DNA from: Rhizobium sp. FY34
GTDB lineage: Bacteria > Pseudomonadota > Alphaproteobacteria > Rhizobiales > Rhizobiaceae
Direction: 5' to 3'
NCBI RefSeq assembly: GCF_005222845.1
Contig: NZ_STFZ01000018.1
Span: forward strand, 62,001 to 126,000
DNA length: 64,000 bases
The translations under genes were made by a program, and so were the position numbers. This document shows positions 1-64,000 of this stretch, one piece after another. The notes under the pieces were generated by a model, which did not search any database, was not told the DNA's origin, and saw nothing but the letters and a program-made list of their open reading frames with translations. Numbering within the stretch: the stretch's first letter is position 1; each line of letters starts with the position of its first letter.

Positions 1-566
1 AGCGTGCCGCCGGTGACGAACATGTCGCGATAAGCCGCCCGTTCGATCAGCGCAGTGTCCAGCACCTGCACCCGCTGCTCGGCCAGAAGCGCCTTGACGG
101 CCATCAGCGCCCGCGTCGTGATGATCGAGTTGATGCGGGTTAGCACCACGGAATGCGGAATGTGGATTGCGCATTCCTTGTCCAGCGCCTTCAGGATATC
201 CAGCACCTGCGCGCCGCCCACGGCATCCATCGCACAGCCCTGTACGGGGATCATGACGCGGTCTGAAAGGCCGATCGCCTTGGCCAGCAGCGGCGTTACG
301 CCACCGGTCACGTCGATCAGGATATAGTCGGCCTTTTTCTTCAGGGCCTTCACTTCAAGCTCGATCGTCGCTTCATTGACGTTCGAGACAAGGGTGAGAT
401 TGGCCGGCGTGGCGCCCAGGCCATGCCAGCGGGTGATCCACTGTTGCGGATCGCTATCGAAAAGGGCAACGCGGTGGCCGCGTTGTGCAAGTTCGGCGGC
501 AAGAATCAGAGCAACGGTTGTCTTGCCGGCTCCTCCCTTGGTATTGGCAAATGTGATCGTGGCCAT
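1..566 (-). CDS. ParA/MinD-like P-loop ATPase (3' end outside window)
   Basis: The reading frame opens with ATG at 566 after a GAGG ribosome site and runs off the window edge, so the C terminus is missing. The N terminus holds a deviant Walker A motif, KGGAGKTT, at about residues 10-17, and an LFDSDPQ segment near residue 40, both typical of ParA/VirC1-like ATPases that position DNA or cargo. A second Asp-rich strand, ILIDVTGG, fits Walker B. No parB-like gene is visible here, so it could be an orphan ParA-like protein rather than a plasmid partition gene. It is divergent from treZ across about 285 bp. Confidence 0.8.
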   Translation of the reverse strand, partial: MATITFANTKGGAGKTTVALILAAELAQRGHRVALFDSDPQQWITRWHGLGATPANLTLVSNVNEATIELEVKALKKKADYILIDVTGGVTPLLAKAIGLSDRVMIPVQGCAMDAVGGAQVLDILKALDKECAIHIPHSVVLTRINSIITTRALMAVKALLAEQRVQVLDTALIERAAYRDMFVTGGT

Positions 567-850
567 GGCATCCTCGAGATGAGAGATTGGGAATTCATCC
601 CGTGCGAGGCGCGTTGTGTGGCGTCGTCTGGGTCGGCTTTCGCGGAGATGATGTGTAACATTTCAGGACAAAGCTTGTGCCAGCCTGATTCTACTGTTGC
701 AAAACCCACAAATTGGCGGGGGTTTTCAAATAAAACGTCACATTTCGCGGGAATCATGCTGCGTCGCCGCTTGCGGGCCTGAAACAGCTGGAAACCTTTC
801 TTCCAAGCGAGCGTTATCCGGCCGTTCCCGCAGAGACAAAGGCACTTCCC

Positions 851-2632
851 TTGACTGATGTTCTATTCGGCCCCGTCCTTCATCCGTCCGAGACGCAATT
901 CCGTTTCTGGTCGCCGCTTCACCCGCATATTCAGCTGCACATCGATGGCGAAAAGCCCATCGATATGCAGGTTCGCGGCCACGGCTGGCACGAAAGCGTC
1001 GTGCCAGGTGCCGGGGTGGGCACGCGCTACAGCTTCATTCTGCCGGATGGCTTGACGGTGCCGGATCCGGCCTCGCGCCATCAGCCGGAGGATGTGCATG
1101 GACCGAGCGAGGTCGTGGATCTGGAGGCCTATCGCTGGCGCCATCCGGACTGGCAGGGAAGGCCGGTCGAGGAACTGGTGGTCTATGAAATGCATATCGG
1201 TACGTTCACGCCCGAGGGCACGTTTCGAGCCGCTCTCGAAAAGCTCGATCATCTGGCTGATCTCGGCGTCACCGCTCTGCAGATCATGCCGATCAGCGAT
1301 TTTCCCGGCGGCTACAATTGGGGCTATGACGGCGTCATGCCCTATGCGCCGGACAGCAGCTATGGACGGCCCGAAGACCTGATGGCGCTGATCGATGCCG
1401 CCCATGAGAGGGGCCTCTGCGTGCTGCTTGATGTTGTCTACAATCACTTCGGCCCGGACGGAAATTACCTGCCCGCCTATGCGCCGATCTTCACCGAGCA
1501 TCACAAGACGCCCTGGGGCAATGGCATCAATTATGATGGCGATGCGTCAAAGCCGGTGCGGGAATTCGTCATCCAGAATGCCATCTACTGGGTGCGCAAT
1601 TTTCGCTTCGACGGCCTGCGGCTGGATGCCGTGCACGCTATCAAGGATGATAGGGGCGAGCATTTGCTGCATGAACTGGCGCGTCGCGTGCGCGAAGCAG
1701 CCGGCAGCCGCCATGTGCATCTCGTGGTCGAGAACGAGGATAATGACAGCGATCTCTTGCGTCGCGATGCGGAGGGGCGGCCGGTGCATTTCACTGCCCA
1801 GTGGAACGATGACATTCACCACGTGCTGCACATTGCCGCGACCGGGGAAACTTTCGGCTACTATAAGGACTACGCCGACCGGCTGACGCAAAAGACCGGC
1901 CGGGCGCTGGCGGAAGGTTTCGTCTTCCAGGGCGAGCATATGGACTATCGCGGAGAGACGCGCGGCAAGCCGAGCGGCCACCTGCCGCCGACGGCCTTCA
2001 TCTCCTTCATCCAGAACCATGACCAGATCGGCAACCGGGCGCTGGGCGACAGGATGATCACCTCGCAGCCGCTTGAGGCGCTAAAGGCAATTGCCGCCGT
2101 CTATCTTCTTTCCCCGCAACTGCCCATGCTGTTCATGGGCGAGGAATGGGGAGCGACAGAACCCTTCCCCTTTTTCTGCGATTTCAACGAGGACCTGAAC
2201 GAGAAGGTGCGTATCGGCCGGCGTCTGGAATTGTCGCGGCTGCCCGGCTTCGATGCTGATGACTTGCCGGACCCGACGGCGCACGGCACGTTTGAAAGCG
2301 CCAAGCTCGACTGGTCGAAACTGTCTGCGCCGAAGGCTGTGGACCTGCTCGGCTTTTACCGCAGCCTGCTTGCCCTTCGCCGTCAGCATGTCACGCCTTT
2401 GCTGGCCGGTGCCGGTGCCGGCGGCGGTAGCGGACGATTCGAGGTGGATGGCGAATGCCTGTTTGTCGAATGGCAGCTTTCGGGCAAACGCCTGCAATTG
2501 CGGGCAAACCTTACCGCTAAAGCCTGCCGCGTGGCGCAGGCTACGTCTGGCGAGGTGCTTTACCGTTTGGGCCGGATGGAACCGGTCGAGGCTGCTCCCT
2601 GGTCACTGGTCTGGAGCCTTGCCGATGGTTGA
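851..2632 (+). CDS. treZ: malto-oligosyltrehalose trehalohydrolase
   Basis: This 593-residue GH13 enzyme releases trehalose from maltooligosyl trehalose in the cytoplasm (TreY-TreZ route). Visible motifs are the GH13 nucleophile Asp259 in DGLRLDA, the acid/base Glu294 in VVEN, and Asp391 in NHDQ. An N-terminal CBM48-like region (FRFWSP) precedes the barrel. The start is TTG at 851; the next in-frame Met would remove the CBM48 strand, so TTG is preferred although the AAAGG site is weak and 9 bases away. No treY is in the window. The glycogen debranching gene glgX begins some 61 kb away, so the link to glycogen is metabolic, not operonic. Confidence 0.92.
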   Translation: MTDVLFGPVLHPSETQFRFWSPLHPHIQLHIDGEKPIDMQVRGHGWHESVVPGAGVGTRYSFILPDGLTVPDPASRHQPEDVHGPSEVVDLEAYRWRHPDWQGRPVEELVVYEMHIGTFTPEGTFRAALEKLDHLADLGVTALQIMPISDFPGGYNWGYDGVMPYAPDSSYGRPEDLMALIDAAHERGLCVLLDVVYNHFGPDGNYLPAYAPIFTEHHKTPWGNGINYDGDASKPVREFVIQNAIYWVRNFRFDGLRLDAVHAIKDDRGEHLLHELARRVREAAGSRHVHLVVENEDNDSDLLRRDAEGRPVHFTAQWNDDIHHVLHIAATGETFGYYKDYADRLTQKTGRALAEGFVFQGEHMDYRGETRGKPSGHLPPTAFISFIQNHDQIGNRALGDRMITSQPLEALKAIAAVYLLSPQLPMLFMGEEWGATEPFPFFCDFNEDLNEKVRIGRRLELSRLPGFDADDLPDPTAHGTFESAKLDWSKLSAPKAVDLLGFYRSLLALRRQHVTPLLAGAGAGGGSGRFEVDGECLFVEWQLSGKRLQLRANLTAKACRVAQATSGEVLYRLGRMEPVEAAPWSLVWSLADG

Positions 2633-2648
2633 CGACACCCCCGGCACG

Positions 2649-2684
2649 GGAAAACAAGGCGCTGGCGGTTGTCTTTCCGCGCCT
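2649..2684 (-). terminator. possible intrinsic terminator after cysG
   Basis: Read on the minus strand, AGGCGC (2684-2679) pairs with GCGCCT (2662-2657), with an inner CGG/CCG helix, and is followed by TGTTTTCC. It lies five bases after the cysG stop and would close the nitrate operon. The loop is irregular, so this is moderate evidence. Confidence 0.45.
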
Positions 2685-2688
2685 GCCT

Positions 2689-4191
2689 CTACAGGTTTAC
2701 CGCCCGTGCATCGTCGATAATGTCCAAGCCATCCACGCTACGCTTTGCCTTGATGAAGGCGTCGCCGATACCGATCAGTACCGGGTTCTCATAGCCGATC
2801 TCGGCCATGGCAGCGGGAAGGCCAGACAGCTCGCCCACCCAGCGGCGCTCGTCATGACGAGCAATGGCGCTGACGATGACGGCAGGTGTCGCGTGGCTCA
2901 TGCCGTGGCCGGTCAGCTTCTGCGTGATCGCAGCAGCCGTGCGACCACCCATGTAAAACACGGTGGTGACGCTTGGATCGGCAAGCTTCGACCAGTCGAG
3001 GTCGGAGGGAAGTTCGCCCTTGCGCGAATGGCCGGTGACGAAGCGCACCGATTGCGCATGGTCGCGATGCGTCAGCGACACGCCAAGCCGTGCGGCCATG
3101 GCGGTGGCGGAAGTGACGCCCGGCACGATTTCCACTGGAATGCCCTCGCGCTCCAGGCTCTCGATTTCCTCGCCGGCCCGCCCGAAGATCATCGGATCGC
3201 CGGATTTCAGCCGCACGACGCGCTTGCCGGCCTTGGCCAGCGTAATCATCGTGGCGTTGATATCTTCCTGCTTGCAGCTTTCGCGGCCGCCGCGCTTGCC
3301 CACCAGCATGCGCTTGGCTTCGCGGCGCGCCAGTTCCAGCACATCGGCGGATACCAGATCATCAAACAGGATCACATCTGCCGCCTGCAGCGCACGCACC
3401 GCCTTCAGGGTCAAAAGCTCGGCATCGCCGGGGCCTGCACCAACCAGCGTCACGCGGCCCATGCTGTCTTCGCCGGCGGCGCTGGCAATGCGATTGGCGT
3501 CATTCACCAGAACAGTGGCGATACCGTCTGCCGGGGCCTCGCGAAACACGCGGTCAACAAAACGCTCCCAGAAGCTGCGCCGCTCGGTGCCGGGCTTCAG
3601 TCGCTCGTTGATTGCCTCGCGGATCTCCTGGGCAATGCCGGCCCAGGCTTTCAGCGCTGGCGGCAGCAGGGTTTCGATGCGCCGGCGAATGGCCTGCGCC
3701 AGAATGGGGGCGGCGCCATCGGTGGAAATGGCTATGACGACCGGCGAACGGTTGACGATGGAACCGAACTGGAACTGGCAGAAGGCCGGCTTGTCGATGA
3801 CATTGACGGGCACGCCGGCAGCCTTTGCCGCGCAGTAAAATGCCTTGGCTTCCTCGTCCGTTTCGCAATCGCCCAGCGCCAGGGCGGCGTTTTCGAAAAT
3901 GCCGATATGCCAGGGGTGATCGTGGTGGATGATGGCCGGCTCCGGCTTTGCCGCCTGCTCAGCGATAAAGCCTTGCATGACCTCGCCCAGGTCATGCTGC
4001 GGACAGAAGACATGCACAGTTGCACCGCAGGCGACCAGCAGTTCGGCCTTCCAGGCCGCGCCATCGGAGCCGCCGGCCAGCACGGTGCGCTTGCCCTCCA
4101 GCCCGAAAAAGACCGGCAGTTTCGCCAGTGGCTCCATGCGGGCCGGCGTCGAGCGGCGCTTGTCACTCTGCAGCGGCTGCAAGGCTTCCAT
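2689..4191 (-). CDS. cysG: siroheme synthase (precorrin-2 dehydrogenase/ferrochelatase + uroporphyrinogen III methyltransferase)
   Basis: This makes siroheme, the cofactor of the NirB encoded upstream. The N-terminal part (about residues 18-200) is the SirC-like Rossmann domain for precorrin-2 oxidation and iron insertion; its dinucleotide loop reads AGGSDGAAWKAE, looser than the usual GGGxVAxRK. The C-terminal part from about residue 245 is the SAM uroporphyrinogen-III methyltransferase, starting VTLVGAGPGD and containing the RLKSGDP and PGVTSA motifs. I chose ATG at 4191 because an AGGGAG site lies about 8 bases upstream; it overlaps the nasA end by 29 bases, which suggests coupling. A second possible ATG is at 4137. 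Length is 500 aa. Confidence 0.9.
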   Translation of the reverse strand: MEALQPLQSDKRRSTPARMEPLAKLPVFFGLEGKRTVLAGGSDGAAWKAELLVACGATVHVFCPQHDLGEVMQGFIAEQAAKPEPAIIHHDHPWHIGIFENAALALGDCETDEEAKAFYCAAKAAGVPVNVIDKPAFCQFQFGSIVNRSPVVIAISTDGAAPILAQAIRRRIETLLPPALKAWAGIAQEIREAINERLKPGTERRSFWERFVDRVFREAPADGIATVLVNDANRIASAAGEDSMGRVTLVGAGPGDAELLTLKAVRALQAADVILFDDLVSADVLELARREAKRMLVGKRGGRESCKQEDINATMITLAKAGKRVVRLKSGDPMIFGRAGEEIESLEREGIPVEIVPGVTSATAMAARLGVSLTHRDHAQSVRFVTGHSRKGELPSDLDWSKLADPSVTTVFYMGGRTAAAITQKLTGHGMSHATPAVIVSAIARHDERRWVGELSGLPAAMAEIGYENPVLIGIGDAFIKAKRSVDGLDIIDDARAVNL

Positions 4192-6814
4192 CGATGATCT
4201 CCCTGATCTCTGCGCGGCAGGAGCCGCAATTCGTACCCGCACTCGTTTCCTTGCCGATCGCCTCGACGCTTGTGCATCCCCGGCCAATGGCGCCGAGGAT
4301 GTCATGCACGCCGACGCTCATGCAGGAGCAGACGATGGCGCCCTTGTCCGGCGCGCCTGCATCCGGCCGGCCAGCGGTTATGGCAAGGCGCTGGCGCCTG
4401 TCATCATGCGGGCGTGCAAGCTGCGACACTGCCCAATGGCGTGCCACTTCCACTGGTTCCTTCGCAAGGAATATTAGTGCCAAAAGCTGGCCCTTGTTGA
4501 AAAATGCCAGTCGCAGGCGCCCATTTGCCCCGTCATGATAGGCAATCGGCTCGATATCCGGCGCAATATGGAAGGTCTTGCGGCACCAGTCAGTCCAATC
4601 TTCCACCGGTTTGGCAAAGGCCAGTTCCAGTCGCCAGCCGCCATCGGCCTTGGCAAGCGCCCAGTAGTCTGCCTCGATATCGGTTGGCTTTTCGAAGCAG
4701 ACGGCAAAGCCATAGTGTTGCGCCCGAAATGGACGGGCCACAACGCGTGCCATCTTGGAGGCCGGCTGGCCGGAGACGGGATCGGTGCGCGCTGCAATGA
4801 CGGTACTGACGCGCGCATGGGATGCCGATTGTCCGGTCCAGTGAATGGGGGCAAACAGGCTGCCCACCGCCTGTCGCCGCGTAACCAGCGCCCGAAGTAC
4901 GGCGCGTCCATGCTGGCTTTCCACCTCGACCAGATCGGCAGGGCCTATATCAAGCGCTGCGGCATCCGCCGGGTGGATCTCGACATAGGGTTCGGCGATA
5001 TGGGCGGACAGTCTTGCGCTTTTGCCGGTGCGCGTCATCGTGTGCCAGTGATCGCGCACGCGCCCGGTGTTCAGCGTGAAGCGACCTGCCTCACCGGGTT
5101 GGGCGGGCATCCCCACCGCGATGAACCGCGCCTTGCCATCGCCATGGTAGAAACGACCCTGGGCGAAAAAACGGGTGTCCTTGCCCGTTTCGCTGCCTGG
5201 CTGCGGCCATTGCATGGGCAAAAGCGCGTCATAGGTCTCAATGCTCAAGCCCGACATTCCGCCGATATCGAAATCACGGGTTCCGTCATTCTCGAAGGCG
5301 GAAAGGGCTGCATGTTCGGCAAAAATGGCGCCGGCATCCGCAAAACCGAAGGCATTGGCATATCCCATGCGCCGGGCCACTTCGCGAAACTGCCACCAGT
5401 CGGCGCGGGCTTCGCCGGGAGCTGTGAGGAACGCCCGCTGGCGCGAGATGCGCCGTTCGGAATTGGTGACTGTGCCGTCCTTTTCGCCCCAGCCAAGCGA
5501 GGGCAGCAGCACATGCGCATGTTTCGTCGTATCGGTCTCGGCCATGATGTCGGACACGACGACGAAGGGGCAGGCGGCAAGCGCTGCCGCCACGCCATCG
5601 GCCTGCGGCAAGGAGACGACCGGATTGGTCGCCATGATCCAGATTGCCTTGATGCGCCCATCAGATACGGCACGGAACATATCGACGGCCTTCAGGCCCG
5701 ATTTTTCTGCGATGCGGGGGGAGGCCCAGAAGCGCTGCACGCGGTCGCGATGCGCGGGGTTCTCGATATCCATATGGGCGGCCAGCATATTGGCAAGCCC
5801 GCCGACCTCGCGCCCGCCCATGGCATTCGGCTGGCCGGTCAGTGAAAACGGCCCCATGCCGGGGCGCCCGATGCGCCCTGTCGCCAGATGACAGTTGATG
5901 ATGGCATTCACCTTGTCTGTGCCGCTTTGTGACTGGTTGACGCCCTGGCTGTAGCAGGTCACCGTCTTTTCCGTCGTCTCGAACAGCCGGAAGAAATCCC
6001 GCAACTGCATGGCCGGCAGACCGGTTGCCTCCATCAGGTCGGCGAGTGTCAGCGCCGACGCCTTGTCGAAGGCATCGGCAAAACCCAGAGTATGGGCGCC
6101 TATATAGTTTTCGTCGATCCGTCCGGCTTTCACCAGATGCGCTAGAAGCCCCATGAACAGCGCCACATCGCCATCCGGGCGTATGGCCAGATGCAGGTCG
6201 GCGATATCGCAGGTCATGGTGCGGCGAGGGTCGATCACCACCACTTTCATGCTGGGTCGCGCCTGTTTGGCCGCTGCCAGCCGCTGGTAGATCACCGGAT
6301 GGCACCAGGCGAGATTGGAGCCGGCAAGGATCACCAGATCGGCAAGCTCGATATCCTCATAGGTGCCCGGCACGGTATCTGCCCCGAAGGCACGCCTGTG
6401 ACCTGCAACCGAAGACGACATGCAAAGTCTTGAATTCGTGTCGATATTGGCGGAACCGACAAAGCCCTTCATCAGCTTGTTGGCGATGTAATAGTCTTCC
6501 GTCAGGATCTGGCCGGAGACATAGAAGGCCACCGAATCCGGCCCGTGCTCGGCAATCGTCTCAGAAAAACGCTGTGCTACGAGATCGAGCGCTCTATCCC
6601 ATTCCACTGTCTCGCCTGCGATCTGAGGCGCAAGCAACCGGCCGTCGAAATCAAGCGTTTCGGCAAGCGCCGAGCCTTTGGAACAGAGCCTGCCGAAATT
6701 GGCCGGATGATCCGGATCGCCCCGGACACTGACATGCCCATCGTCCTCAACCTTGGCAATCACGCCGCAGCCGACGCCGCAATAGGGGCAGGTGGTGCGC
6801 GTTTCAGCGGCCAT
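4163..6814 (-). CDS. nasA: assimilatory nitrate reductase, catalytic subunit
   Basis: This cytoplasmic Mo-bis-MGD enzyme (883 aa) reduces nitrate to nitrite. An N-terminal [4Fe-4S] motif uses Cys9, Cys12, Cys16 and Cys44. Cys131 in SRLCMSS matches the NapA/NasA molybdenum ligand. The C terminus carries an extra BFD-type [2Fe-2S] domain (IVCSCMSVGV ... GTNCGSC, about residues 825-870), which is common in the NasA forms that take electrons from NADH or ferredoxin partners. There is no TAT signal, as expected for an assimilatory enzyme. It lies between nirD and cysG in the nitrate operon. The gap to nirD holds a repeat pair (6842-7021). Confidence 0.95.
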   Translation of the reverse strand: MAAETRTTCPYCGVGCGVIAKVEDDGHVSVRGDPDHPANFGRLCSKGSALAETLDFDGRLLAPQIAGETVEWDRALDLVAQRFSETIAEHGPDSVAFYVSGQILTEDYYIANKLMKGFVGSANIDTNSRLCMSSSVAGHRRAFGADTVPGTYEDIELADLVILAGSNLAWCHPVIYQRLAAAKQARPSMKVVVIDPRRTMTCDIADLHLAIRPDGDVALFMGLLAHLVKAGRIDENYIGAHTLGFADAFDKASALTLADLMEATGLPAMQLRDFFRLFETTEKTVTCYSQGVNQSQSGTDKVNAIINCHLATGRIGRPGMGPFSLTGQPNAMGGREVGGLANMLAAHMDIENPAHRDRVQRFWASPRIAEKSGLKAVDMFRAVSDGRIKAIWIMATNPVVSLPQADGVAAALAACPFVVVSDIMAETDTTKHAHVLLPSLGWGEKDGTVTNSERRISRQRAFLTAPGEARADWWQFREVARRMGYANAFGFADAGAIFAEHAALSAFENDGTRDFDIGGMSGLSIETYDALLPMQWPQPGSETGKDTRFFAQGRFYHGDGKARFIAVGMPAQPGEAGRFTLNTGRVRDHWHTMTRTGKSARLSAHIAEPYVEIHPADAAALDIGPADLVEVESQHGRAVLRALVTRRQAVGSLFAPIHWTGQSASHARVSTVIAARTDPVSGQPASKMARVVARPFRAQHYGFAVCFEKPTDIEADYWALAKADGGWRLELAFAKPVEDWTDWCRKTFHIAPDIEPIAYHDGANGRLRLAFFNKGQLLALIFLAKEPVEVARHWAVSQLARPHDDRRQRLAITAGRPDAGAPDKGAIVCSCMSVGVHDILGAIGRGCTSVEAIGKETSAGTNCGSCRAEIREIIDGSLAAAAE

Positions 6815-6841
6815 GGGTGACCTCGGATGTCACCGAAGCGA

Positions 6842-7021
6842 TACCCCCCTCTGCCCTGCCGGGCATCTCCCCCTCAAGGGGGGAGATCGACTTGTGTCGG
6901 CTGTCATAATCCCTGGTCACCGTCTGAGCGAGGTGCACCCACGACCAATGAGGATCGATGAACGAGCCACAACCGATCTCCCCCCTTGAGGGGGAGATGC
7001 CTGGCAAGGCAGAGGGGGGTA
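6842..7021. repeat. pair of 48-bp inverted repeats (rhizobial palindromic intergenic element)
   Basis: The arms at 6842-6889 and 6974-7021 match at 46 of 48 positions in inverted orientation, with 84 bp between them. Each arm holds two small hairpins. The first reads GCCCTGCCGGGC in one arm and GCCTTGCCAGGC in the other once oriented alike; the second is built on CTCCCC/GGGGAG around CTCAAG. The two mismatches form one base pair of the first hairpin, so they compensate. The element fills the nirD-nasA gap within the operon. GC-rich units of this kind are frequent between genes in Rhizobiales. Confidence 0.8.
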
Positions 7022-7040
7022 AACAAGCGAACATCGGTCT

Positions 7041-7373
7041 CTACTCCGCCGCGACCAAAAGTTGATCTTCCAGCAGGATCGACAGCTGGCCGTTGTCGTT
7101 GCGCAGCGCAATGGTGCGCACTTCGCCCTCATCCGCGCCCTGTGCCTTGCCGGTTTCCAGCGAAATCACCCAGTTGTGCAGTGGGCAGGTGACGGAGGCG
7201 CCGTGCACAATGCCTTCCGACAGCGGGCCGCCTTTATGCGGACAGCGGTTTTCGATGGCATAGACCTCGTTTTCGCTGGTTCTGAACACGGCGATGGTCA
7301 CGCCCGGCGTTTTCACGCATCGCGCGCCGCGCAGCGGAATGTCGTTGATGTGGCCGATGTCTGTCCAGTTCAT
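7041..7373 (-). CDS. nirD: nitrite reductase small subunit (Rieske-type)
   Basis: This 110-aa partner of NirB has an intact Rieske-type [2Fe-2S] motif: CPHKG around residues 43-47 and CPLHNW around 63-68. Many enterobacterial NirD proteins have lost these ligands, so a bound cluster is likely here. The start at 7373 follows AGGAGAAGC at good spacing; the longer open frame to 7418 lacks such a site. It follows nirB in the same direction, after a 196-bp gap full of GC-rich repeats, and precedes nasA. Confidence 0.92.
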   Translation of the reverse strand: MNWTDIGHINDIPLRGARCVKTPGVTIAVFRTSENEVYAIENRCPHKGGPLSEGIVHGASVTCPLHNWVISLETGKAQGADEGEVRTIALRNDNGQLSILLEDQLLVAAE

Positions 7374-7394
7374 GGAATGCTTCTCCTGGTTGAA

Positions 7395-7565
7395 GACCCC
7401 TCCCCAACCCCTCCCCACAGGGGGGAGGGGCTAAGCTGCCGAACCGTCACGGGTAAAATGAAGCGGTGCTGCAATGTGTCTCCCCCCCCTTGTGGAGGGG
7501 TCCGAAGGAAGGGTCGAGACGAGTGGCTAGACCCAACAGGCCGGCAGGCCAGAGGGGGTATTGCT
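7395..7565. repeat. GC-rich palindromic intergenic element between nirB and nirD
   Basis: CCCCTCCCC (7408-7416) pairs perfectly with GGGGAGGGG (7422-7430) around a 5-base loop. A second C-run/G-run pair lies near 7484-7501. The far end, GGCAGGCCAGAGGGGGTA (about 7543-7560), resembles the end of the 6842-7021 repeats. It looks like a related repeat unit lodged inside the operon. No reading frame here is credible. Confidence 0.55.
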
Positions 7566-7569
7566 TTGG

Positions 7570-10038
7570 TTACTCCGCTGCCTCGCCATAGCCCACGGTC
7601 GCCATCGGCTTGAACTCGTGCTTGTCCTTGCCCGAAACACGCTCGGACCAGGGGTCCACCTGGGCGAATGTTTGGGAAAAGACGAAGCGCTCGTAATAGG
7701 CTCGGCGCTTGGTCGTATCGGTCATGATCTGGCGGCGGATCTCGTCATGGCCGATGCGTTTTGCCCATTTGTAGATGCGCTCCAGATAGCGGCCCTGTTC
7801 GCGGTACATCTGGGTGAGTGCCACGATATGCTCCAGTGCCTCGTCCTCTGTCTTGACGAGACCCAGAACATCGGTGCCCTTGATGTCGAGGCCGGCGGCG
7901 CCGGCAAAATGGATTTCGAAGCCGGAATCCACGCAGATGACGCCGATATCCTTGCACGTCGCTTCGGCGCAGTTGCGCGGACAGCCCGAAACGGCAAGCT
8001 TCAGCTTGGCCGGTGTCCAGGAACCCCACATGAATTTCTCGATGCGGATGCCAAGACCGGTCGAATCCTGCGTGCCAAACCGGCACCAGTCGGAACCGAC
8101 GCAGGTTTTCACCGTGCGCAACCCCTTGGCATAGGCCTGGCCGGAGATGAAACCCGCCTTGCCGAGATCGGCCCAGACGGCGGGCAGATCCTCCTTCTCG
8201 ATTCCGAGAAGATCGATGCGCTGGCCGCCGGTCACCTTCACCATCGGAATTTCGAACTTGTCCACCACATCGGCAATGGCGCGCAGTTCGGCGGCATTGG
8301 TCACGCCGCCCCACATGCGCGGCACGACGGAGTAGGTGCCGTCCTTCTGGATATTGGCGTGCACGCGCTCGTTGATATAGCGGGACTGGTAGTCGTCGGC
8401 ATATTCATCCGGGAAATCGCAGACGAGGTAGTAATTCAGCGCCGGTCGGCACTTGGCGCAGCCGCAGGAGGTTTTCCATTCCAGTTCCTGCATGACGGCG
8501 GGAATGGTTTTCAGCCCCTTGGCCTTGATCAACCGGCGCACATCATCATGGCCAAGCTCGGTGCAGGTGCACATCGGGGTGACGGCTGCGGGATTGTAGC
8601 TATCGCCCAGCGTCAGAACCATCAGCTGCTCGACAAGGCCGGTGCAGGAACCGCAGGAGGCGGACGCCTTGGTATGGGCACGCACTTCGTCCAGCGAGGT
8701 CAGCCCCTTGGCCGTGATGGTGGACGTGATCTTGCCCTTGCAGACGCCGTTGCAGCCGCAGATTTCCGCATCATCCGGCAAGGCTGCAACGGCCGCCATA
8801 GGGTCCAGCGGAGACCCTCCCTGGTAGGACTGGCCGAAAATCAGGGTATCGCGCATCTGCGAAATATCGGTTCCCTTTTTCTTCAGGTCGTTGAACCACG
8901 CGCCATCGCTGGTTTCGCCGTACAGCACGGTGCCGATGATGCGGTTGTCCTTCAACACCAGACGCTTGTAGATGCCGGCGGAGGCGTCGCGCAGAACAAT
9001 CTCCTCGCGGTCCGGCGCTTCGGCAAAATCGCCCAGCGAATAGAGGTCGATGCCGGTGACCTTCAGCTTGGTCGGCGTATCGGAATGCTTGAAGGCTGGG
9101 CTCTTGTCGCCGGCCAGATGTGCTGCGGCAATGCGGGCCATTTCATAGAGCGGCGCCACAAGGCCATAGACCTGACCACCCACTTCGGCGCATTCACCCA
9201 GCGCCATGATATGACCATCCGAGGTCAGCATGCCATCATCCACGACAATGCCGCGATTGATGGCAAGGCCGGCGTCCCTTGCCAGCTGGGTGCTGGGGCG
9301 GATGCCGACGGCCATGACGACGATGGAGGCGGGGATGATGCGACCGTCATCCAGCTCGACACCTTCCACGCGGTCCGTGCCGAGAACGGCTTTCGTATTG
9401 CCCTTGCAGACAACATTGATGCCGCGATCCTCCAGTGCCTTTTGCAGCAGATAGCCGGCAGCCGGATCAAGCTGGCGCTCCATCAGCGTCGGCATCACAT
9501 GCAGCACGGTGACATTCATGCCGCGTGCCTTCAGCCCGGCTGCGGCCTCAAGGCCCAGCAGCCCGCCGCCGATGACGATGGCATCTCCTCCCATCTCGGC
9601 TGCGGCAAGCATGGCGCCGACATCATCCAGATCGCGATAGGCGACAACGCCTGGCAGATCATGGCCGGGTACGGGAATGATGAAGGGCGTGGAACCGGTG
9701 GCAATTACCAGCCGGTCATAATGGGCAGTGATGCCGCTTTGCGACGTGACGGTGCGGTTGGCGCGGTCGATCGAGACGATCTTTTCGCCGCGATGCAGCG
9801 TCACGCCATGCGTTTCATACCAGGCATCGCCATGGATGATGATGTCCTCGTAGGTCTTTTCGCCGGATAGGACCGGCGAGAGCATGATGCGGTCATAGTT
9901 GACGCGCGGTTCGGCGTTGAAAATGGTCACTTCGAACTGGCCGGGTGCCAGTTCGAACAGATGTTCCAGCATGCGCCCCGGCGCCATGCCATTGCCGATG
10001 ATGACGAGTTTTTCGCCTCTTGCCTCTGACATGGCCAT
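7570..10038 (-). CDS. nirB: NAD(P)H-dependent nitrite reductase, large subunit
   Basis: This 822-aa cytoplasmic enzyme reduces nitrite to ammonium. In order it has an FAD/NAD Rossmann domain (VIIGNGMAPGR near the N terminus), two BFD-like [2Fe-2S] modules (CGCNGVC ... SCGSC and CTCTELG ... CGCAKC), and a siroheme-[4Fe-4S] domain with CVGSDWC and SGCPRNC. The ATG at 10038 shares one base with the TAA stop of the upstream ATP-binding gene (TAATG), so translation is probably coupled; a longer frame reaches to 10101 but is unlikely. It depends on CysG for siroheme. Confidence 0.96.
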   Translation of the reverse strand: MAMSEARGEKLVIIGNGMAPGRMLEHLFELAPGQFEVTIFNAEPRVNYDRIMLSPVLSGEKTYEDIIIHGDAWYETHGVTLHRGEKIVSIDRANRTVTSQSGITAHYDRLVIATGSTPFIIPVPGHDLPGVVAYRDLDDVGAMLAAAEMGGDAIVIGGGLLGLEAAAGLKARGMNVTVLHVMPTLMERQLDPAAGYLLQKALEDRGINVVCKGNTKAVLGTDRVEGVELDDGRIIPASIVVMAVGIRPSTQLARDAGLAINRGIVVDDGMLTSDGHIMALGECAEVGGQVYGLVAPLYEMARIAAAHLAGDKSPAFKHSDTPTKLKVTGIDLYSLGDFAEAPDREEIVLRDASAGIYKRLVLKDNRIIGTVLYGETSDGAWFNDLKKKGTDISQMRDTLIFGQSYQGGSPLDPMAAVAALPDDAEICGCNGVCKGKITSTITAKGLTSLDEVRAHTKASASCGSCTGLVEQLMVLTLGDSYNPAAVTPMCTCTELGHDDVRRLIKAKGLKTIPAVMQELEWKTSCGCAKCRPALNYYLVCDFPDEYADDYQSRYINERVHANIQKDGTYSVVPRMWGGVTNAAELRAIADVVDKFEIPMVKVTGGQRIDLLGIEKEDLPAVWADLGKAGFISGQAYAKGLRTVKTCVGSDWCRFGTQDSTGLGIRIEKFMWGSWTPAKLKLAVSGCPRNCAEATCKDIGVICVDSGFEIHFAGAAGLDIKGTDVLGLVKTEDEALEHIVALTQMYREQGRYLERIYKWAKRIGHDEIRRQIMTDTTKRRAYYERFVFSQTFAQVDPWSERVSGKDKHEFKPMATVGYGEAAE

Positions 10039-10838
10039 TACTCCGCCGCTTCCACGAAGCGATGACGCTCGTAGAGGAATTTCAACACGGCCTCGCGGCA
10101 CTTGAGGTAAGTGCGGTCGGAGGCCAGCTCGATGCGGTTGCGCGGGCGCGGGATCGGCACATCCAGCACTTCGCCGATTTTTGCCGCCGGGCCATTGGTC
10201 ATCATGACGATGCGGTCGGAAAGCAGCACGGCCTCATCCACATCATGGGTGATCATGATCATCGTGTTGCCGAGCCGTGCATGGATTTCCATCACAGCGT
10301 CCTGCAAATGGGCGCGGGTGAGCGCATCCAGCGCGCCGAAGGGCTCGTCGAGCAGCAAAACCTTCGGTTCCATGGAGAGCGCACGGGCAATGCCGACGCG
10401 CTGCTTCATGCCGCCGGAGATTTCGGCAGGGCGCTTGTCTCTCGCATGGGCCATCTGCACCAGATCGAGGTTTTCCATCACCCAGTCATGCCGTTCCGAC
10501 CGGCTCTTCTTGCCGCGAAACACTTTGGAGACGGCCAGATCGATGTTTTCGTAGACGGTGAGCCAAGGCAGAAGCGAATGGTTCTGGAATACCACGGCGC
10601 GTTCCGGGCCGGGTGCATCCACATGCTTGCCATCCAGAAACACCGCGCCGGATGTGACGTCGATCAGGCCGGCGATGATGTTGAGAACGGTGGATTTTCC
10701 GCAGCCGGAATGGCCGATGATGGAGACGAACTCACCCTTGTCGACGCCGAGCGAAACCTGTTTCAGCACTTCGCTTTTCGTGCCGTTGCGCTCAAAGGTC
10801 TTGTCGATGAATTCCAGCGAAAGATAGGATTGTGCCAT
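10038..10838 (-). CDS. nrtD: nitrate/nitrite ABC transporter, ATP-binding protein
   Basis: This 266-aa ATPase has Walker A GHSGCGKST, signature ISGGMKQR and Walker B VLLLDEPFGALD, all intact. It is short, like NrtD, and lacks the NrtA-like C-terminal sensor domain of cyanobacterial NrtC. The start at 10838 follows GAGGAG. It lies 11 bp after the permease gene and runs into nirB through a TAATG junction. Confidence 0.9.
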   Translation of the reverse strand: MAQSYLSLEFIDKTFERNGTKSEVLKQVSLGVDKGEFVSIIGHSGCGKSTVLNIIAGLIDVTSGAVFLDGKHVDAPGPERAVVFQNHSLLPWLTVYENIDLAVSKVFRGKKSRSERHDWVMENLDLVQMAHARDKRPAEISGGMKQRVGIARALSMEPKVLLLDEPFGALDALTRAHLQDAVMEIHARLGNTMIMITHDVDEAVLLSDRIVMMTNGPAAKIGEVLDVPIPRPRNRIELASDRTYLKCREAVLKFLYERHRFVEAAE

Positions 10839-10849
10839 GCTAACTCTCC

Positions 10850-11746
10850 TCAAGCGTTCGCGGTGCCGCGGGTGATAAGGCGCCCGATGAGGGCGATGAA
10901 GCGGTCAAGGAAGAAGCCGACCACGCCGACATAGATGAGCGCGACGATGATGTCGCTGATCAGCGAGGAGTTCCACGCATCCCAGATGAAGAAGCCGATG
11001 CCGACGCCACCGATCAGCATTTCGGCCGCCACGATGGCCAGCCAGGAGAGGCCGATGCCGATGCGAAGGCCGGTGAAGATGTAAGGAGCAGCAGCCGGCA
11101 GCATGATCTTGGCGAAATATTCAAAACCGTTGAGGCGCAGGACCTTGGCGACATTCTGGTAATCCTGCGGGATATTGCGGATGCCGACGGCGGTGTTGAT
11201 GATGATCGGCCAGATGGCGGTGATGAAGATCACGAAAATGGCCGATGGCGTGCCATCGCGGAAGGCAGCGAGCGACAAAGGCAGCCAGGCAAGCGGCGGC
11301 ACCGTGCGCAGAACCTGGAAGATCGGGTCAAGGCCGCGCATGGCCCATTGGCTCTGGCCCACCAGAACGCCAAGCGCGACGCCGGCAATCACGGCCAGGG
11401 CGTAACCGATGGCGACGCGCTGGATACTGGCGAAGATATGCCAGAACATGCCCTGGTCCGTGCCCTGTCCGACATAGAAGGGGTGGATGATCAGCTCCCA
11501 GCTTTCCTCAAGCACGCGCGACGGCGCCGGCAGGCTGGAGGTTGGCGACGAACAGAGCACCTGCCACAGCAGAAGCATCAGCGCCAGCGTGACAAGCGGC
11601 GGCAGAAGATTGGCCATCAAAGCGCGGCCATGCTGCAGAAGGCGTGCGATCTTCGGTGTCGCCGGCTTTTGCGGCGTGAAAGCCACCACGCGGGCGCTGC
11701 CTGCCGGTTTCTGATCGTCCTTGATGTTGAGCTGGGTGACGGACAT
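10850..11746 (-). CDS. nrtB: nitrate/nitrite ABC transporter, permease
   Basis: This 298-aa inner-membrane protein has a cytoplasmic N tail and about six hydrophobic segments. The ABC permease EAA-like loop is visible in the stretch EYFAKIMLPAAAPYI, near residue 210. The start at 11746 is preceded by AGGAGA; the open frame extends to 11806 without a site. It is the second gene of the nrtA-nrtB-nrtD set. Confidence 0.9.
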   Translation of the reverse strand: MSVTQLNIKDDQKPAGSARVVAFTPQKPATPKIARLLQHGRALMANLLPPLVTLALMLLLWQVLCSSPTSSLPAPSRVLEESWELIIHPFYVGQGTDQGMFWHIFASIQRVAIGYALAVIAGVALGVLVGQSQWAMRGLDPIFQVLRTVPPLAWLPLSLAAFRDGTPSAIFVIFITAIWPIIINTAVGIRNIPQDYQNVAKVLRLNGFEYFAKIMLPAAAPYIFTGLRIGIGLSWLAIVAAEMLIGGVGIGFFIWDAWNSSLISDIIVALIYVGVVGFFLDRFIALIGRLITRGTANA

Positions 11747-11820
11747 GGCCGCTCTCCTTTGTCGATGGTCGGATGCCGGGCGGCACACCGATTGCGTGCC
11801 GCCCACGGTCGCCGAGGGGT

Positions 11821-13110
11821 TCAGGCCATGCGGGTGATGCTGAGGCTCTTCAGGTAGGCTTCGGGGTCTTCCGGATCGAAGACCTTGCCGTCGAAGAAGG
11901 TTTCCTTGCCGCGCGAGGTGGAGGCGGGGAGGTCCGTCACGCCCAGTTCCTTGGCCGCTTCACGCCACAGATCCTCGCGGTTGACCTTGGAGACCAGTGC
12001 CTTCACGTCGAGGCGGTGCTCAAACTTGCCCCAGCGGATGTCTTCCGTGAGGAACCAGGTGTCGTGGCTCTTGTAGGGATAGGAGGCGTGATCGCGCCAG
12101 AACTTCATGAAATGCGGGCTGTCTGAAACAACCTTGCCATTGCCGTAATTGTATTCGCCCTTCAGGCGGTTGACGATGTCCTTGGAGGGAACGTTGAACC
12201 AGCTGCGCTTGCCGACGATATCGGCCAGCTCATCCTTGTTCTTCATGTCATCGCACCATTGCGCGGCTTCCAGCACCGCCATTAGCAGGGCCTTTGTCGC
12301 GCGCGGGTTTTTCTCCACCCAGTCGGCGCGCATGCCGAGTGATTTTTCCGGATGCTTTGCCCAGATTTCCGCCGTGTTGGCAGCCGTATAGCCGATGCCC
12401 TGGTTAACCAGCTGTTCGTTCCACGGCTCACCGACGCAGAAACAGTCCATGGTGCCAACCTTCATATTGGCCACCATCTGCGGCGGCGGCACGACGATGG
12501 TTTCCACGTCCCTGTCGGGGTCGATGCCGCCGGCGGCCAGCCAGTAGCGGATCCACAGATCATGCGTGCCACCGGGGAAGGTCATGGCCACCTTTGCGGG
12601 GCTGCCAGCGGCCTTCTTCTTGGCGAAGGCGTCCTTCAGCGCGCCGGAATCCAGACCGACTTTCAGGTCGGCATAGGCGGAACCGACCGAGATCGCCTGC
12701 GCATCGAGGTTGAGGCGGGCGAGGATCACCATGGGCAGCGGCTGGTTGTTCTGCGTCACCTTGCCGGTCGAGATGAGGTAGGGCATCGGCGTCAGGATAT
12801 GTGCGCCATCAATACCGGAGCCGGCCGAGCCAAGCACGAGATTATCGCGCGTCGTGCCCCAGGATGCCTGCTTGACCACTTCGACATCTGGCATGCCGTA
12901 TTTTGCGAAAAGCCCCTTTTCCTTGGCGACAATCAGCGGTGCGCTGTCGGTCAAGGCAATGAAGCCGAGAACGGCCTTGGTGGTTTCCGGGCCCGCCCCT
13001 TGAGCAAAGGCGCCGGAGGGAAATGCGGCCTTTGCTGCGCCAACCAATGCGGCTGTCGCGGAGGTTTTCAACAGGCTGCGCCGGCTGATGCTGGAAATGA
13101 TCTTGGTCAT
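11821..13110 (-). CDS. nrtA: nitrate ABC transporter, periplasmic substrate-binding protein
   Basis: This 429-aa nitrate binder starts at 13110 after AGGGGAA. The N terminus carries a twin-arginine signal, SRRSLLK, followed by a hydrophobic stretch and an AFA-Q type cleavage region, so it is likely exported folded. The body has the NrtA/NasS signatures YWLAAGGIDPDRDVE and FCVGEPWN. It is the first gene of the structural operon and sits behind a sigma-54 promoter and a structured 180-nt leader (13111-13290). Confidence 0.93.
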   Translation of the reverse strand: MTKIISSISRRSLLKTSATAALVGAAKAAFPSGAFAQGAGPETTKAVLGFIALTDSAPLIVAKEKGLFAKYGMPDVEVVKQASWGTTRDNLVLGSAGSGIDGAHILTPMPYLISTGKVTQNNQPLPMVILARLNLDAQAISVGSAYADLKVGLDSGALKDAFAKKKAAGSPAKVAMTFPGGTHDLWIRYWLAAGGIDPDRDVETIVVPPPQMVANMKVGTMDCFCVGEPWNEQLVNQGIGYTAANTAEIWAKHPEKSLGMRADWVEKNPRATKALLMAVLEAAQWCDDMKNKDELADIVGKRSWFNVPSKDIVNRLKGEYNYGNGKVVSDSPHFMKFWRDHASYPYKSHDTWFLTEDIRWGKFEHRLDVKALVSKVNREDLWREAAKELGVTDLPASTSRGKETFFDGKVFDPEDPEAYLKSLSITRMA

Positions 13111-13152
13111 GCGCAGGTTCCCCTTTTGCGTCTTTGACGGAAATTCAGGCAC

Positions 13153-13197
13153 AAAAAAACGCCGCTCGGAGATTGCGTCTTCGGAAAAGCCTCTAGG
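13153..13197 (-). terminator. possible leader terminator before nrtA
   Basis: On the minus strand a run of seven T (13160-13153) follows AAGACGC ... GCGTTTT, a 7-bp helix with one G-U pair. A second weak element, AGCC-CTAGA-GGCT plus T4, lies just upstream at 13200-13185. Either could be the stop signal that NasT overcomes. The helices are modest. Confidence 0.4.
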
Positions 13198-13224
13198 GCT
13201 CAGTCCGGACTGCAAAAACCTTAC

Positions 13225-13290
13225 GACGTCGATGTCTTTGAAGAACGCTATCGCGCGTTCCAAATGCGCTGGTCGCCATTGACCTGCACA
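13225..13290 (-). ncRNA. ANTAR-type (NasT target) leader hairpins upstream of nrtA
   Basis: Read on the minus strand, 13290-13265 folds into a hairpin: a 5-bp lower helix, an A-A mismatch, a 4-bp upper helix (GGTC/GACC) and the six-base loop AATGGC. The loop has A at position 1 and G at position 4, the ANTAR target signature. It is followed directly by a second strong hairpin, 13264-13237 (GAACGC/GCGTTC plus TTTG/CAAA), with hexaloop GCGATA. Next comes a weak third stem with loop ATCGAC (13236-13225), which again has A1 and G4. The adjacent nasT encodes the expected ANTAR protein. Confidence 0.65.
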
Positions 13291-13300
13291 AGGCTACTAA

Positions 13301-13317
13301 AGCAAACGCTATGCCAG
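13301..13317 (-). promoter_or_regulatory. sigma-54 promoter of the nitrate operon
   Basis: The minus strand reads CTGGCATAGCGTTTGCT, a close match to TGGCAC-N5-TTGCW, with GG and GC exactly 12 bases apart. The predicted start, 12 bases on, is about 13290, the first base of the leader hairpin. This fits nitrogen control by NtrC, but I could not identify a convincing NtrC dyad in 13318-13471. That stretch otherwise shows only AT-rich tracts and a weak CACAG/CTGTG dyad near 13384-13402. Confidence 0.7.
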
Positions 13318-13471
13318 TTTGCGCTTAGCCAGATTCCCCCTTGTTTCCATTGCGCAATCCTGGAAAATTTGGTCTTTTCTCTGCACAGTTGCTTTTGCTG
13401 TGTTGCCGCAAGTTTAGGCGTGTCGCTGTGGAATGGGCGAAAGACATGCCAATTTCAAAGGCAGGCCGTGC

Positions 13472-14746
13472 TCAGGTTTCATCCGGAGCCGGCGCCAAGG
13501 CAAGGCCGGCATGTACCGGAAAGCCCGCCACATAGTCCGACAACCGTGTCGGATCGAACACATATCCGTCCATGAAGCGGTCGTCATCGTCTGCGCCTTC
13601 GATGCGCAAATCTCCGTCGTCCGGCATATCGGCAAGGGAGAGGGCGGCGCGATAAAGATCCGGTCGGTAGGCGGATGCCGCAGCCTTTGCGCCGGCTTCT
13701 GACGCGTGTGCCTGTCCCCAGCGGATCATCTGGGAATAGATCCACAGTGCCTTGGACGGGCGCGGATAGTTGGCATGATCTTCGTGGAAGGTGAAATAGC
13801 GGTCGATCACGCGCCGATTGCCACGTGCATCGAGGTTGAACTCGCCGGACAGGACATGGCGGATAATGTGCACGGGGGCTGCGATATAGCGTTGCTCGGC
13901 CAGCAGCTGCGCCAGCGCATCGTGGTTTTCCGGCCGGTCGCACCAGCGCGCGGCGGCATCCAGCGCAACGATGAGGCGCGAAACGGTGTCCGGATGGCGT
14001 TCGGCCCAGTCCGGTCGCATGCCGATCACCTTTTCAGGTGCGGACGGCCAGATATCCTGCTTGGCCGCGACAATGCGCCCGACGCCGCGTTCGGAGGCGA
14101 CCATGTTCCAGGGCGCCCCGACGCAAAAACCGTCAATGGCGCCGGCGGCCAGGGCATCGGAGGTGAGCGGCGGCGGCACCACCACCAGTTTCACATCGCG
14201 ATCCGGATCGATGCCGCCGGCTGCCAGCCAGTAGCGGAACTCATAATTGTGCGAGGAAAACGGATAGGTCATGCCCAATGTCGGCGCCGGTTCACCGGCC
14301 TCGCGCATGGCATTCAACACAAGGGCGAGCGCTCGCGCGTTTTCGAGCGCGGTCCCGGTTTCGGCAAGGCCTGCCACGTCCTGCATGCGGGCAAACAGCC
14401 GTGTGGACAGCGTGATGGCATTGCCGCCGCGGCCAAGCGAAAAGGGCGTGATGGTGGGAGACGGGTTGGAGCCGAGACCGAGCATGGAGGCCACTGGCAT
14501 GGGCGACAGCATATGCGCGATGTCGAACTGGCGAAAGGCCAGCCGGTCGCGCACATTGGCCCAGGATACGTCTTTTACGAGGTCCAGCGTCAGGCCCTCG
14601 CGGGCGGCAAAGCCGAATTCGGCAGCCGCAATCAGGATGGAAGCATCGACCAGCGGGATGAAGCCGGCACGCAGCAGCTTTGGTCCTTCACCTGCCACAC
14701 GGGCGGGTGCGGACAAGGGGCCACCCGTCTCTGCTGTCGCCATCAT
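13472..14746 (-). CDS. nasS: nitrate-responsive regulator, NrtA-like, cytoplasmic
   Basis: This 424-aa protein shares the NrtA signatures (YWLAAGGIDPDRDVK, FCVGAPWN) but has no signal peptide, which is the hallmark of NasS. In known NasST systems NasS holds NasT inactive until nitrate or nitrite binds. I chose ATG at 14746, six bases after AGGA; a GTG two codons earlier (14752) is also open. It follows nasT by 46 bp. Confidence 0.9.
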   Translation of the reverse strand: MMATAETGGPLSAPARVAGEGPKLLRAGFIPLVDASILIAAAEFGFAAREGLTLDLVKDVSWANVRDRLAFRQFDIAHMLSPMPVASMLGLGSNPSPTITPFSLGRGGNAITLSTRLFARMQDVAGLAETGTALENARALALVLNAMREAGEPAPTLGMTYPFSSHNYEFRYWLAAGGIDPDRDVKLVVVPPPLTSDALAAGAIDGFCVGAPWNMVASERGVGRIVAAKQDIWPSAPEKVIGMRPDWAERHPDTVSRLIVALDAAARWCDRPENHDALAQLLAEQRYIAAPVHIIRHVLSGEFNLDARGNRRVIDRYFTFHEDHANYPRPSKALWIYSQMIRWGQAHASEAGAKAAASAYRPDLYRAALSLADMPDDGDLRIEGADDDDRFMDGYVFDPTRLSDYVAGFPVHAGLALAPAPDET

Positions 14747-14792
14747 ATCCACTCCTGTCCTCTCCGGCCTGCCGCATATGCACTCTTGCGCA

Positions 14793-15380
14793 TCACATCA
14801 GCAGCCCTGCAGCCGTGACCACGCTCTGGGCGATCTCGGACATCTTCTTTTTTTCATTCATGGCCGTCTGGCGCAGCAGTCCGAAGGCATCTTCCTCAGA
14901 CAGGCCGCGCATTTTCATCAAAATGCCCTTGGCGCGTTCGATGACCTTGCGGTCTTCCAGCGCCGAGCGCGCATCCGCCAGTTCCCGTTGCAGGCGGCTG
15001 AAGGCATTGAAGCGCGACACCGTCATGTCGAGGATCGGCTTTACCCGCTCCTTCTTCAGTCCGTCGACGATATAGGCGGATACGCCCGCCTCGACAGCGG
15101 CTTCGATCGAGGCGGTATCGGAGCGATCGACGAACATGGCAATCGGGCGCGATACGGCGCGCGTCAACTGGAACAGGTGTTCCATCATGTCGCGATTGGG
15201 ATTTTCGATATCGATGATGATGACATCCGGCCGTAGCGTGTCGATGATGCGTGCCACGCCATTCACCTCGTGAATGACGGTCACCCGGTGATGCCCGGCC
15301 TCGCGCAAGCCTTCCTCGATGATGGAGGCGCGGATTGCGTTCTCATCGAGGACAAGGATGGTGAGGTCACTGTGCAGCAT
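14793..15380 (-). CDS. nasT: ANTAR-domain response regulator/antiterminator
   Basis: This 195-aa protein has an N-terminal receiver-like domain (LVLDENAIRAS, then IIIDIENP with the Asp at the acceptor site) and a C-terminal ANTAR RNA-binding domain (ERAKGILMKMRGLSE ... about residues 130-190). In the NasST model it binds hairpins in the nas leader and prevents termination when released by NasS. The target leader is at 13225-13290. The ATG at 15380 fits family length but lacks a clear ribosome site. It is divergent from a LacI gene. Confidence 0.92.
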   Translation of the reverse strand: MLHSDLTILVLDENAIRASIIEEGLREAGHHRVTVIHEVNGVARIIDTLRPDVIIIDIENPNRDMMEHLFQLTRAVSRPIAMFVDRSDTASIEAAVEAGVSAYIVDGLKKERVKPILDMTVSRFNAFSRLQRELADARSALEDRKVIERAKGILMKMRGLSEEDAFGLLRQTAMNEKKKMSEIAQSVVTAAGLLM

Positions 15381-15467
15381 GCGGCTACTGATGCCGCAGT
15401 GCAAAACGCTTGGCAAGCCAGTCGCCTAAAATTCATGCAAATTAAGTATCTGCTTAAGATTTGTCTC

Positions 15468-15483
15468 TGCTGCCCTCCTGCCA
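15468..15483 (-). promoter_or_regulatory. weak sigma-54-like site upstream of nasT
   Basis: The minus strand reads TGGCAGGAGGGCAGCA. GG and GC are 12 bases apart and TGGCA is perfect, but the -12 part (CAGCA) departs from TTGCA. It lies about 90 bp before nasT. Low confidence. Confidence 0.25.
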
Positions 15484-15550
15484 CGGGTGCTGCATAAAAT
15501 CGTACTTTTATGGCGGTGCTCTCGACAGGCCGTTATTTTACCATTATCGC

Positions 15551-15562
15551 TTAAACGATTAA
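15551..15562. promoter_or_regulatory. LacI-family operator candidate
   Basis: TTAAACGATTAA is palindromic apart from one central pair, with the CG centre typical of LacI-family operators. It lies 16 bp before the start of the LacI gene at 15579, which suggests autoregulation. Confidence 0.5.
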
Positions 15563-15578
15563 TCAATCTTGGCCTGCC

Positions 15579-16619
15579 ATGAAGCCTGAAAAACCCAAAT
15601 TGGCGCTGCTTGCCGGTGCCCTCGGCGTATCGGTCGCCACCGTTTCCAATGCCCTGTCCGGCAAGGGGCGTGTGTCGCCGGAACTGGCCGAGCGCATCCG
15701 CGCCAAGGCCGATATGCTGGGCTATGTGCCGAGTGTCGCCGGGCGCGCCCTGCGCACCGGGCGCAGCGGCGTCATCGGCCTGGTTCTGCCGGATATCGGC
15801 AATCCGCTGTTTCCGCAAATCGCCCAGGCCATCGAGCAGGCGGCATCCATGCGCGGTTATGGCGTGCTGATCGGCGATTCGCGCGGCGAGGTCGATGGCC
15901 AGACCCAGGCGATTGCCCGGCTGATCGATCGTGGTGTCGATGGAATGGTGGTCATTCCCCGGCGCGGTACGCGGGTCTCCGACATCGGCTGTCCTGTGGC
16001 CGTGATCGATTCCCCCTCGACGCCCGGCAATACGGTCTCTGCTGATCACTGGGATGGTGGGCGCCAGATGGGCGCGCATCTCGCAAGCCTTGGCCATCGT
16101 CGGGTTCTACTGGTCGGCACAAGTCCGCTCTCCAATGTCCAGGCGGACCGCATTGGAGGGTTGAAGGAAGGTCTCGGTGATGGAAGCATCACCGAGACCG
16201 TCTGGATCGAAAAGCTCGAAGCGAACCTCGGCCCCGGCTGTCCGCTCGGTCTCGTCGCGCGCGTCGCGCAAGGGTTCACTGCGATTGCGACCCTGTCGGA
16301 TCTGACGGCGCTTCGGGCGCTGACGGAATTGCAGGTGGCCGGCATTGCTGTGCCGGCTGCGGCAAGCGTGACCGGGTTTGACGACCTAGTCTGGGCTTCC
16401 GTCGTCACGCCGGGGATTACAACGATGCGCCTGAATGCAACGGAGGTGGCGCAACTGGCCGTGACCGCGCTGACGCAAGCGATCGAGGCCATACCGCGTG
16501 GCGAGCTGTCACCTTTAGGCACCGTCATGGCTGCGCGCGAGTGCGTTCCGATGCAGCTGGTCATCCGCCAGTCATCCGGCCCCGCCGTGCAACCATCCGA
16601 TCAGGGACAGCCCTCATGA
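15579..16619 (+). CDS. LacI-family transcriptional regulator (purine salvage locus)
   Basis: This 346-aa repressor has an N-terminal LacI helix-turn-helix (LGVSVATVSNALSGKGRVS, about residues 15-33), then the hinge region and a periplasmic-binding-protein-like effector domain from about residue 62 (GVIGLVLPDIGNPLF). It is followed, same strand, by a small reading frame, a nucleoside hydrolase and an adenine deaminase, so a nucleoside or base is the likely effector (inference from context). The 3' end overlaps the next frame by ATGA. Confidence 0.88.
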   Translation: MKPEKPKLALLAGALGVSVATVSNALSGKGRVSPELAERIRAKADMLGYVPSVAGRALRTGRSGVIGLVLPDIGNPLFPQIAQAIEQAASMRGYGVLIGDSRGEVDGQTQAIARLIDRGVDGMVVIPRRGTRVSDIGCPVAVIDSPSTPGNTVSADHWDGGRQMGAHLASLGHRRVLLVGTSPLSNVQADRIGGLKEGLGDGSITETVWIEKLEANLGPGCPLGLVARVAQGFTAIATLSDLTALRALTELQVAGIAVPAAASVTGFDDLVWASVVTPGITTMRLNATEVAQLAVTALTQAIEAIPRGELSPLGTVMAARECVPMQLVIRQSSGPAVQPSDQGQPS

Positions 16620-16879
16620 GCGCTCAACGCTTCGTCCTTGTCGCCTTTGTCCGTGGTCGCATTTCCGCCTTGCTCAAGCTATTTAAGAGGATGCAGACAC
16701 ACAGATCTCCCGTCATTGCCGGTTCTGCCTCACTGCGAGGCTACTTGAGCATACCCCGGTCCATCCCCTCAGCGGCGGGATTGTCCGGGTTGCCGCGCGC
16801 GGTTTTCCTGGTTTCAGATCCTTTCCAGGATGTCGCGTGCGGCGCATCTCTTTGTCTTTCATCCGGGAGGCCGTGCTGA
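16616..16879 (+). CDS. small reading frame joined by overlaps to both neighbours
   Basis: This 87-residue frame begins with an ATG that overlaps the LacI stop (ATGA) and ends with a TGA that overlaps the nucleoside hydrolase start (TGATG). It starts MSAQRFVLVAFVRGR and looks like no family I know; the C-terminal half is rich in Ser, Pro and Leu. The two overlaps suggest a translated link in the operon, or the remains of a gene whose middle was lost. It may equally be chance in GC-rich DNA. Confidence 0.3.
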   Translation: MSAQRFVLVAFVRGRISALLKLFKRMQTHRSPVIAGSASLRGYLSIPRSIPSAAGLSGLPRAVFLVSDPFQDVACGASLCLSSGRPC

Positions 16880-17802
16880 TGGCCGTGTGGATCGATAGCG
16901 ACATCGGTTTCGATGACATCGCGGCCATTCTTGTGGCTTGCCATGCAGGCGATCCGATCTCTGGCCTCTCGCTCGTGTTTGGCAATGCGCCGCTGGCGCA
17001 GGTTGAAGAGAATGCCGCCGGTGCGGCGCATGCCTTCGGCTGGACATTTCCGGTCTATCGTGGCCGCGCGCTGCCCGTGCTGGGTGTTCTGGAAACCGCG
17101 CAGGGCATTCTGGGCGATCACGGAATGCCGACGGCGGGCCAGCGCCTGCCGCAGGTACACGCTGAGATGCAGGCGGAAACGGCCTTTGATGCCCTCTGCC
17201 GCTTTCTAACAGCTGATGGTCCTCACCGTATCCTGGCGCTTGGTCCTCTCACCAATCTGGCGGCGCTTTGCCTTGCCCGCCCGGATCTTGCCGCCCGCAT
17301 CGATGAGCTGGTCTGGATGGGCGGCGGTGTCACCAGCGGCAATCACACCGCCTCTGCCGAATTCAATGCGCTGGCCGATCCGGAAGCTGTTGCCATCGTC
17401 ATCGTCCATGGCCTGCCCTTGCGCATGGTTGATCTTGACCTCTGCCGCAAGGTTCTTGCCACGCCCGCCGATGTCGAGCCGGTGCGGGCTGCCGGTGGGC
17501 GCAATGCGGACCTGATCGCCGATCTTCTCTCCGGTTTCATCGATATCGCCATCCAGCGCGGTCGCCACGCCATGTCGCTCTATGATGCGGTTGCCGCCGT
17601 TTGTTTCGTGCGCGAAGATCTCGTCACCTGGCGCGAGGCGCGGCTCGATGTGGAATTGCAGGGCCTGCACACGCGTGGCCGCACCGTGGTGGAAACGCGC
17701 AGCGGCCGCCAACCTTTCAACGCCTCCTATGCCGTCGATATCGATGTGGAGGCCGCCCGCCGCCTCATTCTCGACAGCCTCAGAAACGAAGCATCCCGAT
17801 GA
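16879..17802 (+). CDS. inosine/uridine-preferring nucleoside hydrolase family protein
   Basis: This 307-aa enzyme of the IUNH fold splits nucleosides into base and ribose. The N-terminal calcium-binding motif is DSDIGFDD (residues 6-13), close to the family DTDxGxDD. Further motifs are LALGPLTNLA and the stretch WMGGGV. The ATG at 16879 has GGGAGG eight bases upstream; a frame starting at 16837 is also open but has no such site. It overlaps ade by four bases (ATGA), so the pair would release adenine or another base and then deaminate it. Confidence 0.88.
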   Translation: MAVWIDSDIGFDDIAAILVACHAGDPISGLSLVFGNAPLAQVEENAAGAAHAFGWTFPVYRGRALPVLGVLETAQGILGDHGMPTAGQRLPQVHAEMQAETAFDALCRFLTADGPHRILALGPLTNLAALCLARPDLAARIDELVWMGGGVTSGNHTASAEFNALADPEAVAIVIVHGLPLRMVDLDLCRKVLATPADVEPVRAAGGRNADLIADLLSGFIDIAIQRGRHAMSLYDAVAAVCFVREDLVTWREARLDVELQGLHTRGRTVVETRSGRQPFNASYAVDIDVEAARRLILDSLRNEASR

Positions 17803-19586
17803 CCCGTCCCTTTGAGCTATTCGATATCAACCTGCCGGAATTGCGCCATCGTGCGGTGCAGGCGGCACGCGGCGATGTTGCCTTCGACGTGCTGTTGCGT
17901 GGCGGCACAGTGGTGGACGTGGTGACCGGTGAATTGCGGCTTGCCGATATCGGGCTTGTTGGGCCGATGATCGCTAGCGTCCATGCGCCGGGTTCGCGCG
18001 CTGACAGCGCGACCATCATCAATGCCAGCGGCGCCTTCATCGCACCGGGTCTTATCGATACGCATATGCATATCGAAAGCTCTATGGTCACTCCTTCGGC
18101 CTATGCGCAGGCTGTCGTGCCGCGCGGTGTCACTACCGTCGTCTGGGACCCGCATGAATTCGGCAATGTGCTGGGAATTGCGGGCGTCAACTGGGCCGCC
18201 GATGCGGCAATCGATCTGGCGCTGCGCGTCATCCTGCTTGCACCCTCCTCGGTGCCGTCGGCGCCGGGCCTTGAAATGGCCGGTGCCGATTTCGGGCCGC
18301 AGGAACTGGCCGAGCTTCTGGCGCGGCCGGATATTGCCGGCATTGCCGAAATGATGAACATGCGCGGCATCATCGAAGGCGATGCGCGCATGGAAGGCAT
18401 TATCCAGGCGGGGCTCGAGACGCAGAAGCTGATCTGCGGCCATGCTCGCGGTCTCTCGGGTGCCGATCTTCAGGCTTTTATCGCGGCGGGCGTGACATCC
18501 GATCACGAACTGGTCTCGGCCGATGACCTGATGGAAAAGCTGCGCGCTGGCCTCACCATCGAGCTTCGCGGCAGCCATGACCATCTTCTGCCCGAATTTG
18601 TCGAAGCGCTGAACCGGCTTGGCCATCTGCCGCAAACGGTGACGCTGTGTACTGACGATGTCTTCCCCGACGATCTTTACGCCGCCGGCGGTCTCGACGA
18701 TGTGGTGCGCCGCCTTGTCGGCTATGGCATGCGACCGGAATGGGCGCTGCAGGCCGCTACGATCAACGCAGCACGCCGGCTTGGTCGTCCCGATCTCGGC
18801 GTGATCGCGCCCGGTCGCCGGGCGGATCTTGTGCTGTTTGAAGACCTGTCCAGTTTCGAGGCGCGGCGCGTCTTCGTCTCGGGCCGCGAAGTGGCAGCCG
18901 GCGGTGCGCTCCTGTCGCCGCCGTCCGCCACCGACACGCTCGTTCTGACCGAAACGATGAAGCTCGAGCCGCTGACCTCTGCCGATTTCCAGGTTTTCGC
19001 CGGTGGTTCCGCCGTTCAGGTCGCAACCATCGACCGGCCGCGCTTCACGCAATGGGGCGAGGCAACGGCAGAGGTCGTGGATGGTGTCGTAGTGCCGCCG
19101 CCAGATGCGACGCTGATTGCGGTTGCGCATCGCCACGGTCTGGCCGATGCAAGGCCGCGTGTCGGCTTCCTCACCGGCTGGGGAGAGTGGCGCGGTGCTT
19201 TCGCCACCACTGTCTCGCATGACAGCCATAACCTCACAGTTTTTGGCCGTGACCCCGAAGACATGGCAGCGGCTGCCAATGCAGTGATTGCCGCAGGCGG
19301 CGGTCTCGCCGTTGCGGCGGGCGGCGAAGTGAAGGCGCTTCTGGCCCTGCCGCTCGCCGGCCTCGTTTCCGATATGGGCGTGGCCGAAGTGGCGCAGGGC
19401 TTTGCCGGCATTCGCGAGGCTATGGACGGCATCATCGACTGGCAACCGCCTTACCTGGTGTTCAAGGCCTGTTTTGGTGCAACGCTTGCCTGCAATGCCG
19501 GACCGCATCAGACGGATCGCGGTATTGCCGATGTATCGACCGGCCAGTTGCTGGAAACACCTGTTCTGTCGAAGCTTGCCGGGTAG
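17799..19586 (+). CDS. ade: adenine deaminase
   Basis: This 595-aa amidohydrolase converts adenine to hypoxanthine and ammonia. The metal motif APGLIDTHMHIESSM and the segment WDPHEFGNV are typical of the Ade family, as is the C-terminal domain with TVSHDSHNL and MGVAEVAQGF. The ATG overlaps the hydrolase stop, so the two are co-translated. Together with the LacI gene this is a compact purine salvage operon. Confidence 0.92.
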   Translation: MTRPFELFDINLPELRHRAVQAARGDVAFDVLLRGGTVVDVVTGELRLADIGLVGPMIASVHAPGSRADSATIINASGAFIAPGLIDTHMHIESSMVTPSAYAQAVVPRGVTTVVWDPHEFGNVLGIAGVNWAADAAIDLALRVILLAPSSVPSAPGLEMAGADFGPQELAELLARPDIAGIAEMMNMRGIIEGDARMEGIIQAGLETQKLICGHARGLSGADLQAFIAAGVTSDHELVSADDLMEKLRAGLTIELRGSHDHLLPEFVEALNRLGHLPQTVTLCTDDVFPDDLYAAGGLDDVVRRLVGYGMRPEWALQAATINAARRLGRPDLGVIAPGRRADLVLFEDLSSFEARRVFVSGREVAAGGALLSPPSATDTLVLTETMKLEPLTSADFQVFAGGSAVQVATIDRPRFTQWGEATAEVVDGVVVPPPDATLIAVAHRHGLADARPRVGFLTGWGEWRGAFATTVSHDSHNLTVFGRDPEDMAAAANAVIAAGGGLAVAAGGEVKALLALPLAGLVSDMGVAEVAQGFAGIREAMDGIIDWQPPYLVFKACFGATLACNAGPHQTDRGIADVSTGQLLETPVLSKLAG

Positions 19587-19625
19587 GAAACGTCCCTGCA
19601 TTTTTCGTCGGTAAATTTGTCGCGG

Positions 19626-19639
19626 TTGATTCTGCGCAA
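19626..19639. promoter_or_regulatory. partial FNR/FixK box
   Basis: TTGAT-TCTG-CGCAA matches the FNR/FixK dyad TTGAT-N4-ATCAA at 8 of 10 positions. It lies about 107 bp before the unknown gene at 19746, near a fixK gene. Suggestive only. Confidence 0.25.
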
Positions 19640-19745
19640 AGTCTGACATCGGTTTTGCGGCTAGATCTTCTCTTCGATGAATTGCGCAAGGATATGGGGG
19701 ATGTCCCTGCGCCAGGGGAAGGGGAAGCCCTCCGAAGGAAGGCCA

Positions 19746-20111
19746 ATGAGTTCCGCTTATCAGGTGTCCGATATGACGGTTGCCCAGGTCGATCGCGCCT
19801 ATCCGCTGGTCGATGCGTCTGAGGTGATTTCAGATCTGCCGCATTGGCGAGGCTTTTGTCGCCGCATCATCAAGGCCAATGGTGATGGCAATACCACCGA
19901 ACGCCTGCTGGTCTGTGTCAATACTCTTGGCTATCTGAAGGGCGTGTGCCTGGCGATCTTTCGCCAGAGCGAGAACGGCCCCATTCTGGATGTTCCGCTG
20001 CATGTGGTGGCAACCGTTCTGGATGAAGAGGGCGTGCGGGAGGCCCTTCGGGATCGGTTGCAGGCTCTGGCTGCCATGGCCGGATGTGCCGAAATGCATC
20101 TGCCGGCGTGA
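19746..20111 (+). CDS. conserved-looking small protein of unknown function
   Basis: I do not recognise this 121-aa protein. The N-terminal stretch MTVAQVDRAYPLVDA resembles the first strand and helix of GNAT acetyltransferases, but the acetyl-CoA loop is not evident. No membrane segment or signal is visible. The ATG at 19746 follows AAGGAAGG; a longer frame opens at 19677. It ends 28 bp from the convergent fxkR. Confidence 0.6.
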   Translation: MSSAYQVSDMTVAQVDRAYPLVDASEVISDLPHWRGFCRRIIKANGDGNTTERLLVCVNTLGYLKGVCLAIFRQSENGPILDVPLHVVATVLDEEGVREALRDRLQALAAMAGCAEMHLPA

Positions 20112-20139
20112 TATCATTCAGGCATGAAGGGTGCGCGTT

Positions 20140-20895
20140 TCAGGCGCCGCGTGCCTCAGCCGTGCCTGATTGGCCTGCTTCGCCGGTGAAGATGTAACCC
20201 ACGCCGCGCACTGAACGGATGAAGGTTGGATGCGCCGGATCGCTCTCGATCTTCTTGCGCAACCTGGCAATCTGCGCATCGATGGCGCGGTCAAAGGCCT
20301 CCAATTGCCGGCCACGCGTCTGGTCCATCAGCATTTCGCGTGTCAGAACCCGGCCGGCATTGCGGACCATGACCGCCAGCATGTCGAATTCGCCCGTGGT
20401 CAGTTCAATTTCCTGATCGTCCGGGTTGAGCAGCCGGCGCCGGCTGATCTCCAGGCGCCAGCCATCGAAAGCCAGAACCTGGCCCAGATCCTGTTGCGGT
20501 GTTTCAACTGGCCGGCGGCGGCGCAGGATGCTGCGCACGCGGGCCAGCACCTCGCGCAGGTGGAAGGGCTTGGGGATGTAATCATCGGCGCCGACCTCCA
20601 GCCCGATAATGCGATCCACCACGTCGTCGCGACCGGTCAGCATGACGATCGGCACGTCCGATGTCGTGCGCACTTCGCGTGCCAGGGCAAGGCCGTCTTC
20701 GCTATTGGGCAGCACGAGATCCAGCAGGATCAGGTCGACGACATGATCGGCAAGCGCCCGGCGCATGGATGCGCCATCGGCCGCGCCAATCACCACAAAG
20801 CCCTCGTCCTCGAAATACCGGCTGACCATTTGGCGGATGCGGGGATCGTCATCCACAATAAGGATTCGGTCCGACCGCCGTTCGAGCTTCGTCAT
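20140..20895 (-). CDS. fxkR: OmpR-family response regulator, FxkR-like
   Basis: This 251-aa regulator has a receiver domain (ILIVDDDPRI; acceptor Asp59 in LILLDL) and a winged-helix DNA-binding domain ending in FIRSVRGVGYIF. It is divergent from a fixK-type gene that is followed by a hybrid fixL gene. This is the arrangement described in Rhizobium etli, where FxkR activates fixKf under hFixL control. The 126-bp intergenic region holds the direct repeat GTTACA-N4-GTTACA, the K-box consensus as I recall it. Assignment rests on family and context. Confidence 0.8.
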   Translation of the reverse strand: MTKLERRSDRILIVDDDPRIRQMVSRYFEDEGFVVIGAADGASMRRALADHVVDLILLDLVLPNSEDGLALAREVRTTSDVPIVMLTGRDDVVDRIIGLEVGADDYIPKPFHLREVLARVRSILRRRRPVETPQQDLGQVLAFDGWRLEISRRRLLNPDDQEIELTTGEFDMLAVMVRNAGRVLTREMLMDQTRGRQLEAFDRAIDAQIARLRKKIESDPAHPTFIRSVRGVGYIFTGEAGQSGTAEARGA

Positions 20896-20922
20896 TCCAC
20901 TAACCAGACTGCAAAATGCGCT

Positions 20923-20938
20923 GTTACAAACTGTTACA
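20923..20938. promoter_or_regulatory. K-box-like direct repeat (FxkR site)
   Basis: GTTACA (20923-20928) and GTTACA (20933-20938) are spaced ten bases apart, one helix turn, as OmpR-type regulators prefer. A third, inverted copy (GTAACA) lies at 20953-20958. It sits 84 bp before the fixK-type start. Confidence 0.7.
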
Positions 20939-21021
20939 CGATTCAACCGACCGTAACATGCCCGGCATCCTTCTGTCACCGCCAACCGCCATAGTTTGGA
21001 CACCAAGACAGAGGGACGCAC

Positions 21022-21774
21022 ATGCTTTCGACAGCTCACACCGCACATTCCGCTTTCGCCCCCATGGCGACGATGAAGCCGCAACTGACGACGCTGGACG
21101 AACTGTTTTCCACTGTCCCCCGCGAAAGCCTGGATATAGGCGAAGGCCTGTTCTGGCAGGGCGATCGCGCTCAGCACATCTTCGAGATCAGCGAAGGAGT
21201 CTTGAGAATTTTCAAGATCATCGGCGATGGTCGCCGGGTCATTACCGGTTTTCTCTATGCGGGAGACATGGTCGGCCTGTCGCTGAAGGACGTCTATATC
21301 TACAGCGCCGAAGCGGTTACACCAGTCAAGGTTCGCCGCGTCACCAAGAAGAACTTTCGCGATGCGCTGGAAAATTCCCCCGAGCTTCGCCCGCAGCTTT
21401 TCGCGCTGATGTGTGACGAAATGGCTGCCGCACAGGACCAGATGGTGCTTCTGTCGCGCAAGAGTGCCGAGGAACGCGTTTGCAGCTTCCTGTTGCTGAT
21501 TGCAAAGCGCATGCATGGCGATCAGCAGATCGGCCGTTCCGTCCAGCTCCCGATGAGTCGGCAGGATATGGCCGACTATCTCGGCCTGACCATCGAGACG
21601 GTGTCGCGCACCATCACCAAGTTGGTCACACGCGGTGTTATCAGCCCGAATGGCCGTCACGCATTTGATATCGCAAAGCCCGGAAAACTGCTTGCGCTGT
21701 GTGGCGACGGCGATAGTTATGAGGATGCCGGCGAGCGCGCCGTAAAGACGAGACAGGCTGTCTGGCCGCATTGA
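21022..21774 (+). CDS. fixK: Crp/Fnr-family regulator, FixK-like
   Basis: This 250-aa activator has a cyclic-nucleotide-like beta barrel (about residues 30-140) and a C-terminal HTH with LTIETVSRTITKL. The Glu, Ser and Arg positions there are those that read TTGAT half sites in FNR and FixK. The N-terminal cysteine cluster of FNR is absent, so it should not sense oxygen itself but depend on the FixL/FxkR signal. Its end lies 32 bp before the hybrid fixL gene. Confidence 0.85.
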   Translation: MLSTAHTAHSAFAPMATMKPQLTTLDELFSTVPRESLDIGEGLFWQGDRAQHIFEISEGVLRIFKIIGDGRRVITGFLYAGDMVGLSLKDVYIYSAEAVTPVKVRRVTKKNFRDALENSPELRPQLFALMCDEMAAAQDQMVLLSRKSAEERVCSFLLLIAKRMHGDQQIGRSVQLPMSRQDMADYLGLTIETVSRTITKLVTRGVISPNGRHAFDIAKPGKLLALCGDGDSYEDAGERAVKTRQAVWPH

Positions 21775-21806
21775 TGGATCGCCCGCGGGGGTACCAAGAG
21801 GATTTG

Positions 21807-23714
21807 ATGGACGAGAAGACCAATCGCGGCGCGCAGACTTCCGAACTGGTTCGTCTTTTGTCTCTTCTCGACCCGGTCAATGTCATTGCCCATGATGGCA
21901 GTGGCATGATCTGCCACTGGAGTTCCGGCAGCCGCGACCTGTTCGGCTGGACTGCCGAAGAGGTGGAGGGCGAGGATTTCATTCGCCTGCTCGCCCCGAT
22001 GCCCTCGCTGTCGATCGATGAGATCGTCACGCGGATCCAGGCAGATGGAGCGTGGAAGGCCAATCTCGAATATCGCCACAAGGATGGCCATAGGATCTCG
22101 GTGCTCAGCCGCTGGGTTTTGTCAGAGATGAACGGGCGTCCCCTGATTGTGCAGCTGAACGAGGATTTCCGCGCCGCAGCGACCGTGCAGGAAAGCCTTG
22201 CGGTGCGTGAGGCGCATTTCCGCTCGATCCTGCAGACCGTTCCGGAAGCCATGGTGGTGATCGACGAAACGGGCATCATTACGTCCTTCTCCTCGACCGC
22301 CGAAGACCTCTTCGGTTATGAGGCCGCAGAGGTCGAGGGTCGCAACGTCAGCATTCTGATGCCGTCGCCGGACCGCGACAGTCACGATGACTACATCCGT
22401 AACTATATGACCACCGGCCAGCGCCGCATCATCGGCCTTGGCCGTGTGGTGAAGGGGTTGCGCAAGGATCGCAGCACGTTTCCGATGGAGCTTGCGGTCG
22501 GCGAGGCGGTCTCCAACGGCAAGCGCATCTTTACCGGCTTCATCCGTGACCTGACCAGCCGCCACAAGATCGAGGAAGAACTGCGCCAGGCCCAGAAGAT
22601 GGAGGCCATCGGCCAGCTGACCGGCGGTCTGGCGCATGATTTCAACAATCTTCTCACCATTATCAGCGGCAATCTCGAAATGCTCGAGATGAAGGTACAT
22701 GATCCCAAGGCGCAGGTCCTGTTGAAGGAAGCGCAAGGAGCAACCGATGATGGCGCAAAGCTGACGGGGCAATTGCTTGCCTTCGGTCGTCGCCAGCCGC
22801 TCAATCCGCGCATGACCGATCTTGGCCAGATGATCTCGAATTTCTCCGAGCTGATCCGCCGCACAATCGGCGACCGCATCGAGTTGCGCACCGTCATTCG
22901 CGGTGGCGGAAACGAGGTTCTGGTCGATGGACCGCAATTGCAGAACGCGCTTTTGAACCTGACGCTCAATGCGCGTGATGCCATGCCGCACGGTGGCCAG
23001 CTGACGATAGAGGTCAGCCGCGTGCATCTCGATTTCGATTATGCGCAGATGTATCCGCAATTGCGGGCCGGCGACTATGTGCTGGTGGCTGTGACCGATA
23101 CCGGCAGCGGCATGACCGATGAGGTGAAAACCCGCGCTTTTGAACCCTTCTTCACCACCAAAACGATGGGCGCTGGCACCGGGCTCGGCCTCAGCATGGT
23201 CTATGGTTTCGTGCGCCAGTCAGGCGGCCATATCCAGATCTACAGCGAGACGGGGCAGGGAACCAGCATACGCCTGTTCCTGCCGGCCGTGACCGGGATT
23301 GCCGGCGGCGCAGGCGGTGATGACCGGATGGCACCCCGCGCGGAGATCCCCGGCGGCACGGAAACCATCCTCGTGGTGGAGGACGATCCGCGCGTGCGCC
23401 GGGTTGCCGTGGCGCGGTTGGAAAGCTCCGGCTACAGCGTTCATCAGGCCGGCAATGGGCTGGAGGCGCTCGACGTGCTGGATGCGCATCCCGAGGTGGC
23501 GCTCTTGTTTACCGATATTGCCATGCCCGGCATGTCTGGCGATCAGCTGGCCAAGGTCGTGCGCGAACGGCGGCCGGATATCCGTATCCTTTTTACCTCC
23601 GGTTATGCCGAACCGGACATTGCCGGCAAGCAGCTGGCGGCGGATGGCAGCTGGCTTAAAAAGCCCTATACGGCACGCGAGTTGGCTGTGCAGTTGCGGC
23701 TGCTTCTCGATTGA
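21807..23714 (+). CDS. fixL: hybrid oxygen-sensor histidine kinase, FixL-like (hFixL)
   Basis: This 635-aa protein has PAS (about 10-120), FixL-type haem PAS (about 135-250), histidine kinase (His277 in LAHDFNN, Asn388) and receiver (Asp570) domains. In the second PAS, His193 aligns with the haem ligand His200 of Bradyrhizobium FixL, and Ile208 and Arg213 align with the distal Ile215 and Arg220. Arg206 and His214 are replaced by Asn and Arg. No transmembrane segment is seen, unlike Sinorhizobium FixL. ATG at 21807 follows AAGAGG at 5 bases; an ATG at 21774 overlapping the fixK stop is the alternative. Confidence 0.85.
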   Translation: MDEKTNRGAQTSELVRLLSLLDPVNVIAHDGSGMICHWSSGSRDLFGWTAEEVEGEDFIRLLAPMPSLSIDEIVTRIQADGAWKANLEYRHKDGHRISVLSRWVLSEMNGRPLIVQLNEDFRAAATVQESLAVREAHFRSILQTVPEAMVVIDETGIITSFSSTAEDLFGYEAAEVEGRNVSILMPSPDRDSHDDYIRNYMTTGQRRIIGLGRVVKGLRKDRSTFPMELAVGEAVSNGKRIFTGFIRDLTSRHKIEEELRQAQKMEAIGQLTGGLAHDFNNLLTIISGNLEMLEMKVHDPKAQVLLKEAQGATDDGAKLTGQLLAFGRRQPLNPRMTDLGQMISNFSELIRRTIGDRIELRTVIRGGGNEVLVDGPQLQNALLNLTLNARDAMPHGGQLTIEVSRVHLDFDYAQMYPQLRAGDYVLVAVTDTGSGMTDEVKTRAFEPFFTTKTMGAGTGLGLSMVYGFVRQSGGHIQIYSETGQGTSIRLFLPAVTGIAGGAGGDDRMAPRAEIPGGTETILVVEDDPRVRRVAVARLESSGYSVHQAGNGLEALDVLDAHPEVALLFTDIAMPGMSGDQLAKVVRERRPDIRILFTSGYAEPDIAGKQLAADGSWLKKPYTARELAVQLRLLLD

Positions 23715-23739
23715 CCGGAGGGAGATGGTGCCGCCTGCT

Positions 23740-25935
23740 TCAGGTGGAGCGGCGGCGGGTTCTCTTTTGCCCTGCAACCGGTTTGCGGCTGGACAGCATG
23801 TTGCGGATATCATCCGCCGGCATGGCCTTGCCGAACAGATAGCCCTGGCCGAAATCGCAGCCCATCAGGCGCAGTGCGATCTGCTGTTCCATCGTCTCGA
23901 TGCCTTCGGCAATGATGCTGAGGCCGAGATCCTTGCTCAGCATGATGAGGGCGCGGGTGATCGAGGCATCGCGCTGGCGCGTCATCAGGTCGCGTACGAA
24001 GCTGCGGTCGATCTTCAGCGTGGTGATCGGATAGCGTTGCAGTGATCCGAGCGAGGCATAGCCAGTGCCGAAATCATCAAAGGCGACCCCGATGCCGAGT
24101 GCGCGCAGCTCGTTGATCAGGTCCAGTGAGCGATCTTCATCCTGCAACGTGGCCGTTTCGGTAATTTCCAGCTCCAGCCAGCGCGGATCGACCGCGTGCA
24201 GGCGGCATAGGTCCGACACTTCGCGGGCCAGATCGCTGCCGCGCATTTGCGATGGGAAGAGGTTGATGCCCATCTTGACCGGCACAAGACCGGCTTGCGT
24301 CCATTCGCCCAACTGGCGGATGGCCTCGCCGAGGACCCAGAGGCCGACATCGAGGCTGAGCGCGCTCTGTTCCAGTGCGGGGAGAAAGTCTCCCGGCATG
24401 ATCAGGCCCTTTTGCGGGTGGTGCCAGCGGATAAGGGCTTCGATGCCGCTCACTTCGCCGGTTTCCAGAAGAACTTGCGGTTGATAATGCAGCACGAACT
24501 GGTGTTCGTGCAAGGCGCTCAACAGCTCGTCGCGTGCGACGCGACGCTGCTGGTCGGCAAGCTCCACCTGTCCATCATAGCTGCTGATCGTGCGGCCGCC
24601 GGCCTTGCGGGCATTCCATAGGGCAAAATCGGCATTGGCCAGCAATTGCTGGCCATCCTGCTGTGTGTCGCTGGTGGCGTGGCCGATGCTGGCGCTGAGC
24701 TTCAGCCGATGGCCGGCAATCTGGAAAGGTGTGTCCAGGGCGTCAAACACGGCCTGAACCAGCGCATCGCGCTTTGCGGCCTCTAGCGGGGTATCGACAA
24801 AGGCCCCAAACAGGGTTTCGCCCATGCGTGAAATGACGCTGTTCTTGGGTAGAACCATTGGCAGGCGGACGGAAATATTCTGCAGCAGGCTGTCGCAAAC
24901 CTCCTGACCCAGACGATCGCCGATCTCGCTGAAATCGTCGAGTTCGATCAGCAGCAGGCTGATGCGGCTTTCTGTCAGGCATGCGTCATGCAGAAGTTCT
25001 TCGAAGCGGTGCCGATTGTGCAGGCCCGTCAGCGTGTCGTGATTGGCAAGCCGCAGCAGTTGCGCATCGCGTTCGCGGCGCGCCGAGACATCCTTGATGA
25101 TGGCGCCGATGCAGTGCTGCGCATCATCCCCCCAGTTCGACAGCGTGATCTCGATCGGCACTTCGGTGCCATTGCGCCGGCGGGCCGTTACCTCGACGCT
25201 CTTGCCGGTCAGGCTCGGCGCATCCGGATTGCCTGTCCGGGCAAAACTATCCTTATGCGCCTCATGAAAGCGCTTCGGAATGATCATCTCGACATTCTGG
25301 CCGACGAACTCGGCATGGCTGTAGCCGAACAGGTTGCACATCGCGGCGTTGATGAACTGGATGCATCCGCTTTTATCGACGGCAACCATGGCAAGGTCGC
25401 TCGCATTGACGAAATCGACGGCGATGTTGGCCTGGAATTGCAGACGACGGTAATCCATCCGCTCGATCACCAGCCGCGCCATGAAGGCCAAATTCGCACA
25501 TTCTTCTTCAGAAAACGCGGCGCGCGGTGTTTCGTCGGCGATGCAAAGCGCGCCGATCCGCTCCCCGTTTGCCGTGATCAGCGGTGCACCGGCATAAAAC
25601 CGGATGAAGGGTGCAGCGGTCACAGGTGGCAGATCGCGCATCCGCTCGTCTTGATGCGTATCGAGAATGACGAGAATGCTCGAGGTTTGGATTGAGAAAT
25701 TGCAAAGCGAACTGTGTCTGTCGCCGCTGGTCAAATGGCGCCCTGCAGCAGACTTGATCCAGCATTTATTGGCATCGACCAGGGACACGTAGGCCATGTC
25801 GCTTGAGAATAAATGGGCGGCAAGTTCACAGATGGAAGCAAAACCATCTTCCTTCTCCGGCCCGCTCATGCGGTATGGGACCAGAGCTTCACAGCGACGG
25901 TCTTCCGCATGTTGATCGAAAAAGCTGTGTGCCAT
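23740..25935 (-). CDS. GAF-PAS-GGDEF-EAL protein, probable c-di-GMP phosphodiesterase
   Basis: This 731-aa cytoplasmic protein has a GAF domain (about 20-165), a PAS domain (about 175-290), a GGDEF-like domain (about 300-455) and an EAL domain (about 470-720). The GGDEF signature is replaced by MGETL, so cyclase activity should be lost. EAL motifs are present: EALIRW, DDFGTGYASL and EGIET. The protein is therefore expected to degrade c-di-GMP, with GAF and PAS input. It converges on fixL with 25 bp between stops. The start at 25935 has only a weak site. Confidence 0.88.
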   Translation of the reverse strand: MAHSFFDQHAEDRRCEALVPYRMSGPEKEDGFASICELAAHLFSSDMAYVSLVDANKCWIKSAAGRHLTSGDRHSSLCNFSIQTSSILVILDTHQDERMRDLPPVTAAPFIRFYAGAPLITANGERIGALCIADETPRAAFSEEECANLAFMARLVIERMDYRRLQFQANIAVDFVNASDLAMVAVDKSGCIQFINAAMCNLFGYSHAEFVGQNVEMIIPKRFHEAHKDSFARTGNPDAPSLTGKSVEVTARRRNGTEVPIEITLSNWGDDAQHCIGAIIKDVSARRERDAQLLRLANHDTLTGLHNRHRFEELLHDACLTESRISLLLIELDDFSEIGDRLGQEVCDSLLQNISVRLPMVLPKNSVISRMGETLFGAFVDTPLEAAKRDALVQAVFDALDTPFQIAGHRLKLSASIGHATSDTQQDGQQLLANADFALWNARKAGGRTISSYDGQVELADQQRRVARDELLSALHEHQFVLHYQPQVLLETGEVSGIEALIRWHHPQKGLIMPGDFLPALEQSALSLDVGLWVLGEAIRQLGEWTQAGLVPVKMGINLFPSQMRGSDLAREVSDLCRLHAVDPRWLELEITETATLQDEDRSLDLINELRALGIGVAFDDFGTGYASLGSLQRYPITTLKIDRSFVRDLMTRQRDASITRALIMLSKDLGLSIIAEGIETMEQQIALRLMGCDFGQGYLFGKAMPADDIRNMLSSRKPVAGQKRTRRRST

Positions 25936-26023
25936 GTCTGCTTCCGGCGAACCAATAGTCTCCCATGCCTAGCATTCAAATCGTTAGAAAACGAATAACA
26001 AAACGCAAAGTTGTCGCTAAGAC

Positions 26024-26041
26024 CCCCCTTTATTAGGGGGC
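26024..26041. other. hairpin at the end of the SbmA-like gene
   Basis: CCCCCC (26024-26028 region) pairs with GGGGG (26036-26040) around TTTATTA, and the TAA stop of the minus-strand gene sits in the loop as part of tandem TAATAA. No T-run follows on either strand, so it may stabilise mRNA rather than terminate it. Confidence 0.4.
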
Positions 26042-27859
26042 TTGCGTATGAAGCGGGGAGAGATGCACGGGTCGTGGAGAAAGTGACAGGAATGCCTCGG
26101 AACGGCCAATATAGATGATTGCCGTTGCTTTCATTTCGTCCAAAATTGTTGTGATCTGCTTCTGGGTTTCGGGATCCAGCGTTTCAAGAGCATCATCGAT
26201 GATGATCCACTTGGGCTTGATGAGCAGGGCATGGGCAAGCCTCAGCCGCGCCTGGTCCTCTTCTTCCAGCGCGCGTTCCCAGCGGTCACGGGCATCCAAC
26301 CGGTCGGCCAGCCGCTCAAGACCAACATGTTCCAGCGCTGCCATCAGCTGGGTGTCGCCATAGGCTGTCACGGCATGCGGATAGGTGATCACTTCGCGCA
26401 GGCTGGTATCGGGAAAATAACCTTTCTGGGGAATGAACAGCATTTCGCCGGGCGGCGGCAGGCGGATCTCGCCTTCGCCCCATTGCCATAGACCCGCCAT
26501 GGCTAGAAACAGCAGATGCCGGTTGGCGCGCGGATCACCATTCACCATCACGCGCTCGCCCATCTCTATGACGGTTTCGCCGGCAAGCCGCAGCCCCCGC
26601 TCGGCACTGGAGCCTGTGGGCGGCGGCGAGAGGACGAGATCGCGGATCACCATCCGGTCTTCGTCGTTCAATGTCACGTTGAGGGCGGAGGGTGCATCGC
26701 TCGTCTGGTCCATGTCCTGCAATGCGCGACGGAAGACGGACACGCGGTAGAGTGCTGCCTTCCAGTCAGCGATCGGCCGGAAATTGTCGACATACCAGCG
26801 CAGTGCTGTGTTGACCTGGTTGAAGGCGCCAACCGCCATCATCAGCCCGCCGAAGGTCAGGCTGCCGCTGAAATAGACCGGTGCTGCAATCAGGATCGGT
26901 GCAATCGTCGTCAGCCAGCCGAAGCCGGCCGAGACCCAGGTGAGATTGGTATAGGCCAGCGCCAGCCGCCGGATGATTTTAAGCACTTCCGTGATGGACA
27001 GCTGGATGCGCCGGCGCTCGCTCTCTTCGCCATTGGTCACCGTGATTGCCATCAGGTTCTCGTTGGTGTGCATCAACGAAAAGCGCAGTTCGGCTTCCTT
27101 GGAATAGCGCTCGGTATTGAGGCCGGGCAACCGGCGTCCGACCAGCTTGCTGAGCGCAGAGGCCGTGGCGGCATAGATGAGGGCGGCCCAGACCATATAT
27201 CCGGGAATGGCGATTTCCCGGCCTTCTATGGTGAAGGCGAAATCGGCGGAAATAATCCACAGCACGCCGATGAAGCTGGCAAGCAGAATGGTGGAATTGA
27301 CGAGGCCGATGGCAAGCGTCGTCGTCAATTCCGCCAGGTTGCGGGCATCCTCATGCAGCCGCTGGTCCGGATTGATGCCGATCTTGCCGATATTGGCGAG
27401 CTTCAGCGCCCGGCGCGGCATCATCCACTGATCGACCAGATCGCGTGCCAGGCCCTCGCGCATGTAAAGCGCTGTCATCTGGTTCAGCCAGGCCTGGATG
27501 ACGTTGAGGACCAGAAGGGCACCGGCGATGATAAAGAAGACCTGCAACTGCTCCAGGAAGGCCGGCAGGTCGCGCTGTTCCAGGGCGTTGTAGAAAGGCG
27601 TGTTCCAGTGGTTAAGGCGGTACTGCCCGTAGACCGTCGACAGGATGACGGTCAGCAGCGCAATTGTCAGCAGCAGCACCCGGTTGCGCACCTTCGTGGC
27701 CCAGAAAGCGCCAGCCATGACCTTGAGCTGGGCGCCAAAGCCAAACTCGGCACTATCGATCTCGAACTCGGAGGTCTGTTGGTTGGAAAGGTCGGTCTGG
27801 GCCATCTGATAATCCATGCTGCGCGGCGGGCGAGAGTGGTCTGTCTGCCGTCGCTTCAT
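26033..27859 (-). CDS. SbmA/YddA-type ABC protein with degenerate ATPase domain
   Basis: This 608-aa fusion has an ABC_membrane_2/SbmA-BacA-like membrane domain (about 50-380; LNHWNTPFYNALEQRD is typical) and a C-terminal nucleotide-binding-like domain (about 410-600). The ATPase motifs are degraded. The Walker A position reads NGDPRANRH, without GK-S/T. The signature region reads EEEDQARLR instead of LSxGEQQR. Walker B ends IIDDALETLD, with Asp in place of the catalytic Glu. The Q-loop (FIPQKGYFPD) remains. The frame is unbroken. ATP-driven transport is doubtful; proton-driven transport as in SbmA/BacA is one possibility (inference). Confidence 0.85.
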   Translation of the reverse strand: MKRRQTDHSRPPRSMDYQMAQTDLSNQQTSEFEIDSAEFGFGAQLKVMAGAFWATKVRNRVLLLTIALLTVILSTVYGQYRLNHWNTPFYNALEQRDLPAFLEQLQVFFIIAGALLVLNVIQAWLNQMTALYMREGLARDLVDQWMMPRRALKLANIGKIGINPDQRLHEDARNLAELTTTLAIGLVNSTILLASFIGVLWIISADFAFTIEGREIAIPGYMVWAALIYAATASALSKLVGRRLPGLNTERYSKEAELRFSLMHTNENLMAITVTNGEESERRRIQLSITEVLKIIRRLALAYTNLTWVSAGFGWLTTIAPILIAAPVYFSGSLTFGGLMMAVGAFNQVNTALRWYVDNFRPIADWKAALYRVSVFRRALQDMDQTSDAPSALNVTLNDEDRMVIRDLVLSPPPTGSSAERGLRLAGETVIEMGERVMVNGDPRANRHLLFLAMAGLWQWGEGEIRLPPPGEMLFIPQKGYFPDTSLREVITYPHAVTAYGDTQLMAALEHVGLERLADRLDARDRWERALEEEDQARLRLAHALLIKPKWIIIDDALETLDPETQKQITTILDEMKATAIIYIGRSEAFLSLSPRPVHLSPLHTQAP

Positions 27860-27949
27860 ACCTACACGACAATTCTAAAGCGATGACTTCTCTTCCTGCC
27901 AGCCCCCACAGGTTGTTGTCCGCATCGGCGCGGTGGTGGCCATTGTTTT

Positions 27950-27963
27950 GCGATGAGTATCAA
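27950..27963. promoter_or_regulatory. partial FNR/FixK box
   Basis: GCGAT-GAGT-ATCAA has a perfect right half and three of five bases in the left half of the FixK dyad. It lies about 150 bp before the CoA ligase gene and 90 bp before the divergent SbmA-like gene. Confidence 0.25.
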
Positions 27964-28110
27964 AAATTATTACAAACTTAAAATTTCTGTCTTGCATGTC
28001 GGTGTTTCTGATGCAATTCTTTGCCCATAAGAGGCGGAAACAGCCTCACCAAAAGTGCTTTCGCGGGAGAGGAAACCCACGGCATGCACTCGTAAAATAG
28101 GGGACTGACG

Positions 28111-29724
28111 ATGCTGGGACCGACCAGTCACGTGGATACGTTTGCCCGCGATAATCTTCCGCCGTTCGAGGAATGGCCGGAGCTTCTGATGGATGGTTTT
28201 GACTATCCGGATTATCTGAACGCTGCAGTCGAGCTGACCGACCGTATGGTCGAAAAGGGTTTTGGCGATCATACGGCGCTGATCGGCAATGGGCGCCGGC
28301 GCACCTACAAGGAACTGTCCGACTGGACCAACCGCATCGCGCTGGCGCTGGTGGAAGATTACGGTCTGAAGCCCGGCAACCGGGTGTTGATCCGCTCCGC
28401 CAACAATCCGGCCATGGTCGCCTGCTGGCTTGCCGCCACCAAGGCCGGTGCCGTGGTGGTCAATACCATGCCGATGCTGCGGGCCGGCGAACTGGCAAAG
28501 ACCATCGACAAGGCCGAAATCTCGCTGGCGCTCTGCGACACGCGGCTGATGGACGAGCTGGTGGCGGTTGCCAAGCAAAGCCCTTTCCTGAAGCAGGTCA
28601 TCGGCTTTGATGGCACGGCCAATCACGATGCCGAACTGGATCGCGCGGCCCTCAACAAGCCGGTGCGTTTCGAGGCGATCAGGACCGGTCGTGATGATGT
28701 GGCGCTGCTCGGCTTTACCTCTGGCTCCACCGGGATTGCCAAGGCCACCATGCATTTCCACCGCGATCTGCTGATGATCGCCGATGCCTATGCCAAAGAA
28801 GTGCTCGCGGTTACCGAGAATGACGTGTTCGTCGGCTCGCCGCCGCTTGCCTTCACATTCGGGCTTGGCGGGCTTGCCATCTTTCCCTTGCGCTTTGGTG
28901 CGGCGGCCACGCTTCTGGAAAATGCCACGCCGCCGAAAATGATGGAGATCATCGAGACCTACAAGGCGACGATCTGCTTCACGGCTCCCACCGCCTACCG
29001 CGCCATGCTGGCGGCTATGGCAGACGGCAAGGCCGATCTTTCATCGCTGCGCATTGCCGTGTCTGCCGGCGAGACCCTGCCGGGACCCGTCTTCGAGGAA
29101 TGGACGCAAAAGACCGGCAAGCCCATTCTCGATGGCATTGGCGCAACGGAAATGCTGCATATCTTCATTTCCAACCGCTTGGGCGAGGCGAAGCCCACCT
29201 GCACCGGCCGGCCGCTGACCGGCTATCAGGCGAAAATCGTCGATGAGGCTATGAACGAGGTGCCGCGCGGCACAATCGGGCGGCTTGCGGTCAAGGGGCC
29301 TATCGGCTGCCGCTACATGGCCGATAGCCGCCAGAAGGAATATGTGCGCGATGGCTGGAACCTGACTGGCGACAGCTTTACCCAGGATGAAGACGGTTTC
29401 TTCCATTTTGCTGCCCGCTCCGACGACATGATCGTGTCTGCCGGCTACAATATTGCCGGACCGGAGGTGGAGGCTGCTTTGTTGAAGCACGATGCGGTGC
29501 TGGAATGCGCCGTCATCGGCGTTGCGGACGAAGAGCGCGGTCATATCGTGCAGGCGCATGTGGTGCTGGCCGATCCGTCGAGCGCCTCCGATGCAATGGC
29601 GAAGCTTCTACAGGATCACGTCAAGGCAATCATCGCGCCTTACAAATATCCGCGCTCGATCATCTTTGCAGAGACACTGCCGAAAACGGAATCCGGCAAG
29701 ATCCAGCGGTTCCGGCTGAAATGA
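28111..29724 (+). CDS. AMP-forming CoA ligase, benzoate/2-aminobenzoate-CoA ligase-like
   Basis: This 537-aa ANL-family enzyme activates a carboxylic acid as its CoA thioester. The P-loop is FTSGSTGIAKATMHFH (around residue 205), the A8 region includes YVRDGWNLTGD, and the catalytic Lys lies in KTESGKIQR at the C terminus. The opening (MLGPTSHVDTFARDNLPP) and the MHFHRD segment recall 2-aminobenzoate- and benzoate-CoA ligases. The exact acid is uncertain. It precedes a branched-chain-type ABC importer, which probably brings in the substrate. Confidence 0.82.
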   Translation: MLGPTSHVDTFARDNLPPFEEWPELLMDGFDYPDYLNAAVELTDRMVEKGFGDHTALIGNGRRRTYKELSDWTNRIALALVEDYGLKPGNRVLIRSANNPAMVACWLAATKAGAVVVNTMPMLRAGELAKTIDKAEISLALCDTRLMDELVAVAKQSPFLKQVIGFDGTANHDAELDRAALNKPVRFEAIRTGRDDVALLGFTSGSTGIAKATMHFHRDLLMIADAYAKEVLAVTENDVFVGSPPLAFTFGLGGLAIFPLRFGAAATLLENATPPKMMEIIETYKATICFTAPTAYRAMLAAMADGKADLSSLRIAVSAGETLPGPVFEEWTQKTGKPILDGIGATEMLHIFISNRLGEAKPTCTGRPLTGYQAKIVDEAMNEVPRGTIGRLAVKGPIGCRYMADSRQKEYVRDGWNLTGDSFTQDEDGFFHFAARSDDMIVSAGYNIAGPEVEAALLKHDAVLECAVIGVADEERGHIVQAHVVLADPSSASDAMAKLLQDHVKAIIAPYKYPRSIIFAETLPKTESGKIQRFRLK

Positions 29725-29777
29725 AATCAGACGGCCGCGGGGTGCTTGTCTGCCTGCAAGCAGCTGTGGATGTTTCG

Positions 29778-29791
29778 TTTCACTTGTGAAA
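29778..29791. promoter_or_regulatory. short inverted repeat before the importer genes
   Basis: TTTCAC-TT-GTGAAA is a 6-bp inverted repeat with a 2-base spacer, 113 bp before the binding-protein gene. It could be an operator; no regulator gene is adjacent. Confidence 0.3.
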
Positions 29792-29903
29792 ATCTGCCGG
29801 TGCATCGTTAAGATCGCAATCGAACACGTGTGGCGGTTGGGGATAAAAGCCCGCCACAACAAGAACAATCACTGGAACATCAGCAAAAACGGGAGTGCAT
29901 GAC

Positions 29904-31040
29904 ATGAAGACCATTCTGAAGGCTGCAACCTTGGCGCTCGCTCTGGGCTCTTCTTCGCTTGCCATGGCCGAACCGATCAAGATCGGCCTCATCACCACGC
30001 TGTCGGGCGGCGGCGCTGGCCTCGGCGTCGATACGCGCGATGGCTTCATGCTGGCCATCAAGCAGTCCGGCAACAAGGATATCACCGTCATTACCGAGGA
30101 TGATGCCCAGAAGCCGGAACTGGCCGTGCAGATCGCCGACAAGATGATCCAGAGCGACCAGGTGGATATCCTGACCGGTATCGTCTGGTCGAACCTTTTG
30201 ATGGCGGTGGTGCCCGGCGTCGTGGCGCAGGAAAAGCTCTACATTTCCACCAATGCCGCACCGGCGGCGCTGGCCGGAGAGAAATGCGATCCGCTCTATT
30301 TCAACGCCGCCTACCAGAACGACAATCTTCATGAGGCCATGGGCGAATATGCCAACAAGGTCTACAAGAAGATGTTCATCATGGCCCCCAACTATCCGGC
30401 GGGCAAGGATTCGCTGACCGGCTTCAAGCGCTACTTCAAGGGCGATGTCAGCAAGGAAATCTACACTCAGGTTGGCCAGACGGATTATGCAGCTGAAATC
30501 GCCCAGATCCGCGCCTCGGGTGCCGACGGCGTATTTGCCTTCCTGCCCGGCGGCATGGGCATCGCCTTCATGAAGCAATATGCTCAATCGGGCGTGAAGA
30601 TCCCCGTCATCGGCCCCGGCTTCTCGTTCAGCCAGGACGTTCTGCCGGCCATCGGTGATGCTGCACTCGGTGCCAAGGCATCCGGCCAATGGGCCAAGGA
30701 TCTCGACAATGCGGCAAACAAAAAGTTCGTGCCGGCCTTCCAGGCTGAATATGGCCGCCTGCCATCCATCTATGCCGTGCAGGCCTATGATGCGGGTCAG
30801 CTGATTGTCGCTGCCGCTGCCAAGGCCAGCATCAAGGATACGGCAGCCTTTGCTGCGGAATTGAAGAAGGCCGATATCCAGTCGCCGCGCGGAAAGTTCA
30901 AGTTCAACACCAATCGTCATCCGATCCAGGATATCTATGTGACCGAAGTGGTGAAGGACAATGGTGTGCTGACCAACAAGATCGTCGAGAAGATCTTCAC
31001 CGATCACGGCGATGCCTATGCAAAAGACTGCAAGAAGTAA
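29904..31040 (+). CDS. branched-chain-type ABC transporter, substrate-binding protein
   Basis: This 378-aa periplasmic protein has a Sec signal peptide (MKTILKAATLALALGSSSLA, cleavage near AMA-E24) and a type I periplasmic binding fold beginning IKIGLITTLSGGGAGLG. Such HAAT-family proteins bind amino acids or aromatic acids. With the CoA ligase just upstream, an aromatic acid is the better guess. I chose ATG at 29904 with GGGAG upstream; GTG at 29895 is also open. Confidence 0.88.
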   Translation: MKTILKAATLALALGSSSLAMAEPIKIGLITTLSGGGAGLGVDTRDGFMLAIKQSGNKDITVITEDDAQKPELAVQIADKMIQSDQVDILTGIVWSNLLMAVVPGVVAQEKLYISTNAAPAALAGEKCDPLYFNAAYQNDNLHEAMGEYANKVYKKMFIMAPNYPAGKDSLTGFKRYFKGDVSKEIYTQVGQTDYAAEIAQIRASGADGVFAFLPGGMGIAFMKQYAQSGVKIPVIGPGFSFSQDVLPAIGDAALGAKASGQWAKDLDNAANKKFVPAFQAEYGRLPSIYAVQAYDAGQLIVAAAAKASIKDTAAFAAELKKADIQSPRGKFKFNTNRHPIQDIYVTEVVKDNGVLTNKIVEKIFTDHGDAYAKDCKK

Positions 31041-31049
31041 GGACGCCTC

Positions 31050-31970
31050 GTGACCTTTGCTCTGGCAATCGAGCAGTTGCTGAACGGGGTTCAGCTCGGC
31101 GTCATGCTGTTTCTGATGGCGGCCGGGCTGACGCTGATCTTCGGCGTCATGGGCCTGATCAATCTGGCCCATGGCTCGCTCTACATGGTCGGCGCCTTTG
31201 CCTGCGCAAGCGTGGCGGCCTGGACCGGTTCCTTCTGGCTCGGCGTCATCGCAAGCCTTGCGGCGGCGGCGGCTGCCGGTGCCATCATCGAGATCACGGT
31301 GATCCGCAGGCTTTACGATCGCGATCATCTGGACCAGGTGCTGGCCACTTTCGCGCTGATCCTCATCTTTTCAGAAGGTACGCGCTGGCTGTTCGGCTCG
31401 TTTCCGCTCTATCTCGATATTCCAGCCGCCCTGCAAGGGGCAATGGAACTGCCGGGCGGCGCGCAATATCCGGTCTATCGTCTGGCGATCATCGTTACCG
31501 GCGCGCTGGTAGCCCTCGGGCTCTATCTTTTGATCTCCAAGACGCGGCTTGGCATGCGCATCCGGGCCGGCGAAAGCGACCGCGAGATGATTGCAGCGCT
31601 CGGCGTCGATATCCGCACGCTCTATACGCTGGTCTTTGCGCTGGGGGCAGCCCTTGCCGGGCTTGCCGGTGCCATGGTTGGCGCGCTGCAATCGGTGCAG
31701 GTCGGCATGGGGGAACCGGTGCTGATTCTGGCCTTCGTCGTCATCATCATCGGCGGCATCGGCTCCATCAAGGGTGCACTCATCGGCGCTCTGCTGGTCG
31801 GCGTTGTCGACACGATGGGACGCTTCCTGTTGCCGCAGGTGTTTGCGCTTGTCGTGCCGCCGGCCCAGGCTGGCCTGATCGGCGGGTCGCTTGCCTCCAT
31901 GCTCATCTATATCCTGATGGCGATCATCCTGGCGGTCAAACCGCGCGGGCTGTTCCCGGCGCAGGCATGA
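31050..31970 (+). CDS. branched-chain-type ABC transporter permease (LivH-like)
   Basis: This 306-aa membrane protein starts with GTG nine bases after the binding-protein stop, behind AAGGA. The LivH signature GLINLAHGSLYMVGAF lies near residue 40, and about eight hydrophobic segments follow. The EAA-like loop is near residues 175-190. It pairs with the next permease in the inner membrane. Confidence 0.9.
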   Translation: MTFALAIEQLLNGVQLGVMLFLMAAGLTLIFGVMGLINLAHGSLYMVGAFACASVAAWTGSFWLGVIASLAAAAAAGAIIEITVIRRLYDRDHLDQVLATFALILIFSEGTRWLFGSFPLYLDIPAALQGAMELPGGAQYPVYRLAIIVTGALVALGLYLLISKTRLGMRIRAGESDREMIAALGVDIRTLYTLVFALGAALAGLAGAMVGALQSVQVGMGEPVLILAFVVIIIGGIGSIKGALIGALLVGVVDTMGRFLLPQVFALVVPPAQAGLIGGSLASMLIYILMAIILAVKPRGLFPAQA

Positions 31971-31983
31971 GGATCAACCCATC

Positions 31984-32955
31984 ATGAAGCGCGAAACCAT
32001 CATCAACCTTGTTCTGGCCGCTCTGTTGCTGGCGGTGCCCTTCATCGCGCAGGCCATGGGCCAGACCTTCACCATTACGCTTGCCACCCGCATCGCCATC
32101 CTGGCGCTGGCGGCAACCGGGCTCAATATTGCGCTCGGGCTTGGCGGGCTTGTGTCTTTCGGCCATGCCGCCTTCTTCGGTGTCGGCGGTTATGTGGCCG
32201 GCATTCTGTCTGCCCATGCCTTTTCCGGCGAACCAATGGTGTTGGGTTTTGAAGGCACGCGCCAGATGCTCATCGTCTGGCTGGTCGCCATCACAGCTGC
32301 CGGTCTGCTTGGGCTTTTGATCGGCGTCATCAGCCTGCGCACCTCCGGCGTCTACTTCATCATGATCACGCTCGCCTTTGCGCAGATGGTCTACTACTTC
32401 GCCATTTCCTGGCCGGCCTATGGTGGCGAGGACGGGCTATCGATTGCCGTGCGCAACCAGTTTCCCGGCGTCAACAGCATGCGGCCGCTGAACTTCTTTC
32501 TCATCTGCTATGGCGTGCTGATCGTCGGGCTGGTGCTTTCGGCGCTGATCAAGGCTTCGCGCTTCGGCGCGGCCCTGCAGGCGGTGCGGCAAAACGAAGT
32601 GCGCGTCGCCTCGATCGGCATTTCGCCGATGCCGATCCGCCTGACGGCTTTCGTCATTTCGGCCATGCTGACGGCTGTGGCAGGCGCGCTGTTTGCCGAT
32701 CTCAACCGCTTTGTCAGCCCCTCCATGCTCTCCTGGCACATGTCGGGCGAACTGATCGTGCTGATTATTCTGGGCGGCACGGGGCGGTTGATGGGACCGG
32801 TGGCCGGTGCTGCCCTATACGTGATCCTCGAATATCTGCTCGGTGGCTTGACCGAGCGATGGCAGTTCTTCCTCGGCCTCATTCTTCTCGGCACGGTTCT
32901 TTTTGCCCGCGGTGGCGTGATCGGGCTTCTGGCCGGAAAGGTGCGTCATGGCTGA
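31984..32955 (+). CDS. branched-chain-type ABC transporter permease (LivM-like)
   Basis: This 323-aa permease has the LivM signature ALAATGLNIALGLGGLVSFG near residue 45 and about nine hydrophobic segments. Its last 8 bases overlap the next ATPase gene, which indicates co-translation. Confidence 0.9.
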   Translation: MKRETIINLVLAALLLAVPFIAQAMGQTFTITLATRIAILALAATGLNIALGLGGLVSFGHAAFFGVGGYVAGILSAHAFSGEPMVLGFEGTRQMLIVWLVAITAAGLLGLLIGVISLRTSGVYFIMITLAFAQMVYYFAISWPAYGGEDGLSIAVRNQFPGVNSMRPLNFFLICYGVLIVGLVLSALIKASRFGAALQAVRQNEVRVASIGISPMPIRLTAFVISAMLTAVAGALFADLNRFVSPSMLSWHMSGELIVLIILGGTGRLMGPVAGAALYVILEYLLGGLTERWQFFLGLILLGTVLFARGGVIGLLAGKVRHG

Positions 32956-33697
32956 TCCCATTTTGTCCATCCGTGATCTGCACAAGAGCTTCGGCGCGCT
33001 GAAGGCGACCGATGGCGTGTCGATAGATCTTTATCCCGGCGAAATCCATGCGCTGATCGGCCCGAACGGGGCCGGCAAGTCTACGCTCATCCACCAGATC
33101 TGCGGCACGCTGCGGCAAAATTCCGGCAAGATCAGCTTGGTTGGCCGCGATATCAGCCATCTGCCGGTGGCCGAGCGCGCACGTCTGGGGCTTGGGCGCA
33201 CGTTCCAGATCTCGTCGCTTGCCGGCGAGTTTTCGGCGCTGCGCAATGTCATGCTGGCGGTGCAGGCGGGCCAGGGCTCCAGCTTCCGCTTCTTCAAGCC
33301 GGTCATGCAGGATGCGTCGCTGAGGGATGAGGCCATGGCCAAGCTCGAGCGCGTCGGGCTTGGGGGCCGCGCCGATGTGCCGGCCTCCGAACTGTCGCAT
33401 GGCGAAAAGCGCCAGCTGGAGATTGCCATTGCGCTGGCGCTCAATGTGAAGGCCTTCCTGCTCGATGAACCGATGGCCGGCATGGGGCCGGAAGGCTCCA
33501 AGGTGCTGACCGGTTTTCTCCACAGCCTGCGCCAGGAAGCGCCGATCCTTCTGGTGGAACACGATATGGACGCCGTTTTTGCGCTGGCCGACCGCATCTC
33601 GGTTCTGGTCTATGGCCGGGTGATTGCCTCGGGAACGGTCGCTGAAATCCGCAATGATCCGGCCGTGCGACAAGCCTATCTGGGAGATCACGCCTGA
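32948..33697 (+). CDS. branched-chain-type ABC transporter ATP-binding protein (LivG-like)
   Basis: This 249-aa ATPase has Walker A GPNGAGKST, a signature in the unusual form LSHGEKRQLE (His in place of Gly, normal for LivG proteins), and Walker B AFLLDEPMAGM. It shares one base with the following livF-like start (TGATG). Confidence 0.9.
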   Translation: MADPILSIRDLHKSFGALKATDGVSIDLYPGEIHALIGPNGAGKSTLIHQICGTLRQNSGKISLVGRDISHLPVAERARLGLGRTFQISSLAGEFSALRNVMLAVQAGQGSSFRFFKPVMQDASLRDEAMAKLERVGLGGRADVPASELSHGEKRQLEIAIALALNVKAFLLDEPMAGMGPEGSKVLTGFLHSLRQEAPILLVEHDMDAVFALADRISVLVYGRVIASGTVAEIRNDPAVRQAYLGDHA

Positions 33698-34380
33698 TGC
33701 TGCTCGATGTTCAGGATATCACCACCTTTTACGGCGGCAGCCAGGCCCTGTTTGGCGTGGAATTTCGCATGGCCGAGGGTGAGGTCGTGGCGCTGATGGG
33801 CCGCAACGGCATGGGAAAATCGACGACGATCAAATCGATCTGCAACCTGATGCCGCCGCGATCCGGCCGCATCTTCTTCGATGGCAAGGAAACCCTGCGC
33901 CAGCCACCGCATAAGGTGGCCCGGCTTGGCGTGGGCCTGGTGCCGGAAGGGCGGCGCTGTTTTCCCAATCTGAGCGTCTATGAAAATCTGGTGGCGGCTG
34001 CACGTCCCGGTCGCTGGACGCTGGAACGCGTCAACGATCTCTTCCCACGGCTTGCCGAACGGCGCGACCAGATGGCCCGCTCGCTGTCTGGCGGCGAACA
34101 GCAGATGCTGGCGGTCGGGCGTGCACTGATGACCAATCCGCGCCTGCTGATCCTTGATGAGGCAACCGAGGGCCTCGCACCGGTCATCCGCCAGGATATC
34201 TGGCGGGCCATCCGCACGCTGAAGGATGACGGGTTGTCGATCCTCGTCGTGGACAAGACATTGTCGGAACTGCTACCGGTCGCAGACCGCTGCGTCGTGC
34301 TCGAAAATGGTCGCACGGTCTGGGCCGGTACACCCGATACGCTGTCTGCCGAGCTGCAGGATCGCTATCTGGGTATCTGA
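33697..34380 (+). CDS. branched-chain-type ABC transporter ATP-binding protein (LivF-like)
   Basis: This 227-aa ATPase has Walker A GRNGMGKST, signature LSGGEQQML and Walker B LLILDEATEGLAP, the last being LivF-like. It ends the five-gene importer. It is followed by an intergenic hairpin and the pectate lyase. Confidence 0.9.
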   Translation: MLLDVQDITTFYGGSQALFGVEFRMAEGEVVALMGRNGMGKSTTIKSICNLMPPRSGRIFFDGKETLRQPPHKVARLGVGLVPEGRRCFPNLSVYENLVAAARPGRWTLERVNDLFPRLAERRDQMARSLSGGEQQMLAVGRALMTNPRLLILDEATEGLAPVIRQDIWRAIRTLKDDGLSILVVDKTLSELLPVADRCVVLENGRTVWAGTPDTLSAELQDRYLGI

Positions 34381-34451
34381 ACAGGCTCATCCTACCTATT
34401 GGCGAAATTTATCATATGACTTCCTCCGAACGTGTATTATAGATTTCCGTA

Positions 34452-34476
34452 GCGCCAGCTGCGGTTGCGCTGGCGT
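34452..34476 (+). terminator. hairpin between the importer and the pectate lyase
   Basis: GCGCCAGC (34452-34459) pairs with GCTGGCGT (34469-34476), seven pairs plus one G-T. Only GCTT follows, so it is a weak terminator or a 5' UTR structure of the lyase gene. Confidence 0.35.
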
Positions 34477-34496
34477 GCTTCATGGGAGGAGAAATC

Positions 34497-35978
34497 ATGA
34501 GCAAGCGATTGAGAAGGATGCCGTGCCTGGCTGCTGCACTGCTGGCAGGCTTTGTCGCCTATGGGCCGGCGGTAGAGGCGCAGACGGATCTGCTGCGGCA
34601 GGCGATTGTGGAAAATGATGGCTGGGCGGCTGGCACCGATGGCGGTGCCAAGGCAGCCGAGGCCAATATCTATGTGGTCACCAATCGCGCCGAACTGGTT
34701 CAGGCATTGCAGGCGGGCGGAAATCCCAGTCTGCCAAAGATTATCCAGGTGAAGGGTGTGGTGAACCTGTCTGCCGACGATGCCGGTAAGGAATTGACGG
34801 AAAAGGACTATGCCGATCCTGCCTATGACGTGGACGCCTATCGCAAGGCCTATGCGCCTTCGGTCTGGAACGTCAAGCTGACGGACAAGAAGCGGCCGGA
34901 GCGGGAGTTGACCGGGCCTCTGGAAGAGGCGCGCAAGCGGTCTGCAGACATGCAGAAAGCCCGTATGGTCATCAAGATCACCTCCAACACGACGCTGATC
35001 GGTATCGGTACCGACGCAAAGATCATCAAGGGCAGTCTGGTGATCGGCGAGGGCACGGAAAACGTCATCATCCGCAACATTACCTTTGAGGATGCTTTCG
35101 ATTATTTCCCGACCTGGGACCCGGGCGATTCCTGGAAGGTCGATACAAGTTATCCCGGTTGTCAGGAGAGTTTTGTCGATGCCGCAACCGGACCGCAGCT
35201 TTGCCCCGGTGGTCGCTGGAATTCCGACTATGACAATATCTCGATCAGTGGCGGCAAACGGGTGTGGATCGACCATTGCACCTTCACCGATGGCGATCGT
35301 CCCGACAAGCTGTTCCCGCCCGTCTATCCCTTCCCGCACAATATGGTGGAGCAGAAGGTGCAGCATCACGATGGCCAGGTGGATATCACCAATGGTGCCG
35401 ATCTGGTGACGCTGACCTACAACCACTTCCAGGGCCACGACAAGACATCGCTGATCGGTGGCAGCGACAGCCGTGTCGAGGATGCGGGCAAATTGAACGT
35501 GACCTACCGCGCCAACTGGTTTGACAATGCCGGCCAGCGCCTGCCGCGCGTGCGCTTCGGCAAGGTGCACAGCTATAACAACTATGTTTCCGGCGTGGCC
35601 GCCGTGCCGTTGAAGGGCGTGACGGACCTGCGGGAAAAGCATGAACTGGCGTTGAAGAACATGGGCGATGCGCCGATCTTCCGCAGCGCATTTGGCGTGG
35701 GCAAGGAATCGGCCATCTATTCAGAAGCCAATGTCTTCGACATCCAGAATGGCGATATCGCTGATGTTGTCACGGTGCAGGGCGGTACGCGCTTCTTTGA
35801 CCAGGGTTCTGTGGTGAATGGTGCACCGGCCGATTTCGCCAGCCTGCTCAACAAGGATCCGAAGAAGCCGATCTCTGACGATCTGGGCTGGAAGCCCTCG
35901 CTGTATGGCAAGCCGCCTATCCCGGCTGCCGAGGTGCCGGCCTATGTGAAGGCCAATGCCGGCGCCGGCAAGCTATAG
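34497..35978 (+). CDS. secreted pectate lyase, polysaccharide lyase family 1
   Basis: This 493-aa protein would cleave polygalacturonate by beta-elimination outside the cytoplasm. A basic N terminus and hydrophobic core form a Sec signal with cleavage near VEA-Q. The right-handed beta-helix shows the PL1 motifs VWIDHCTFTDG, Asp/Glu-rich calcium-binding surroundings, and RANWFDNAGQRLPRVRFGKV. ATG at 34497 follows GGGAGGAG. It stands alone with its own terminator. Pectate lyases are patchily distributed in Rhizobiaceae and point to contact with plant cell walls. Confidence 0.9.
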   Translation: MSKRLRRMPCLAAALLAGFVAYGPAVEAQTDLLRQAIVENDGWAAGTDGGAKAAEANIYVVTNRAELVQALQAGGNPSLPKIIQVKGVVNLSADDAGKELTEKDYADPAYDVDAYRKAYAPSVWNVKLTDKKRPERELTGPLEEARKRSADMQKARMVIKITSNTTLIGIGTDAKIIKGSLVIGEGTENVIIRNITFEDAFDYFPTWDPGDSWKVDTSYPGCQESFVDAATGPQLCPGGRWNSDYDNISISGGKRVWIDHCTFTDGDRPDKLFPPVYPFPHNMVEQKVQHHDGQVDITNGADLVTLTYNHFQGHDKTSLIGGSDSRVEDAGKLNVTYRANWFDNAGQRLPRVRFGKVHSYNNYVSGVAAVPLKGVTDLREKHELALKNMGDAPIFRSAFGVGKESAIYSEANVFDIQNGDIADVVTVQGGTRFFDQGSVVNGAPADFASLLNKDPKKPISDDLGWKPSLYGKPPIPAAEVPAYVKANAGAGKL

Positions 35979-35985
35979 CAAGACC

Positions 35986-36021
35986 AGCGCCCCGGTCGCG
36001 TATCGGGGCGCTGTCTTTTTG
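35986..36021 (+). terminator. intrinsic terminator of the pectate lyase gene
   Basis: AGCGCCCCG (35986-35994) pairs perfectly with CGGGGCGCT (36004-36012) and is followed by GTCTTTTTG. It begins eight bases after the stop. Confidence 0.85.
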
Positions 36022-36028
36022 TTCCTGA

Positions 36029-37249
36029 TCAGGCGCCAAGCCGCATGGCGGTTGGCTTCTGGTCTGCCGGCAATGCCGCAAGACGCCCGGCAAGCGTTGC
36101 CATGCGCTTGACCGCCTCTTCCAGCACGTCATCCGGAACGGTCAGTGAGATGCGGATGAAGCCTGCCGCCTGATGGCCGAAGGACGCGCCGGGCATCACC
36201 GCCACCTTTTCCGTTTGCAGCAGTTCCCAGGCATAATCGGCGCCGTCGAGACCGGTTGCCGTTACATCCACCACGACGAACATGCCGCCTTCCGGCATCA
36301 TCGGCTTCAGGAGATTGCTGCCGGCCAGCGTGTCCTGCACGATCGTTGCGCGGCGCTGATAATTGGTGCGCATCACGCCGGCGGTCTCGAAGGGTTTTGA
36401 CAGCGCCAGCGCCGTCATGTCGGAAATGAAGGGCTGAACGCCAAACAGCATGGTTTCCGAAACCGGCAGCAGCTTCAGGCAGAATTCCTCCGGTCCGGCT
36501 GCCCAGCCGCTGCGAAAGCCCGGTGCGGCATGCGATTTGGAGATGGAGGAGACGACGATGGTGCGCTCTGCCAGATCCGCCATGTCGAAGGGCGAGGCGA
36601 AGTCTTCACCAAAGATCAGCTGTTCATAGACTTCGTCGCAGACGATCCAGAGATCATGCTTGCGGCATATCTTGCCGATGGCAACGATTTCCGCCTCGCT
36701 GAGCACCGCACCAGTCGGGTTGTGCGGCGTGTTGAGAAGAAGCACGCGGGCTTCCGGTGTCACGGCGCGTTCCAGATCTTCCGCCTGCATGTGGAAGCGG
36801 TTTTCCGGGCGAAGCGGCACGGGAATGAAATGCGCGCCGGTGGAGGCAATCACGCCTTCATAGGTCGCATAGAGCGGATCGCCGACCAGCACGCCGTCAC
36901 CTGCTTCCACCAGGCCGGTCATCACTGCGTAAAGCGCTGTCTGCGTGCCGGGAAAGCAGAGGAAGTTCTTCTCCGTCACGCCGGGGCGGCGCTTGGAGTA
37001 TTTTTCGACCAGCGCCTTCAGCACCGGCGGTTCGCCGCGACCGTTGGAATAGCGGGTGCGGCCGGCATACATGGCGCGGGCGCATTCATCCAGCAGCTCT
37101 TTGTGCGGCGGCTGGTCCGGTTCGCCGATGGTTAGTTCGATGATCGGCTCGCCGGCGGCCTTCATGCGGCGCGCAGCCAGATGCAGGGCCCAGCGGCCGG
37201 ACCCCAGATCGGCAAGACGGTCGGTAATGGATGCGTAACGCACAGTCAT
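36029..37249 (-). CDS. class I/II PLP aminotransferase, possibly for arginine
   Basis: This 406-aa aminotransferase has the NPTG motif (177-180) and the PLP lysine Lys238 in SSISKSH. Its opening resembles AruH-type arginine:pyruvate transaminases, and it lies downstream of a DDAH-like hydrolase and a TetR gene on the same strand, opposite a polar amino acid importer. Arginine, ornithine or citrulline is therefore a plausible amino donor, but the substrate cannot be read from the sequence. Confidence 0.85.
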   Translation of the reverse strand: MTVRYASITDRLADLGSGRWALHLAARRMKAAGEPIIELTIGEPDQPPHKELLDECARAMYAGRTRYSNGRGEPPVLKALVEKYSKRRPGVTEKNFLCFPGTQTALYAVMTGLVEAGDGVLVGDPLYATYEGVIASTGAHFIPVPLRPENRFHMQAEDLERAVTPEARVLLLNTPHNPTGAVLSEAEIVAIGKICRKHDLWIVCDEVYEQLIFGEDFASPFDMADLAERTIVVSSISKSHAAPGFRSGWAAGPEEFCLKLLPVSETMLFGVQPFISDMTALALSKPFETAGVMRTNYQRRATIVQDTLAGSNLLKPMMPEGGMFVVVDVTATGLDGADYAWELLQTEKVAVMPGASFGHQAAGFIRISLTVPDDVLEEAVKRMATLAGRLAALPADQKPTAMRLGA

Positions 37250-37258
37250 TTCTCCAGT

Positions 37259-37903
37259 TCAGGTCGCGTCGAAAGCAGAAAGCGCGCCGGATTCCAGACC
37301 CAGCAGCCTCTCGACGGAAATCAATGCCGTTTCGGCAAGTTCATTTTCAGCAAACATATCGGAGACCAGCGTGCCCTCCAGCCACAGTCCGTCGATCAGG
37401 CCGTTCAGCGCAATCGCATAGGACCGGTAGGTTTCGGCAGCGCCGGGGCAGCCTCTTTCCTGAAAGAAGGCGCTAAGGATCTTTTCCAGCGAGGCGAGGA
37501 AGGTCGTATAGTGTTCCCGGTGAATGGCGGAAAACACCGGATCCACGCGGATATGGCCGATAAAGGCCGCCCAGAGCGAAATGGTTCGGGCTTCCGCCAC
37601 CGGTGGCGCCAGATTGGCCTGCACGAAGCGGCGCAGACGGTCACGGCCCGTGCCCTCGCTCTCGGCAATCGCATGGCTCGGCGCGCACATTTCAGACATC
37701 AGCTGGCGATAGGCCGCCTGCATCATCTGATCCTTGCCATCGAAATAATGACGGATCAGCCCGCCGGTCACGCCGGCACGCGTTGCAATCTGGCGCACGG
37801 TTGCGCCCTGAATACCGAATTCGGCAATGCAATCCAGCGTCGCCGCGATGAGGTCCTCGCGGCGTTCGGTTTCCGTTGCCCGGTGATAGGGCCGGCGTGT
37901 CAC
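37259..37903 (-). CDS. TetR-family regulator, BetI-like
   Basis: This 214-aa repressor has an N-terminal HTH (GATVRQIATRAGVTGGLIRHYF, about 30-52) and a helical C-terminal ligand domain with the BetI-like segment ISLWAAF. The start is GTG at 37903, which overlaps the hydrolase stop (GTGA); an earlier frame to 37963 lies inside that gene. It probably controls the arginine-related cluster. Confidence 0.86.
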   Translation of the reverse strand: MTRRPYHRATETERREDLIAATLDCIAEFGIQGATVRQIATRAGVTGGLIRHYFDGKDQMMQAAYRQLMSEMCAPSHAIAESEGTGRDRLRRFVQANLAPPVAEARTISLWAAFIGHIRVDPVFSAIHREHYTTFLASLEKILSAFFQERGCPGAAETYRSYAIALNGLIDGLWLEGTLVSDMFAENELAETALISVERLLGLESGALSAFDAT

Positions 37904-38778
37904 GCGGCCTGCCGCAGGATCGGGCGCGTCAGGCAGGTCGGGCCGCCTTCGCAGGCAATGCACAGCGCGTCGGCCTCAAAGGTTTGCACTTCACAGCCAT
38001 GCGCTTCCATGGCCGCTTTGGTGGCTGGAAAACCCTCGACCATGATGACCTTGCCGGGGCTCAAGGGCAGAACATTGAGGTTGAGACCGTTGCTTGCGGC
38101 AAAATCGGCTTCCGGCGCGTGGATCAGGGTGTAGCCGCGCGCTTTCAACATCAGGTAGAAGGCAGCCGGCATCAGTGGCGCATGCACCAGCGCCATCTTT
38201 TCTGTAAGCGGGCTGATGACCGACATCAGATGCAGGCAGGCTTCCTCGCCGGCCCAAAGCGGCAGGTCATAGCCGAGAACCTCGACGCCGATCGGGCCAA
38301 GAATGGCCGACAGCTGTTCGATACCTGCCTGATTGGTGCGCACGCCGCGCCCGACGGCCAGCGTGTTTGCGTCTACCCAGACGCAATCGCCGCCCTCCAC
38401 CGTGCCCGGTGCTTCGATTGTGCCAAGGATCGGGATGCCGGCTGCGCGGTAGGCCTTGGCATGCAATTGCGGCTCGGCCATGCGCAGCGGCTTGCCCATG
38501 CGCAGGATCACGGCGCCCTGATCTGTCATCAGCGAGGGATCATGGGTGAACATGGCATCGGCAAGACCGTCGCCCTCATCCTCCAGCCAGAGAATGTCTG
38601 CGCCTGATTGCGCAACCATCGCGGCAAAATGCTGATGCTGGAGGATCGCCTTTTCGGCGTTGAATGTCGGCCCATAGTGCCAGTCCGAGGCCTTGGCCTT
38701 TAACAGGCTGTCTGCTGGTCTGCGCATCAGAACACGGGTGAGCGATGTCGACATGGCCTGAGAGCCGTATCCGTTCAT
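37900..38778 (-). CDS. dimethylarginine dimethylaminohydrolase-like enzyme
   Basis: This 292-aa guanidino-modifying enzyme has the expected nucleophile Cys282 in EGGPTCLTRP, catalytic His183 in CLHLMSV and an EGGD segment at 129-132. Members hydrolyse methylarginines to citrulline and methylamines, or act as related amidinohydrolases. ATG at 38778 follows AGAGG at six bases; the open frame extends to 38946 but reaches into the divergent promoter. It is divergent from a polar amino acid importer. Confidence 0.82.
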   Translation of the reverse strand: MNGYGSQAMSTSLTRVLMRRPADSLLKAKASDWHYGPTFNAEKAILQHQHFAAMVAQSGADILWLEDEGDGLADAMFTHDPSLMTDQGAVILRMGKPLRMAEPQLHAKAYRAAGIPILGTIEAPGTVEGGDCVWVDANTLAVGRGVRTNQAGIEQLSAILGPIGVEVLGYDLPLWAGEEACLHLMSVISPLTEKMALVHAPLMPAAFYLMLKARGYTLIHAPEADFAASNGLNLNVLPLSPGKVIMVEGFPATKAAMEAHGCEVQTFEADALCIACEGGPTCLTRPILRQAA

Positions 38779-38864
38779 GAAAGACCTCTGAATGGCTTGG
38801 AATTTTGATTTTCGGACGGGTTTTATTATACGCTTGAGTAATGTGGGGACAAGTGCAAAACTCT

Positions 38865-38896
38865 TACAACAAAGTTGCGGCGCCAGCACCGTTGTA
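38865..38896. promoter_or_regulatory. inverted repeat in the divergent promoter region
   Basis: TACAAC (38865-38870) and GTTGTA (38891-38896) flank a 20-bp centre that includes GGCGCC. It lies between the hydrolase gene and the importer ATPase gene and could be the TetR operator. Low confidence. Confidence 0.3.
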
Positions 38897-38963
38897 TAAA
38901 AAGAATGCTGGGGGAACAGTTGGCAGATGATCGGATGATGGCACATCCGGCAGTGAAGGTAAC

Positions 38964-39737
38964 ATGGCGGATACGGCGCAAGCCATTGAAGTTAAAGGGC
39001 TTTTTAAGCGCTTTGGCCCCCTTGAAGTTCTCAAGGGTGTGTCTCTCACGGCAAATCAAGGCGATGTCATTGCCTTGATCGGCGGCAGCGGGTCGGGAAA
39101 ATCCACCTTCCTGCGCTGCATCAATTTACTGGAATTGCCCACGGCAGGCCAGGTCACCATCCATGGTGAAACCATCGCGATGAAGAAGGACGGCAATGGC
39201 GGGCTGATGCCCTCCAATCGCCGGCAGGTTCAGCGCATCCGCACAAAACTCGGCATGGTCTTCCAGAGCTTCAATCTCTGGCAGCATATGACCGTGATGC
39301 AAAATGTCATCGAAGTGCCGGTGCATGTGCTGGGCCAGCCCCGCGATCAGGCCATTGAAGTGGCAGAGGCGCTGCTGCGGCGTGTTGGGCTTTATGAAAA
39401 GCGCGATGCCTATCCCGCCTTCATGTCGGGCGGCCAGCAGCAGCGCGCAGCCATTGCCCGCGCGCTCGCCATCCAGCCGCTTGTCATGCTGTTCGACGAG
39501 CCGACCTCGGCGCTTGATCCGGAACTGGTTGGCGAAGTGCTGACGGTGATCGGAGATCTGGCGCGCGAGAAGCGCACGATGATCCTTGTCACGCATGAAA
39601 TGAAATTTGCCCGTCAGGTGGCAAATCACGTCGTGTTCCTGCATGGCGGGTTGATCGAGGAGCAGGGCTCTCCGGAGGCCATATTCGAGGATCCGCAATC
39701 GGAGCGGCTGAAGAAATTCATCAGCTCCGTTCACTGA
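38964..39737 (+). CDS. polar amino acid ABC transporter, ATP-binding protein
   Basis: This 257-aa HisP/GlnQ-type ATPase has Walker A GGSGSGKST, signature MSGGQQQR and Walker B VMLFDEPTSALDPE. It opens a four-gene importer. With the DDAH-like and aminotransferase genes opposite, arginine or methylarginine is the likely cargo (inference). Confidence 0.92.
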   Translation: MADTAQAIEVKGLFKRFGPLEVLKGVSLTANQGDVIALIGGSGSGKSTFLRCINLLELPTAGQVTIHGETIAMKKDGNGGLMPSNRRQVQRIRTKLGMVFQSFNLWQHMTVMQNVIEVPVHVLGQPRDQAIEVAEALLRRVGLYEKRDAYPAFMSGGQQQRAAIARALAIQPLVMLFDEPTSALDPELVGEVLTVIGDLAREKRTMILVTHEMKFARQVANHVVFLHGGLIEEQGSPEAIFEDPQSERLKKFISSVH

Positions 39738-39782
39738 CCTACACAGACAACCGTAAAAGACCATTCCGAAAAGGGGAAGATC

Positions 39783-40565
39783 ATGAAAAACCTGCTCAAG
39801 TCCGCAGCCGTGGCACTGGCCGTCAGCGTCGCCGCATTCGCGCCTGCTGTCGCCCAGGAATTGAAGATCGGCGTTGCTGCCGAGCCTTATCCGCCTTTCT
39901 CCTCGCCGGATGCGAGCGGCAAATGGGTCGGCTGGGAAATTGAATTCATCGACGCGCTCTGCGGTGAAGCCAAGGTGAAATGCGTCGTGACCCCGGTTGC
40001 CTGGGACGGCATCATTCCGGCGCTGACCACCAAGAAGATCGATGCCATTATCGGGTCGATGTCGATTACGCCGGAACGCGAAAAGACGATCGCCTTCTCG
40101 GACAAATACTATAACACGCCGGCCGCCGTGATCGGCCCGAAGGGCCAGAAGTTCGATGCCACGCCGGAAGGCCTGAAGGGCAAGATCCTCGGCGTTCAGG
40201 TGTCCACCGTTTCGGCCGACTATGCCAAGAAGTATTTCGCCCCGGTCGTTTCCGAGATCAAGGAATACCAGACGCAGGACGAAGCCAACCAGGATCTGGC
40301 AGCTGGCCGTATCGACGCGACGCAGGCCGACCTGATCACGCTCCAGGCGTTTCTGGATAGCGACCAGGGCAAGGCCTGCTGCGAAACCAAGGGCAATGTG
40401 AAGGACGATCCGGAAATCCTCGGCGCTGGCATCGGCATCGGTCTTCGCCAGGAAGACAAGGCGCTGAAGGACAAGTTCAACGCCGCCATCAAGGCTGTTC
40501 GCGCCAATGGCACCTATGCCGCCATCTCGAAGAAGTATTTCGACTTCGACATCTACGGCAAGTAA
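39783..40565 (+). CDS. polar amino acid ABC transporter, substrate-binding protein
   Basis: This 260-aa periplasmic protein has a Sec signal (cleavage near VAQ-E) and a type II binding fold (LKIGVAAEPYPPF; IDAIIGSMSITPER). These fit the histidine/lysine/arginine/ornithine-binding family. A good AAGGGGAAG site precedes the ATG. Confidence 0.92.
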   Translation: MKNLLKSAAVALAVSVAAFAPAVAQELKIGVAAEPYPPFSSPDASGKWVGWEIEFIDALCGEAKVKCVVTPVAWDGIIPALTTKKIDAIIGSMSITPEREKTIAFSDKYYNTPAAVIGPKGQKFDATPEGLKGKILGVQVSTVSADYAKKYFAPVVSEIKEYQTQDEANQDLAAGRIDATQADLITLQAFLDSDQGKACCETKGNVKDDPEILGAGIGIGLRQEDKALKDKFNAAIKAVRANGTYAAISKKYFDFDIYGK

Positions 40566-40648
40566 GCCGCTCCGGTCTGCCTGCCGGTCTGTCATCCTTT
40601 TCGGGTGTCTGGCCGGCAGTGCATGGACTGCTTTGAAAGCGCCTCTTC

Positions 40649-41371
40649 ATGGACGCCACTCTCACGCTTTTATCCTTTTCGCCTCCCGGCTGGGGTGGTG
40701 TGCTGCTTGCCGGCCTTCTGGCATCGCTGCAGGTCGCCTTTGGCGGCTATCTGCTCGGCCTGTTGATCGGCACAGGCGGTGCGGCTGGAAAGCTCTGGGG
40801 TGGCCCTATCCTGCGTGATCTGCTCGAGGTCTACACGACCGTGGTGCGCGGCGTGCCGGAACTCGTGCTGATCCTCATTCTCTACTATGCCGGCACCGAC
40901 GCGGTGAACCAGGTCATGCATCTGCTGGGCCTGCCCTCCGTCGATATCAGCGGGCTTGCCGCCGGCATTTTCGTCATTGGCGTGGTGCAGGGCGCCTATG
41001 CGACCGAGGTGCTGCGCGGCGCAATTCTGGCTGTGCCGCCGGGCCAGATCGAGGCGGCGCGCGCCTATGGCATGTCGCCGTTGATGTCGCTTCGCCGCAT
41101 CACTTTGCCGGCGATGTTGCCCTATGCGCTGCCGGGACTTTCCAACCTCTGGCTGATCGCGACGAAGGATACGGCCCTGCTTGCCGTTGTCGGCTTTGCC
41201 GAACTGACGCTCGTGACCCGCCAGGCAGCCGGCACCACCAAGGCCTATCTCACCTTTTTTCTTGCCGCCGGCGCTTTGTATCTCGCCGTCACGCTTGTCT
41301 CGAATGTCGTCATCTCCATGCTGGAAAAGCGCGCCCGCCGTGGCATGGTGCGTTCGGGAGGTGCGGCATGA
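40649..41371 (+). CDS. polar amino acid ABC transporter, permease (HisQ-like)
   Basis: This 240-aa permease has about five hydrophobic segments and the loop EAARAYGMSPLMSLRRITLP near residue 135. It overlaps the next permease gene by four bases (ATGA). Confidence 0.9.
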   Translation: MDATLTLLSFSPPGWGGVLLAGLLASLQVAFGGYLLGLLIGTGGAAGKLWGGPILRDLLEVYTTVVRGVPELVLILILYYAGTDAVNQVMHLLGLPSVDISGLAAGIFVIGVVQGAYATEVLRGAILAVPPGQIEAARAYGMSPLMSLRRITLPAMLPYALPGLSNLWLIATKDTALLAVVGFAELTLVTRQAAGTTKAYLTFFLAAGALYLAVTLVSNVVISMLEKRARRGMVRSGGAA

Positions 41372-42180
41372 GCGAGGTGCAGGCGCCCGTTACCTATGTG
41401 CCGCCCAAGGCACGCAGTCTGTTTGAGCCGCACCGTCTGGTGCTGATGGCTGTTGCGGCCGGGCTCGTCTTTTGCATGGCCTGGTTCATGCGCTGGGACT
41501 GGCTGCCGCGCTATCAGGAGCGGCTGATCTATGGGGTCGGCCAGACGCTGCTGATGCTGTTTTCCACCGCCATTGTCGGCTTTCTATTTGCTGTGCCGCT
41601 GGGGCTTGCCCAGGTGACTGGTCCAAGGCCGCTGGCTTGGGCGGCGCGCGGCTTCTGCACGCTGATCCGCGGCACGCCGCTTCTTCTGCAGCTCTGGCTG
41701 CTCTATTACGGCCTGGGCTCGCTGTTTGCGCAATATCCGGAAATCCGTTCCTCCTTCCTCTGGCCCTATCTGCGCCAGGCCTGGCCCTATGGCTTTGCCG
41801 CGCTGATGCTGTCCTTTGCCGCCTATGAGGGCGAAGTGATGCGCGGCGCCTTTGCCGGTGTGCCGAAGGGTGAACTGGAGGCGGCGCGCGCCTATGGCAT
41901 GGGCCGATTCACGCTGTTTCGCCGCATCTGGCTGCCGCGCGCTGTCCAGCGGGCTTTGCCGACGCTGACCGGCGAAACGGTATTGCAGCTGAAATCGACA
42001 CCGCTGGTGGCAACCGTCACCGTGGTCGATGTCTATGCGATCATTTCGCGCGTGCGCCAGGAAACCTATCTGACCTATGAGCCGCTGCTGCTTCTGGCTC
42101 TCATCTATCTCTGCCTCACCGGCATGCTGGTCTATGCCTTCAAGCTTCTGGAAAACCGCATTCCCAATCGCGGCGCCTGA
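41368..42180 (+). CDS. polar amino acid ABC transporter, permease (HisM-like)
   Basis: This 270-aa permease has the EAARAYGMGRFTLFRRIWLP loop near residue 170 and pairs with the preceding permease. It converges on the MFS gene with only six bases between stops. Confidence 0.9.
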   Translation: MSEVQAPVTYVPPKARSLFEPHRLVLMAVAAGLVFCMAWFMRWDWLPRYQERLIYGVGQTLLMLFSTAIVGFLFAVPLGLAQVTGPRPLAWAARGFCTLIRGTPLLLQLWLLYYGLGSLFAQYPEIRSSFLWPYLRQAWPYGFAALMLSFAAYEGEVMRGAFAGVPKGELEAARAYGMGRFTLFRRIWLPRAVQRALPTLTGETVLQLKSTPLVATVTVVDVYAIISRVRQETYLTYEPLLLLALIYLCLTGMLVYAFKLLENRIPNRGA

Positions 42181-42186
42181 TCCGTC

Positions 42187-43398
42187 TCAGCCGGTCTCTC
42201 GCTTGCGGTGCAGGTGAAGCATTGCCGCCGCGCCCAGAAACGGGCCGGGGGCGAGGAACAGAAAGGTCCAGCGCCAGCTGCCCAGCCAGTCGGCAATCTG
42301 CGGCATCAGCCAGATGCTGATGCTGGTCAGCGCAAAGCCAAGCCCCATCTGCAGCGACAGTGCCGTTCCGACAAGATGGCGCTCGCAAAGCTCGGTAGCG
42401 GCAGCGGAAAACTGCGCTGAATCGCCGATCACCGTCATGCCCCATATGAGAACTACTAGCATCAGCAGCCAGAAGGGGCCGTCGAAGACGAAGCCGACGA
42501 GGAGCGCGCAGCTTCCCGAGGCGATCATCATGCCGGCGGTGGTAAGCGCCCGGCCGAAGCGATCCGACAGGAGTCCGCCGGCAATGCAGCCGACAATGCC
42601 GGCGCTGAGCGCTGCAAATGTGGCAAGCGATCCGGCCCCGGTTGCGGCCCCGGCAAATGCGGCGGGCGAGGCGGAGAGAAAAGCGAGAAGCCAGGCCCAG
42701 AGCGCATAAAGCTCCCACATATGGCCAAGATAGCCAGCATTGACGAGCGCCAGATCACGGTTCCTCATCACCTGGCCGATCTGACGGGGATCGAAAATCG
42801 CGCGGGCAAACGGGTAGGGGCCCTCGCGCACGACGACCAGGAAGATCAGCGCGCCTATGAGGCCGCAGAGCGACGAGAGCTCCACCACGATGCGCCAGTC
42901 CAGGCTTGACGTGAGGCCGCGAAACAGATGCGGCAGGGAGGATCCGGCCGTCAGCGCGCCGATGACGAGGCCAAGTGCCAGGCCCCGGCCTTTCTCAAAC
43001 CAGGTGGCAGCCAGTTTCATGGCCGGGGGATAGACGCCGGCCAGCGCGAAGCCGGCGGCAAACCGGCAGGCCACGGCGCCGGCAAGGCCCGGCTCCAGCA
43101 AAAGGCCGGCATTGGCGAGCGCTGCAAGCGCCGCAGAGGCGCCGGCCAGCCGGCTCATGCGCAGGATATCCGGCAGGTTGACGAGGCTGGCAAGAAGCGC
43201 GCCGGTGACGAAACCAAGCTGCACGCCATTGGTCAGCCAGGCGGCGCTGCCGGGCCCCAGCGCCAGATCCCGCGTCATTTCCGGCGCAACGGCGGTGGCC
43301 GAAAACCAGGCCGAGAGCGACAGGACGACGGCAAGGCAGAGCCAGCCCAGCATGTGCCAGCGTGCATGAGGGGGTGTCGTGACTGGCACGTTTGCCAC
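42187..43398 (-). CDS. MFS transporter
   Basis: This 403-aa carrier has about twelve hydrophobic segments and a typical loop near residue 245 (LLSDRFGR). The start is GTG at 43398, one base after the monooxygenase stop and behind GGAGAGG, so the pair is translationally linked. It may import or export the substrate of the monooxygenase. The substrate is unknown. Confidence 0.85.
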   Translation of the reverse strand: MANVPVTTPPHARWHMLGWLCLAVVLSLSAWFSATAVAPEMTRDLALGPGSAAWLTNGVQLGFVTGALLASLVNLPDILRMSRLAGASAALAALANAGLLLEPGLAGAVACRFAAGFALAGVYPPAMKLAATWFEKGRGLALGLVIGALTAGSSLPHLFRGLTSSLDWRIVVELSSLCGLIGALIFLVVVREGPYPFARAIFDPRQIGQVMRNRDLALVNAGYLGHMWELYALWAWLLAFLSASPAAFAGAATGAGSLATFAALSAGIVGCIAGGLLSDRFGRALTTAGMMIASGSCALLVGFVFDGPFWLLMLVVLIWGMTVIGDSAQFSAAATELCERHLVGTALSLQMGLGFALTSISIWLMPQIADWLGSWRWTFLFLAPGPFLGAAAMLHLHRKRETG

Positions 43399-43399
43399 T

Positions 43400-44761
43400 T
43401 CAACCTCTCCGAATCCGTTGGCTCGCGCCGATATGGCGGGCGGGAAGGTGGGGGCTGCCGAACAGCTTTTCGCGCAAAGGCCCCTCCCGGTAGCTGGTCT
43501 TGTAGACGCCGCGCTCCTGCAGGATCGGCACGACATGCGCGATGATATCGTCAAAGCATTCCGGCACGACGCTGCGTGACAGATTGAAGCCGTCTATGCC
43601 GGCCTCGCCCGACCAGGCCATCAGCTGGTCGGCGATCTGTTCGGCAGAACCGATCATCGGTGTCTGCCGGCTGCCCAGCACCATCTGCTCCAGAAGCTTG
43701 CGCTTGGTCCATTGCGGGCCGGCCTGACGGCTCACGGCTTCCACATTCGACACGATGGCATTGCTTTTGCCCGTGTTGATCGGCTCATCCAGATCATATT
43801 TGGCAAAATCGATGCCGAGCGAGGCCGCCGCATGCACGAGAGCGGCTTCCGAACTCACATAGCGGCGGTAATCCTCGAATTTCTCGCGTGCTTGCGCCTC
43901 CGTCCGGCCCGTGATGATGGTGGCGCCCATGAAGACCTGCACATCCTGTGCCTCACGGCCATAGTCCACCGCCTTGGCGCGGATGTCATCGACGATTGCC
44001 TTCACGCCCTCGATCTTCTGGCCGTTGACGAAAACGCATTCGGCATGGGTCGCGGCAAATTGCCGGCCACGGGTGGAGGAGCCCGCCTGATAGAGCATCG
44101 GCGTGCGCTGCGGCGAGGGGGAGGTGAGGTGCATGGCATCCAGCCGGTATTGCTTGCCCTCATGGCGGATCTTGTGAACTTTGGTTGGATCGGCATAGAG
44201 ATGGGCGGCCCGGTCGAAAAGCACGGCATCTTCCTCCCAGCTTTCCTCCCATAGCCGGTACATGATCTGCATATATTCGTCTGCCAGATCGTATCGATCA
44301 TCATGGGCGGCCTGCGCATCAAGGCCGATGGCCTTCGCCGCGCTGTCCAGATAGCCGGTGACGATATTCCAGCCCATGCGTCCACCCGTCAGGTGATCGA
44401 GGGTGGACATGCGCCGTGCAAACAGAAACGGCGGCTCATAGGTGAGGTTGACGGTGACGCCGAAGGCCAGATGTTTCGTCACCGCCGCCATGGCCGGCAC
44501 CAGCATCATCGGATCATTGACCGGCACCTGCACGGCGCCGCGAATGGCGGCATCCGGGCTTGCCCCCAGCACATCGTTCACACCCACCACGTCGGCGAGG
44601 AATATGCCGTCGAACAGGCCTTTTTCCAGCCGCTGCGCATAATCCATCCAGTAGCCGATCTCGTTGAAGCGGTGCGACTGGTCACGCGGATGCGCCCAGA
44701 GCCCGTGCTGGATATGGCCGACACAGTTCATGTCAAAAGCGTTGAAACGGATTTCGCGCAT
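43400..44761 (-). CDS. flavin-dependent monooxygenase, NtaA/SnaA/DszA family
   Basis: This 453-aa luciferase-like enzyme uses reduced FMN from a partner reductase to oxidise small organic molecules (sulfur compounds, chelates and others in this family). Typical segments are FNAFDMN at the start, TLDHLTGGRMGWNIVTGYLD and AGSSTRGRQFAATHAE. ATG at 44761 follows GGAGGGG. No flavin reductase gene is adjacent. It forms a unit with the MFS gene and faces an XRE-cupin regulator. Confidence 0.88.
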   Translation of the reverse strand: MREIRFNAFDMNCVGHIQHGLWAHPRDQSHRFNEIGYWMDYAQRLEKGLFDGIFLADVVGVNDVLGASPDAAIRGAVQVPVNDPMMLVPAMAAVTKHLAFGVTVNLTYEPPFLFARRMSTLDHLTGGRMGWNIVTGYLDSAAKAIGLDAQAAHDDRYDLADEYMQIMYRLWEESWEEDAVLFDRAAHLYADPTKVHKIRHEGKQYRLDAMHLTSPSPQRTPMLYQAGSSTRGRQFAATHAECVFVNGQKIEGVKAIVDDIRAKAVDYGREAQDVQVFMGATIITGRTEAQAREKFEDYRRYVSSEAALVHAAASLGIDFAKYDLDEPINTGKSNAIVSNVEAVSRQAGPQWTKRKLLEQMVLGSRQTPMIGSAEQIADQLMAWSGEAGIDGFNLSRSVVPECFDDIIAHVVPILQERGVYKTSYREGPLREKLFGSPHLPARHIGASQRIRRG

Positions 44762-44810
44762 TGTTCCCCTCCGGTATTGCCGGTTAAACTTGTCTACCCG
44801 CAGGTGTTTC

Positions 44811-44841
44811 CTATAGGGTGTATTTTGTCCACTATAAGAGA
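44811..44841. promoter_or_regulatory. imperfect dyad between monooxygenase and regulator genes
   Basis: CCTATAGGGTG and CCACTATAAG form an imperfect inverted pair about 20 bp apart centre to centre in the 101-bp divergent region. It is the likeliest operator for the XRE-cupin protein. Confidence 0.35.
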
Positions 44842-44862
44842 CGTGATTGGAAAAAGGCAAGA

Positions 44863-45429
44863 ATGGACAGGCACGAAAACCAGTCGGCCCAGGCGATTGC
44901 GGATCGCATCAAGATCGAGCGCGAAGCGCGCGGCTGGTCGCTGGCGGAACTTTCAGACCGTTCGGGCGTGTCGAAGGCGATGATCAGCAAGATCGAGCGC
45001 TGCGAGGCAAGCCCGACGGCAACGGTGCTCGGGCGCCTGTCCGGTGCCTTCGGCCTGCCGCTTTCAGTGCTTTTGGCGCTGGCGGAACGCGCCGAGGAGC
45101 GGCTGTCGCGCGAGGCTGATCAGCCGCTGTGGACCGATCCGGAAACCGGTTATACCCGCCGCGCCATTTCGCCCGCCAATGGCGGCGGGCTGGACCTCAT
45201 CGAGGTGACGCTGCCACCCGGCGTGCGCATACCCTATCCGGCCTCTGCCTTTGCCTTCCAGCGCCAGCAGATCTGGCTGATCGCCGGGCGGCTGGATTTT
45301 GCCGAGGGGCCGGTGACGCATCAGCTATTGCCGGGCGACTGTCTGGAGCTTGGTGCGCCGCAGCCTTGCGTGTTTGCCAATCCGGGCACGGATGAGGCCC
45401 GCTATCTCATCGCGCTGACGCGGCGCTGA
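44863..45429 (+). CDS. XRE-cupin transcriptional regulator
   Basis: This 188-aa protein has an N-terminal XRE HTH (WSLAELSDRSGVSKAMISKI, about 24-43) and a C-terminal cupin domain (about 105-185; LPPGVRIPYP, LLPGDCLEL). Such regulators usually sense a small metabolite. ATG at 44863 follows AAAGGCAAGA. It is divergent from the monooxygenase-MFS pair and probably controls it. Confidence 0.88.
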   Translation: MDRHENQSAQAIADRIKIEREARGWSLAELSDRSGVSKAMISKIERCEASPTATVLGRLSGAFGLPLSVLLALAERAEERLSREADQPLWTDPETGYTRRAISPANGGGLDLIEVTLPPGVRIPYPASAFAFQRQQIWLIAGRLDFAEGPVTHQLLPGDCLELGAPQPCVFANPGTDEARYLIALTRR

Positions 45430-45432
45430 TCA

Positions 45433-45543
45433 TCAGGCGCCGAGCCACAGCTTGATGATCAAGCCGACGATACCAACCGCCAGAACGCCGGCCACCCAGA
45501 GGCCGGCGAACCAGGCGACCTGCCGGAGTTTCTCACCCGGCAT
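45433..45543 (-). CDS. 36-residue membrane peptide of cytochrome bd (CydX/DUF2474-like)
   Basis: The ATG at 45543 overlaps the cydB stop as TGATG. The peptide has a charged head (MPGEKLRQVAW), one hydrophobic helix of about 20 residues and a short KLWLGA tail. Small single-helix partners of this size and place stabilise bd oxidases. The sequence is closer to what I recall of DUF2474 proteins than to E. coli CydX. It is too short for most gene finders. Confidence 0.75.
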   Translation of the reverse strand: MPGEKLRQVAWFAGLWVAGVLAVGIVGLIIKLWLGA

Positions 45544-46547
45544 CAGTGATAGCCCTCTTCGGGGTCGATCTTGCCGCGAAACACCCAGTAGGCATAACCC
45601 GTGTAGGCCAGGATGGCCGGGATCAGCACGGCCGCCCCCACCAGCAGGAAGAGCAGGCTTTCATCCGGCCCCGCCGCATCCCAGATCGTCACCGATGTCG
45701 GCACGATATAGGGATAGAAGCTGATGCCGATGCCGATAAAGGCAATGACGAACAGAGCGAGCGCGGAGAGGAAAGGTCGCGTGTCACGCTTGGTATTCAG
45801 CCCATAGATGAGCGAGACGAGGCAGCCGAGCACGAGCGGCGGCACGCAGATGCTGAAAATGGCGCCGGGGAAGCGGAACCAGCGATCCAGATATTCCGGC
45901 TTCAGGAAGGGCGTCCAGATGCTGACGATACCCATGGCCAGCACCGTGATGATGGCCGATATCAGCGCATAGCGTCTGGAGCGCTCTGCAAGTGAACCGG
46001 TGGTGCGCATAACGAGCCAGGTGGAGCCCAAGAGCGCATAGCCGATCAGCACCGCAAAGCCAGTGACGATGGAAAACGGCGTCAGCCAATCCCACCAGCC
46101 GCCGGCATAGGCGCGGTTGACGACCGGAATACCCTGCACCAGCGCACCGAGCGCCACCCCTTGCGAAAAGGCAGCCACCATGGAGCCGCCGGCAAAGGCC
46201 CAGTCCCACAGCCGCTCGGCCCGTTTCGTGCGCCAGCGATATTCGAAGGCCACGCCGCGGAAGATGAGCGCCAGCAGCATGGCGATGATCGGTGCATAGA
46301 GCGCCGGCAATATGGTGGCATAGGCCAGCGGGAAGACCGCCATAAGGCCGCCGCCGCCCAGCACCAGCCAGGTTTCGTTGCCGTCCCAGACGGGCGCCAC
46401 CGAATTCATCATCACGTCGCGGTCGTGTTTTTCGCGAAAGAAGGGAAAGAGGATGCCGACGCCGAGATCAAAGCCATCCAGCACCACATAGGCCAGCACG
46501 GCAAAGGCAATCAGCGCTGCCCAGATGAAGGGAAGATCAAGCTCCAT
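45543..46547 (-). CDS. cydB: cytochrome bd (CIO-type) ubiquinol oxidase subunit II
   Basis: This 334-aa membrane protein has about eight to nine hydrophobic segments and the subunit II signatures DGFDLGVG and WDGNETWLV near the N terminus. The start at 46547 overlaps the cydA end by 11 bases and follows GGAGGTG. It forms the oxidase with CydA. Confidence 0.93.
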   Translation of the reverse strand: MELDLPFIWAALIAFAVLAYVVLDGFDLGVGILFPFFREKHDRDVMMNSVAPVWDGNETWLVLGGGGLMAVFPLAYATILPALYAPIIAMLLALIFRGVAFEYRWRTKRAERLWDWAFAGGSMVAAFSQGVALGALVQGIPVVNRAYAGGWWDWLTPFSIVTGFAVLIGYALLGSTWLVMRTTGSLAERSRRYALISAIITVLAMGIVSIWTPFLKPEYLDRWFRFPGAIFSICVPPLVLGCLVSLIYGLNTKRDTRPFLSALALFVIAFIGIGISFYPYIVPTSVTIWDAAGPDESLLFLLVGAAVLIPAILAYTGYAYWVFRGKIDPEEGYH

Positions 46548-47982
46548 GGTGAGCACCTCCGTGATGTTCTGAAGCGCGGGTGCCGCCGGTGCTGTCATTC
46601 ATGCCGGGGGCTGGCGTAATGCCGGTAGTGCGGATCGGTCCCTGGCCGAGGTCTGGGCCGGGATCGCGCGGCAATCTGGCCATCAGGCGCAGGATGTAGA
46701 AAGTGCCGGCGCCGAAGACGAGGAAATAGACGATGACGAAGGCGATCAGCGACGCCGCCACGGCCGGTGCCGAGACCGGCGAGATGGACTGCGCGGTCAG
46801 AAGCTGGCCATAGACCGTATAGGGCTGGCGACCGACTTCCGTGGTGATCCAGCCGGCGAGCACGGCGATGAAGCCGGCAGGGCCCATGGCAAGTGCGAAA
46901 CGGTGCAGCCATTCATTCTGGTAGAGCGTGCCACGAAACCGACAGTAAAGGCTCCAGAGCCCAAGACCCAACATGGCAAAGCCGAGCGCGATCATCACCC
47001 GAAACGACCAGAACACGACCACGACCGGCGGTTCCAGCTCATCCGCTACGCTATCCAGCCCGGCAAGCGGTGCATTGAGGTCATGCTTCAGGATAAGGCT
47101 CGAAAGCTTGGGGATCTCGATGGCGTAATCCACCCGCTTTTCGGCGGGGTTTGGAATGCCGAAGAGAATGAGCGGCGCTCCATCCGGATGGCTGTCGTAA
47201 TGGCCTTCCATGGCCATGACCTTGACCGGCTGATGCTCCAGCGTGTTCAGCCCATGGGCGTCACCGGCAAGGATTTGCAAGGGAGCAACCACGGCAATCA
47301 TGCCCATGGCCATCGAAAACATCGTGCCGGCGCGCAAGGGGGCCGTGCGGCGCAGCAAGTGATAGGCGCCGACAGCCCCGACCACGAGCGCCGTGGTGAG
47401 GTAGGCGGCCATGACCATATGCGTGAAGCGGTAGGGGAAGGACGGGTTGAAGATGGCGGCCCACCAGTCGGTCGGCACGAACTGGCCGACATCGTTGATG
47501 GCAAAGCCTGCCGGCGTCTGCATCCAGGAATTGACCGAAAGGATCCAGGTGGCCGACATCAGCGTGCCGAAGGCGACCATCAGGGTTGCAAAGTAATGCA
47601 GGCCGGGGCCAACGCGCTTGCGCCCAAACAGCATGACACCGAGGAAGCCGGCCTCCAGGAAGAAGGCGGACAGCACTTCATAGCCCATCAACGGCCCGAT
47701 GATCGGCCCGGCTTTGTCGGAAAACACGCTCCAGTTCGTACCGAACTGATAGGACATGACGATGCCGGAGACGACACCCATGCCAAAGGCCATGGCGAAG
47801 ATGGTCTTCCAGAAATCGAACAGCTCGAGATAGACCGGCTTCTTCGTCCAGAGATAGAGGCCCTCCAGCACCGCCAGGTAGCTGGCAAGGCCGATAGAAA
47901 AGGCTGGAAATATGATGTGGAAGGATACGGTGAACGCAAATTGTATCCTAGCCAGTATCGCGGCGTCGAAGGTTTCGAACAT
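46537..47982 (-). CDS. cydA: cytochrome bd (CIO-type) ubiquinol oxidase subunit I
   Basis: This 481-aa haem-bearing subunit oxidises quinol and reduces oxygen. The haem-ligand His near residue 22 (SFHIIFPAFSIG), a second His around 187 (FTHMV) and GWITTEVGRQPYTVYG are present. The quinol loop is short, as in the cyanide-insensitive CioA type. The C terminus carries a His-rich tail (EHHGGAHHGA), which could bind metal. No cydDC genes are adjacent. Confidence 0.93.
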   Translation of the reverse strand: MFETFDAAILARIQFAFTVSFHIIFPAFSIGLASYLAVLEGLYLWTKKPVYLELFDFWKTIFAMAFGMGVVSGIVMSYQFGTNWSVFSDKAGPIIGPLMGYEVLSAFFLEAGFLGVMLFGRKRVGPGLHYFATLMVAFGTLMSATWILSVNSWMQTPAGFAINDVGQFVPTDWWAAIFNPSFPYRFTHMVMAAYLTTALVVGAVGAYHLLRRTAPLRAGTMFSMAMGMIAVVAPLQILAGDAHGLNTLEHQPVKVMAMEGHYDSHPDGAPLILFGIPNPAEKRVDYAIEIPKLSSLILKHDLNAPLAGLDSVADELEPPVVVVFWSFRVMIALGFAMLGLGLWSLYCRFRGTLYQNEWLHRFALAMGPAGFIAVLAGWITTEVGRQPYTVYGQLLTAQSISPVSAPAVAASLIAFVIVYFLVFGAGTFYILRLMARLPRDPGPDLGQGPIRTTGITPAPGMNDSTGGTRASEHHGGAHHGA

Positions 47983-48005
47983 GGGGGCACTCGCTTTAAA
48001 CGTTT

Positions 48006-48024
48006 GGCCCGTTCAAAACGGGCC
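48006..48024. promoter_or_regulatory. 8-bp hairpin upstream of cydA
   Basis: GGCCCGTT and AACGGGCC form a perfect helix with a three-base loop, 24 bp before the cydA start. No T-run follows on the minus strand. It could be an operator or a leader structure. Confidence 0.45.
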
Positions 48025-48242
48025 TGTGGCGAAGCGTAGTCTGACCGGGCCTGTTGCACTGCACCATGTGTGGCGTTGCCGCAGGTGCCAGATTGGCGCA
48101 GGCGGATTGTCGCAGGGGGCATGCATGCGTCAAAGGGAACGGACTATGATGCTGTAGCCACGCTTTCGCATGACGACGTCCTAGGAATACGCGCCTCGTC
48201 AAAATGTTCCAGCTGGGTCGGAGATTTAGGATCAGTCGATGG

Positions 48243-49001
48243 TCACGACAGCTCGACGACCGCCAGTAGAGGCAAATGATCCGAAGCACGCCGTGCAATT
48301 GGCGTGCGGATTGCCTCGACGGAGAGGATTTTCGGGCCGCCGGAGACGAAGACATGGTCCAACCGTAGAAGCGGCCAGCGGGAGGGAAAGGTCGGTGCGG
48401 GCAGGCGGCCCATCTGCTGTCTGGCATCCTCAAGCCGGGTCAGAAGCGTGCGGTAGGCTGGCGAAGACGGGATCGAGTTGAAGTCGCCGATCAGCACCGT
48501 GGGCCTGTTGCGGGCATCGGGATGCGCCAGCCAGTCTTGCCCGCAAAGCTCGTTCACTTGGCGCTGGCGTTCGCGACGCAGCAGGCCCAGATGTGTGTTG
48601 AGCACCTGAAGCGCGCCGGCCTCCGTCTCGATATCGGCCCAAAGTGCGCCGCGCGGCTCACCGATCGAGGTGATCGGCCCGGCCTTGACGAGACGCATGG
48701 GAAGCGCGGTCAACAGCGCGTCGCCATAGCGCTCCTCCTTGATCTGCAGGGCCGGATGAAAGTGCACATCCATCCTGATGCGCTTGGCAATCGCCTCAGC
48801 CTGATCGATGCCGCCTGAGCGCTTTCGTCCGACATCCAGTTCCTGCAGGCCGATGATCTCCGGTGAAAGCTCGGCAATCACATCGGCCACGCGGCCCGGA
48901 TCAAGCTGTCGGTCCGTGCCCACGCAACTGTGAACATTATAGCTGAGGATCCGGATGGTCCGGCGCGCCGGCTGGGGCGTATCTCGTTTGGGTTCAATCA
49001 T
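48243..49001 (-). CDS. endonuclease/exonuclease/phosphatase family protein (YbhP-like)
   Basis: This 252-aa EEP-fold enzyme shows the motifs NVHSC, QELDVGR, NTHLGLL, IGDFNS and SDHLPL in order, all needed for the metal-dependent phosphodiesterase site. Its place beside a YbhN-like and a phospholipase D gene recalls E. coli ybhP. The substrate (DNA, inositol phosphate or lipid head group) is not evident. Confidence 0.85.
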   Translation of the reverse strand: MIEPKRDTPQPARRTIRILSYNVHSCVGTDRQLDPGRVADVIAELSPEIIGLQELDVGRKRSGGIDQAEAIAKRIRMDVHFHPALQIKEERYGDALLTALPMRLVKAGPITSIGEPRGALWADIETEAGALQVLNTHLGLLRRERQRQVNELCGQDWLAHPDARNRPTVLIGDFNSIPSSPAYRTLLTRLEDARQQMGRLPAPTFPSRWPLLRLDHVFVSGGPKILSVEAIRTPIARRASDHLPLLAVVELS

Positions 49002-49090
49002 GACGCAGGGAACCCCTTATCTTGCGTTTCGTTCCCTTGGAACCAGAACAACTCCGGCGCTTGTGCCGGCCTGAACAGCGGGGAGCGTTC

Positions 49091-50032
49091 GTGACGCGGC
49101 TACTCATCAGACTTCTTATCGCCCTCATCATCTGCGCGGCGATCGTCCTCGTCTATCGCAGTCTCAGCCGTTACAGCTGGGAGGATATTACCGCATCGCT
49201 CGCCCTCATTCCCGGTTGGCGGCTGATGACGGCCTCCCTCTTCGTTGCGGCATCCTATACCTGCCTGTCGCTGTTTGACTGGCTGGGACTGCGCTATGTC
49301 GGCAAGCCGCAATCCTATCCGCGTGCGGCGCTTGCTTCGTTTACGGCGCTCTCCATCGGTCACAATGTCGGCGGTGCGGCGCTGTCGAGCGGGGCCGTGC
49401 GCTATCGTTTCTATACGCGCTGGGGGCTGACGGGTGACGAGGTGGCAAAAGTCATCCTGTTTTGCGGTGCGACCGTTCTTCTGGGGCTGAGCACGCTGGC
49501 CGGCATCACGCTGCTTCTGATGCCGGAAGCGGGCGAGGGCCTGCTGCAACTGGGGCCGCAGGCACGCTTCTGGCTCGGCATCGCATTTCTCGCATATCCG
49601 GTCGCTTACTTCATCTGCTCGATCTGGGGCCGGCCGCCGTTGAAATTCCGTTCTTTTCGGATGGAGATGCCGACGACGCCCATGTGTGCCGCACAGATCC
49701 TTGTCGGCACGGTGAATTTCGGTTGTGTTGCCGGCGCGCTCGACCAGTTGCTGACCACATTTACCGAAGCCGGCTACCTGCAGGTGGCCTCGGCCTATGT
49801 CACCGCGACGATTGCCGCGATGTTGAGCCATGTGCCGGGAGGTCTTGGCGTGCTGGAGGCCACGATGCTGCTGCTGCTGCCGGCCAGCGCTTCCATCGGC
49901 GCGCTGGTGGCATTCCGGGTGCTCTACTATTTCATTCCACTGATGATCGGCGTGCCGCTGCTTCTCGTCTCGGAGGCCTATTTCCGCCGCTGGCCGCCCG
50001 CTACCCTAGGAGAAGCTGCGCGTCAGGCGTGA
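49091..50032 (+). CDS. YbhN/UPF0104-type integral membrane protein
   Basis: This 313-aa protein has about seven to eight hydrophobic segments and the family motifs SIGHNVGGAALSSGAVRYRFY and SHVPGGLGVLEA, shared with the flippase domain of lysyl-phosphatidylglycerol synthase. GTG at 49091 follows GGGGAG; an upstream TTG at 49022 is also open. Its 3' end overlaps the convergent phospholipase D gene by 27 bases. Confidence 0.85.
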   Translation: MTRLLIRLLIALIICAAIVLVYRSLSRYSWEDITASLALIPGWRLMTASLFVAASYTCLSLFDWLGLRYVGKPQSYPRAALASFTALSIGHNVGGAALSSGAVRYRFYTRWGLTGDEVAKVILFCGATVLLGLSTLAGITLLLMPEAGEGLLQLGPQARFWLGIAFLAYPVAYFICSIWGRPPLKFRSFRMEMPTTPMCAAQILVGTVNFGCVAGALDQLLTTFTEAGYLQVASAYVTATIAAMLSHVPGGLGVLEATMLLLLPASASIGALVAFRVLYYFIPLMIGVPLLLVSEAYFRRWPPATLGEAARQA

Positions 50033-51505
50033 GAGTGCCCAGCGCGTGCCGACCTTCAACTGGCGAAGCGGCCAGAAAGGCCGGCGAGGATCGACAATCG
50101 ATGTGCCGACGAGCGAATCCGTTTCGCCGTTCAGCACATCGACGGCAAAATTGCGCAAGCCGCGTGGCTTGTAGTTGAAGCGGTCGATGGTGCGGATCAG
50201 CGAGCCGGTTTCCGCCATGCTGCGGGCGATCTCGGCGGGGGTCGCATCGAGATGTTCGGCCATCAGATCATGGCGCAAGGCGAGCACCGCCCGGCGGCCT
50301 TCCTCGGTGACGGGTTCAAAGGCAAGGTCTGCTTCGGTATCCAGCCCTTCGGACCGGTTGTTGAGGTTGGAGGAGCCGACGCGGATGAAACGATCATCGA
50401 TCACCACCAGCTTGGAATGCACGATGATCTCGCGCTCCTTGCCGGTCTCATCGCGCGTCACGGCAAAATAGACGCGCAGCCTTCCGTGGCGATCCTGTCG
50501 CTTCATGCGGCGGATCAGCCGCGTGCGATTGTTGCCCATCATCAGCTTTTCCAGAAAGCCGTGCGATTCCTGCGTCACCAGAATGACGATTTCCGGGCCA
50601 TCCGGCTCACGCAGGCGATCGATGATCGTGCGGGCTATGCTGAAGGAGGCCAGATACTGCGATTCCAGATAGATGTGCCGCTTGGCGGCTCGAAGAGCGT
50701 CATGCGTCATCTGTATGGCATCGCGGCGGCCATGCCTGCCGTTCCAGAACAGTGGTTCGGTCAGCGCCAATGCCGCCGGGCAATCGCGAAGGGCAGGCTC
50801 CAGATCCGCAGGCCAGAGATCGTCCGTATCATCGTGCGACGGATCCAGAACCTCGCTGGTTGCGCGTTTCCAGCGTATGCGGCAGGCATCGCCGACAAGC
50901 CTTGCGGCATCGCCCGAGATGATCGATTGCAGGTCATGGACCGGGCCGTAACAGGTGCCATCCGGCGAGCAGCGCAGCGGATTGGGCAGCGCGTGGCGCC
51001 GGTCATCCCAGCGGCGGGCGGTCAGATCAATCCCGCCGAGAAAGGCGACGGCCTCGTCGACGCAGACCATTTTCTGGTGGTGGCTGGCGCGCAGCGGATG
51101 GTGGAAATCAAACTCCAGTCGAATGCGGGGATGGTCGTTCCAGCCAGCTTTCTGGAAGAGCTTCAAGCTCTTGCCGGAATAGACAGGGCCCATGGCCCAG
51201 ACGAGGATGTGCACTGTCAACTCTTGGCAGGCATCGACGCGGGCGCGCAGGATCTCACCCAGCGTCGGGCTGTCCGGTTCAGTCGGCGTGAGGCGAATGT
51301 CCGGGTTGAAATCCCAGCCGACAATCAGGATGGTGCGGCGTGCCTTTTGCAAAACCTGCTCAAGCCTTTGGTAATAATCGGCACCATCGATCAAAAATGC
51401 AGCGCGGTCGCAGGAGACGCTGCGCCAGGCATTGCGACCCGGCTGAATAATGCTGTGCGTCTTCGGTTTGGAAATCCCCTGCGCCATCGGCCTGCTCACA
51501 TCCAC
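50006..51505 (-). CDS. phospholipase D/cardiolipin synthase-like protein
   Basis: This 499-aa protein has two HKD motifs, HHQKMVCVDEAVAFLGG (first) and VHSKLVVIDDRFIRVGSSN (second), so it is a full-length transphosphatidylase. It resembles ClsB/YbhO. I prefer GTG at 51505 because AAGGGGGG lies seven bases before it; the ATG at 51553 has no site and touches a strong hairpin (51555-51582). Confidence 0.85.
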   Translation of the reverse strand: MDVSRPMAQGISKPKTHSIIQPGRNAWRSVSCDRAAFLIDGADYYQRLEQVLQKARRTILIVGWDFNPDIRLTPTEPDSPTLGEILRARVDACQELTVHILVWAMGPVYSGKSLKLFQKAGWNDHPRIRLEFDFHHPLRASHHQKMVCVDEAVAFLGGIDLTARRWDDRRHALPNPLRCSPDGTCYGPVHDLQSIISGDAARLVGDACRIRWKRATSEVLDPSHDDTDDLWPADLEPALRDCPAALALTEPLFWNGRHGRRDAIQMTHDALRAAKRHIYLESQYLASFSIARTIIDRLREPDGPEIVILVTQESHGFLEKLMMGNNRTRLIRRMKRQDRHGRLRVYFAVTRDETGKEREIIVHSKLVVIDDRFIRVGSSNLNNRSEGLDTEADLAFEPVTEEGRRAVLALRHDLMAEHLDATPAEIARSMAETGSLIRTIDRFNYKPRGLRNFAVDVLNGETDSLVGTSIVDPRRPFWPLRQLKVGTRWALSRLTRSFS

Positions 51506-51554
51506 GGTTGTACCCCCCTTGCTCCGCTGTTTTGCCGACAGAAACGCAGACATG

Positions 51555-51582
51555 CGCCGGCGGTTCCCGAAGGCCGCCGGCG
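51555..51582 (-). terminator. GC-rich hairpin between asnB and the phospholipase D gene
   Basis: CGCCGGCGG (51555-51563) pairs perfectly with CCGCCGGCG (51574-51582). It lies 40 bases after the asnB stop on the minus strand. No T-run follows, so termination is uncertain. Confidence 0.45.
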
Positions 51583-51622
51583 TATCATCGATCAGATGCG
51601 AGGTGGGTGGTGGCGGATTGTG

Positions 51623-53569
51623 TCAGGCATGCCGCCGGGCGCGGGCCGTCTGTGCTGCAAATCGCTGCTGCCAGATCTGGCTTGAGAGCATGCCGATAAA
51701 GGCGGCGTTATCGCGAAAGCCGGTGAGCGGGCGGGCGGCTGCCTTCTGCGCCAGTTTGGTCGTGGCGCGCGGATCAAACAGTCCGGCATCCGTGACCGCC
51801 TTTTCCGACAGAAGACCTGCGGTGACGGCCTGGCCGGCAGGACCGGCAAAGGAGGCGCTGTCTGGCGCGCGATAGGGCTGTTTTGGCCGCTTGCCGACGA
51901 GTTCCGGCAGGAGATCACGCGCCACCTCGCGCAAGATGTGCTTTTCCGTCAGTCCCTTCAGTTTCAGGGCCGGCGGCAGGCGGGTGGCAAGCTCAACCAG
52001 CCGGTGATCGAGGAAGGGAAAGCGCCCCTCCACGCCATGCGCCATGGCCATGCGATCGCCCTGGCTCGACAGGATATAGCCGGGCAGAAGGAATCGGGTT
52101 TCCAGATATTGCGCCTGATGCAGCGGGTGCCACTGGCCAAAACGCGCCGGCAGGCGCGAGACAAGATCCTCTGCCGCATCATAGCCGGCAAGCGTGCTGC
52201 GCAGGGCATCGGAGAAGAACAGCTTGGCGCCGGCTGTGTTGCGCATGCGCGGGCGGTGCGAAAACAGCGGATCGTCGAGCCGGTCCTGGCTTGTCCCGAA
52301 AAAGGCGGAGAGATAATCGGCGGTCTGCGTCTGCAGGCCGGGCAGATAGGGGTAGAGCTTGCGAAACAACAGCGGCCTTCGGCGTGAACCGGGCTGGCTT
52401 GCGCAGAAACGGCGCAGTTTCGCCTCCTTGAAAATGTCGTAGCCGCCGAAAATCTCGTCGGCACCTTCGCCCGTCAGCACGACCTTCATGCTATTGTCGC
52501 GCACAAGGCCCGCCAATGAATAGAGCGGCGCCGGTGCCGTGCGCAGGATGGGCCGTTCGGCAAAGCGGATCACCTCGGCAAAGACACGTGCAATGTCATC
52601 CGGCCCGCAGCCTATGGAGCGGTGATGGGTGGAAAGCGCGCCTGCAACATCGTGCTGGAAGGCGCTCTCATCGTGCTCGGCGCTGTCGAAGGTCACGGAA
52701 AACGTATTGAGCCCGCCTTGCGCCATCGGGGCTGCCAGCGCGCAGATGAGCGAGGAATCAAGCCCGCCGGACAGATAGGCGCCGACCGGCACATCTGCAC
52801 GCATGCGAAGCCTGACCGCATCCGTCAGAAGCGCCAGCACCTCTTCGCGTGCGGTTTCCGGGTTTGTCTCAACGGGTGTGTCGCCAAGATCGGGATAGTC
52901 GAGCGTCCAGTAGGGACGCACGTCGAGGTGGCCGTTTTCCAGCGCCATGCACTGGCCGGGCTCCAGCTCGAAAATATCCTTAAAGGCGGTGCGCGGTGCA
53001 ATCGGTGCCCAGAAGGTGAAAATCTGGTCGAGCGCGAAGGGGTCCATGGTGGCGGTCATGCCGGGCAGGGCCAACAGCGCCTTTACCTCGGAGCCGAAGA
53101 CGAGGCCACGGCCGCGACGGGCATAGAAGAGCGGGCGTACGCCCATCCGGTCGCGGGCCAGCAGCATGCGGTGGCGCCGGGCATCCCAGAGGGCAAAGGC
53201 AAAATCGCCGTTCATATGGGCAAGGCAGGCGTCGCCATAGGCCTCGTACAGGGCGAGGATCACTTCCGTATCGCTGCCGGTGCGAAACCGATAGCCTTTG
53301 GCCTTCAGTGCCTCGCGCAGCTCGACATAGTTGAAGATCTCGCCATTGAAGACGATGGTGAGCGCGCCATCGGCGGAGGCCATCGGCTGCTGGCCGTCGC
53401 CGAGACCGACGATGGATAGGCGCACATGCGCCAGCCCCACCGCATCGCTCTGCCAGATGCCACGCGCATCCGGCCCGCGATGGGCAATTGCATCCGCCAT
53501 CGTGGCAAGCAGCGAGGGGAATTCGGACGGATCGATCTCCGCATCGCAAAAGCCGGCAAATCCGCACAT
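51623..53569 (-). CDS. asnB: asparagine synthetase (glutamine-hydrolysing)
   Basis: This 648-aa enzyme makes asparagine from aspartate, ATP and glutamine. The start at 53569 puts Cys2 (MCGFAG) at the N terminus, as the glutaminase nucleophile requires; an ATG two codons upstream would bury it. The synthetase half has the PP-loop SGGLDSS near residue 262. The C-terminal third departs somewhat from housekeeping AsnB, so a role in amidating a cell-surface or secondary product is possible, but no such cluster is nearby. Confidence 0.88.
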   Translation of the reverse strand: MCGFAGFCDAEIDPSEFPSLLATMADAIAHRGPDARGIWQSDAVGLAHVRLSIVGLGDGQQPMASADGALTIVFNGEIFNYVELREALKAKGYRFRTGSDTEVILALYEAYGDACLAHMNGDFAFALWDARRHRMLLARDRMGVRPLFYARRGRGLVFGSEVKALLALPGMTATMDPFALDQIFTFWAPIAPRTAFKDIFELEPGQCMALENGHLDVRPYWTLDYPDLGDTPVETNPETAREEVLALLTDAVRLRMRADVPVGAYLSGGLDSSLICALAAPMAQGGLNTFSVTFDSAEHDESAFQHDVAGALSTHHRSIGCGPDDIARVFAEVIRFAERPILRTAPAPLYSLAGLVRDNSMKVVLTGEGADEIFGGYDIFKEAKLRRFCASQPGSRRRPLLFRKLYPYLPGLQTQTADYLSAFFGTSQDRLDDPLFSHRPRMRNTAGAKLFFSDALRSTLAGYDAAEDLVSRLPARFGQWHPLHQAQYLETRFLLPGYILSSQGDRMAMAHGVEGRFPFLDHRLVELATRLPPALKLKGLTEKHILREVARDLLPELVGKRPKQPYRAPDSASFAGPAGQAVTAGLLSEKAVTDAGLFDPRATTKLAQKAAARPLTGFRDNAAFIGMLSSQIWQQRFAAQTARARRHA

Positions 53570-54037
53570 CGGCATGGTCCGTCATGGAAAGGGTCAGGAG
53601 TACCCTGCTTAACTGCACATGGCTTTTCAGCGTCTAAATGCGTTGCAAAACAAGTCACTCAATCGAAAACGCGGTTAATACCAAGTGTCGATGATAGAAA
53701 CCTATTGCGCCGGAGCGATTTTGGTTTCCGGCTAGGAGAAAACCGCAGTCGGACCTCTCGGTCCGGCGAGGATTTTCGACAACGTCCGGGAGGCAAAAGC
53801 GCCCGGTGCTTCGCATGGGCCGGATTTCGTTCACCGGCAGCGTCGCAATCCTCGACCGATGCCAACAGCATCGCTCTCCGGTATGCTCCTTGCCGGATGA
53901 ACGTCTCCGCTCCCACGCAATGGGTTCCTATCATCGACGCTTGGTATAAGAATAGCTTGCGCTTGTGCCGGCCGTGGAGCTGCGCTCTTGTCATGCAGGG
54001 CAAGATGCGGTGAAGTCCGCCAGGGAGGTGCAAGGAT
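53570..54037. other. 468-bp divergent intergenic region
   Basis: No convincing gene is present. A hairpin, CGGACC-TCTC-GGTCCG, lies at 53750-53765. The right end has GGGAGGTG (54023-54030), the ribosome site of the sensor kinase gene. It should hold the asnB promoter and the promoter of the kinase gene; I see no clear sigma-54 or other consensus. The function of the middle is unknown. Confidence 0.5.
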
Positions 54038-55864
54038 TTGACGAAACGGTTTTTATCGGCCCTGATTGTCTGTCTCGTCATGGGCATCGTCTTTGCCGTG
54101 CATGGCGGTGAAATCATCCTGCGCCGTTATCTCGATGGAGCGGCAAACCAGGGCGGCACGACGCTGCGGCTTGCGGTGGCAGCGCTTGAGGGGCATTTGC
54201 GGCGCTACGAGCCGCTGCCGGCGCTTATTGCCGACCAACCGACCATCGAGGCGCTGATCCAGTCGCCCAATGATCCGATCCTGCGTCACGACACTAATCT
54301 TTATCTGAGCGGCATCAATGCTCTGCTCAAATCCTCCGATATCTACATGCTGACGATGGATGGCGAGACGATTGCCGCCAGCAATTATGATCTGCCGACC
54401 AGTTTCATCGGCCAGAATTTCAGCTACCGGCCCTATTTTCAGCAGGCGGCTGCCGGCGCGCAGGCGCGTTTCTATGCGCTCGGTACCACGTCTGCCAAGC
54501 GCGGCTACTATTTTTCCTCGCCGATCCAGATTGCCGGACGCACGCTTGGCGTCATCGTCTTCAAGGTGGATATCGATACGATCGAGGCCTCCTGGGTGGG
54601 GGGCGATGCGCGCATCTTCGTGTCGGATCCGGAAGGCATCATCTTCATGACCGGCACACCGGAATGGCTCTACAGCGCCGTTTTGCCGCTGACGCCGCAG
54701 CGGCTTGCCCGCACCGAGGCCTCGCGCCGCTATTCGGATGCGGCGCTGAAGGAATTGCCGCTGACGGAAAGCACGCAGGCCGGCCACCGGCTGATGACTG
54801 TCGGCGACAAGGACGGAAGCCGAGAATATCTGGTGTCCTCGCAGCTGATGCCAGAGGCGGGCTGGACGGTCAATGTTCTGACCGAGACGACGCTTGCGCG
54901 GGCGCAGGCCCAGACGGTGATGGTGGCGGGTCTGCTGATGCTTTGCCTTGCCGGTCTCGGGCTTGCCATTCTCCTGCAAAGGCGGGCGCGGCTTGCCGAG
55001 CGGTTGCACTTGCAGGCGAAGGCGCAGAGCGAGCTGGAGAGCCGTGTCGAGGAACGCACGGCAGATCTTGCCCGCGTCAACAGCCGCATCGAGGAAGAGA
55101 TTGCCGAGCGGCGCCTGACCGAGCAGCAATTGCGCCAGACGCAGGCCGATCTCATCCAGGCCGGTAAGCTGGCCGGCCTTGGACAGATGTCGGCGGCCCT
55201 GTCGCATGAGTTCAACCAGCCGCTCGCCGCCGCCAAGACCTATACCGATAGCGCCGCCGTGCTGATCGAGCGTGGCCGGCTGGAGGAGGCAAACGACAAT
55301 ATCCGCCGCATTTCGGCGCTGATTGACCGCATGGCCTCCATCTCGCGGCATTTGCGCAATTTTGCCCGCAAGCCCAATGAAAAGCTGGGGCCGGTTATTC
55401 TCGAGGATGTCATCCGCGAAACTTTGGAAATCGTCGCGGCACGGCTGAAGGCGGCGGATGCCGAGCTTCTCCTCGATCTCGATCCGCAGGTGCCTGCGGT
55501 GAAGGCCGGCTTCGTGCGCCTGCAGCAGGTGCTGGTCAACATCATCACCAATGCCGCCGATGCGGTGGAGGGGCTGGAGGATCGCCGGATTGCGCTTTCC
55601 GTTCGCCCGGAGGGCGACATGGTGGTGATCGAGGTGCGCGATCGCGGGCCCGGTGTGCAGGCCGCTATCCGGGAAAGGATTTTCGATCCGTTTTTCACCA
55701 CCAAAGGTGTGGGCAAGGGCTTGGGGCTTGGGCTTTCCATATCCTATAACATCGTCAAGGATTTTGGCGGCAGCCTCAGCGTCGATGACGACCCGGACGG
55801 CGGCGCCGTGTTCAGGATCGCATTGCCGGCGGCAGGCGCGATATTGGGCCAGGCAGCGGAGTAG
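54038..55864 (+). CDS. DctB-like sensor histidine kinase
   Basis: This 608-aa membrane kinase has TM1 (about 5-27), a large periplasmic double-PDC-type sensor domain (28-290; NFSYRPYFQQA is typical), TM2 (about 293-314), a coiled coil (320-370) and a kinase core with His390 in ALSHEFNQPL. The family senses C4-dicarboxylates. Here it sits before a tricarboxylate transporter, so its ligand may be a carboxylate of that system. TTG at 54038 follows GGGAGGTG. Confidence 0.88.
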   Translation: MTKRFLSALIVCLVMGIVFAVHGGEIILRRYLDGAANQGGTTLRLAVAALEGHLRRYEPLPALIADQPTIEALIQSPNDPILRHDTNLYLSGINALLKSSDIYMLTMDGETIAASNYDLPTSFIGQNFSYRPYFQQAAAGAQARFYALGTTSAKRGYYFSSPIQIAGRTLGVIVFKVDIDTIEASWVGGDARIFVSDPEGIIFMTGTPEWLYSAVLPLTPQRLARTEASRRYSDAALKELPLTESTQAGHRLMTVGDKDGSREYLVSSQLMPEAGWTVNVLTETTLARAQAQTVMVAGLLMLCLAGLGLAILLQRRARLAERLHLQAKAQSELESRVEERTADLARVNSRIEEEIAERRLTEQQLRQTQADLIQAGKLAGLGQMSAALSHEFNQPLAAAKTYTDSAAVLIERGRLEEANDNIRRISALIDRMASISRHLRNFARKPNEKLGPVILEDVIRETLEIVAARLKAADAELLLDLDPQVPAVKAGFVRLQQVLVNIITNAADAVEGLEDRRIALSVRPEGDMVVIEVRDRGPGVQAAIRERIFDPFFTTKGVGKGLGLGLSISYNIVKDFGGSLSVDDDPDGGAVFRIALPAAGAILGQAAE

Positions 55865-55866
55865 GC

Positions 55867-57228
55867 ATGCAGCGTGTAATGTTGGTCGATGACGAGGAGG
55901 AGCTTCGCCGCTCCACCGCGCAGGCGCTGGAATTGGCGGGGCTTTCCGTGCAGACGCTTTCCAGCGCAGATCATGTGCTGGAACTGATCGGCTATTCCTT
56001 TGATGGCGTCGTCGTCAGCGATATCCGCATGCCGGGCATTGACGGCATGACGCTGATGCACCGCATTCGTGAATTGGATGCGGAAATTCCGGTCATTCTC
56101 GTCACCGGCCATGGCGATGTGCAACTGGCGGTGAAGGCCATGCGCGAAGGCGCCTATGATTTCATCGAAAAGCCGTTCACCACGCCGCATCTGGCAGGCG
56201 TTATCCGCCGCGCCATGGACCGGCGCGGGCTGGTGCTGGAAAACCGGCGTCTTCGCGCCGTGGCCGGCAAGCGCGACGATCTGGAAGCAAGGCTTCCCGG
56301 TCGCACGCAGGTCATGGTCGATCTGCGCTACCAGATCCGCGCCATCGGTGCGACAGATGCCGATACGCTGGTGATCGGCGAGACGGGCGTTGGCAAGGAG
56401 GTCGTGGCGCGGGCGCTGCACGATGTCAGCCCCCGCGCCAACAAGCCCTTCATTGCCATCAATTGTGCCGCACTGCCGGAAAATCTCATCGAAAGCGAGT
56501 TGTTCGGCCATGAGGCGGGCGCCTTTCCCGGTGCGCTGCGGCCGCGCTACGGCAAGTTCGAGCATGGTCGCGGCGGCACCATCCTGCTGGACGAGATCGG
56601 CTCCATGCCCTTTGACCTGCAGGCAAAATTCCTGCGCGTACTGCAGGAGCGCGTCATCACCCGTCTCGGCTCCAACGAGACGGTGGGGCTCGATGTGCGC
56701 TTCATCGCCACCAGCAAGGTCGATCTGGAAGAAGAGGTGGCGGCGGGCCGCTTCCGCGCCGATCTGCTCTATCGGCTGAATGTTGCAACCCTTCGGGTGC
56801 CATCGCTTGCGCAGCGCCGCCCGGATATTCCGCTGCTGTTCCTGCAATTGGTGCGCGAGGCCTGCGCCCGCTATGGCCGCGACGATATCGACGTGCCGCA
56901 GGAGGTCGTTTCGTCCGTCGGGCAGAAGGACTGGCCGGGCAATGCGCGCGAATTGCGCAATGCCGCCGATCGGCTGGTGCTGGGGCTTGATATGCGGCCC
57001 GGCGATGGCGGCGCGCTGGTCAAGCCGGAAAGCGGGCGGCTGGCAGATCGGGTCGCCGCCTTCGAGCGCAATATCCTCGCCAGTGCCATTGCCGCGCATG
57101 GCGGGGCTCTCAAACCCGTCTATGAGCAGCTCGGAATCAGCCGCAAGACGCTTTACGAGAAGATGCAGAAATACGGTCTCGACCGGAAACTGCTGTCGCC
57201 GGAAAGCCTGTCGGAGCTGGAAGACTAG
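55867..57228 (+). CDS. DctD-like sigma-54-dependent response regulator with GAFPGA loop
   Basis: This 453-aa regulator has a receiver (Asp52), an AAA+ domain (Walker A GETGVGKE, about 171-178; Walker B GGTILLDEIG) and a C-terminal Fis-type HTH (about 415-445). The loop that contacts sigma-54 reads GAFPGA (218-223), with proline at the position of the near-invariant Thr. It begins three bases after the kinase stop. The pair probably controls tctCBA downstream. Confidence 0.9.
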   Translation: MQRVMLVDDEEELRRSTAQALELAGLSVQTLSSADHVLELIGYSFDGVVVSDIRMPGIDGMTLMHRIRELDAEIPVILVTGHGDVQLAVKAMREGAYDFIEKPFTTPHLAGVIRRAMDRRGLVLENRRLRAVAGKRDDLEARLPGRTQVMVDLRYQIRAIGATDADTLVIGETGVGKEVVARALHDVSPRANKPFIAINCAALPENLIESELFGHEAGAFPGALRPRYGKFEHGRGGTILLDEIGSMPFDLQAKFLRVLQERVITRLGSNETVGLDVRFIATSKVDLEEEVAAGRFRADLLYRLNVATLRVPSLAQRRPDIPLLFLQLVREACARYGRDDIDVPQEVVSSVGQKDWPGNARELRNAADRLVLGLDMRPGDGGALVKPESGRLADRVAAFERNILASAIAAHGGALKPVYEQLGISRKTLYEKMQKYGLDRKLLSPESLSELED

Positions 57229-57245
57229 CGGTTCTGGTCTGTGAT

Positions 57246-57261
57246 GGGTGGATATCCACCC
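57246..57261. promoter_or_regulatory. 16-bp perfect palindrome upstream of tctC
   Basis: GGGTGGATATCCACCC is a perfect palindrome, 18 bases after the regulator stop. A related half, TTTCCACCCATA, follows at about 57285-57296. It is a good enhancer candidate for the DctD-like activator. Confidence 0.5.
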
Positions 57262-57390
57262 GTGCAAAATCGCTCATGTAGCGGTTTCCACCCATATTGC
57301 GGCGCAAAAGCGACAGAAAACCTTGCGGTCATGCTCTGCTGCGATTGCGGAAATTGTCGCTGCAACGGCAGATGGGGCACCAAGCCGCAC

Positions 57391-57405
57391 GGGAGGAGCC
57401 GTTGC
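57391..57405 (+). promoter_or_regulatory. weak sigma-54-like promoter of tctC
   Basis: GGGAGGAGCCGTTGC has GG and GC 12 bases apart and a good TTGC, but AGGA replaces CAC. It would start transcription near 57417, about 20 bases before the ATG. It follows the palindrome by some 130 bp, which suits an enhancer. Confidence 0.3.
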
Positions 57406-57437
57406 GGCTGGCTTGATTTCATCTGAGGAGGATGTCG

Positions 57438-58421
57438 ATGAAAATCTTCAAGGCTCTCGCCTGCGCAACCGCTGTTGCTGCCGTTACCCTGTCGTCCACC
57501 CTTGCTGGCGCTGCCGGTTATCCCGAGCGCTCGATCACCATGATCGTGCCCTTCTCCGCCGGTGGCCCGACCGATACGGTTGCCCGTCTCGTGGCTGAAT
57601 CCATGTCCAAGGATCTCGGCCAGCAGATCATCATCGAAAATGTCGGCGGTGCCGGTGGCACGCTGGGCGCCGGCCGTGTCGCCAATGCGGATGGCGACGG
57701 TTACACGCTTCTGCTCCACCATATTGGTATGGCCACCAGCGCCACGCTTTACCGCAAGCTGGCCTACAATACGCTGGGTGCCTTTGAATATGTCGGCCTC
57801 GTGACTGACGTGCCAATGACCATCGTCACCCGCAAGGACATGGAAGCCAAGGACCTCAAAGGCCTCATCGAGTTTGCCAAGGCCAATAAGGACAAGGTCA
57901 CCGTGGCCAATGCCGGCATCGGCGCGGCATCGCATCTGTGCGGCATGATGTTCATGAGCGCCATCCAGACGCCGCTCGTCACCGTTCCCTACAAGGGCAC
58001 CGGGCCGGCAATGACGGATCTGCTCGGCGGCCAGGTCGATATCATGTGCGACCAGACCACCAATACCACGAAGCAGATTCAGGGCGGCACGATCAAAGCC
58101 TATGCGGTGACCTCGCCCAAGCGCCTCGACGTGATGAAGGATGTGCCGACGGCTGTCGAAGGCGGCCTTCCCGGCTTTGAAGTCGGCATCTGGCATGGAA
58201 TCTATGCGCCGAAGGGCACGCCGACCGAAGTGACTGAACGCCTGTCCAAGGCGCTCAAGGTTGCTCTGAAGGATGCCAATGTCTCGGCGCGTTTTGCCGA
58301 GCTCGGCACCGTTCCGTCATCGGAGAGCGATGCAACGCCTGCGGCTCTCAAGGCCAAGCTGGAAGGCGAAATCGCCCGCTGGAAGCCTGTCATCGAAGGT
58401 GCCGGCCAATACGCAGACTGA
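57438..58421 (+). CDS. tctC: tripartite tricarboxylate transporter, periplasmic binding protein
   Basis: This 327-aa protein has a Sec signal (cleavage near AGA-A) and the TctC signature YPERSITMIVPFSAGGPTD. The family binds citrate and other carboxylates. GAGGAGG lies six bases before ATG 57438; an ATG at 57432 is too near the site. A hairpin follows the gene, before tctB. Confidence 0.92.
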   Translation: MKIFKALACATAVAAVTLSSTLAGAAGYPERSITMIVPFSAGGPTDTVARLVAESMSKDLGQQIIIENVGGAGGTLGAGRVANADGDGYTLLLHHIGMATSATLYRKLAYNTLGAFEYVGLVTDVPMTIVTRKDMEAKDLKGLIEFAKANKDKVTVANAGIGAASHLCGMMFMSAIQTPLVTVPYKGTGPAMTDLLGGQVDIMCDQTTNTTKQIQGGTIKAYAVTSPKRLDVMKDVPTAVEGGLPGFEVGIWHGIYAPKGTPTEVTERLSKALKVALKDANVSARFAELGTVPSSESDATPAALKAKLEGEIARWKPVIEGAGQYAD

Positions 58422-58454
58422 CTGTAGTGCCGTCTGCATTGCCCAATGCGGACG

Positions 58455-58501
58455 ACCCCTGCGACTGTTCTGATCGCTGAATGCGGAGCAGTCGCAGGGG
58501 T
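58455..58501 (+). other. 13-bp stem-loop between tctC and tctB
   Basis: ACCCCTGCGACTG (58455-58467) pairs perfectly with CAGTCGCAGGGGT (58489-58501) around a 21-base loop. No T-run follows. Such a structure could protect the tctC part of the mRNA or reduce read-through, giving more binding protein than permease. Confidence 0.65.
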
Positions 58502-58578
58502 ATCACACAGGCTTTGCCGGCCGTGCGCAAACGATCGGCTATGGGCGGGCTTCGCTCTGATCTTGCTTCGGGGGACAC

Positions 58579-59040
58579 ATGAAATCCATTCGATTTGATA
58601 AAACCAATGCCCTGTGCGGCGCGCTCTTCGTGGCGTTCGGGCTGTTTTTCGCTCTGCAGGCGATGGGTCTGGAAACGGGAACCGCCTTTCGCATGGGGCC
58701 GGGCTATTTTCCGCTGGTGCTCGCCTGCGTGCTCATTTTGTTCGGTCTGATCATCGTCGTGCAATCGCTGCGGGTCGAACACGAAGGTATCGGTCCGATT
58801 GCCTGGCGCGGCCTTCTCTTCATCCTGCCGGCGCCGATTTTCTTCGGCTTTACGGTGCGCGGTCTCGGCTTCGTGCCGGCGCTGTTTTTCACAGCCTTCA
58901 TCGCATCCTTTGCCTCGTCGCGCATGACGCCTGTGATGGCGGTCGTGCTGTCGGCGGGGCTGACGGTGTTTTCGGTGCTGGTGTTCAGCTATGGTCTGGG
59001 TCTGCCATTCCGCAGCTTTGGCCCCTGGCTCGGCTACTAG
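58579..59040 (+). CDS. tctB: tripartite tricarboxylate transporter, small membrane subunit
   Basis: This 153-aa protein has four hydrophobic segments and the GPGYFP motif (residues 40-45) typical of TctB. It lies 158 bp after tctC and six bases before tctA. Confidence 0.9.
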   Translation: MKSIRFDKTNALCGALFVAFGLFFALQAMGLETGTAFRMGPGYFPLVLACVLILFGLIIVVQSLRVEHEGIGPIAWRGLLFILPAPIFFGFTVRGLGFVPALFFTAFIASFASSRMTPVMAVVLSAGLTVFSVLVFSYGLGLPFRSFGPWLGY

Positions 59041-59046
59041 GAGCGC

Positions 59047-60555
59047 ATGATGGAACTGTTCGACAACCTGTCGCTGGGTTTTTCCACGGCGACCACGCTT
59101 CCCAACCTGTTCTTCTGCCTGATCGGTGTTCTTCTCGGCACGCTGATCGGTGTTCTGCCGGGGATTGGTGCGACAGCCACGATTGCCATGCTGCTGCCGA
59201 TCACCTTTCAGCTGGAGCCTGTGTCTTCGCTCATCATGCTTGCCGGCATTTATTACGGTGCCCAATATGGCGGCTCGACCACGGCCATTCTCATCAACAT
59301 GCCGGGTGAAAGCTCGTCGGCGGTGACGGCCATCGACGGCTACCAGATGGCCCGCAAGGGAAGGGCAGGGGCAGCGCTTGCCATTGCAGCCCTCGGCTCC
59401 TTCTTTGCCGGCACGGTCTCCACCTTCCTGGTGGCAATCTTTGCTCCGCCGCTCACCTCGATTGCGCTGCAGTTTGGTGCTGCCGAATATTTCTCGCTGA
59501 TGGTGGTTGGTCTTGTTTCGTCCATCGCGCTGGCCTCCGGCTCCATCGTCAAGGCGCTGGCCATGGTCGTGCTCGGCCTGCTGCTCGGGCTTGTCGGCAC
59601 AGACATCTATTCCGGCACGCCGCGCTTCACGCTTGGCATCCGCGAATATGCCGATGGCCTGAATTTCGTGGCGGTGGCCGTGGGTGTTTTCGGCATTGCT
59701 GAAATCCTGCGCAACCTGGAAGGCGAGAAGAACCGCACGCTGCTGATCTCCAAGGTGACAGGTCTTTTGCCGACCAAGGACGATTTCAAACAGATGATTG
59801 GCCCGGTCTTGCGCGGCACGGCCATCGGCTCGGCGCTCGGCATCCTGCCGGGTGGTGGCGCGATCCTGGCCGCCTTTGCCTCCTATACGGTGGAAAAGCG
59901 CGTTTCCAAGCATCCGGAAGAATTCGGTCACGGCGCAATTGCCGGTGTGGCCGGGCCGGAATCGGCCAATAATGCCGGTGCCCAGACCTCGTTCATCCCG
60001 CTGTTGACGCTCGGCATTCCGGCCAATCCGGTAATGGCGCTGATGATCGGCGCGATGATCATCCAGGGTATCGTGCCGGGGCCGAATGTGGCGACCGAAC
60101 AGCCGGCGCTGTTCTGGGGCATCATCGCTTCCATGTGGATCGGCAACCTGATGCTGGTGGTCCTCAACCTGCCGCTTATCGGGCTGTGGGTTAAGCTGCT
60201 GACAGTGCCCTATTATGTGCTGTTTCCGATCATCATGGCCTTCTGCTCGATCGGCGTCTACAGCGTCAACTCCAACGTCTTCGACCTCTATGCCGTCGCC
60301 TTTTTCGGCTTCATCGGCTATGTGCTGGTCAAGCTGCGCTGCGAGCCGGCGCCGCTGCTGCTCGGCTTCGTGCTCGGTCCGCTGCTGGAAGAAAATCTGC
60401 GGCGCGCGATGATCCTGTCGCGCGGCGATCCATCCACCTTCCTGACGCGCCCGATCAGCGCAACGCTTCTCGGCCTTGCACTGATCGTCCTCATCGTCGT
60501 GCTTTTGCCAAGTGTGCGCAAGAAACGCGAAGTGGTGTTCCAGGACGACGAATAA
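59047..60555 (+). CDS. tctA: tripartite tricarboxylate transporter, large membrane subunit
   Basis: This 502-aa protein has about twelve hydrophobic segments and the TctA motifs GVLPGIGATA (residues 35-44) and YYGAQYGGSTTAILINMPGE (68-87). Two ATG codons stand together at 59047 and 59050 behind AGGAG. It completes the importer and ends at a terminator shared with the convergent LacI gene. Confidence 0.93.
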   Translation: MMELFDNLSLGFSTATTLPNLFFCLIGVLLGTLIGVLPGIGATATIAMLLPITFQLEPVSSLIMLAGIYYGAQYGGSTTAILINMPGESSSAVTAIDGYQMARKGRAGAALAIAALGSFFAGTVSTFLVAIFAPPLTSIALQFGAAEYFSLMVVGLVSSIALASGSIVKALAMVVLGLLLGLVGTDIYSGTPRFTLGIREYADGLNFVAVAVGVFGIAEILRNLEGEKNRTLLISKVTGLLPTKDDFKQMIGPVLRGTAIGSALGILPGGGAILAAFASYTVEKRVSKHPEEFGHGAIAGVAGPESANNAGAQTSFIPLLTLGIPANPVMALMIGAMIIQGIVPGPNVATEQPALFWGIIASMWIGNLMLVVLNLPLIGLWVKLLTVPYYVLFPIIMAFCSIGVYSVNSNVFDLYAVAFFGFIGYVLVKLRCEPAPLLLGFVLGPLLEENLRRAMILSRGDPSTFLTRPISATLLGLALIVLIVVLLPSVRKKREVVFQDDE

Positions 60556-60574
60556 AAAGCCGCTCGCTGGCTTT
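60552..60574 (-). terminator. terminator between tctA and lacI-type gene
   Basis: AAAGCC (60556-60561) pairs with GGCTTT (60569-60574). Read on the minus strand the hairpin is followed by TTTTTATT, so it mainly serves the LacI gene. Confidence 0.6.
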
Positions 60575-60576
60575 GA

Positions 60577-61635
60577 TCAGAAGCCCGTCACGGTCTGCAG
60601 ATGTTGCAGCTCCGTGGCGGGCTTTTCCTGTGCTATGCGCTGAACCAGAAACTGCCCCATCAGCCGCCCGGCTTGCGACAGGTCCTCGTAAATGGTCGGG
60701 ATGCGCGGACGCACCTGGTCGAACAGGCCGGAGGTCTGCTTGGCCACCAGATGAACATCCTTTCCCAAAGTCAGGCCCCGGTCATAGGCCGCCGCCATCA
60801 CGGCCATGGCCACTACTTCGCCGCCGCAAACCACGCCGTCCACCCGGTCATCCCTCGCGAAACAATCATGGAAACAATCCCTTATGGCGTCGGATTTGCT
60901 GTCCAGCGTCACCATATGCGGGATCTCGAAGGAGAGGCCGGCCTCGTTGATCGCTGCCATGAAGCCCTCCCGCATGTGGAGGGCAAATGTGTAGTGGCTT
61001 GGCGGCAGAATGATCGCCAGTCTGCGGCTGCCGGCCTCGATCAACCGTCGCGCTGCGCGGTAAGCAAAGGCGCGGTTGTCGTAATCGACAAATGGATGCG
61101 CAATGCCAAGTTCCGTGCGACCGTGGCAGATGAAGGGGAAATCATTGTCCAGAAGTATCTTCACTCGCTCGTCTTGCGGCTCCGTGCGCGTGAAGATCAC
61201 GCCATCGGCCATGCGGTTGCGCAGGATGTGACGCACCGGCTCCACCTGCGGGCGGTCGGAAAAATGTGGTGTGATGATCAGGTGATAGGGCGTGTCGCGC
61301 AGGGCCTCCGTCAACCCGTTGATCATCGAGGTGGCATAGCCAAGGATTTCCTCGTGCGGATCCAGCACCAGGCTGATCACATGGGTGCGCCCGGTGCGCA
61401 GCCGCTGGGCGGCACGGTCCGGCAGGTAACCGATCTCCACGGCCACCTGCGCCACCCGCTGGCGGGTTTCCAGCGCGATTTGCGGTGCGCCGGCAAGAGC
61501 ACGCGAAACGGTAGTTATCGCAAGACCGGTCAGATCGGCAATGGTGCGCAGGGTCGGCTTTGCCAGATCCACCTCATCCAGGCCCTTGGCCTGCCGGGGC
61601 ACGCGCTTTCGCCGCCCGCGTTCCTCAAGCGCCAT
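60577..61635 (-). CDS. LacI-family transcriptional regulator
   Basis: This 352-aa regulator has a LacI HTH (LRTIADLTGLAITTVSRALA, about 29-48) and a sugar-binding-like effector domain from about residue 85. It resembles AglR-type regulators but the target is unknown; no sugar transporter is adjacent. The ATG at 61635 follows GAGGAG. An inverted repeat lies 70 bp upstream. Confidence 0.86.
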   Translation of the reverse strand: MALEERGRRKRVPRQAKGLDEVDLAKPTLRTIADLTGLAITTVSRALAGAPQIALETRQRVAQVAVEIGYLPDRAAQRLRTGRTHVISLVLDPHEEILGYATSMINGLTEALRDTPYHLIITPHFSDRPQVEPVRHILRNRMADGVIFTRTEPQDERVKILLDNDFPFICHGRTELGIAHPFVDYDNRAFAYRAARRLIEAGSRRLAIILPPSHYTFALHMREGFMAAINEAGLSFEIPHMVTLDSKSDAIRDCFHDCFARDDRVDGVVCGGEVVAMAVMAAAYDRGLTLGKDVHLVAKQTSGLFDQVRPRIPTIYEDLSQAGRLMGQFLVQRIAQEKPATELQHLQTVTGF

Positions 61636-61704
61636 TGATCAACTCCTCCACATGGGCTCCCACACCCGATACCGGAATTGACATAAATCATACTTTTGGC
61701 TTCA

Positions 61705-61730
61705 GACAAATCACCGGGCAGCGATTTGTC
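61705..61730. promoter_or_regulatory. 8-bp inverted repeat upstream of the LacI gene
   Basis: GACAAATC and GATTTGTC are perfect inverted halves with a ten-base spacer. It may be an operator, though LacI proteins usually read a closer-set palindrome. Confidence 0.35.
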
Positions 61731-61783
61731 CCATGGTTTCAAGGAACTTCCATGCGCATGCCGTGTTGGTTTGTTCGATGCAT

Positions 61784-61816
61784 GAAAACGCCGCCCCCGA
61801 CAGTCGGGAGCGGCGG
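61784..61816 (-). terminator. intrinsic terminator after the DJ-1/PfpI gene
   Basis: On the minus strand a 12-bp GC-rich helix (CGCCGC plus CCCGA against TCGGG plus GCGGCG, one T-G pair) with a three-base loop is followed by TTTTC. It lies 30 bases after the stop at 61846. Confidence 0.8.
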
Positions 61817-61845
61817 ATAAGGTCTCGGCAGCAATTGCGTTGCCG

Positions 61846-62412
61846 TCAGGCGGCGCGCCGTTCGTGGCGGCCTTCCTGCACTGCCTCGACGATCTTGGCG
61901 ACGAAAGCCGGCAGATCATCCGGTGCCCGCGAGGTGATGATGCCCTGGTCTGTCACAACGGCTGAATCCTCCCAGAGGGCACCGGCGTTCTTCATGTCGG
62001 TCTGTATCGAGTGATAGGAGGTTGCCTTGCGGCCACGCAGCGCATCAGCTTCCACCAGAAGCCAAGGGCCGTGGCAGATGGCAGCGACGGGCTTGCCGCT
62101 TTTCACGAATGCACGCACCAGGTTCACGGCATCTGCATCGGTTCGCAGCACATCCGGATTGATCTGCCCGCCCGGAATGACCAGGGCGTGGAAGTTGTCG
62201 GCGTTGACGTCCTTGAACGTCATGTCGACCGGCACGCTGTCGCCCCAATCTTTGTCATCCCAGCTCTTGATGTCGCCGGTCTTCATCGAGGCGATCTTCA
62301 CATCGGCGCCCAGCTTGCGCAGTTCCTCCAGTGGCACGCGCAGCTCGGAACGCTCATAGCCATCGGTCGCGATGATCAGGATCTTGGCGGATTGAATATC
62401 GGTCATGGTCAT
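61846..62412 (-). CDS. DJ-1/PfpI family protein
   Basis: This 188-aa protein has the type 1 glutamine amidotransferase-like fold with nucleophile elbow Cys in AAICHGPWLL (around residue 115) and a Glu near the N terminus (YERSEL). Members include proteases, chaperones and glyoxalase/deglycase-like stress enzymes. It is followed by a strong terminator and preceded by a small gene. Confidence 0.9.
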   Translation of the reverse strand: MTMTDIQSAKILIIATDGYERSELRVPLEELRKLGADVKIASMKTGDIKSWDDKDWGDSVPVDMTFKDVNADNFHALVIPGGQINPDVLRTDADAVNLVRAFVKSGKPVAAICHGPWLLVEADALRGRKATSYHSIQTDMKNAGALWEDSAVVTDQGIITSRAPDDLPAFVAKIVEAVQEGRHERRAA

Positions 62413-62447
62413 AGTGTCCTTGTCTCTTGAGGATTATCGTGTCCGCC

Positions 62448-62645
62448 TCAGAGGCGGCCAGTCGACATGTCCCGGCCGTTGATGGAGGCGGGGACGCTCA
62501 TTTCCTCGGAAAGTACCCTTGGCAGCGGCAGATCGACGCTGTCGGGCATCACCACATGCAACTCGTGTGACGTTGGAGGGCTTGGCAGCGGCGCGGCACT
62601 TTTCATGCCTATCAGGTTCTTCAGTCTGCTCAGGATGGTCTGCAT
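62448..62645 (-). CDS. small hypothetical protein (65 aa)
   Basis: I do not recognise this protein. The start at 62645 follows GGGAGAGAGAC. It begins MQTILSRLKNLIGMK, a short amphipathic helix, followed by Pro- and Ser-rich sequence. It ends 35 bases before the PfpI gene and could be in its operon. A longer frame opens at 62768. Confidence 0.4.
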   Translation of the reverse strand: MQTILSRLKNLIGMKSAAPLPSPPTSHELHVVMPDSVDLPLPRVLSEEMSVPASINGRDMSTGRL

Positions 62646-62882
62646 GTCTCTCTCCCATGGCGACTTTGCGAGGTTTTGTTCCTCCACTCGAGGGTTAACC
62701 CGCTGCGTCGCACATGGTTCCGTCGGCAGATGTTGCTCCGCTGCGGACATGAAGACTGAGACTGACATTGGCTGACCGGTCGACCGGGATTGTGTTGTGA
62801 TGATTGGGGAAGAGGTGCTTCGCCAGGCGGCGGGAGCAGCAAAATGCTCCCGCCATGGTCTATGCGACAGAATTTCCGCGTC

Positions 62883-63155
62883 TCAATATTTCCGCTGTCT
62901 GGCCTGGGCCCTTGCACGCGCCGCGTCCATGATCGAGCGGATCTCACTGGCGGCGCTGGTCTGGGTGATGAGACCGGGCCCCGGAACCACGCCTGGATCC
63001 TCTTCATGGTCCTTGAAGCTTGCATCTTCCGCAAGTCGGCTGGTGAAACTCTGGAGGCTTTCTTCGCCGCCCAGAAGTGCCGCGATGAAGTCAATCATCA
63101 ATTCCCGATGGGCGTTCAGCCGACCTTCCATTTCTTCGGCGGACATGACCGTCAT
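62883..63155 (-). CDS. small hypothetical protein (90 aa)
   Basis: I do not recognise this protein. It starts at 63155 behind GAGG, is acidic in the first two thirds (helix-forming: MTVMSAEEMEGRLNAHRELM) and ends in a basic tail (ARAQARQRKY). No membrane segment or cofactor motif is seen. It is likely soluble. Confidence 0.5.
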   Translation of the reverse strand: MTVMSAEEMEGRLNAHRELMIDFIAALLGGEESLQSFTSRLAEDASFKDHEEDPGVVPGPGLITQTSAASEIRSIMDAARARAQARQRKY

Positions 63156-63426
63156 ATCGTTTTCCTCGCTTCAATCGTGCGCAATGAGTTAGGGCGCACT
63201 GCCCACATTCAAACGTTGCAAAAGGGGAAAATGTTACTGAACACATCAAAAATATTTAATGCAAAATTTTTTATAAGCCGCAAAACCGGACACGACCATG
63301 GGTGGCAGGTGTTTCCCGCAGCTTTTTTCCATCATTTCGGTGCGGCCCGACGTGAAAAGGCATCGGCGGTGCGGAACGAATGGCGGCATTGCGCTTTGTT
63401 GGAACACAGTGACAACAAGGTGCTGC

Positions 63427-64000
63427 ATGGATACACAATCACACAATTTTGCCGTGGAAGTGGGGTCCTGGCTGGAACTCGGCGCCAATTTTGACGGGCA
63501 GGGCACCAACTTCGCCATTTTCTCAGCCCATGCGGATCGGGTAGAAGTCTGCCTTTTCGATCCGGCGGGCAAGACGGAAATCGCGCGGATCGAGTTGCCG
63601 GAATATACCCACGAGGTCTGGCACGGCTATTTGCCGGGCGTGAAACCCGGCCAGCTTTATGCCTACCGCGTGCATGGCCCGTTCGATCCCGAAAACGGCC
63701 ACCGCTTCAATGCCAACAAACTGCTGATCGACCCTTATGCGCGCGAACTGGTCGGCGCTTTCGACTGGAACGATGCGCATTTCGCCTATGATCTTCTGCA
63801 TGAAGACAAGGACCTGACCTTCGACGAGCGCGACAGCGCGCCCTATACGCCAAAATGCCGGGTGATCGATCCCTTCGCCTTCGACTGGACCGGCGACAGC
63901 CGCCCGAACATTCCCTGGCCTGCCACTATTGTCTACGAGACCCACGTTAAGGGGTTCACCATGCTCAATCCGAGAATTCCGGAAAACCAGCGCGGCACAT
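63427..64000 (+). CDS. glgX: glycogen debranching enzyme (3' end outside window)
   Basis: The first 191 codons are present. The CBM48 domain is clear (GSWLELGANFDGQGTNFAIF; YAYRVHGPFDPENGHRFN), and the start of the GH13 barrel follows (TIVYETHVKGFT). GlgX cleaves alpha-1,6 branches in glycogen made short by phosphorylase. The ATG at 63427 is the first usable start; the 271 bp before it are AT-rich around 63240-63275 and hold no gene I can see. Confidence 0.9.
   Translation, partial: MDTQSHNFAVEVGSWLELGANFDGQGTNFAIFSAHADRVEVCLFDPAGKTEIARIELPEYTHEVWHGYLPGVKPGQLYAYRVHGPFDPENGHRFNANKLLIDPYARELVGAFDWNDAHFAYDLLHEDKDLTFDERDSAPYTPKCRVIDPFAFDWTGDSRPNIPWPATIVYETHVKGFTMLNPRIPENQRGT

Follow-up and report, generated by a model that had tools for sequence, protein, structure and literature searches.

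How one short leader could join nitrogen status and the presence of nitrate in the control of nitrate uptake, and why its hairpins do not all follow the loop rule expected of such a leader, is the question raised by the nrtA locus of Rhizobium sp. FY34, which was analysed within a DNA stretch of 64,000 nt, referred to here as the window. A preliminary description of this DNA had proposed that a near-consensus sigma-54 promoter feeds straight into a leader of the ANTAR target type, and had pointed out as unusual that a strong second hairpin (loop GCGATA) breaks the A1/G4 hexaloop rule (AnnGnn), while a weak third one (loop ATCGAC) keeps it.

Organisation of the locus and anatomy of the leader

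The features of the locus are listed in Table 1. On the minus strand, the order from 5' to 3' is promoter, hairpin 1, hairpin 2, hairpin 3, terminator, U7 tract and nrtA, whose ATG lies at 13110; according to the ORFs of the window, the gap between the nasS-like gene and nrtA measures 361 nt. The earlier assignment of NasT and NasS to the neighbouring genes agrees with the annotation, which places both upstream of the leader. NasT is the single match to the ANTAR domain PF03861 in its own genome (E <= 0.001), so that the ANTAR protein expected with such a leader is present, and the gene between it and the leader encodes a paralogue of NrtA, which we take to be NasS on account of its position and this paralogy.

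Table 1. Features of the nrtA locus in the window (positions of the window).
Feature	Position	Strand	Description	Basis
Sigma-54-type promoter (-24/-12)	13301..13316	-	TGGCATAGCGTTTGCT	One mismatch to TGGCACNNNNNTTGCW; conserved site in relatives; inside Rfam narK match
Predicted transcription start	13289..13291	-	Approximately 13290	Predicted from -12 spacing
Hairpin 1 (P1)	13265..13290	-	GGTC[AATGGC]GACC; loop 13275-13280, A1/G4; outer stem 13290/13265; likely recognition hairpin	Fold; alignment
Hairpin 2	13242..13261	-	GGAACGC[GCGATA]GCGTTCT; loop 13249-13254, not A1/G4; putative folded spacer	Fold; helix in relatives
Hairpin 3 (P2)	13225..13236	-	GAC[ATCGAC]GTC; loop 13228-13233, A1/G4; putative antiterminator	Fold; conserved motif
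Intrinsic terminator stem	13158..13230	-	5' arm GACGTCGT (13230-13223), overlapping hairpin 3; 3' arm GCGGCGTT (13165-13158)	
U7 tract of terminator	13153..13159	-		Sequence
nrtA-like gene	11821..13110	-	Nitrate-binding protein, first gene behind leader	Tat-like start; SsuA family below cut-off; context with nrtB/nrtC
nrtB and nrtC	10038..11806	-		TIGR01183, TIGR01184 over NCBIfam cut-off
nirB, nirD and assimilatory nitrate reductase-like gene	4163..10101	-		TIGR02374, TIGR02378 over cut-off; reductase best matches below cut-off, named by context
nasS-like gene	13472..14752	-	Putative nitrate sensor, NrtA paralogue	Below cut-off
nasT	14793..15380	-	Response-regulator-like with ANTAR domain	PF03861, 79 bits; start codon choice uncertain

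Folding of the 152-nt leader with RNAfold gave hairpins 1 and 2 together with the terminator (-59.2 kcal/mol; relative to dinucleotide shuffles, z = -4.25), and shorter pieces of the leader folded less strikingly (z from -0.99 to -2.65). The hexaloop AATGGC of hairpin 1, which had been recognised as an A1/G4 loop, was recovered in the fold, and the loop and its closing C:G pair are conserved in the alignment described below. The folds also agree with the remark on the second and third hairpins, as hairpin 3 by itself is worth -0.7 kcal/mol and forms when the folded piece excludes the terminator. Its weakness is explained by a feature that had escaped the preliminary description: the loop of hairpin 3 already contains the start of the terminator's 5' arm (13223-13230), so that the two structures compete. 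The terminator is worth -32.7 kcal/mol, and its 3' arm sits directly before the T run that had been noted ahead of nrtA. In the window stretch, the minimum free energy (MFE) is -58.0 kcal/mol with the terminator and -47.4 kcal/mol with hairpin 3 enforced. Since G4 of the hairpin-3 loop and the 3' arm of hairpin 3 are common to both structures, a protein holding hairpin 3 would block the terminator.

The promoter

By pattern alone the promoter box does not rise above chance, as the window contains 49 sites with at most two mismatches against 40.75 expected, and a sigma-54-type promoter is accepted here because of its conservation across loci. For the comparison, loci were picked solely on the similarity of their NrtA protein; the top 80 of 544 confirmed relatives were taken, which together with the window make 81. 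The hairpin-3 motif GACAnnGnCGTC, i.e., GAC[AnnGAC]GTC, was found upstream of nrtA in 53 of these, and the remaining 28 show other layouts. A GG-N10-GC site lies 77-89 nt before the motif in 49 of the 53 motif-bearing loci; it is absent from L026, L030 and L034 (Aurantimonadaceae) and from L089 (Microvirga). The window site has the GG-N10-GC core, the TGGCAC/TTGC context and the same fixed place, so that the near-consensus site reported earlier is upheld. NtrC-like sites upstream of the promoter show only a slight excess, with a mean best score of 8.52 against 8.01 in shuffled sequences, out of 11 (n = 48).

The three Aurantimonadaceae leaders keep the hexaloops without the sigma-54 box and share the upstream element TTTGGACTTT(T)CAAA; promoter and leader therefore look separable. 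Another variant occurs in twelve Bradyrhizobium nrtA loci (L036, L038, L039, L041, L046, L052, L066, L068, L071, L074, L079, L085), which have in common a TTGGCA...TTGAA box, where GA takes the place of the GC at -12. Behind it comes GACGCC[AnnGnn]GCCGTC, a hexaloop hairpin whose C.C mismatch is constant.

Hairpins 1 and 3 as the likely recognition pair

Promoter, an A1/G4 loop 1 and hairpin 3 recur at nearly fixed spacing in the relatives chosen by NrtA only. An A1/G4 hexaloop closed by at least 3 bp stands 39-53 nt before hairpin 3 in 52 of the 53 motif loci, of which 51 were found by script and one (L089) lies at 39 nt, just outside the script filter. The exception, L080, carries AACGAA as the loop at this position, on a stem that contains a mismatch. 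Leaders from these loci and 14 further ones, with one duplicate removed, provided a set of 64 distinct leaders; these were selected for A1/G4 in both loops, so that the invariance of the loops in this set is partly by construction and 52/53 is the figure unselected for loop 1. In the alignment of the 64 leaders, loops 1 and 3 and their closing pairs are conserved, and the whole-structure covariation score was reached by none of 500 shuffles (MAFFT alignment). Covariance in related leaders, which had been suggested as a check, was found for the outer stem of hairpin 1 and for five of six hairpin-2 pairs and was not found for hairpin 3, whose three pairs never vary; its pairing thus rests on conservation, loop pattern and position.

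A terminator helix of at least 8 bp, located directly before the T run and starting in the hairpin-3 loop, is present in 63 of the 64 leaders, with the start at loop position 4 in 50 and at position 3 in 13; in L026, the sole exception, no T5 run lies within range. The leader hence possesses two A1/G4 hexaloop hairpins, the second of which is mutually exclusive with an intrinsic terminator. The targets of EutV are reported to have a second hairpin overlapping the terminator in the same way (PMC3369931, PMC7496416). As this overlap is the classical arrangement of an ANTAR antiterminator, hairpins 1 and 3 are likely the recognition pair of NasT.

Association with NasT and a second leader architecture

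A covariance model of the three hairpins (R1), built without promoter and terminator, was searched in 297 genomes of the family and matched 69 of them at E <= 0.01 and 60 at E <= 1e-3. NasT (E <= 1e-20) occurs in 68 of the former and in all 60 of the latter, compared with 151 of the 297 genomes overall (Fisher p ~1e-21, uncorrected for kinship and with training sequences among the matches). Of the 64 best R1 matches, 57 lie within 5 kb of nasT. Among the seven distant ones, the genes at four (L123, L130, L131, L145) were read; there, a window-type leader is found on a contig different from that of nasT. The idea that such extra copies control other operons was dropped, as each of the four precedes an NrtA-like gene.

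No R1 match at E <= 1e-3 was obtained in 91 NasT-positive genomes of the family. The stretch behind nasT was read in 90 of them (G097 was left out) using a script that demanded two A1/G4 hexaloops, one over a terminator and the other 14-62 nt farther upstream, i.e., the loops were set by rule and the distance was free. This sister type of leader was detected in 74 genomes, and in 16 the script found no leader. The partner hexaloop is located 18-24 nt upstream (loop to loop) in all 74, none of which has a distant partner only. A typical pair reads GCGTCC[AAnGnn]GGGCGC, a few nucleotides, and GGC[AAAGCT]GCC. A further hairpin near the predicted start is common and mostly bears a small non-A1/G4 loop; with hairpin 3 enforced, 71 of the 74 leaders form at least three hairpins, and in five (L188, L193, L205, L242, L201) the first is also A1/G4. 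The sigma-54 pattern was found in 47 of the 74, a count that misses variants visible in several others (e.g., GTGC at -12). From their sequences, both groups can be understood as three-hairpin modules, with the antiterminator loop on hairpin 3 and its partner on hairpin 1 in the window type or on hairpin 2 in the sister type.

In L201, and similarly in L271, both located behind nasS, a window-type hairpin 1, a hairpin-2-like stem and an eroded hairpin 3 are followed by a complete adjacent A1/G4 pair and a terminator; these leaders resemble an intermediate between the two architectures. The genome G194 holds such a hybrid leader (L271) beside its single NasT match, which is 91% identical to that of the window, and a window-type leader (L274) on another contig; a single NasT thus seems able to read either geometry. 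Two further loci fetched for the same question (L272, L273) gave no leader by the sister script.

The intervening hairpin

Measured from the inner 3-4 bp of hairpin 1, the gap to hairpin 3 spans 32-43 nt in the 64 leaders. RNAalifold applied to the MAFFT alignment showed hairpins 1 and 3 and did not predict hairpin 2, which we ascribe to MAFFT not keeping hairpin 2 in register; it was therefore measured in each sequence against shuffles, and on named alignment columns. A gapless helix of at least 6 bp is present in the gap of 52 of the 64 leaders, where 100 mononucleotide shuffles gave 6.7 on average and never more than 12; one of at least 7 bp occurs in 35 leaders against 2.1. If the 3' arms are exchanged between sequences, pairing of the four inner positions, which is 100% by construction, falls to 55% on average and to 69% at most (61 leaders with a helix of at least 4 bp). 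Five of six aligned pairs show changes on both sides and 77% of the cells are paired; the leaders are related sequences, so that none of these counts represents independent events. Compared with dinucleotide shuffles, the linker folds only modestly better (mean z of -1.5 over the 64, -1.2 in the window). The stem is thus kept with compensatory changes, while the loop drifts in sequence and in size (3-9 nt, most often 7), which makes the hexaloop size in the window incidental. The 3' end of hairpin 2 lies 5 nt before hairpin 3 in 32 of 61 leaders and 4-7 nt before it in 53.

Counted from the outer end of hairpin 1, the raw distance to hairpin 3 has a median of 28 nt, of which a median of 7 nt stay unpaired after folding (58 of the 64 leaders; the other six were left out because hairpin 1 or 3 was missing from their fold), and exactly one hairpin occupies the gap in 57 of the 58. 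In the window, the linker measures 34 nt from the 4-bp core of hairpin 1 and 28 nt from its outer stem, and 3 + 5 = 8 nt are unpaired once hairpin 2 folds. Unfolded, it is longer than the short linkers reported for ANTAR targets: those of EutV leaders have 5-12 nt, and lengthening to 14 nt drastically cut induction (PMC3369931); 20 added nucleotides abolished antitermination in vitro (PMC8934654); and a survey of ANTAR targets allowed 2-25 nt (PMC8164766). Based on these limits and on the shortening of the gap by folding, we infer that hairpin 2 may serve as a folded spacer and so hold hairpins 1 and 3 near each other. Of all the steps in our reading this one is the weakest, and we would give it about an even chance. 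NasR and EutV are reported to be able to bind single hairpins (PMC7496416, PMC8934654), so that a strict spacing may not hold for NasT. With a spacer, the discrepancy between the hairpins would be accounted for, as hairpins 1 and 3 likely form the pair, hairpin 3 is weak in competition with the terminator, and hairpin 2 would be free to drift in its loop.

The best of the other explanations, although we regard it as rather unlikely, is that hairpin 2 is a relic of an ancestral leader with A1/G4 loops on all three hairpins, that it lost its loop identity in this clade and now has no specific role, and that NasT binds hairpins 1 and 3 independently or sequentially, as has been proposed for EutV (PMC8934654). 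Leaders with three consecutive A1/G4 hexaloops, one stem mismatch allowed, do exist (the Xanthobacteraceae-type nrtA leaders L042, L053 and L072, and L040 from an unplaced Rhizobiales MAG), and the sister architecture carries the partner loop on the hairpin adjoining hairpin 3. The stem of a relic should decay, however, whereas that of hairpin 2 is maintained by compensatory changes and at a near-constant distance from hairpin 3. It is improbable that hairpin 2 is instead contacted by NasT in a non-canonical manner, by a second dimer or an oligomer, on a leader with three sites. Free NasT of Paracoccus is described to run as an oligomer of ~130 kDa (PMC3795266), and in six leaders (L033, L035, L037, L055, L057, L063) a 3-bp hairpin with the A1/G4 loop ATAGGC would be an alternative fold at this place; yet the MFE fold of hairpin 2 presents a canonical A1/G4 hexaloop in none of the 64 leaders, and A1 and G4 are reported to matter in the targets of EutV and NasR. 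Slightly less probable still is a role of hairpin 2 in transcriptional pausing, by which NasT would gain time to bind ahead of terminator synthesis: the location upstream of hairpin 3 would fit, but relatives differ in the bases that directly follow hairpin 2, and leaders of the narK type exist without it.

Returning to the folded spacer, a more general rule can be put forward, which we rate as somewhat short of an even bet: the NasT leader of the Hyphomicrobiales would be a three-hairpin module with its antiterminator on hairpin 3 and the partner loop on hairpin 1 in one group, to which the window belongs, and on hairpin 2 in another. Where hairpin 1 is the partner, the hairpin in between would serve as an RNA staple fixing the spacing for the NasT dimer; the known distance limit would then be satisfied by folding rather than by linker length, and a single NasT would read both forms. 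The 64 leaders with a hairpin in the gap and the 74 with an adjacent pair provide a natural test of an open point of ANTAR regulation, namely whether both hairpins must stand at a set distance.

Proposed mechanism and relation to known systems

The comparative evidence supports the initial proposal of a sigma-54-type promoter feeding a NasT leader, and we consider antitermination by NasT at this leader highly probable, apart from the role of the spacer. Under nitrogen limitation, sigma-54 RNA polymerase, presumably activated by NtrC, would start near 13290, and the transcript would fold hairpins 1 and 2. If nitrate is absent, NasS would hold NasT, and the nascent RNA would form the large terminator and stop at the U tract. 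If nitrate is present, NasS would release NasT, which would bind the A1/G4 hexaloops of hairpins 1 and 3, brought close by hairpin 2 as a folded spacer despite the ~28 nt between them. With hairpin 3 held, its loop base G4 and its 3' arm would be withdrawn from the terminator, and transcription would proceed into nrtABC and the genes behind.

The switch type itself is known. NasS-NasT and nitrate-released RNA binding are reported as established in Paracoccus, where NasT binds the nasA leader RNA (PMC3795266, PMC5424462), and NasT is described to act on the nosR leader in Bradyrhizobium (PMC6759348, PMC5424462). These leaders and that of Azotobacter nasAB share the NasS-NasT pair, the leader hairpins and termination with the window, but the available excerpts of these papers describe no hairpin between the two recognition hairpins. 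The joining of nitrogen status and nitrate on one leader is not unprecedented either, as the Klebsiella nas genes are reported to be controlled by the Ntr system jointly with ANTAR antitermination by NasR (PMC5424462). In the nasF leader, which also uses two hexaloop hairpins, NasR senses nitrate itself, a task that would fall to NasS here, and no spacer hairpin appears in the excerpts available. The EutV targets of the eut operons likewise have two A1/G4 hexaloops, the second overlapping the terminator; they differ in their short, length-sensitive linker compared with the folded one of the window, and their accessible descriptions mention no sigma-54 promoter, a type that the window leader has. 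What appears to be new is therefore that a third, conserved hairpin stands between two likely protein-binding hairpins. A 2019 paper on Sinorhizobium meliloti described the control of its nitrate assimilation genes as not known (PMC6616083); the present reading predicts how nitrate uptake would be switched in many rhizobia, agrobacteria and their relatives.

Similarity to the Rfam narK RNA

At the gathering threshold, Rfam gave no match to the leader. The best match, and the only one at E <= 10, was the narK RNA (RF03032), which covers 13223-13315 from end to end with one main insertion; at 26 bits (E 0.003 in a search of 241 bases), the match falls short of the gathering score of 43.2. The model contains GGCaCA...UUGCU, a hexaloop AACGGC and CGACAAAGACGUCGC. 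The two RNAs thus share a sigma-54-type box, a first hairpin (with the loop AACGGC in narK), then CGAC[AAAGAC]GTCG in narK, and a T run; in contrast to the window leader, the narK consensus has ~8 nt between the two hairpins and lacks hairpin 2. The Rfam consensus pairs the first hairpin only and leaves CGACAAAGACGUCG unpaired. Among the 297 family genomes, 59 match narK at E <= 0.05 and none reaches the gathering score. In the window's own genome, the window site is the best of 15 matches at E <= 10 (0.015, the others at least 0.27); 13 of 14 control genomes also have matches at E <= 10.

Across the phylum, 21 of 398 genomes match narK at E <= 1e-3, with a score above the cut-off in 16, and 20 of the 21 have a NasT match compared with 116 of the 398. 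The RNA lies within 5 kb of nasT for 24 of 35 matches and in 18 of the 20 genomes with both. In 30 narK loci, the script found an A1/G4 hexaloop closed by at least 3 bp at each of the two places in 23, or 22 because the second one of L174 is out of place, and did not show both in seven (eight with L174); a sigma-54-type box was present by pattern in 26 of the 30, and 28 have a run of at least four T behind. The narK RNA accordingly looks like a sigma-54 promoter with a NasT leader, and this would suggest what an Rfam family does whose name merely refers to a gene. Our literature search found no paper naming the narK RNA, the narK motif or RF03032; the original description, reportedly that of Weinberg in 2017, was outside that search and may propose the same reading. 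That the region is merely a constitutive terminator behind nasS with hexaloops arising by chance, as the strong stem and the upstream nasS might suggest, can hardly be credited, since the order of promoter, hairpin 1, hairpin 3 and terminator is repeated in dozens of loci chosen by NrtA only and the same layout is seen in narK RNAs that neighbour nasT in genomes of other classes. In the twenty-first narK genome (G496), an ANTAR match ends 174 nt before the RNA match.
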